The notes under the pieces are model-generated. The model did not search any database and was not told where the DNA came from. It worked only from the letters and a program-made list of their open reading frames with translations. Position numbers and translations under genes: made by a program. This document shows positions 1-21,245 of a stretch of 21,245 nt of DNA, one piece after another; the first letter of the stretch is position 1; each line of letters opens with the position of its first letter. This DNA is from a virus. The stretch lies in the IMG/VR virus record IMGVR_UViG_3300027833_000250, positions 1 through 21,245 of that record; one strand, 5' to 3'.

Positions 1-54
1 TTTGGTATCAATCGCTGTGATAAGCGAGGTAAAATTCGTGTTTGTTGTTGGCAT
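1..54 (-). CDS. Partial gene, N-terminus only (probable tail/virion protein)
   Basis: Only the first 18 codons are in the window, starting MPTTNTNFTSLITAIDTK; the rest lies beyond base 1. The ATG at 52-54 follows the stop of the upstream 61-aa gene by 3 bases, and an SD-like AGGAGT lies about 10 bases upstream inside that gene's end. The polar Thr/Asn-rich start resembles the start of the fibre-like protein at 1399-2235 (MALNTTTLETNLNTKM). Its position at the end of the fibre genes suggests another tail or adhesion protein. The function is inference from position. Confidence 0.55.
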   Translation of the reverse strand, partial: MPTTNTNFTSLITAIDTK

Positions 55-57
55 GTC

Positions 58-243
58 CTAGACTCCTAAATTCAACAAGTTTTCGTCTTCAAGAGCCTCG
101 ACTTTAAGATTGAGGCTAATATCGGATGTTTCATAGTCGGATTGGTTTACGTTGAAATCTGATGCGGATGCTTCCCCAGAAACTTCTGCTAGGGAGATTT
201 TGCTGTCTCGCATCAGGTCGGCTAATAGTCTTGCTTTGCTCAT
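58..243 (-). CDS. Small hypothetical protein, 61 aa
   Basis: The ATG at 241-243 is preceded by AAGGAAAT at good spacing, and the gene sits between the propeller-like protein and the partial gene at 1-54 with short gaps, so expression is likely. The protein is Ser/Asp/Glu-rich and acidic. It has a basic N-terminal helix (SKARLLADLMRDSK) and a low-complexity middle, with no membrane segment or Cys. I do not recognise the family. The context among fibre genes allows a small virion accessory or fibre chaperone, but nothing in the sequence proves it. Confidence 0.6.
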   Translation of the reverse strand: MSKARLLADLMRDSKISLAEVSGEASASDFNVNQSDYETSDISLNLKVEALEDENLLNLGV

Positions 244-268
244 GGGGTGATTTCCTTATTTACGTTCA

Positions 269-1384
269 TTACCAGCCGCTTCCAACAAGGAAGTTTTCAT
301 CTACGTTTGCCCAATGGGGTCTTCCAGTGGTTAGACCAAGGGAATAATTATTCTGGTAATTTGTACTTTGGTCAAGATTTCCATAAGCTAAAGAGGTATT
401 TAGGGGGTGGCGCTTAACGTAACCCCAAGAAGTGGAGTTTTGATAACCAGTGTAATAAAGGTAATCACCCATAGCGACCATTCCAGTTGGGTAATCGGGA
501 GCAGTGGCTGTATCACCAGTAAAGCTGTCACTCTCATTTGAGAATGAGTTGGCTGTGCCAGAACCCATTTTACTTAAACGGTAGTTACTAAAACCAATAT
601 ACGGACGCCCGTCAGCGCCCATTGTGATCGACCCCGGTTCCCCAAGACCGGACTGGCCTTGCTGTACCCTTGTCATAAGCTGGTTTAGGACTTCAACATC
701 GCCGCCGTTATTTACGAGCAAGATATAACCATTAGGGAAATAGGTGGCCTGTGACGGTGAGCCAACATATCTTTCACTTGATGCTGTAAATTCACCAGTG
801 GAACTTACAATAAGTTTCTTGGCGTACTGATTACCGCAAACAACGGCGATGCAGGAACTTCCTGTGTAGTCGCCTAAGTTGCTTCCGTCATAAAGGTTTG
901 ATGAAGAGAAATTTGGTGGACTAATAATACATTGAGCACTTGTTACGCTTGAGTCTTGGTATGTAGCAACATGAGTGAACGTCCCGTTTGTATTTAGTGT
1001 GTAAGATCTAATCTGTTGAGAGCTATCCGTTGCTACTAACAGGATACCATTTCTTAAAACGCCTAATGCCCTAGAATTTACCCCTCTATAAGTTGCTACT
1101 ACATTTGTTCTATCATTGAGCTTACAAGCCTGTATCTCTCCACCTCTATGAGTAATGATCCAGCCAACTCCATTGGAGTCATACATTGTATCAATCATTT
1201 GTGCAGGGAAGTTGGCATCAGTACCTTGACTTGAAGTGCTTAAAACTGAGCCAGTAAAGTTGCTTGTGTTTAGTTCAAAAACGGCATCCGAGGTTGTTAC
1301 AAACAACCTACCGCTTTCGCCGGGCAAATCTTTAAGAGGGTCTGCGGCCCCACGACCTATAAAAAAGTTTGTAGGTAAACTCAT
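269..1384 (-). CDS. Propeller-like tail-region protein, 371 aa
   Basis: The start has an excellent SD (AAAGGAGGG about 7 bases before ATG). No catalytic motif is evident. The protein is a run of short beta-strand blades with turns, such as GRLFVTTSDAVFEL (about 25-38), GVGWIITHRGGEIQACKL (about 72-89), GILLVATDSSQQIRSYTL (about 112-129), a blade near 220-235 (YILLVNNGGDVEVL) and DYLYYTGYQ (about 306-314). This spacing suggests a beta-propeller or a similar all-beta receptor-binding fold. It has Gly/Asn/Ser/Tyr-rich composition typical of adhesins and no signal peptide. It follows two fibre-like genes, so a host-recognition or tail-tip role is the best guess. The fold is read by eye and a different all-beta architecture is possible. 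Confidence 0.7.
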   Translation of the reverse strand: MSLPTNFFIGRGAADPLKDLPGESGRLFVTTSDAVFELNTSNFTGSVLSTSSQGTDANFPAQMIDTMYDSNGVGWIITHRGGEIQACKLNDRTNVVATYRGVNSRALGVLRNGILLVATDSSQQIRSYTLNTNGTFTHVATYQDSSVTSAQCIISPPNFSSSNLYDGSNLGDYTGSSCIAVVCGNQYAKKLIVSSTGEFTASSERYVGSPSQATYFPNGYILLVNNGGDVEVLNQLMTRVQQGQSGLGEPGSITMGADGRPYIGFSNYRLSKMGSGTANSFSNESDSFTGDTATAPDYPTGMVAMGDYLYYTGYQNSTSWGYVKRHPLNTSLAYGNLDQSTNYQNNYSLGLTTGRPHWANVDENFLVGSGW

Positions 1385-1398
1385 TTGCTTACCCTCCT

Positions 1399-2235
1399 TT
1401 AAACCGTGTAGCCACTAGCCGAAGCCAATACTGTTGTGCCGTTCAAGCAAGTCATGGATACAATCCAGTAACGGTAATCTGCCCATGTGGGTTCAGTTGC
1501 ATCAGGCCACTTAAAGTCCGAACTCCATGAAGGTGTGAAGGATGAAGCGGAACGATCTAAAATCATCATAGCTGTTCGACCTGCTGCAGCCGAAGACGAA
1601 TACACAGTGAATGCTGTATTTCCATTCATAGTAAAATGCTGCATTGGATCAGTGAAAACGACACCTTTACCAATATTCACACCTTGGGTGGCAACCACTG
1701 GGTGTAGATTTGTGTACGTCCCTGTGATCGCTTTGTTGAAATCCCATGTATCCGTTGCGCTGGTGTAGAGCATCGTAGCAGCCGCACCATCGACTGTAAT
1801 ACCCGCACCGTTTGCCGCAGCCGCATCTGCCGCACCATCAGCAATCGTGATGTTAAGGTCTGCAACGTCCAGAGTAGTGCTGTTCACCGTGGTGGTTGTG
1901 CCGTTAACCGTGAGGTTTCCTGAAAGCGTAAGAGCCGCAGCGTTGACCGTGCCTGTGAAGGTCGGGTCAGCTAATGGCGCATACGTTGTTGACCCAGTAA
2001 TAGGTGCAAAACTAGACCCTGCCGCTTGTACCGCAGCTACTTGAGTAGTACCCTCAGAGGTCACACGGGCGACTTGCGTAGTGCCTTCAGCGATCACGGA
2101 AGCTACTGTAATCGAGGGCGTAAGAGCCTCGACAGCTTTACCTAAGAGCAAGAACTCCTTGCCTTCAGTAGTGCCTGTGGTGGCGTTCATTTTAGTGTTG
2201 AGGTTTGTCTCAAGTGTAGTGGTGTTTAAAGCCAT
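1399..2235 (-). CDS. Tail-fibre-like structural protein, 278 aa
   Basis: The ATG starts 1 base before the stop codon of the 771-aa fibre gene (stop 2237-2239), so translation is probably coupled. Residues about 1-40 form a short helical start (ALNTTTLETNLNTKMNATTG). A small internal repeat follows (EGTTQVARVTSEGTTQVAAV, about 49-68). The middle contains LTVNGTTTTVNSTTLDVADL and ITIADGAADAAAANGAGITV (about 106-147). This beta-strand pattern recurs in fibre and virion proteins of cyanophages and other marine phages. The C-terminal quarter is a mixed domain rich in Trp and aromatics. No enzyme motif is visible. The likely role is a fibre or fibre-attached virion protein, possibly the distal partner of the upstream fibre. 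Confidence 0.8.
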   Translation of the reverse strand: MALNTTTLETNLNTKMNATTGTTEGKEFLLLGKAVEALTPSITVASVIAEGTTQVARVTSEGTTQVAAVQAAGSSFAPITGSTTYAPLADPTFTGTVNAAALTLSGNLTVNGTTTTVNSTTLDVADLNITIADGAADAAAANGAGITVDGAAATMLYTSATDTWDFNKAITGTYTNLHPVVATQGVNIGKGVVFTDPMQHFTMNGNTAFTVYSSSAAAGRTAMMILDRSASSFTPSWSSDFKWPDATEPTWADYRYWIVSMTCLNGTTVLASASGYTV

Positions 2236-2236
2236 G

Positions 2237-4552
2237 TTATATACCTGCCAATGCTAAAGTTTCGACATCATCGATGAGAGCATCGACTGTTGTTCTGTTG
2301 TAGTGATCTGCCAATTCAAAGGTGCCGAAGCTAACGATAGAAACGCTATCTCCCGCTGCCGCTGGTGAGGCCAAGACCACATTGGCTCCATCGGTTGCGG
2401 TAAAGTCTGAAGGTGCTAATTTGACGCCGTTCAAATACACATCAACGTATGTGGGATCGTACACCGCTGCGAATGATGATTGGTTGGCCGTAGCCGTATA
2501 GTCCTGCCGGTCAGCCGTGCCGTTTACTGACGAACCAGCGTTCTGGAAGCCGCTAGAAGAGCGTACCTTTAGAACCTGTGCTGTGGTGTCGAACCAAAGG
2601 TCACCCTCAGTTACGTTTGCACCGGTAGGCTGGTTTGCCGATACGAAGTAGGTATCGAAGAAGTCGTTAACATTGTTGATGTTGTTCGCCACGGTAGTAA
2701 CCGCTGCAATTGACCCGCCAGTGAGATTGACGTTAGCGATTGATGCGGCTGTTGTATTTATCGAACCTATGTTGGTCGCTACCGTTCCTACGTCTGCTTG
2801 GGTAGCCCAGTATTTCGCAGAGTAATTAGTACCATCTACCGTTCCAGATGTCTTAATAGCCCAATCTTGTGCAGTGTTTTCAGAGGCGAGTGCGTTAGCT
2901 TCTGATACCGCAGCATTCGCTTCAGAAGTGGCTGCAGCCGCTGCGCTTGCAGACGCCGCTGTAGCAGAGCCTAGAATGCCGTCTGTGTAGCCTTTCGTGC
3001 TTGCATCAGTACTAGCAGTCGGCGTCCCAAGGTTTGTGATCTTGTTCAGACCCATCGCCAGAGGACCAGACATACCATCACCAGATCGTGATACCTGCAG
3101 AGCATCCTGTTGATCAACATACCCTTTACGGGAAAGCTCAGAAGGTGCCGTAGGGTCGGAGGAAGTTGTTACAACATTAGACCCCATGTCGAGAGCGCCT
3201 GTAAGCGTCCCTCCAGCAAGGTTCAACTTGAGTGCATCCTGCTGATCAACATATGCCTTGTTGGTAAGGTCCGCATCTGCCACAGGGACGTATGTGCTAG
3301 TTACCTTATGGACACCCATGTCCACAGCACCTGTCATAGTACCGCCAGATAAGTTTAGCTTGGTGGCCAAAGAGTTGGCTGTAGTAGTAGCGAAGTTAGC
3401 GTCATCGCCTAAAGCAGCCGCAAGCTCATTAAGCGTATCTAAAGCACCGGGCGCTGCATCGATAACAGAATTTATTTCGGTATCTACATAGCTTTTAGAT
3501 GCGGCGTCAGAGTCAGACACAGGCGTAGGAAGACCTGTAATCGTAGTACCGTTCAGCATCGTAATGCTGCCCGTCATAGAACCGCCGACAAGGTCTAACT
3601 TTAGATCATCATTAGTGTCTACATAGTTCTTAGTAGCAGCGTCCTGTGGGTTAACCGGATCAGACAAGTTCTGGATAGTAGCTGTTGTAGCCCCATCCAT
3701 ATTCAGTGTGCCGGAGATCGTTACGTTGTTAAACGTAGACTGTCCTGTAGAAGTGATGTTGCCTGTTAGGTCGCCTACAAACGTACCAGTTGTTGTACCG
3801 GTGGCTGTGATGTTGTTGAACGTCGAGGTGTTAGCAGAAGTAATGTCGCCAGTTACATCGCCTACCAGATCACCAGTGAAACCACCTGTGGATGTGATTG
3901 TCGTACCGGTGATTGGTGAGGCCGTATTGCCGCCGATTACAGTGCCATCAATTGTACCGCTGTTAGCATCAACTTGGGCTAGAGTAGTTAGTCCGGTTAC
4001 ACTTGCTGTTGTACCGTTTAGAGTACCGACTGTAGTGGTTCCGGTGACGTTTAGCGTACCGCCGAAGGTAGCATTCTGCGTGCCGTCAATTGAACCGGAT
4101 AGAAACAGATCTTTGTAGCGATTGGTTGTTGTACCAACGCTTACTGTGTTTGTTACTTCCGGTGATATTTCTGTAGCTGTTTGTCCTACTGCCTCAAACC
4201 ATACAGCCGCAGAGGATGTGTTGTTCACGCAGATAAAGATACGGTTGGTACTGGTGTTTAACCAGATAGAGCCGGGTGCGTAGCCTGCATTTCCATCGTC
4301 GGTTATAGTGGGATTGGATGTTGCAGTTACATTGCTCTTACCGCCCGTACCACCGTTGATGGGTAGTAGGTATCCGCTGACAGAAGTCTGTAGATTGATT
4401 GCTGGTGAGTTGCCTGCACTACCATCATGCGAGTGACCGCCAGTAGCATCAAAAGCATTTCGTAATTGGTTAAATTCAGCATTAAGCGGTGGGGCAGTGA
4501 TCTCTGCGCCGTTAATGATATCCGCAACTGATTGGCGTACATAACCTGCCAT
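2237..4552 (-). CDS. Large repeat-rich tail fibre protein, 771 aa
   Basis: The start has SD GGAAGG about 9 bases upstream, contributed by the end of the nozzle-like gene. In order: an N-terminal segment with GGHSHDGSAG (about 38-47), an HxH motif often seen in phage fibre proteins; Gly/Thr/Asn beta repeats (about 140-290) with two copies of a block ending in STFNN (about 227-250 and 257-276); then several copies of the fibre repeat (about 304-528) built on ATKxYVDxxDxLKLNLxGG and TxTGAxDMG. These are followed by an Ala/Ser/Glu helical stretch (about 529-565), SAKYWATQA (578-586) and a C-terminal domain with YVDVYLNGVKL (702-712), widespread in marine phage fibres. No frame break is visible. 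The role is host attachment as an elongated trimer (known for the family). The receptor cannot be predicted. Confidence 0.9.
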   Translation of the reverse strand: MAGYVRQSVADIINGAEITAPPLNAEFNQLRNAFDATGGHSHDGSAGNSPAINLQTSVSGYLLPINGGTGGKSNVTATSNPTITDDGNAGYAPGSIWLNTSTNRIFICVNNTSSAAVWFEAVGQTATEISPEVTNTVSVGTTTNRYKDLFLSGSIDGTQNATFGGTLNVTGTTTVGTLNGTTASVTGLTTLAQVDANSGTIDGTVIGGNTASPITGTTITSTGGFTGDLVGDVTGDITSANTSTFNNITATGTTTGTFVGDLTGNITSTGQSTFNNVTISGTLNMDGATTATIQNLSDPVNPQDAATKNYVDTNDDLKLDLVGGSMTGSITMLNGTTITGLPTPVSDSDAASKSYVDTEINSVIDAAPGALDTLNELAAALGDDANFATTTANSLATKLNLSGGTMTGAVDMGVHKVTSTYVPVADADLTNKAYVDQQDALKLNLAGGTLTGALDMGSNVVTTSSDPTAPSELSRKGYVDQQDALQVSRSGDGMSGPLAMGLNKITNLGTPTASTDASTKGYTDGILGSATAASASAAAAATSEANAAVSEANALASENTAQDWAIKTSGTVDGTNYSAKYWATQADVGTVATNIGSINTTAASIANVNLTGGSIAAVTTVANNINNVNDFFDTYFVSANQPTGANVTEGDLWFDTTAQVLKVRSSSGFQNAGSSVNGTADRQDYTATANQSSFAAVYDPTYVDVYLNGVKLAPSDFTATDGANVVLASPAAAGDSVSIVSFGTFELADHYNRTTVDALIDDVETLALAGI
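2969..3643 (-). repeat. Tandem fibre repeats within the 771-aa gene
   Basis: About 675 bases encode successive copies of a YVD...LNLxGGxLTGALDMG module. Two neighbouring copies are 44 codons apart and still share near-identical DNA: GCATCCTGTTGATCAACATA begins at 3102 and GCATCCTGCTGATCAACATA at 3234 on the plus strand. The residual DNA identity suggests recent duplication or gene conversion. The repeats keep the reading frame. Confidence 0.75.
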
Positions 4553-4555
4553 AAA

Positions 4556-6193
4556 TTATCGCCTTCCTGAAATCGAGAATTCAAATACTATGCCTTGGAT
4601 GCTGTAAGGCTCAGACTGACCAACAGTCACAAAGGTAGCTCTTGAGGAGAAGCCTGAACCTTGGATGTCGGAAGTCATGATGGGTTTAGAGTTACCGCCG
4701 TAGAGGACATTTGCTGCGGAGTAGTCGATGTTTCTTCCGCCGTATTCCACGGGGCCACCGGCACTTTTCTGAGAGTATGTAGAAGGCCGCGAGGTTGAAT
4801 AATCACCCCAATCATACGACATAGACAGAAAGACCTCTACCGGACCTTCTGCACGAACAAAGGTGTTAACCTTCCGCATTGTTTTACGGGTTTCTGTGTC
4901 ACCAAAATCTAAATACGGAGTGGCATATACTGCTAATATATCTTCTCCGTTAAAGCTTGTACCTTGCTCTTGGCGATAGACTTTTCCATCGTAGTCGCCG
5001 TGGATGACATACTCTGTACGACCAATGTAATCCGAGGTGCAGCATGAAGCCCGGATGCCTTGCATCTCCCCAAACTCCCAGGAGATCGTACCCTGTTGAT
5101 CGGCTAGACCGCCAATGATACCAAAGCTATCGGTTACCTCTGTACCGTTGTCCCCTACAAAGAAACGCACCTGAGACTTACCCCGGATAACAACACCGTT
5201 AAGCGTATCCATATCAAAGTCTCGGATCATATCGACCAGAGTGACCTGGATTGCTTTAGACAATGTCTGGATCTCTACATCACCGATCCTGGAAGTTCCG
5301 GCAACCGGTCTAAATCCCTCTGGTGAAAGGAATATTAGATCCCCACCTATTTCCAGAACGCTATCTCTAGCAACGCAGCCCACGTTTGCAGTAACCTGAT
5401 CGAGGACAAAGCCTGCAGTTAGATCAGGGCTTACTTTCTTAATGGCGTTGATACCAAAAACGTACAAATCATCCCGAAAAGGCTTAAACTGTACAACATT
5501 GAACCCAGGAGTAATTTGTCCGGCACCAGCGGCAACGGTAAAGTTATAAGGGTCTGTGGGAGCGGAGTGGCATATTACAGCCCTAGAGGTGAGGTCACCG
5601 CCAAAGAAAATGTGGTTCTCAAACACTTCCACAATTGCTGGGGCATTAAGTATCTGATCTCCACCGGGACTAGAAGAAGTGCCAGTATTGGTACTGTTAA
5701 GTTGTTTCCAGTTTTGACCATCAAACAAGATAGCGTTGTTAACACCGTCTACGAAGATAATGTTAGACCCGGACCCAAAATCAAATTGGGCCTGTCGGAT
5801 CTTTGTTACTGTGCGAGATCCAGATGTGGTGGCTAAAGTTAGGCTGTTGGTCATTGCCTGCCAGCCCACGTAATCTACAAACCGATAGAACTTGTATGTG
5901 TTAGCCCCGCTATCTTTACGGGCAGCAATCACGTATGGATTACCAATATGCTCGTTTCTGTATATCGCTACACAAAGTACTGGTCCTGTGGCTGAGCCTG
6001 CACCAACCTCAACGTCTAATCCTCCAAGAAGACCAAAACCTTCTACACGACGATATCCACCGTATAGGCTGGGCTCATAGTTAACCAGGCGAGTGGCTGC
6101 ACCAGCTGCGGCCTCTGACAGAAACAAGTGATTTTCGTTGCTGTTTAGGCCACCAGAACATACCAGCTTATAACTCTGGATTTCATCAGGCAT
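4556..6193 (-). CDS. Tail nozzle / DNA-stabilisation-like protein, 545 aa
   Basis: The ATG overlaps the adaptor gene's stop as TAATG, so the two are translationally coupled. The protein is beta-rich with many short hydrophobic strands and no signal peptide or membrane segment. The N-terminus (GGLNSNENHLFLS, about 14-26, then LVNYEPSLYGGYRRVEGF, about 36-53) resembles the family annotated as tail tubular protein B or packaged-DNA stabilisation protein in T7- and P22-like phages. The length is nearer P22 gp10 than T7 gp12 (about 790 aa). The position directly after the adaptor is the usual one for the nozzle. The expected role is closing the portal-adaptor channel and holding the fibres. Assignment rests on order and N-terminal resemblance, so the subfamily is uncertain. 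Confidence 0.7.
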   Translation of the reverse strand: MPDEIQSYKLVCSGGLNSNENHLFLSEAAAGAATRLVNYEPSLYGGYRRVEGFGLLGGLDVEVGAGSATGPVLCVAIYRNEHIGNPYVIAARKDSGANTYKFYRFVDYVGWQAMTNSLTLATTSGSRTVTKIRQAQFDFGSGSNIIFVDGVNNAILFDGQNWKQLNSTNTGTSSSPGGDQILNAPAIVEVFENHIFFGGDLTSRAVICHSAPTDPYNFTVAAGAGQITPGFNVVQFKPFRDDLYVFGINAIKKVSPDLTAGFVLDQVTANVGCVARDSVLEIGGDLIFLSPEGFRPVAGTSRIGDVEIQTLSKAIQVTLVDMIRDFDMDTLNGVVIRGKSQVRFFVGDNGTEVTDSFGIIGGLADQQGTISWEFGEMQGIRASCCTSDYIGRTEYVIHGDYDGKVYRQEQGTSFNGEDILAVYATPYLDFGDTETRKTMRKVNTFVRAEGPVEVFLSMSYDWGDYSTSRPSTYSQKSAGGPVEYGGRNIDYSAANVLYGGNSKPIMTSDIQGSGFSSRATFVTVGQSEPYSIQGIVFEFSISGRR

Positions 6194-6882
6194 TAGAACT
6201 TAATCCTTGTATCTCGGATGTACTCATAGCTGTTGATGTAAAGTGTCTGTAGATCTTTTAGACCCGATTGGAACGCAATAAAGGCAGCGTTAGCGGCCTC
6301 GAGGTTATCTTTGAACATGTAGAGATGATATATGGCACCATCGATAATGACGGTATCGAAGCTCTCCGGTATCCGGGTTACATCGTCATACGTAGTAAGA
6401 TCTGCGTAGTTCAGGTAGTATCTGAAACGAACACTATAGGCCCGGTCTGGAGACGGCGATACGCCAAAGCCAGTGCCATGAGATGGAAATACGAGGTTAG
6501 GAACAGACCGACCTAAAGAACCAGCCTCATAGTCATCATCGCGATGTTGAGCATACCACTCATCTCGCTCAATAGCTCGTAAGGTCTTAAAGCCAACACC
6601 AAGTGAGCTGTCCTTTTGAATCTGGAAGGTGTTAAAGTCAGCGATTTTAAAATAATTTGGCCAATCGTATTCTGTACGTCCTGGCGTTAAAACTTGAGTA
6701 TGCTCAGAAGCATTAAAGGGCCACTCAAACTCAGCTTGATTAATCTTGCTTATAGCCGCTCGTACCGCATCTTTCACTAAAGCCTGAACGCCACGAACCG
6801 ACGAAAAATCGTCGGCTGCAATCTCTACTTCATTGATGCGGCGTAGCACCATGTTACATAGATTTAGATATGTACTAGGCAT
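6193..6882 (-). CDS. Tail adaptor / tail tubular protein A-like, 229 aa
   Basis: The N-terminus (TYLNLCNMVLRRINEVEI, about 4-21) followed by a helical block (VQALVKDAVRAAISKINQAE, about 29-48) and EFEWPFN (about 48-54) is the characteristic pattern of the T7 gp11 / P22 gp4 adaptor family, whose members are about 170-230 aa. These proteins form the ring joining the portal to the tail nozzle. The SD is AAGGAT at 9-base spacing. The gene lies directly after the major capsid gene, across an intercistronic hairpin, and overlaps the nozzle-like gene by one base. This gene is the strongest evidence for a short-tailed phage. Confidence 0.85.
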   Translation of the reverse strand: MPSTYLNLCNMVLRRINEVEIAADDFSSVRGVQALVKDAVRAAISKINQAEFEWPFNASEHTQVLTPGRTEYDWPNYFKIADFNTFQIQKDSSLGVGFKTLRAIERDEWYAQHRDDDYEAGSLGRSVPNLVFPSHGTGFGVSPSPDRAYSVRFRYYLNYADLTTYDDVTRIPESFDTVIIDGAIYHLYMFKDNLEAANAAFIAFQSGLKDLQTLYINSYEYIRDTRIKF

Positions 6883-6905
6883 GAATGATCCTTAAAAGGA
6901 GTGTA

Positions 6906-6927
6906 GGGGGCAAGTTGCCCTGCCCCC
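6906..6927 (-). terminator. Strong hairpin after the capsid gene (partial terminator or 3' stabiliser)
   Basis: A perfect 7-bp GC-rich stem (plus strand GGGGGCA at 6906-6912 and TGCCCCC at 6921-6927) lies about 10 bases past the capsid stop codon. A second perfect stem (CTTAGC at 6929-6934, GCTAAG at 6941-6946) overlaps the stop codon itself. There is no proper U-run after the stem, only CCTTTT several bases later, so this is more likely an attenuator or mRNA 3' stabiliser than a full terminator. Confidence 0.55.
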
Positions 6928-6936
6928 GCTTAGCTA

Positions 6937-7974
6937 TTAGGCTAAGTTGTAGTTTGCAGTGATAAGTCCTTCTGGACGAAGGATTTTTCTGCCGTATAAT
7001 TGCATCCCGCGGACGATGTCTGCGAAGGTATCTGGTGAGCGGAAGCTCTCAGTTTTTGCAATTTGGTCAGCTACTGCCACAGAGGAGTCATGGCCAGCAA
7101 CCAGAACACCAAAGTTCGTCGCAGAACCACTTGCCGAGCTCGCGCCAGCCCCAGTTCCCTTGTACGGAAGGTTGTTGCTTGTGTAGACGCGGAAGCCACG
7201 AATGGTGCCGGGCATACGACCGTTACGCACTTCGCCTTCTCCACCGAAGTCAGAATTAATCAGCTTCGCGTCTTCATCGAGCAAGATCTCTTTGAACACC
7301 GGGTCACATACGACCCAACGATTGTCTGTGTCCACGTTAGCTGCGTCCATTAGACGAGCCATGCGGTTTAGAACAGCCAAAGGTGAAGTCAAAGCACCAG
7401 CACCACCGCCTGCAGTTACAGGAATGGAGTTAGCTGCAGTGGAACCACCGAAGGCACCTTGTGTCAGCTTGTTAGCTGCAAGCAATTCGTCGTTGCCTGC
7501 GGCTGCATCTGCTTTTGTGCCTGCCGCTGCGGTACGAGCCACCCATGCAGAACCGTTCCAGGAGTAACCGGACATGTAGCCCAATACGTCTTGGTCGAAT
7601 GCATCACGCAGTTTGAAACCAGCACGGTCTGTTGCCAAATCAATGAAATTAATATGGCTATGTGCCTCTTCTATATCGTCGAGTGCGAACTGAAAGTAGT
7701 TGGCTTGATCGACGATCATTGTGAAATCGGAATCGGTGATATCTTGAGTCGCAAGTGTTGTACCACGTGCATAAGAATTGATAGTGATTTCAGGCTCTTT
7801 AATAATCTTAACACTGTCGCCCATGTTGGCGATCTCACCTGCGTAATCAGTGTTTGTGATGTCTTCTACAACGGAACTGTTGCGGAAAGCCTTCTGTACT
7901 TTTTTGGAATAGATTACAGGACTAAAGTTACCGTTTGGTAAATTGCCGTAACCGCCTGCTGATGGAAATGCCAT
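6937..7974 (-). CDS. Major capsid protein (HK97-fold), 345 aa
   Basis: The start is ATG at 7972-7974 with SD AAGGAGA 6 bases upstream. The open frame continues upstream but lacks an SD and runs through a hairpin. The N-terminus (MAFPSAGGYGNLPNG), then YSKKVQKAFRNSSVVEDIT (about 23-41), GEIANMGDSVKII (about 46-58) and YFQFALDDIEEAHS (about 92-105) match the coat proteins of many podovirus-like phages. A later block (NRWVVCDPVFKEILLDEDAK, about 221-240) corresponds to the body of the shell domain. No long cleavable propeptide is evident, which fits a separate scaffold gene just upstream. The gene has its own promoter, leader and 3' hairpin, as expected for the most abundant virion protein. Confidence 0.9.
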   Translation of the reverse strand: MAFPSAGGYGNLPNGNFSPVIYSKKVQKAFRNSSVVEDITNTDYAGEIANMGDSVKIIKEPEITINSYARGTTLATQDITDSDFTMIVDQANYFQFALDDIEEAHSHINFIDLATDRAGFKLRDAFDQDVLGYMSGYSWNGSAWVARTAAAGTKADAAAGNDELLAANKLTQGAFGGSTAANSIPVTAGGGAGALTSPLAVLNRMARLMDAANVDTDNRWVVCDPVFKEILLDEDAKLINSDFGGEGEVRNGRMPGTIRGFRVYTSNNLPYKGTGAGASSASGSATNFGVLVAGHDSSVAVADQIAKTESFRSPDTFADIVRGMQLYGRKILRPEGLITANYNLA

Positions 7975-8219
7975 TTTGTTTCTCCTTGTGAAATGGCGGA
8001 GCCGAAAAGGCTCTGGACAGAACACAGAAGGGGACAAACAGTGGCAGCATGGGTTTGAGGGTGCGCAGCTACATATCAGGCCGTGATATTATAGCTCCGG
8101 GCCTCTCCATTGCTGGTAGACTAGAACGTCTTTGATCTTCTGAATTTGGGAATGGTTGAGGGTAGACCTTGAAAGGTGGCCTCATGTAGTGATCAAGGGC
8201 TATTTAGCCTCTTATTGAC
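7975..8219 (-). promoter_or_regulatory. Long structured leader of the capsid mRNA
   Basis: About 245 nt separate the expected transcription start (near 8219) from the capsid ATG. Inverted repeats in order: GGCTA/TAGCC (8198-8209), ACCTT/AAGGT (about 8166-8177), and GAGCC-gaaaa-GGCTC (7999-8013) ending about 11 bases before the SD. No riboswitch class is recognised. The hairpins may protect the mRNA or tune ribosome loading. The leader also holds a 38-codon open frame, listed separately. Confidence 0.45.
8069..8185 (-). CDS. Possible 38-aa leader ORF (weak)
   Basis: An ATG-initiated frame of 38 codons (start MRPPFKVYPQPFPNSEDQ, end AIISRPDM) fills the centre of the capsid leader. It is Pro/Arg/Ser-rich. 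There is no convincing SD, and the length is within what chance allows. It could be an unexpressed frame or a leader peptide coupled to capsid expression. It is listed because it is the only sizeable ATG frame in this gap. Confidence 0.2.
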   Translation of the reverse strand: MRPPFKVYPQPFPNSEDQRRSSLPAMERPGAIISRPDM

Positions 8220-8225
8220 AACTAC

Positions 8226-8255
8226 ATTATAACACGAAAAGTTCTTTTATATCAA
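8226..8255 (-). promoter_or_regulatory. Sigma70-type promoter for the capsid gene
   Basis: On the minus strand TTGATA (8250-8255) and a perfect TATAAT (8226-8231) are separated by 18 bases, and TGT directly before the -10 box gives an extended -10. It lies between the scaffold stop and the capsid leader, pointing into the capsid gene. Host polymerase could therefore boost capsid transcription independently of upstream read-through. Confidence 0.7.
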
Positions 8256-8258
8256 GTA

Positions 8259-9050
8259 CTAACGTGCTGCTCCGGTAACATCATATGAGAAGCTACCTTT
8301 ACGCATGGACTCCAGAATGGCATCTTCATTTTTATCATACTCTTTGTCCGACATTTGTTGGACCTGTGATTCAGAGAATGTTGCCTGCCCGGTTGTGGTT
8401 GGGGCGCTTCTGGAGGTTTTACCTACCGCTTTTGCGGCATCTGCAGAGGTGGAAGACTTACGTCGAATTCCCTTATCTGCTTTATAAAGATCAATCGCTC
8501 GAGCAGCTGCCCTTGCGTCTGAGTTATTCTTATAGAGGGCATCCTTGATATACTGCGGTTGCTCCGCTACCCACTCATGGAACCCAGTATCACTACGGAT
8601 CTTATGAAAGTCGGGGTGCAAAGATAGTAGCTGGCCTTCAGCTTCTTTGCGGGTCATCTTATTCTCTAGCTGTTTCAGACCTTCTAAGCGCCGTTCACCT
8701 TCTTCTAGTGCTTCGTTTGCTCGCTTACGGGCAATGGTATCTACGATCTGAGCTACATCAGGGTATTTTTTAGACCACTTTTCAATGTCTTCATCTGATT
8801 TAGGGAACTTGATTTGACCTTTAGCAGCACTATCTAGCTGACGCTTAATATCAGTAAGTTCCTGGTCTTTTTGTGTCAGGGTTTGCTGCATGTGTCGCCG
8901 CAGGTCTCCATACCGTTTACGGAAACTAGCATCTTCGCTATCAGGGCTAACTTCCTCTTGTGGTTGGTTTTCTACCTGTGTTGCAGCAAGTTCTTGTGAA
9001 TAGGTCATATCATCCGCATCTTCGCGGAGTGCGTTCTTATACTTAGCCAT
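8259..9050 (-). CDS. Capsid scaffolding protein, 263 aa
   Basis: The SD is AGAGGAAA just before ATG. The protein is highly charged and almost wholly helical. It has an acidic N-terminus (about 10-42), a coiled coil rich in Lys/Glu/Gln (about 43-78), a second helical block (about 104-140), the segment HPDFHKIRSDTGFHEWV (about 145-161) with YKNNSDARAAARAIDLYKAD (about 173-192), a Ser/Thr/Ala linker, and a C-terminal acidic/basic tail ending YDVTGAAR. Such a protein directly upstream of the coat gene is the usual scaffold, which assembles the prohead shell internally and is lost before packaging. No protease motif is seen in it. The assignment comes from position, composition and resemblance to podovirus scaffolds. 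Confidence 0.8.
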   Translation of the reverse strand: MAKYKNALREDADDMTYSQELAATQVENQPQEEVSPDSEDASFRKRYGDLRRHMQQTLTQKDQELTDIKRQLDSAAKGQIKFPKSDEDIEKWSKKYPDVAQIVDTIARKRANEALEEGERRLEGLKQLENKMTRKEAEGQLLSLHPDFHKIRSDTGFHEWVAEQPQYIKDALYKNNSDARAAARAIDLYKADKGIRRKSSTSADAAKAVGKTSRSAPTTTGQATFSESQVQQMSDKEYDKNEDAILESMRKGSFSYDVTGAAR

Positions 9051-9096
9051 ATTTTCCTCTGGGGGTGGGGGCCGCTTTGCGGGTGGCCCAGTGATG

Positions 9097-10326
9097 TTAA
9101 ATGATGAAAGAGATCTTTGGTCTTTTCACCATGCCAAACATCGAAGGCATGCTTTCTTCTTCCTTGCCGTACATTTCATCTTCAGCAAGTTCTTCAGTTT
9201 CATCACCTTCGATGATCTCACTCTCAACAGTTTCTACTGTTGGAAGTTCAATCTCATTTCCCTCAGGTGTCTCCATTTCGTCCTCTTCAGAGGCTTCTCC
9301 TTCACAGTATTCACAGCCTTCGCCAGAACATTGTGAGCATTCTTCATATACAGGTGTATCACCTACGAGTAGGCCCATACTGTCCATCATCATTAAACCT
9401 GATTTGGCTTCATCCTGCATCTCCATGATGTGTTTCAGGCCATGCCATTTCACAACATCTGCAGGTAAGACGTACTCACCTTCAGACAGGTTAACGTCTA
9501 TATCATCTCGCACATTCTCTGCAGTAGAGCCTGGTGGAATAGGATTGCCTGAAACAGGATCTACAGGATCCATCATTCCGCCGTGGTACATAGAGTACTT
9601 TTCATCCTGGTCGGGATTATCTACGGCTTTCTGTACAGCTTCTGCACGGGTTTTTTCGTAAGACGAGAGAGACCCGTCATTGTCCAGATCTGCTTTGTTT
9701 TCGTCTAATTGAAATTTATTATCTGCCATGTCTTTACCTTCCGGGGTCATAATGCCTTTTCGCGCTACTGCTAAACCACCAAGGGCCATACCTTCTGTGT
9801 TGGCCTCTGCATATTCTGGGTAGGTCACTGTAATGTTATGTGAAAAATCTGTGTCGTACACTGGCTCTTGGCCTTCGTACCCACGGGTAAAAGTGTGCTT
9901 ACCAATGGTGATTGGGTCTGGGCCAGAGAAGTCTGTGCCACGGGCCTTAGTTGTGCTTGTGTTCTGAAAGAATGTACGCCCATTAACTGCGTCATTACCC
10001 ATCTGATAGTAATCCGCAAACTCAGCGTGGCCCTGTTGCAAATCCTCTTCTGGTACGGGAATGCTGTAAACGTCACCATACTTACGGATCGGTTCAAACT
10101 CATCTGCGGTCAGAACCCCATCTATGTCGTTTGGGAAGCGTGAAGAGGCTAATCTGTTGAAGATCACCCCACGTACAGCGTTACGGCCTTCTACGCCTTC
10201 TCCACGGGCCTCAGCCCACACCACACGTTCAATCTTATCTGCGTCTTCAGAGGATATAACTGTCTTTGGGCGAGCCTTGGGGCGAAGTGATTTTTCCATG
10301 TACTGGTTGCCTGTATTAGAATTCAT
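9097..10326 (-). CDS. SleB-type cell-wall hydrolase fused to EF-hand and Cys4 motif, 409 aa
   Basis: Residues about 29-152 match the SleB/Hydrolase_2 lytic-transglycosylase fold: VVWAEARGEG (35-44, probable catalytic Glu39), AVRGVIFNRL (50-59), FP (64-65), NGRTFFQN (115-122) and ITIGKHTFTRGY (139-150). An EF-hand loop follows at 213-224 (DLDNDGSLSSYE), then PVDPVSGNPIPPGST (254-268) and SEGEYVLPADVVKWHGLK (281-298), a segment common in virion proteins of marine phages. A knuckle CxxCxxxxCxxC (Cys330, 333, 338, 341) comes next, and the C-terminus is very acidic. No signal peptide is seen. The ATG overlaps the previous stop by 11 bases and has no clear SD, so coupling is likely. A second ATG at codon 10 is possible. 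The role is probably peptidoglycan cutting during DNA entry, though endolysin use cannot be excluded. Confidence 0.8.
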   Translation of the reverse strand: MNSNTGNQYMEKSLRPKARPKTVISSEDADKIERVVWAEARGEGVEGRNAVRGVIFNRLASSRFPNDIDGVLTADEFEPIRKYGDVYSIPVPEEDLQQGHAEFADYYQMGNDAVNGRTFFQNTSTTKARGTDFSGPDPITIGKHTFTRGYEGQEPVYDTDFSHNITVTYPEYAEANTEGMALGGLAVARKGIMTPEGKDMADNKFQLDENKADLDNDGSLSSYEKTRAEAVQKAVDNPDQDEKYSMYHGGMMDPVDPVSGNPIPPGSTAENVRDDIDVNLSEGEYVLPADVVKWHGLKHIMEMQDEAKSGLMMMDSMGLLVGDTPVYEECSQCSGEGCEYCEGEASEEDEMETPEGNEIELPTVETVESEIIEGDETEELAEDEMYGKEEESMPSMFGMVKRPKISFII

Positions 10327-12043
10327 CCGGGGTGAATATTGCCGACAAATTTACCGGTATTTTCTTACTGGTTGTGGCTATGTCTTCAGTAGCTAAGGAG
10401 TTACGGCGCTGCTCATCGGTTAGCTTTGAACGATCCGCAGCTAAGCGAGCTTTGACTTCTCCTAACTCCATTTCATAGATCTTAAAGTCAGAATATCGGG
10501 ATAGAGTATTTTCCCGACTACCAAGGATGGAGGCATACTCTTCTATGGACTGTAGAGTTTGTGGATTAGTTTCTTCCATATAATTGAATGTAAGGTCGGT
10601 ATCCGTGAAACCGTTAACCTCCATGTTTTCTTTCAAAAGATTTTTGTCTAAAATTCTTGATCCTGAAGGCTTGTCATAAACTAATGAATTAGAGAGTAAG
10701 TTTGTTAGCCCAATATCATCCATCTCCGCACCAAAAGTGTAGATGTTTATAGTATCTAGGGTGTCTTGCATCTTATTTTGTACAAAGGACCGTAGCTTGT
10801 TATCAAATATGGATTGTGCAGCTGCCCTAACTCTAGGGGATCTGTCTGTGTTAAAGCCCTTCCCAGGAGACTTAGAAGCAGCATCCGTAAGGTGTTGAAC
10901 TTCATGTAACATGGTTGGAAGTCGTTGATCGGGATCCTGGCGAGTAAACACGTTTATGTGTTTTGCATATGGGTCGTGGTCTCCCATGACGCCTTCTTTA
11001 CGACCTTTAAGAGCCCCAGAGGTAGCCGTGTAACCTGAAGTATCTACGTAGTTAGAAAGCTCCGGGTGGTAGAAAACCTGATCTAGCCTGCCTCGGTCTT
11101 TCATGGTCGGGGCAAGGGGTACAGATCGGCTTACAACTCTGTCATCTGACTTAGAGGATAGCTCTGTATCTAAGGCTCTTTGTCTCGCTTCAGCTAAATC
11201 AAGATACGTCTGCTCGTTTATCTCGTTTGCTTTAAACTGCTTTTTGAGATTAATCATGTCGCGCTGCGCTGCTAACAGTAACCCTTTACGCTCTTGTCCA
11301 GTAATAGACCCGCCTGGGACGGTAAATTCTTTATCAATAGTAGCACCGGTATTAAGAGCTGTTGCACGGGTTTGAGAAGCGCTATCGTCTATTTCGTATA
11401 CCCATTCCTTACCTGCCAGGTTCTCCCATCCAGTTTGTTGTTTGATGGTAAGAGGGTTTGCGCCCTGGTCGGCTAAGTCCAACGCAGTCACATAGTTAGC
11501 AGACTGCTCAGGAGTAAGGTTAGGTGTCTTAGGGGTAAGAAAAATCCTAGACGTAGAAGGATCAGAAAAATCCGTAATCGTATTAGATAAGCCTCTAGTG
11601 GCGATACTTGTTGCAGGGCCAAAGCCCATCATTGTACCTAACGTACCAAAGACATCACCAAGAGTTGAATTACCTGTACGAGCTCGGTCTACAAAGTCTG
11701 CCCCAGCATCTACGACACCCCTACCGAAATCAGCAATCCCGCCTACGGGGTCAGATACAAATTCTGATACGCTATCCGCTGCAGCCGCTATATTTTTCTT
11801 GGCATTAGCGAAACTAGGCTTAGCGTTAGGGTCGTAATTAGGATTAGATTCAAAGTAGATGGGTTTACCAGACTGATCTATAGGAACAGGGTTACCTAAC
11901 TCATCCCGGAGTGTGGGGCTTAAAGTTGCGCCAATAGTACGGACAGGTCGGTCGTTACCCATACTAGCCAGCATCTCATCTAGCTCTTCCTGCGTCTGCG
12001 GAGAGAAGTATGTCTGGGTGGCTTCTAGATCATCTGCCATCAT
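10316..12043 (-). CDS. Zincin-like virion protein with HEVQH motif, 575 aa
   Basis: A metallopeptidase signature is visible: MLHEVQHLTD (378-387; His380, Glu381, His384) and a distal GEVKAR (528-533) whose Glu529 could be the third zinc ligand. The pattern YHPELSNYVD (325-334), HExxH, then GExxAR near the C-terminus resembles the LPD23-type polyvalent-protein zincins of phages and mobile elements. Residues about 80-150 are Ala/Gly-rich with weakly hydrophobic helices (DPVGGIADFGRGVVDAGADF and FGTLGTMMGFGPATS), which could be membrane-active in an ejected protein. The start ATG ATG follows AAAGGGG and overlaps the previous gene as ATGA. The gene lies between portal and scaffold. Roles to consider are prohead maturation protease or ejected protease. 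Activity is not demonstrated. Confidence 0.7.
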   Translation of the reverse strand: MMADDLEATQTYFSPQTQEELDEMLASMGNDRPVRTIGATLSPTLRDELGNPVPIDQSGKPIYFESNPNYDPNAKPSFANAKKNIAAAADSVSEFVSDPVGGIADFGRGVVDAGADFVDRARTGNSTLGDVFGTLGTMMGFGPATSIATRGLSNTITDFSDPSTSRIFLTPKTPNLTPEQSANYVTALDLADQGANPLTIKQQTGWENLAGKEWVYEIDDSASQTRATALNTGATIDKEFTVPGGSITGQERKGLLLAAQRDMINLKKQFKANEINEQTYLDLAEARQRALDTELSSKSDDRVVSRSVPLAPTMKDRGRLDQVFYHPELSNYVDTSGYTATSGALKGRKEGVMGDHDPYAKHINVFTRQDPDQRLPTMLHEVQHLTDAASKSPGKGFNTDRSPRVRAAAQSIFDNKLRSFVQNKMQDTLDTINIYTFGAEMDDIGLTNLLSNSLVYDKPSGSRILDKNLLKENMEVNGFTDTDLTFNYMEETNPQTLQSIEEYASILGSRENTLSRYSDFKIYEMELGEVKARLAADRSKLTDEQRRNSLATEDIATTSKKIPVNLSAIFTPDEF

Positions 12044-12255
12044 TCAGCCCCTTTACGTACTTCGTCTCTTAAGGTCTTAAATCGACGTAGTTCTCGGATA
12101 GCACCTTGATATGCCTTAACCTGGTCGGCATCACCTAAGGTCTCGAGCTGGTCACGTAGGCCTTCGATACGATAATCAACGTATGCCTGTAGACGCTTCA
12201 TTTGCTCATGCTCGTTAACAAGCGGAAGTAGGGAGCGATATAAGTCCTTACTCAT
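12040..12255 (-). CDS. Small helical protein after the portal, 71 aa
   Basis: The start overlaps the portal stop as TAATG and the stop overlaps the next start as ATGA, so it is locked into the head operon by coupling at both ends. The protein is wholly helical and charged (LVNEHEQMKRLQAYVDYRIE, about 12-31, then AYQGAIRELRRFKTLRDEVR, about 48-67), suggesting a coiled coil. Small genes of this kind commonly follow the portal in podovirus-like genomes. Their function is not known to me. A portal-assembly or head-completion factor is a guess. Confidence 0.75.
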   Translation of the reverse strand: MSKDLYRSLLPLVNEHEQMKRLQAYVDYRIEGLRDQLETLGDADQVKAYQGAIRELRRFKTLRDEVRKGAE

Positions 12256-14414
12256 TACTGTACGGGGCCTTGTGGCGCTGCAGGAGGCTGTTGAGGTGCA
12301 TTACCCCCATTGGCTCCGCCTCCGGCTCCTGTGAAGCCCTGAGAGCCCGGTTCAGGGGCGTTACCGGGCGCTATATTGCCACCACCCGTTCCAGTGGGGT
12401 CACCCACTCCAGGGACTGCTCCTTGAGCCTGTGGAGGCTGTGGAGGTTGCTGGGGCATCATGGCCTGTATTTCAGCCATCATTTTCTGTTGAATTGCGGC
12501 TTCACGTGGATCGTTTAAGATCTTATCTTCATCCAGATCCATAGAAGCTGCCAGCTCGCGTAAGATATAGTCATATTTTACAAAGGGCTGCATAGTTGGG
12601 TTTGCAGACATCTGCATAAATTGCAGTAAGCGTTGGCTGCGGATCTCATTTCGCATCAGGCTCTCAGTACCCTTTGCAATTACTTCTAAGTCGCCCTTTG
12701 TGTACTCTTCGTCGAAGGCAAATTGCATATTGAAGGCGAACAGAGCCTTACCTAAGGGCGCTAGTAGGTAGTCATCTACATTGCTGACCACAGCTTTAAT
12801 GCTCATTGCAGCGGCACCCATAAGCATCGACATACCACTGGCTGTACGTCCAACACCTGTGACGCCGGTAGAGCCGTGTGAAAATGAGGGAATACCTGTG
12901 GCCTCATCTGCTAGCTGTCGTGCCTTATCAAACATCATTAGAAGCTCGTTAGACACGTTGGGGAACTTGGTGCCAAAAATCGCTTGACCAGGGGCACCCG
13001 CCTGTCTCCGAAACACTTTGCCGGGGTAGATCTCCATGTCCTGTCCTGGAACGAGATTGGTCTCATCTACCTCTACCAAAAGGTTCCCGGATAGAGCGGC
13101 ATTGTCTATTGCGAGCCGTAGCGTTCCGTTCATTATGAGCTGCGTATCCTCCATATTTTCAGCAACACCTACACCAAAAAATGAGTATGGGTTCATCTCG
13201 AAGGGTACGCTGTGATATGGGATATGGCTCGGAGTAAATGGGTTGATTACTAGACGCAGGATTTGGCCGTTGCAGATCCAGATATTGACCTGGACTTCTG
13301 TACGATCTTGCATATCCTCTGGGAGCTCTAGACCCGCCTCTTCGGCAATCTCAGTGTCTAGCATGCCCCAATACTCAAGTATCTCGTAACGGTCGATATC
13401 GTCAGAGTTTGAGTTGTCTTCTAGGGCATCTTCCCAATATTCCCGGACGTAGTTAGATCCATAGCCGATAGCCAGCTCAATACTTTCTTCACGAAAGTGT
13501 GGGCGGTTTTTAAGGCTACGAATGTTAGTACGGCTCATACGATGGCGTTGGATCGTAAATTCAGCCTCATTCATACTACGAGCATCGGGATCTGGATAGA
13601 AATCCCACAAGCTTACTGACTCAATCTTAGGAATAGTCTTGAATTCAGGGGAATATACGCCTTCTTCATTCCATCTCGGATACTCTTTGTCATAGGCGAA
13701 TGGGCCTTTGATAATGCCTGTACCAAACAAAGAGCATTCAAAAGCCATCGCTCTAAGGTGCTTGGACGCCTGACTTTCATCAAGCTGGTCATGCATCATC
13801 TTTTCCATCATCAATGCTGCCTTTTTGGCAGGCTCAAATGTAACGGAGGTAGGTGATGTTCCCGCCCCAGTATTCAATTCTTCGTGTACTGGGGACAAAA
13901 CGTCTTTATATACGCCCAGATCACGCTCAATTTCCGGTCTGTTGTACTTACGGGCTACTTTGAAGTCTATTTTAGCCCGTTCTTTAACCTTTTCAGAGGT
14001 AATCTGTTCTGGGTCGTAATTTACTTCACCGGCCACGTTGTTAGGGGTGTTTCGAGTCTCAATACCTATGGGAAATTTGTTTCCTGCAAACAAAACGTCA
14101 ACGATTTGCGCGTATGCCGCCAAAACCTTGGTTTTTGTGATCTTAACGAAGGCCTTGGACTTCTCAGTAGACGTAAACTGCACCTCTGGGCCGTAAATTC
14201 CCCGATAATTGCGATAAGACATCAACCAGCGAGTTTCATCCGATAATCTGTGGTCTTTTGAGCGCCGGAAAGCCGACTCAACCATCGCAACTACCCCACC
14301 GTACTCGGTATTTTCACCTTCTACATCCCCGTCCTCTTCCAAAACAGCTACATCAGCAAGTTCTGTTAGATCTTCGGAGTTTACTACGTCTTCTGGGGGG
14401 TTCATGAAGGCCAT
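12255..14414 (-). CDS. Portal protein, 719 aa
   Basis: The length is close to P22 gp1 (725 aa). Visible features are an acidic N-terminus, a helical block with VLAAYAQIVDVLFAG (about 97-111), LWDFYPDPDAR (269-279), which is typical of phage portals, a middle domain with NPFTPSHIPYHSVPFE (391-406) and GVGVAENMEDTQLIMN (414-429), and EATGIPSFSHGSTG then GRTASGMSMLMGAAAM (504-537), a conserved portal segment ahead of the long helix. The last 65 residues are a flexible Pro/Gln/Gly tail. The SD is AAGGAAG, 5 to 6 bases from ATG. The protein forms the dodecameric DNA channel at one capsid vertex. It sits directly after TerL, the standard order. Confidence 0.92.
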   Translation of the reverse strand: MAFMNPPEDVVNSEDLTELADVAVLEEDGDVEGENTEYGGVVAMVESAFRRSKDHRLSDETRWLMSYRNYRGIYGPEVQFTSTEKSKAFVKITKTKVLAAYAQIVDVLFAGNKFPIGIETRNTPNNVAGEVNYDPEQITSEKVKERAKIDFKVARKYNRPEIERDLGVYKDVLSPVHEELNTGAGTSPTSVTFEPAKKAALMMEKMMHDQLDESQASKHLRAMAFECSLFGTGIIKGPFAYDKEYPRWNEEGVYSPEFKTIPKIESVSLWDFYPDPDARSMNEAEFTIQRHRMSRTNIRSLKNRPHFREESIELAIGYGSNYVREYWEDALEDNSNSDDIDRYEILEYWGMLDTEIAEEAGLELPEDMQDRTEVQVNIWICNGQILRLVINPFTPSHIPYHSVPFEMNPYSFFGVGVAENMEDTQLIMNGTLRLAIDNAALSGNLLVEVDETNLVPGQDMEIYPGKVFRRQAGAPGQAIFGTKFPNVSNELLMMFDKARQLADEATGIPSFSHGSTGVTGVGRTASGMSMLMGAAAMSIKAVVSNVDDYLLAPLGKALFAFNMQFAFDEEYTKGDLEVIAKGTESLMRNEIRSQRLLQFMQMSANPTMQPFVKYDYILRELAASMDLDEDKILNDPREAAIQQKMMAEIQAMMPQQPPQPPQAQGAVPGVGDPTGTGGGNIAPGNAPEPGSQGFTGAGGGANGGNAPQQPPAAPQGPVQ

Positions 14415-14445
14415 TAGGGCTTCCTTTTAGCTATATTAGGTATTT

Positions 14446-16344
14446 CTAGTAGCCAAACGAGGCGTCAGCTGGGCGATAGTTCTGAATTGGAACGCCTTTA
14501 CCCATATCAAATGGGGAAGCTGATCTAGGACGGCTCATTATGCCGTACCTTACGCTATCGTAGGCATGATCGGTCGCATATCGTGGGTCGATATCATCCG
14601 ATCCTCGGGGATCTGAAGGAATAACTGGTAGATCCGATATAATCTGGCGGCAGGTATTGAAAAAAATAATGCCAGCGAGGCTAGTTTCTTCGTCTACTTT
14701 AAGGCGTTGATGAAATTGATTTTTACCTGCCACCCGTGCGCCAGCTGTCCGATCACTTGGACGCCAACGACACCCCATTGCTATCATTTCTTCGGCAATA
14801 CTCGGTCCAAGTTGGCCACGATTGTGCCAGCAAGAGCTGTCCAATACTCCGTAACTAATTGGTTCACCTCTCTCTGCTTCGAGAACAGCTGCGCCAAGAT
14901 CTTTTCCTGTGTGTTTTGAGACATAGAGTTCCCTATAACAATATAATGTTTCATAAGATGGATCGATTGCGAACCAATGGACCGCTGAGTAACTACTGTA
15001 GCCGTAATCACAGCTACGAAATCTCCGCCACTCGTTAGGAATATCAAACGGCTCGATCACATGATCAGCCTTCTTGAATTCGGGGAATGCTGCCCCATCT
15101 GCTACATCCCAATCGCCTTCCAGAAGCTGTCGCCTCTGCATTTCAGGAAGAGATAGAAGGTTAGCCTCGTAGCTCGCGTCTGCAGTCAGATACGGGTTGT
15201 CGTAAAGGCTGGCAGGTATAAACCGCCGGGTAAATAAAGGTTGTCCTGCTTTCTCATGGCTTTCCGGGTACACCAGGGTTTTACCTGTTTCGATGTCCGT
15301 TGCAGCAAATGCCTGGTTTGCAGGCGCAGGGTCGATATACATCTTGCGGACCCAACTATGTCCGGGGCCACCTGGGTTTGTTGTTGCGCGGAGAAAAGTA
15401 GGAAGCGTAGGGTCGGTCGTTCTCAAGCGAGATTTCATATACAGATACGCGAAGGGCGTGGGGTGTTGCGTCAACTCATCGAAAGCGATGTAGCTAAAGG
15501 CTTGGCCCTGGTAACGTAGAACATCTTCAGGACGATCAAGGTAGGTTAGCCAGATCCTTGCGCCACTCGGAAACGTCCACTGGCTCTTCTTCTCTCCCCA
15601 CTTTGCACCAGGAAACGCTTGAGGGTATAGCTCTTGAGTTTTCCAAACAATTTCACGTAGTTCGTCTGTGCTTCGACGTAAGATAATACCGTTAAAGTTA
15701 CCATTATCGAAGTACCTCATGGGGTCTGCGATGAGGGCCATAGTTTTTCCACCACCGGCTGCGCCACCATATAGTACTTCGTTTTCTGACGCTGCTAGGA
15801 AGTCTGTTTGTGGCCCAGGATTTGGAGCAAATACAACGGTTCGATCTTCCTGGTTCTTTTCGATAGAGTCAAAATCTAGGCTGTCAGAAAGTGGTACAGT
15901 CTTAATATTGTCTTCCGGCTTGTCCTTATCAACCCAGGCTTCAAGCTTTTTCTGCTGCATCGCTAATACACGTTTCGCGTCAGATGCTTTGCGCTTAATC
16001 TTGGCCTTAGCTTTCGCGGGTCCAGTTTTTGGAGCTACCTTCTTGCGTTGTTTCTTTTGCTGCTTCTCGCGCTGGTTTTCAGGTAGAGATCCTCTACGCT
16101 CTTTCCATATGCGGTTGATACCCTGGTGGCTGATAGAGACGCCGGTCTTCTCGGTAAGCCAGGCAGCTGTCTCCCGCAGACTTCCGCCCTGATCAATGTG
16201 ATCTAAAGCTTCGCGTACAAACGGCACGAAAGCCGGATCTGGTACACATACTCTAGGATCTTCTTTGGTAGGTACATATCCGTAAGCTATCTTTGAGCTA
16301 GCATTGGCTCGGCGCTTGATTGGAAAATCAGGATCGTCTGTCAT
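14446..16344 (-). CDS. terL: Terminase large subunit with N-terminal HTH extension, 632 aa
   Basis: The ATPase has Walker A GGAAGGGKT (193-201), Walker B FSYIAFDE (283-290, Asp289/Glu290) and a coupling motif TTNPGG (321-326). The nuclease domain shows acidic residues at the expected places: Asp446 in SCDYGYS, Asp502 in VLDSSCW, and Asp592 or Asp596 in TDHAYDS. Ahead of this, residues about 17-84 form an extra domain (IAYGYV; then SLRETAAWLTEKTGVSISHQ at 55-74, and INRIWKERRG) resembling the helix-turn-helix region of serine recombinases. A Lys/Ala-rich linker (about 90-135) joins the two. TerL enzymes usually have about 450-550 residues, so the extension explains the extra length. It overlaps terS as ATGA. 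It packages DNA through the portal and cuts concatemers. Confidence 0.95.
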   Translation of the reverse strand: MTDDPDFPIKRRANASSKIAYGYVPTKEDPRVCVPDPAFVPFVREALDHIDQGGSLRETAAWLTEKTGVSISHQGINRIWKERRGSLPENQREKQQKKQRKKVAPKTGPAKAKAKIKRKASDAKRVLAMQQKKLEAWVDKDKPEDNIKTVPLSDSLDFDSIEKNQEDRTVVFAPNPGPQTDFLAASENEVLYGGAAGGGKTMALIADPMRYFDNGNFNGIILRRSTDELREIVWKTQELYPQAFPGAKWGEKKSQWTFPSGARIWLTYLDRPEDVLRYQGQAFSYIAFDELTQHPTPFAYLYMKSRLRTTDPTLPTFLRATTNPGGPGHSWVRKMYIDPAPANQAFAATDIETGKTLVYPESHEKAGQPLFTRRFIPASLYDNPYLTADASYEANLLSLPEMQRRQLLEGDWDVADGAAFPEFKKADHVIEPFDIPNEWRRFRSCDYGYSSYSAVHWFAIDPSYETLYCYRELYVSKHTGKDLGAAVLEAERGEPISYGVLDSSCWHNRGQLGPSIAEEMIAMGCRWRPSDRTAGARVAGKNQFHQRLKVDEETSLAGIIFFNTCRQIISDLPVIPSDPRGSDDIDPRYATDHAYDSVRYGIMSRPRSASPFDMGKGVPIQNYRPADASFGY

Positions 16345-16712
16345 TCAGAACTTTGTTTTGGAGGTAGGATAAACATGGAGCCAGCTGGTCCGCTTACCTC
16401 TACTTTTTCTTTCTTAACTACACCGGCACGGTCCAGAAGCTCTTTCGCCGCTGCTACAACATTTCGTGCGCCAAGTGATGAAGGATCATCTAATACGCCA
16501 ACCATGCCTAGCGCAGCCTTAGGAGCGTTTAGGGCCAGTAACATCTGTGCCGCCTCGGCAACTTCCTCAGCAACCGGTGCCATAGCCTCTCGGATGGCTG
16601 TAGTGTCGCTGTATCCAGCAATACGCATAGCCTGGCGGACATTGCCTTTGGCCTCACCTAGCAGAGCTTCGATGAACTTCTCTTGGCGTTCTGAGAGCTT
16701 CTTTTCGGTCAT
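16341..16712 (-). CDS. terS: Terminase small subunit, 123 aa
   Basis: The N-terminus LSERQEKFIEALLGEAKGN (6-24) followed by VRQAMRIAGYSDTTAIREAM (about 25-44) is the typical TerS DNA-binding helix-turn-helix, in which a Gly-Tyr turn precedes the recognition helix. An Ala-rich helical middle (about 45-70) would form the oligomer ring, and the C-terminal part (about 75-123) ends in a short polar tail with GPAGSMFILPPKQ. The SD is GAGG about 10 bases before ATG. The stop overlaps terL's start. TerS recognises the packaging site and regulates the motor (known for the family). The pac/cos site itself cannot be identified here. Confidence 0.85.
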   Translation of the reverse strand: MTEKKLSERQEKFIEALLGEAKGNVRQAMRIAGYSDTTAIREAMAPVAEEVAEAAQMLLALNAPKAALGMVGVLDDPSSLGARNVVAAAKELLDRAGVVKKEKVEVSGPAGSMFILPPKQSSE

Positions 16713-16735
16713 TGTATTGTAGCCTCTATTAAGGA

Positions 16736-17008
16736 TCAGGGGTTTCGCATCTTGAAGAACATGAAGCCGACAGCGGCAGAGATTACGATCCAGAAGACGC
16801 GCTCGGCAAACCTAAGTGTCTGCCCGTTAACACCCTGTACTTTTTCAAGGCGCTCGATACGCTCATTAGTGCGTACCTGGTTAGCATCATAGGCGTCCAT
16901 TTTCTTGAACAAAGACACCATACGCTCTTCCATCCGGGCCAAGGCTACTATCGCCTCGCCCATCTCATCTAGCTTCTTTTCGATGCGTTCTAGCCGAGCA
17001 TCGGTCAT
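16736..17008 (-). CDS. Coiled-coil protein with C-terminal membrane anchor (XhlA-like), 90 aa
   Basis: Residues 1-68 are a charged coiled coil (RLERIEKKLDEMGEAIVALA at 5-24; TNERIERLEKV at 47-57). Residues 71-86 form one membrane span (VFWIVISAAVGFMFFK), followed by a short basic end. This is the architecture and size of the XhlA hemolysin/holin-partner family of phage lysis proteins. The start overlaps the stop of the 43-aa gene as ATGA. The topology would leave the coil in the cytoplasm. A role in lysis is inference. Single-span coiled-coil proteins also occur among internal virion and superinfection proteins. Confidence 0.65.
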   Translation of the reverse strand: MTDARLERIEKKLDEMGEAIVALARMEERMVSLFKKMDAYDANQVRTNERIERLEKVQGVNGQTLRFAERVFWIVISAAVGFMFFKMRNP

Positions 17009-17136
17009 TTGCGTTTGACTTTCCTGGTAGCCATACCGCCCTTATTCATCGTACCAGCTTTAAGATCTTTATAGGTCTTACCGCTGTACTTCAGACGACC
17101 ACTAGGCAATCTCTCAACATTCTTCGTCGTAGGCAT
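17005..17136 (-). CDS. Basic microprotein, 43 aa
   Basis: A small frame with sequence start MPTTKNVERLPSGRLKYSGK and end TMNKGGMATRKVKRK. The SD is GGAA about 6 bases upstream, and its stop overlaps the next ATG (ATGA), so it looks expressed. It is strongly basic, has no Cys or membrane segment, and carries a GGM motif followed by a Lys/Arg tail, like the 45-aa protein at 18083-18220. Tiny lysine-rich proteins with GGM or GGYM motifs are seen among marine phage genes. Binding to nucleic acid or to virion DNA is a guess from charge alone. Confidence 0.65.
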   Translation of the reverse strand: MPTTKNVERLPSGRLKYSGKTYKDLKAGTMNKGGMATRKVKRK

Positions 17137-17154
17137 AAAGATTCCATTCAGTGG

Positions 17155-17313
17155 TTATCGTTTCATCTCCTCAGCTAGAATACCTCGGATCTGACCGCGG
17201 GTAATTCCAATATCTCGGAGCTCTTTGTCTGTGAGATTTTGCAGCTGCCAGTAATGAACACGGGCTTGTTGTGCTCGGGCGATGCTGGTTAATATAGATT
17301 TAATGAAGTTCAT
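17155..17313 (-). CDS. DUF1127-type (YjiS-like) microprotein, 52 aa
   Basis: Sequence features: NFIKSILTSIARAQQARVHY, then WQLQNLTDKELRDIGITR (about 22-39) and GQIRGILAEEMKR. The core LxxLTDxELRDIGITRxxI matches the DUF1127 family, small Arg-rich proteins of proteobacteria. Some family members bind RNA or take part in small-RNA and phosphate or stress regulation (established for a few alphaproteobacterial members). The SD is AAGGAGA, 6 bases before ATG. It has its own extended -10 promoter, with an inverted repeat at the start site. It is followed after 18 bases by the 43-aa gene. A role in tuning host RNA metabolism is inference. Confidence 0.75.
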   Translation of the reverse strand: MNFIKSILTSIARAQQARVHYWQLQNLTDKELRDIGITRGQIRGILAEEMKR

Positions 17314-17321
17314 GTTAGTCT

Positions 17322-17351
17322 CCTTAGTTGAACTAAGGTAATTATAACATG
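17322..17351 (-). promoter_or_regulatory. Extended -10 promoter with operator-like inverted repeat
   Basis: On the minus strand TGTTATAAT (-10 hexamer 17341-17346) forms an extended -10 element. No good -35 is present. Immediately downstream lies a perfect inverted repeat, CCTTAGTT-G-AACTAAGG on the plus strand (17322-17338), which spans the expected start site and overlaps the SD of the DUF1127 gene. The position suggests an operator. A hairpin masking the SD is less likely because the transcript would start inside the repeat. Confidence 0.5.
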
Positions 17352-17408
17352 ATTAACAAAGGTTTAGATCTACCTTTAGTGGAATACCCGCTATGCAATA
17401 TATCAACA

Positions 17409-17864
17409 TTACATCTTGTATTTGTAGAAAAGGTAGGCACCGCCTATTGCCAGGCCGAAAATAACAATAACACCGGCAGAAATAGAGATAGCTTCTATAA
17501 GCTCTTCCCGTTCCTTCTGGCGCTGCTTCTCCGCCGCTTTACGGGCCTTCCTAGCCTGCCCCTGATACTCTACCCAGCTATCATACAATCCAGGGCGACC
17601 GTAGAGCCGCATGTGACTTTCAAGCTGCCTACGCTGTTCCTTAATCTGATCTAAGGCTAAGAAGCTTTCAAAGTCGGCGGTGTCTTTCCCCATCACCTTC
17701 TTGAATATAGACTTCTTATCACTTTCAGCTTTGTCTTTGAGACTATCTTCTGCGCTTAAAAAATCACTGATGGATTTACCGCATTGAGCTAGCTCACGGC
17801 CATTCTGCACTGCCTTTTTGATAACGCTAAAGGCAGCATTGGCCATTGCAATTTCTGCAAGCAT
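17409..17864 (-). CDS. Charged helical protein with C-terminal membrane span, 151 aa
   Basis: A GTG lies one codon upstream of the chosen ATG (17862-17864). A G-run ending GGAG precedes both, so the exact start is uncertain. The protein has an N-terminal helical part (AEIAMANAAFSVIKKAVQNG), a Lys/Asp/Glu-rich middle with CGKSISDFLSAEDSLKDKAE, FESFLALDQIKEQRRQLE, the aromatic stretch YGRPGLYDSWVEYQ (about 88-101), a Lys/Glu/Gln coiled coil (about 104-122) and a membrane span (about 127-147, ISAGVIVIFGLAIGGAYLF) with a short YKYKM tail. I have no firm family name. The topology and its small-gene surroundings fit a lysis accessory or an inner-membrane phage protein. Confidence 0.65.
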   Translation of the reverse strand: MLAEIAMANAAFSVIKKAVQNGRELAQCGKSISDFLSAEDSLKDKAESDKKSIFKKVMGKDTADFESFLALDQIKEQRRQLESHMRLYGRPGLYDSWVEYQGQARKARKAAEKQRQKEREELIEAISISAGVIVIFGLAIGGAYLFYKYKM

Positions 17865-17885
17865 CACTCCCCCCCGGAAAGTTTG

Positions 17886-18083
17886 CTAGATTTTATATCC
17901 CTTTACTGGAAAGCAGTACGGCTTGGTCACCAGTTGCAATCTATTCGCTGCGTATTTGGCAATATCGAGCATCTCAGCTGAGCATTCGTTTCTAGTAAGG
18001 TAGACGGTCGTAGGGTTCATTTGGACATCACATGTCGATACATCTGTTACAGACGCACACAGAAGTAACACCCCGACAAACAT
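17886..18083 (-). CDS. Small exported Cys-containing protein, 65 aa
   Basis: The start overlaps the stop of the 45-aa gene as TAATG. Residues 2-10 (FVGVLLLCA) form a short hydrophobic N-terminus, and the rest is polar with Cys9, Cys18, Cys34 and Cys57. Export to the periplasm with one disulphide, or lipidation at Cys9, are both possible. However, the residue before Cys9 is Leu, which is poor for a lipobox, and there is no basic n-region. I do not recognise the family. An outer-membrane spanin-type role would fit next to two membrane proteins, but this is speculative. Confidence 0.55.
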   Translation of the reverse strand: MFVGVLLLCASVTDVSTCDVQMNPTTVYLTRNECSAEMLDIAKYAANRLQLVTKPYCFPVKGYKI

Positions 18084-18220
18084 TACTTCTTATTCTTCAT
18101 GTAGCCGCCCTTGGCTGCACCCATTGGTTTCTTCTTATCGATCTTCATGTAACCACCCATGTTCATTTTAGGCTTAGCTTTAGCCGCTGGGTTAGATGCA
18201 CCGCATTTTGCTTTATTCAT
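18083..18220 (-). CDS. Lys-rich microprotein with GGYMK repeats, 45 aa
   Basis: The SD is AGGAGA, 6 bases from ATG, and the stop overlaps the next ATG as TAATG, so translation is likely. The protein starts MNKAKCGASNPAAKAKPK and contains MGGYMKIDKKKPMG and KGGYMKNKK, a motif repeated about 16 residues apart. It is very basic (about one third Lys). Its GGYMK copies echo the GGM motif of the 43-aa protein encoded about 1 kb downstream. No function is known to me. DNA or membrane binding by charge is plausible. Confidence 0.65.
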   Translation of the reverse strand: MNKAKCGASNPAAKAKPKMNMGGYMKIDKKKPMGAAKGGYMKNKK

Positions 18221-18229
18221 TAGTCTCTC

Positions 18230-18463
18230 CTAGGACACGTAACTATCTGGGAGACCCATATTGTGATCAAAATCTTCGGTCACGCGAGATGCATCATCAA
18301 AGGTGAACATATCGCCGTAACCAGTAAACGTCTTAGCTTCCTCGTCAGCTTGCCGCTGCGTTATCAAACCTTCTTCAACAAGGTATGTACGAACTTCGGA
18401 GAGACTAAGGCGGATACCGGTGTTAGCCTCGATGGCTGCACGGATATAATATAAGTTGATCAT
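18230..18463 (-). CDS. Hypothetical acidic protein, 77 aa
   Basis: It is the first gene after the strong leftward promoter at 18480-18508. The leader is only about 10 nt, and the SD is weak (TAGG). The N-terminal half is helical (INLYYIRAAIEANTGIRLSL at 2-21, EVRTYLVEEGLITQRQADEE at 23-42) and looks like a small winged or HTH-like helical unit. The C-terminal half is Asp/Thr/Phe-rich (FTFDDASRVTEDFDHNMG). There is no membrane segment or Cys. I do not recognise the family. As the operon leader it could be a regulator or simply a conserved accessory protein. Confidence 0.65.
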   Translation of the reverse strand: MINLYYIRAAIEANTGIRLSLSEVRTYLVEEGLITQRQADEEAKTFTGYGDMFTFDDASRVTEDFDHNMGLPDSYVS

Positions 18464-18479
18464 TGGGGCCTATAAGTAC

Positions 18480-18508
18480 ATTATCTCAAATTAAGCAATC
18501 AAAGTCAA
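18480..18508 (-). promoter_or_regulatory. Sigma70-type promoter for the small-gene/packaging operon
   Basis: On the minus strand TTGACT (18503-18508) and GATAAT (18480-18485) are separated by exactly 17 bases, with TGA ahead of the -10 giving an extended -10 (TGnGATAAT). The expected start is near 18473, about 10 nt before the 77-aa gene. It stands back to back with the plus-strand promoter, the two -35 boxes being 22 bases apart. It probably drives the leftward small-gene, terminase and portal genes. Confidence 0.7.
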
Positions 18509-18530
18509 TCACTTAACTGTTTTTTGGGGA

Positions 18531-18559
18531 TTTACAAAATGGGTAATCCATGATATAAT
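18531..18559 (+). promoter_or_regulatory. Sigma70-type promoter pointing right (candidate small RNA)
   Basis: TTTACA (18531-18536), a 17-base spacer and a perfect TATAAT (18554-18559) lie on the plus strand, where no protein gene follows. An inverted repeat CGAAC-ttagtt-GTTCG (18560-18575) begins right after the -10 and covers the start site, so it may be an operator. Confidence 0.7.
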
Positions 18560-18566
18560 CGAACTT

Positions 18567-18657
18567 AGTTGTTCGGGCCGGTATATATATAACCACCCTA
18601 CTAATCCTGTATTCAATCAAGCAGTCTGGCTTAACCGCTAGGCTGCTTTCTTATTTT
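18567..18657 (+). ncRNA. Candidate small RNA, about 90 nt
   Basis: The unit is bounded by the TTTACA-17-TATAAT promoter and by a strong intrinsic terminator. The only start-like codon gives a few residues before a stop (TTG...TAA within about 24 bases), so it does not encode a protein. Predicted by eye: a 5' stem (GGG 18575-18577 with CCC 18596-18598, and GGT 18580-18582 with ACC 18592-18594, capped by an AT repeat), then a single-stranded pyrimidine-rich linker, then the terminator stem. The 3' end is antisense to the last codons of the nuclease gene. Targets are unknown; both cis-antisense and trans roles are open. Confidence 0.55.
18619..18657 (+). terminator. Rho-independent terminator of the rightward unit
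   Basis: AAGCAGTCTGGC (18619-18630), a TTAACC loop and GCTAGGCTGCTT (18637-18648) form a 12-bp stem, two of the pairs being G-U, followed by TCTTATTTT. The two G-U pairs become A-C mismatches on the other strand, and the U-rich tail is only on the plus side. It therefore works for rightward transcripts, although it overlaps the stop of the leftward nuclease gene. Confidence 0.75.
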
Positions 18658-19084
18658 CTACTACACTCTTTAAGGCAGTCTCTAAGCTCGGGAATATCCA
18701 GCTCTCATTAAAACGATGGGCCTTAAGGATCTTCTTACCGCCTGCAGGTAGCTCACAGGTATCCATGAAATGAACACCTCCTATATCTAACGCTACTAAA
18801 GCATGTATGTCAGCTGACCGCTGGACATCAGAATGAATATGAAACCTGTATGAAGGCATGGTACAAGTAGAGCTCTGAACGTAAGGAATGTGGCAAGTCT
18901 TAACCTCACACGTAAACATCATACCATCAGATCTTCTGCACCAAAGATCACTACCAATACCTCTAATGATCTCTGTACCAATCCCGTACATTTCCAGGTA
19001 ATACGCGGCCAACAATTCGCCAAGCCGACCTGTCTGTCCTGTAGATATTTTATCTATCGTGTCTTGTGGAGGGAATAGGCTCAA
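18638..19084 (-). CDS. PD-(D/E)XK-type nuclease (Holliday-resolvase-like), about 148 aa
   Basis: The pattern TGRLGELLAAYYLEMYG, IGSDLW, and FTCEVKT shows the superfamily's catalytic set: Glu in the first helix, Asp of GSDLW, and the ExK pair of EVK. Numbered from the longest open frame these are Glu28, Asp51, Glu65 and Lys67. Size and layout fit small resolvase-like endonucleases that process branched or foreign DNA in phage replication. There is no ATG near the beginning. I chose TTG at 19082-19084 because it overlaps the upstream stop (TTGA) with GGGG about 8 bases before it; a TTG at 19099 would add five residues. The C-terminal half holds a Lys/His-rich beta-alpha end. The 3' end overlaps the plus-strand terminator. 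Confidence 0.7.
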   Translation of the reverse strand: MSLFPPQDTIDKISTGQTGRLGELLAAYYLEMYGIGTEIIRGIGSDLWCRRSDGMMFTCEVKTCHIPYVQSSTCTMPSYRFHIHSDVQRSADIHALVALDIGGVHFMDTCELPAGGKKILKAHRFNESWIFPSLETALKSVVENKKAA

Positions 19085-19398
19085 TCTAGATCCCCGCAAT
19101 CCAACCCATACATGTCTTCTAACGACGATGAGCTATCCTCGATCATCCTAGCAGCCTCTCTGGCTAGCTCTGAGTAACGATTAAACTCATGGGCCATGTT
19201 ATACAGAAACTGATAGTCTAGATCCTGCTTACCCTCTACCATCATTTCCTGGAATAACTCTTCGACGGGTACAGTCAGTTCGACAGGATCATTAGCATGA
19301 GCCTCGCCAGCGAATAACTGAAGCACCAGCCCGTCAGACTCATCAAAGTCTAGATAATGATCATACCGGATGATAAAACCTACGCTAACTTCACTCAT
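19081..19398 (-). CDS. Acidic hypothetical protein, 105 aa
   Basis: The frame opens upstream at a GTG (19422). The ATG at 19396-19398 (MSEVSVGFIIRYDHYLDFDE) is preferred because it overlaps the end of the Fis-like gene by 8 bases (ATGAGTGA), a common coupled arrangement. The SD is weak in either case. The protein is strongly acidic, with a beta-rich N-terminal half (VGFIIRYDHYLDF, LVLQLFAGEA) and a helical C-terminal half (VEELFQEMMVEGKQ, YNMAHEFNRYSELAREAARM) ending in an Asp/Glu/Ser-rich tail. No known domain is recognised. Acidic early proteins sometimes mimic DNA or inhibit host nucleases, but nothing here proves that. Confidence 0.65.
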   Translation of the reverse strand: MSEVSVGFIIRYDHYLDFDESDGLVLQLFAGEAHANDPVELTVPVEELFQEMMVEGKQDLDYQFLYNMAHEFNRYSELAREAARMIEDSSSSLEDMYGLDCGDLD

Positions 19399-19567
19399 TC
19401 TTACTGGCGATCCCATGTTCACACATCTTACGCCAAAGAGTGCAGTATCGGATGCCTAATGCTTCTGCAGTCTGCCAAAGCTTTCTGTCATGCTGTAGTT
19501 CTGAGATTAGTATAGCTTTCTCATGCTTCTTTAGTCTCTGGCGTAATGTATGTAATCTACGACCCAT
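19391..19567 (-). CDS. Fis-type helix-turn-helix microprotein, 58 aa
   Basis: The protein starts MGRRLHTLRQRLKKHEKAIL. The C-terminal two thirds read EKAILISELQHDRKLWQTAE followed by ALGIRYCTLWRKMCEHGI. This matches the Fis-type DNA-binding domain (HTH_8), in which a helix with W/AAxxLGI is followed by a turn and a recognition helix with TLxRKM. A basic N-terminal tail (Arg/Lys) could help DNA contact. The SD AAAGGAAAT is excellent. It is the first gene of the cluster with the acidic protein and the nuclease, after a 660-base gap. A transcription regulator of phage or host genes is likely. It is much smaller than Fis (98 aa) and lacks its dimer arms. Confidence 0.75.
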   Translation of the reverse strand: MGRRLHTLRQRLKKHEKAILISELQHDRKLWQTAEALGIRYCTLWRKMCEHGIASKNE

Positions 19568-19598
19568 TGGATTTCCTTTACATGTACAAACTACCTTA

Positions 19599-19627
19599 AC
19601 AGTAACCTAAACTAATACCCTAGTCAA
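19599..19627 (-). promoter_or_regulatory. Possible weak promoter for the Fis-like gene
   Basis: On the minus strand TTGACT (19622-19627) and TACTGT (19599-19604) are 17 bases apart. The -35 is good (5 of 6) but the -10 matches in only 3 positions. Its distance to the Fis-like ATG (about 30 bases) is right for a promoter. No other strong sigma70 site was seen in this gap. Confidence 0.25.
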
Positions 19628-20178
19628 TAGCCATGTAACCTAATCCTATGATATCATTACGTATTCAAGAATATAGGTGACAGTACAAATACCTCGGATA
19701 GCTTTGGGACTATGCTCGGCCCACTTTACAGTCCATATTTTCCTAAAATTGGGAGGGTGTTGTATACGGTACCGGTGGGAGGGGGGGTGGCACTCGCCGG
19801 GGTAAAATTTCAGCCTGGATCTGCCTTATTCTTATGATTAGCAGGCACCAGGATCCGATCAGTAGCACGGATAAAAGCTAAGCCCCAGGGAATGCATAAT
19901 AATCTCTTAAAAAGCTCATACCTACTTAGTCAGAGCTAAGGGAAATAGCTGCAAAGGATCCACCAGCTGAGCAATTATTTGATCCGCGTGACGTAAAAAA
20001 TAACCGGGCGAGGGGTGCCTTGTGATGCACCTATAACCATCCTCGATGTCGCCGGGTAACTGATCGGCCAGACATCCAGACAAGCCCCAGGGAAAGCCGG
20101 GAGAACATCCACCAGGCCAAACCAGGATCCAGGCCAGGCAATCATCCACCAGGCTAGCCGGGCAGCATAGCGCCGGAG

Positions 20179-20194
20179 CTGACATCGATGTCAG
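20179..20194. repeat. Perfect 16-bp palindrome (operator-like)
   Basis: CTGACATCGATGTCAG is a perfect palindrome with no spacer, located in the non-coding block about 40 bases beyond the terminator. Such dyads are typical of binding sites of dimeric regulators. No second copy was seen in the window. Confidence 0.5.
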
Positions 20195-20230
20195 GCTTCT
20201 TGATGATCTGGACAGGATCGCCGGGCAGGC

Positions 20231-20261
20231 AATAAAAAACCCCGGACGCAATGCCGGGGCC
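20231..20261 (-). terminator. Rho-independent terminator for genes 21202-20286
   Basis: On the minus strand a GC stem CCCCGG/CCGGGG (20240-20245 with 20254-20259) with an 8-base loop is followed by six T residues (20234-20239). It lies 25 to 30 bases after the stop of the 100-aa gene. It is a textbook intrinsic terminator and closes the right-hand transcription unit. Confidence 0.85.
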
Positions 20262-20285
20262 TTAAAGCTTTCCTGGTGAGCTGGT

Positions 20286-20588
20286 CTATACGTCTACGTA
20301 AAGCTTCTTGAGACCATCCTTTAGAAGCTTATCAACCGTGGCCTTGTGCAGCTCGTCAACGCGATCCCTGGCATGCAATATGAGCTCCGCCAGGCTTTCC
20401 GCAGAATATACCTTTATGGCCTCAAATAAGCCGCCATCGCCGTCCCAGGGATCCGTCATAGGTATCGATACTCCTGCGGCATCAGTTAGCCGACAGATAA
20501 TCTTTTCGTCATCAGTGTTAACATAGGTTAACTGGATCATTAGATCACATCCCTTGTCGATTGGCAGCGCTAGCTCTTGAATATCCAT
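20286..20588 (-). CDS. Hypothetical protein, 100 aa
   Basis: The ATG at 20586-20588 has a perfect AGGAGG 7 bases upstream; an in-frame TTG two codons earlier is rejected for that reason. The protein is acidic with helical and strand segments: MDIQELALPIDKGCDLMIQL, then YVNTDDEKIICRLTDAAGVS, PMTDPWDGDGGLFEAIKVYS and a C-terminal helix with LAELILHARDRVDELHKATV. I do not recognise a family. It follows the 203-aa gene by two bases and both end at the terminator, so they share an operon. Their GATC-rich DNA sets this pair apart from the structural genes. An early or host-interaction function is only inferred. Confidence 0.65.
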   Translation of the reverse strand: MDIQELALPIDKGCDLMIQLTYVNTDDEKIICRLTDAAGVSIPMTDPWDGDGGLFEAIKVYSAESLAELILHARDRVDELHKATVDKLLKDGLKKLYVDV

Positions 20589-20590
20589 GA

Positions 20591-21202
20591 TCAAGCCTCC
20601 TGCAGGGGTTCGGCTGTCAGAGGTGCATTAGCATCCGCCCAGCGCTGATAATGGTCTCGCTCGCTTTGCTGTAGTTCCCGGCTGCTAAAGCTTTCCATGC
20701 GATCGGACCAGGTTAATTGATCGAGCAGCTGCTTTTGCGGATCCTTTAGTGCCACCCAGCCAAAGCTAGCCGCCACCAGGTAACGAGCCTCGGAAGGATC
20801 CGGCAAGCCTGGCCGCTCGATGATTGCAATATCTCCGACAGACATAGAAGGCATGCGCGGCTTGGACCAGATCAGATCTTTTTCGATCCCCAGATTGTCC
20901 GCGTCAAACACCTGGTCGGCAAACCAATCATATTCTCGCTCGCTGGGAACATCGCCATTCATCTCCTGGTATCTCGGGTTTCTTTCGATCTGGTAACGCG
21001 CCGCGGTGTGATACATCCCGCAATCAGCCAGGATATAAAGATCGCTGGTTAGGATCTGGTGATTATCATCATCTTTACCGAGATGATTTAAATTCAGATA
21101 CGATGTGCCCCAGATAGTATTTGCCCAGGATCCCTTTTCGTTAACCTCTGCCGATTGCTCGCGTGAAGGCTTAAGCTTCAAAACTGTTATGTTGAATTTC
21201 AT
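20591..21202 (-). CDS. Hypothetical protein, 203 aa
   Basis: The ATG at 21200-21202 has GAGGT 6 bases upstream; a GTG two codons earlier is a poorer choice. Features: MKFNITVLKLKPSREQSAEV; GSWANTIWGTSYLNLNHLG; a patch LTSDLYILADCGMYHTAARY; an acidic stretch (SEREYDWFADQVFDADNLG); VGDIAIIERPG; and a C-terminal Gln/Glu-rich helix (SSRELQQSERDHYQRWADAN). No catalytic motif, membrane segment or signal peptide is visible. I do not recognise the family. It is the first gene in the window in reading direction and may not be the first of its operon, whose promoter lies beyond base 21245. Confidence 0.65.
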   Translation of the reverse strand: MKFNITVLKLKPSREQSAEVNEKGSWANTIWGTSYLNLNHLGKDDDNHQILTSDLYILADCGMYHTAARYQIERNPRYQEMNGDVPSEREYDWFADQVFDADNLGIEKDLIWSKPRMPSMSVGDIAIIERPGLPDPSEARYLVAASFGWVALKDPQKQLLDQLTWSDRMESFSSRELQQSERDHYQRWADANAPLTAEPLQEA

Positions 21203-21245
21203 AATCACACCTCGCTTATTTTGTTTTTGGTTTTCAGATCCAGCG

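Follow-up and report, generated by a model that had tools for sequence, protein, structure and literature searches.

The stretch of DNA analysed here (the window), a virus fragment of 21,245 bp, belongs to a CRP-3-like (HMO-2011-type) marine roseobacter phage. The region of interest lies between two leftward genes. The gene on the left (18230–18463, minus strand) encodes a conserved 77-aa protein that is 39–57% identical in CRP-3, CRP-738 and CRP-235; this protein gave no PDB or Pfam match above threshold and a weak sub-threshold winged-helix match. The gene on the right (18638–19099, minus strand) encodes a 153-aa protein that is PD-(D/E)XK nuclease-like by motif reading only. Between them, the plus strand carries a near-consensus sigma-70 promoter (18531–18559) with the highest promoter score of the window. 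It consists of a TTTACA -35 box (18531–18536), a 17-nt spacer and an extended -10 element, TGaTATAAT (18551–18559; TG at 18551–18552 and TATAAT at 18554–18559), and matches the consensus at 11 of 12 positions. From sigma-70 spacing, transcription would start at 18566–18567, 7–8 nt past the -10 box. Abutting the -10 box and spanning this position (-6 to about +9) is an inverted repeat, CGAAC-TTAGTT-GTTCG (18560–18575), which is followed by a G-rich patch, GGGCCGG (18575–18581), and by an easily melted TATATATATAA tract (18582–18592). A second promoter, TTGACT-17-(TG)aGATAAT (18480–18508, minus strand), stands back-to-back with the first and reads into the 77-aa gene.

The initial annotation had described the genome as otherwise leftward, which holds only within the window. 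Complete relatives have a rightward early arm, which in CRP-3 extends from 1 to 13.7 kb and encodes integrase, primase, helicase, DNA polymerase and ribonucleotide reductase; from 13.8 kb onward, a leftward arm reaches the right end. CRP-3-like phages carry genes for primase, helicase and DNA polymerase, and the CRP-3 annotation, in which most genes are hypothetical, lists neither an RNA polymerase nor an initiator protein. HMO-2011-type phages are reported to be a dominant and broadly distributed marine viral group, and CRP-3 to be capable of host integration (PMC9038755). A term search of genome papers on these phages returned no mention of promoters or terminators, which other literature may cover, and the passages available from those papers describe no replication origin.

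Conservation of the rightward promoter

Promoter-like sites with 9 of 12 matches were no more common in the window than in shuffled sequences (18 versus 16.8). Since a promoter scan alone therefore proves nothing, the case for the rightward promoter rests on its conservation. Relatives were gathered with the 77-aa protein encoded to the left of the element, and CRP-3, CRP-212, CRP-235 and CRP-738 were added. We found a plus-strand promoter at the equivalent position in 91 of 92 distinct upstream sequences, the sole exception (L024) having only a poor promoter match. The spacer was 17 nt in 72 of these relatives and 16 nt in 19, and 83 of the 92 contained the extended -10 TG. The main promoter finder gave a small bonus for a downstream TATA; a first-pass finder lacking this bonus identified the same sites in most sequences, its misses being mainly TATAAC or TAAAAC -10 boxes that were barred by its requirement for T at position 6. 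Thus, the TTTACA-17-TATAAT promoter of the initial annotation is present and positionally conserved. That annotation had named relatives devoid of promoter and stem as evidence against its proposal, and for the promoter the proposal survives this test.

Anatomy and repeat counts were obtained from 62 non-redundant sequences aligned at the -10 box. Purines peak at offset 6 (G 0.52, A 0.23), which likely marks the transcription start. Only the promoter and the first ~30 nt are conserved, as base composition is at background past about +30 (offset ~34; n=62). Pairwise segment identity was also considered as a measure of conservation and was dropped because the alignment was too permissive to discriminate. 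The same scan turned up no second site of similar quality in any sequence examined, CRP-3 (split into two pieces) included. The element is a conserved and apparently single site, and it stays in place while the gene to its right changes. The right-hand gene is nuclease-like in many relatives, HNH-like in some and DUF1127 in others, as if the region to the right of the element were a gene-swapping spot; of these labels, only DUF1127 was confirmed by a Pfam match, and the nuclease labels rest on motif reading and the CRP-738 annotation. Examples of the DUF1127 small-protein gene, which lies at this position in many relatives, are L002:6526–6669 and L003:6830–6973.

The same architecture was not found in HMO-2011, CRP-1, CRP-207 or the Rhizobium and Sinorhizobium relatives. 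In three pelagiphages of the wider group, HTVC033P (L168:1470), HTVC115P (L169:514) and HTVC104P (L170:723), a strong promoter on the opposite (minus) strand is followed by a G-run and adjoins the terminase small-subunit gene. As these promoters have no repeat at offset 0, homology to the element is only suggested.

The predicted transcript and the divergent promoter

In the window, the rightward promoter is followed by an intrinsic terminator (18619–18658, plus strand) consisting of a 12-bp stem (18619–18648), a 6-nt loop and a U-rich tail, TCTTATTTTC. The initial annotation had reported this terminator together with two G-U pairs in its stem, and both were found as described, with the G-U pairs forming solely when the sequence is read as the plus strand. 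Promoter and terminator positions predict a non-coding transcript of ~85–90 nt (18567–18657, plus strand) that folds at -25.2 kcal/mol (z -3.4). The terminator overlaps the stop codon of the leftward nuclease-like gene, and the predicted RNA overlaps the last ~20 nt of that gene in the window. Terminator hits in the window were no more common than in shuffles (12 versus 10.1). Among the 62 relatives, a plus-strand terminator within 170 nt was present in 18, compared with 1.1 in shuffled sequences and 3 on the opposite strand. Conservation across the phage clade strongly supports a predicted rightward transcription unit, in that its promoter occurs clade-wide; the RNA body that the initial annotation included in the unit is not conserved.

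One explanation of these features is a small antisense RNA, like OOP of phage lambda, that lowers the mRNA of the neighbouring leftward gene, or a phage small RNA that acts in trans. The complete unit in the window and the above-chance frequency of plus-strand terminators are consistent with such an RNA, for which there is a precedent: OOP RNA, transcribed from pO, shares an overlap of 52 bases with the end of cII (PMC5869508). As with OOP, a short terminated RNA would be directed against an operon and would overlap the 3′ end of a neighbouring gene. However, the overlap here spans just ~20 nt and involves different genes in different relatives, predicted RNA lengths vary and most relatives have no plus-strand terminator within 170 nt. 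A conserved overlap with the 3′ end of an opposing gene was not found, the right-hand gene being exchanged among relatives, and Rfam returned only sub-threshold matches for the predicted RNA at gathering and relaxed thresholds. From these data we consider an antisense or trans-acting RNA rather unlikely as the general function of the element. The suggestion in the initial annotation that the RNA is antisense to the end of the nuclease gene survives for the window, where an OOP-like effect on that gene is possible. Its suggestion of a trans-acting regulatory RNA is not well supported, and such an RNA is less likely than a cis-acting element.

The leftward promoter is also retained, with scores of 10–12 in 54 of the 62 relatives compared with 7–8 typically in shuffles. 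Its conservation raises another explanation, that the rightward promoter regulates the leftward one through supercoiling, polymerase competition or collision and has no role in RNA function or replication. Both promoters are conserved back-to-back with their -35 boxes 6–58 bp apart. Moreover, in the 48,423-bp contig that is near-identical to the window (G001/L085), the divergent pair accounts for the only two TTGACA-17-TATAAT sites at up to 2 mismatches, in a scan that gave more sites in other contigs and similar numbers with a reversed-pattern control. However, the spacing between the promoters is not fixed, and regulation of this kind leaves the inverted repeat, the G patch and the AT tract unexplained. 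We regard it as unlikely.

The start-site repeat, G patch and AT tract

In relatives, the 5′ arm of the inverted repeat begins at the very first base past the -10 box (offset 0). Pairing of at least 4 bp at offset 0 was found in 28 of 62 relatives, compared with 2.8 when the arms were permuted, and none of 5000 permutations reached this number. When one sequence was retained per distinct arm, 15 of 34 were paired versus 1.35 expected, which represents 15 different paired arms. The signal dropped sharply away from offset 0. A covariation score of 0.618, compared with 0.240 for shuffled and at most 0.239 for slid alignments, was obtained from 30 chosen rows, most of which had stems; the arm permutation over the 62 relatives is the unselected test. 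Whatever its purpose, a covarying repeat at the start site would constrain a sigma-70 promoter in an unusual way. In about half of the relatives, no repeat of at least 4 bp is present at offset 0, and the spacer between the arms varies from 3 to 8 nt. No repeat was found at the leftward promoter in any of 18 cases.

The arms are almost strictly Watson-Crick, as allowing G-U, A-C or A-G pairs added no more than chance. We attempted to assign the repeat to one RNA strand by comparing G-U with A-C wobble, and neither was enriched. Because a sigma-70 start falls 7–8 nt past the -10 box, the 5′ arm would not be transcribed. Thus, the 5′ hairpin that had been assigned to the RNA exists as an inverted repeat, although with one arm upstream of the start and outside the transcript. 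Strong covariation, strict Watson-Crick pairing and an untranscribed 5′ arm favor a constraint at the DNA level over RNA pairing, and point to a repeat that pairs in DNA. This reading is not certain, since the repeat lies farther downstream in several subclades, where it might be part of the RNA, as with GGC-GTTC-GCC in L132 and L144.

A palindrome over the start site might instead be the operator through which a phage repressor shuts off the rightward promoter, with the diversity of the arms reflecting immunity groups, and the reported ability of CRP-3 to integrate would be compatible with a repressor. However, a spacer of 3–8 nt would be unusual for a dimer, and further copies of the repeat were scarcely more frequent than chance (7 versus 3.1 expected at 28 loci) and absent from CRP-3; an operator is improbable. 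It is most improbable that the repeat is a weak terminator or processing hairpin of the leftward mRNA with the complement of the -10 box as its U-tract, for although it adjoins ATTATA or ATTTTA in the leftward reading, its stems are only 4–5 bp, the U-tract is interrupted, the terminator scan missed it and pairs that would wobble on the leftward strand are not enriched.

The two sequences downstream of the repeat are likewise retained. G is enriched at offsets 15–19, and the G patch (+10 to +15) contains at least 5 G in 7 nt in 33 of 62 relatives compared with 5% of random sites. The adjacent TATATATA tract (+15 to +28) persists in relatives, in which A and T dominate offsets 21–33; 37 of 62 contain TATATA or ATATAT, compared with 0.9% of random sites. 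Nearest-neighbour values place the AT tract among the least stable duplex DNA of its locus (median 1st percentile), whereas the G patch is only moderately favourable to R-loops (median 11th percentile). The promoter is thus directly followed by an easily unwound A+T tract, the promoter-plus-DUE arrangement of an origin. An RNA hairpin around the AT tract (GGG..CCC) was considered and rejected, as it was barely more frequent than in permutations (30 versus 21.5).

A candidate initiation and melting element

Conservation of the promoter and the first ~30 nt, the melting tract, the near-universal and apparently single-copy occurrence and the independence from neighbouring genes, together with a product that is not conserved, argue for a role in cis. 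The element looks more like a DNA switch than a gene for a regulatory RNA. Our tentative interpretation, which we hold to be possible and short of probable, is that CRP-3-like phages carry, once per genome, a cis-acting element for transcription initiation and DNA melting that would work like the origins of T4, at which host RNA polymerase opens the DNA or primes replication. The element is possibly the place where copying of the phage genome starts. In this model, host RNA polymerase would start at the rightward promoter and the start-site repeat would fold in the displaced non-template strand, while the duplex would be held open by rG:dC pairing in the G patch and by the weakness of the AT tract. 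The short RNA or the open region would then serve as a primer or entry point for the phage helicase, primase and family-A DNA polymerase. Where present, the terminator would keep the rightward transcript from running far into the leftward genes. We infer that a rightward R-loop would prime replication at the element. A more specific version, in which a compensatorily maintained DNA hairpin from the -10 box to about +9 blocks re-annealing of the bubble and so acts as the switch for a replication-priming R-loop, is doubtful.

The closest parallels are oriF (uvsY) and oriG of T4, which are ~100 bp long and contain a promoter with a sigma-70-type -10 box and an A+T-rich unwinding tract just downstream (PMC3016281). 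As at these origins, a promoter precedes an A+T-rich tract, and host polymerase would initiate for a phage replisome. The T4 promoters require MotA at -30, whereas the CRP-3-like element has a -35 box and a putative role in R-loop formation and replication. To our knowledge, T4 origins have no covarying start-site repeat or G patch. The primary origin of T7, a phage with its own RNA polymerase, primase/helicase and family-A polymerase, is similarly laid out, with a promoter followed by an A+T-rich segment; unlike in T7, the CRP-3-like promoter is of the host sigma-70 type rather than one for a phage polymerase. The early promoters of N4 likewise contain a small DNA hairpin, which lies upstream of the start and serves the virion RNA polymerase, whereas the CRP-3-like repeat follows a sigma-70 -10 box. 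If the more specific version with the DNA hairpin were correct, an abundant group of marine phages would use an ordinary host sigma-70 promoter as a replication-priming R-loop switch. The element is both short and conserved, it apparently occurs in a single copy, and the predictions of the model are directly testable.

Skew analysis lent no support to an origin: GC skew kept its sign across the element, 4-fold-site skew had the same sign on both sides (-0.18 versus -0.12), and the cumulative skew minimum of CRP-3 lies ~4–5 kb to the right of the element, near the point of gene divergence; these tests are weak, as the skew keeps one sign throughout the genome. Another conserved non-coding element was found in a long intergenic region nearby (window 19720–19810, minus strand; L001 ~7290–7385, L002 ~7640–7710 and L003 ~8050–8110), consisting of GTGCCA, a run of G or C, and GTACC..CGTATAC. 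This second element may serve in packaging or as an origin, and, contrary to our interpretation, it rather than the promoter element could be the origin. In HMO-2011, CRP-1 and CRP-207, a similar G-run and a TACGTATAC-like stretch precede the leftward operon. The window also contains a 58-aa open reading frame (19391–19567, minus strand) with a Fis-family HTH_8 match of 22.3 bits against a Pfam cut-off of 22 bits. Finally, CRP-3-like phages carry a GC-rich (57–60%) region of ~750–860 bp lacking annotated genes (L001:7080–7939 and equivalents).
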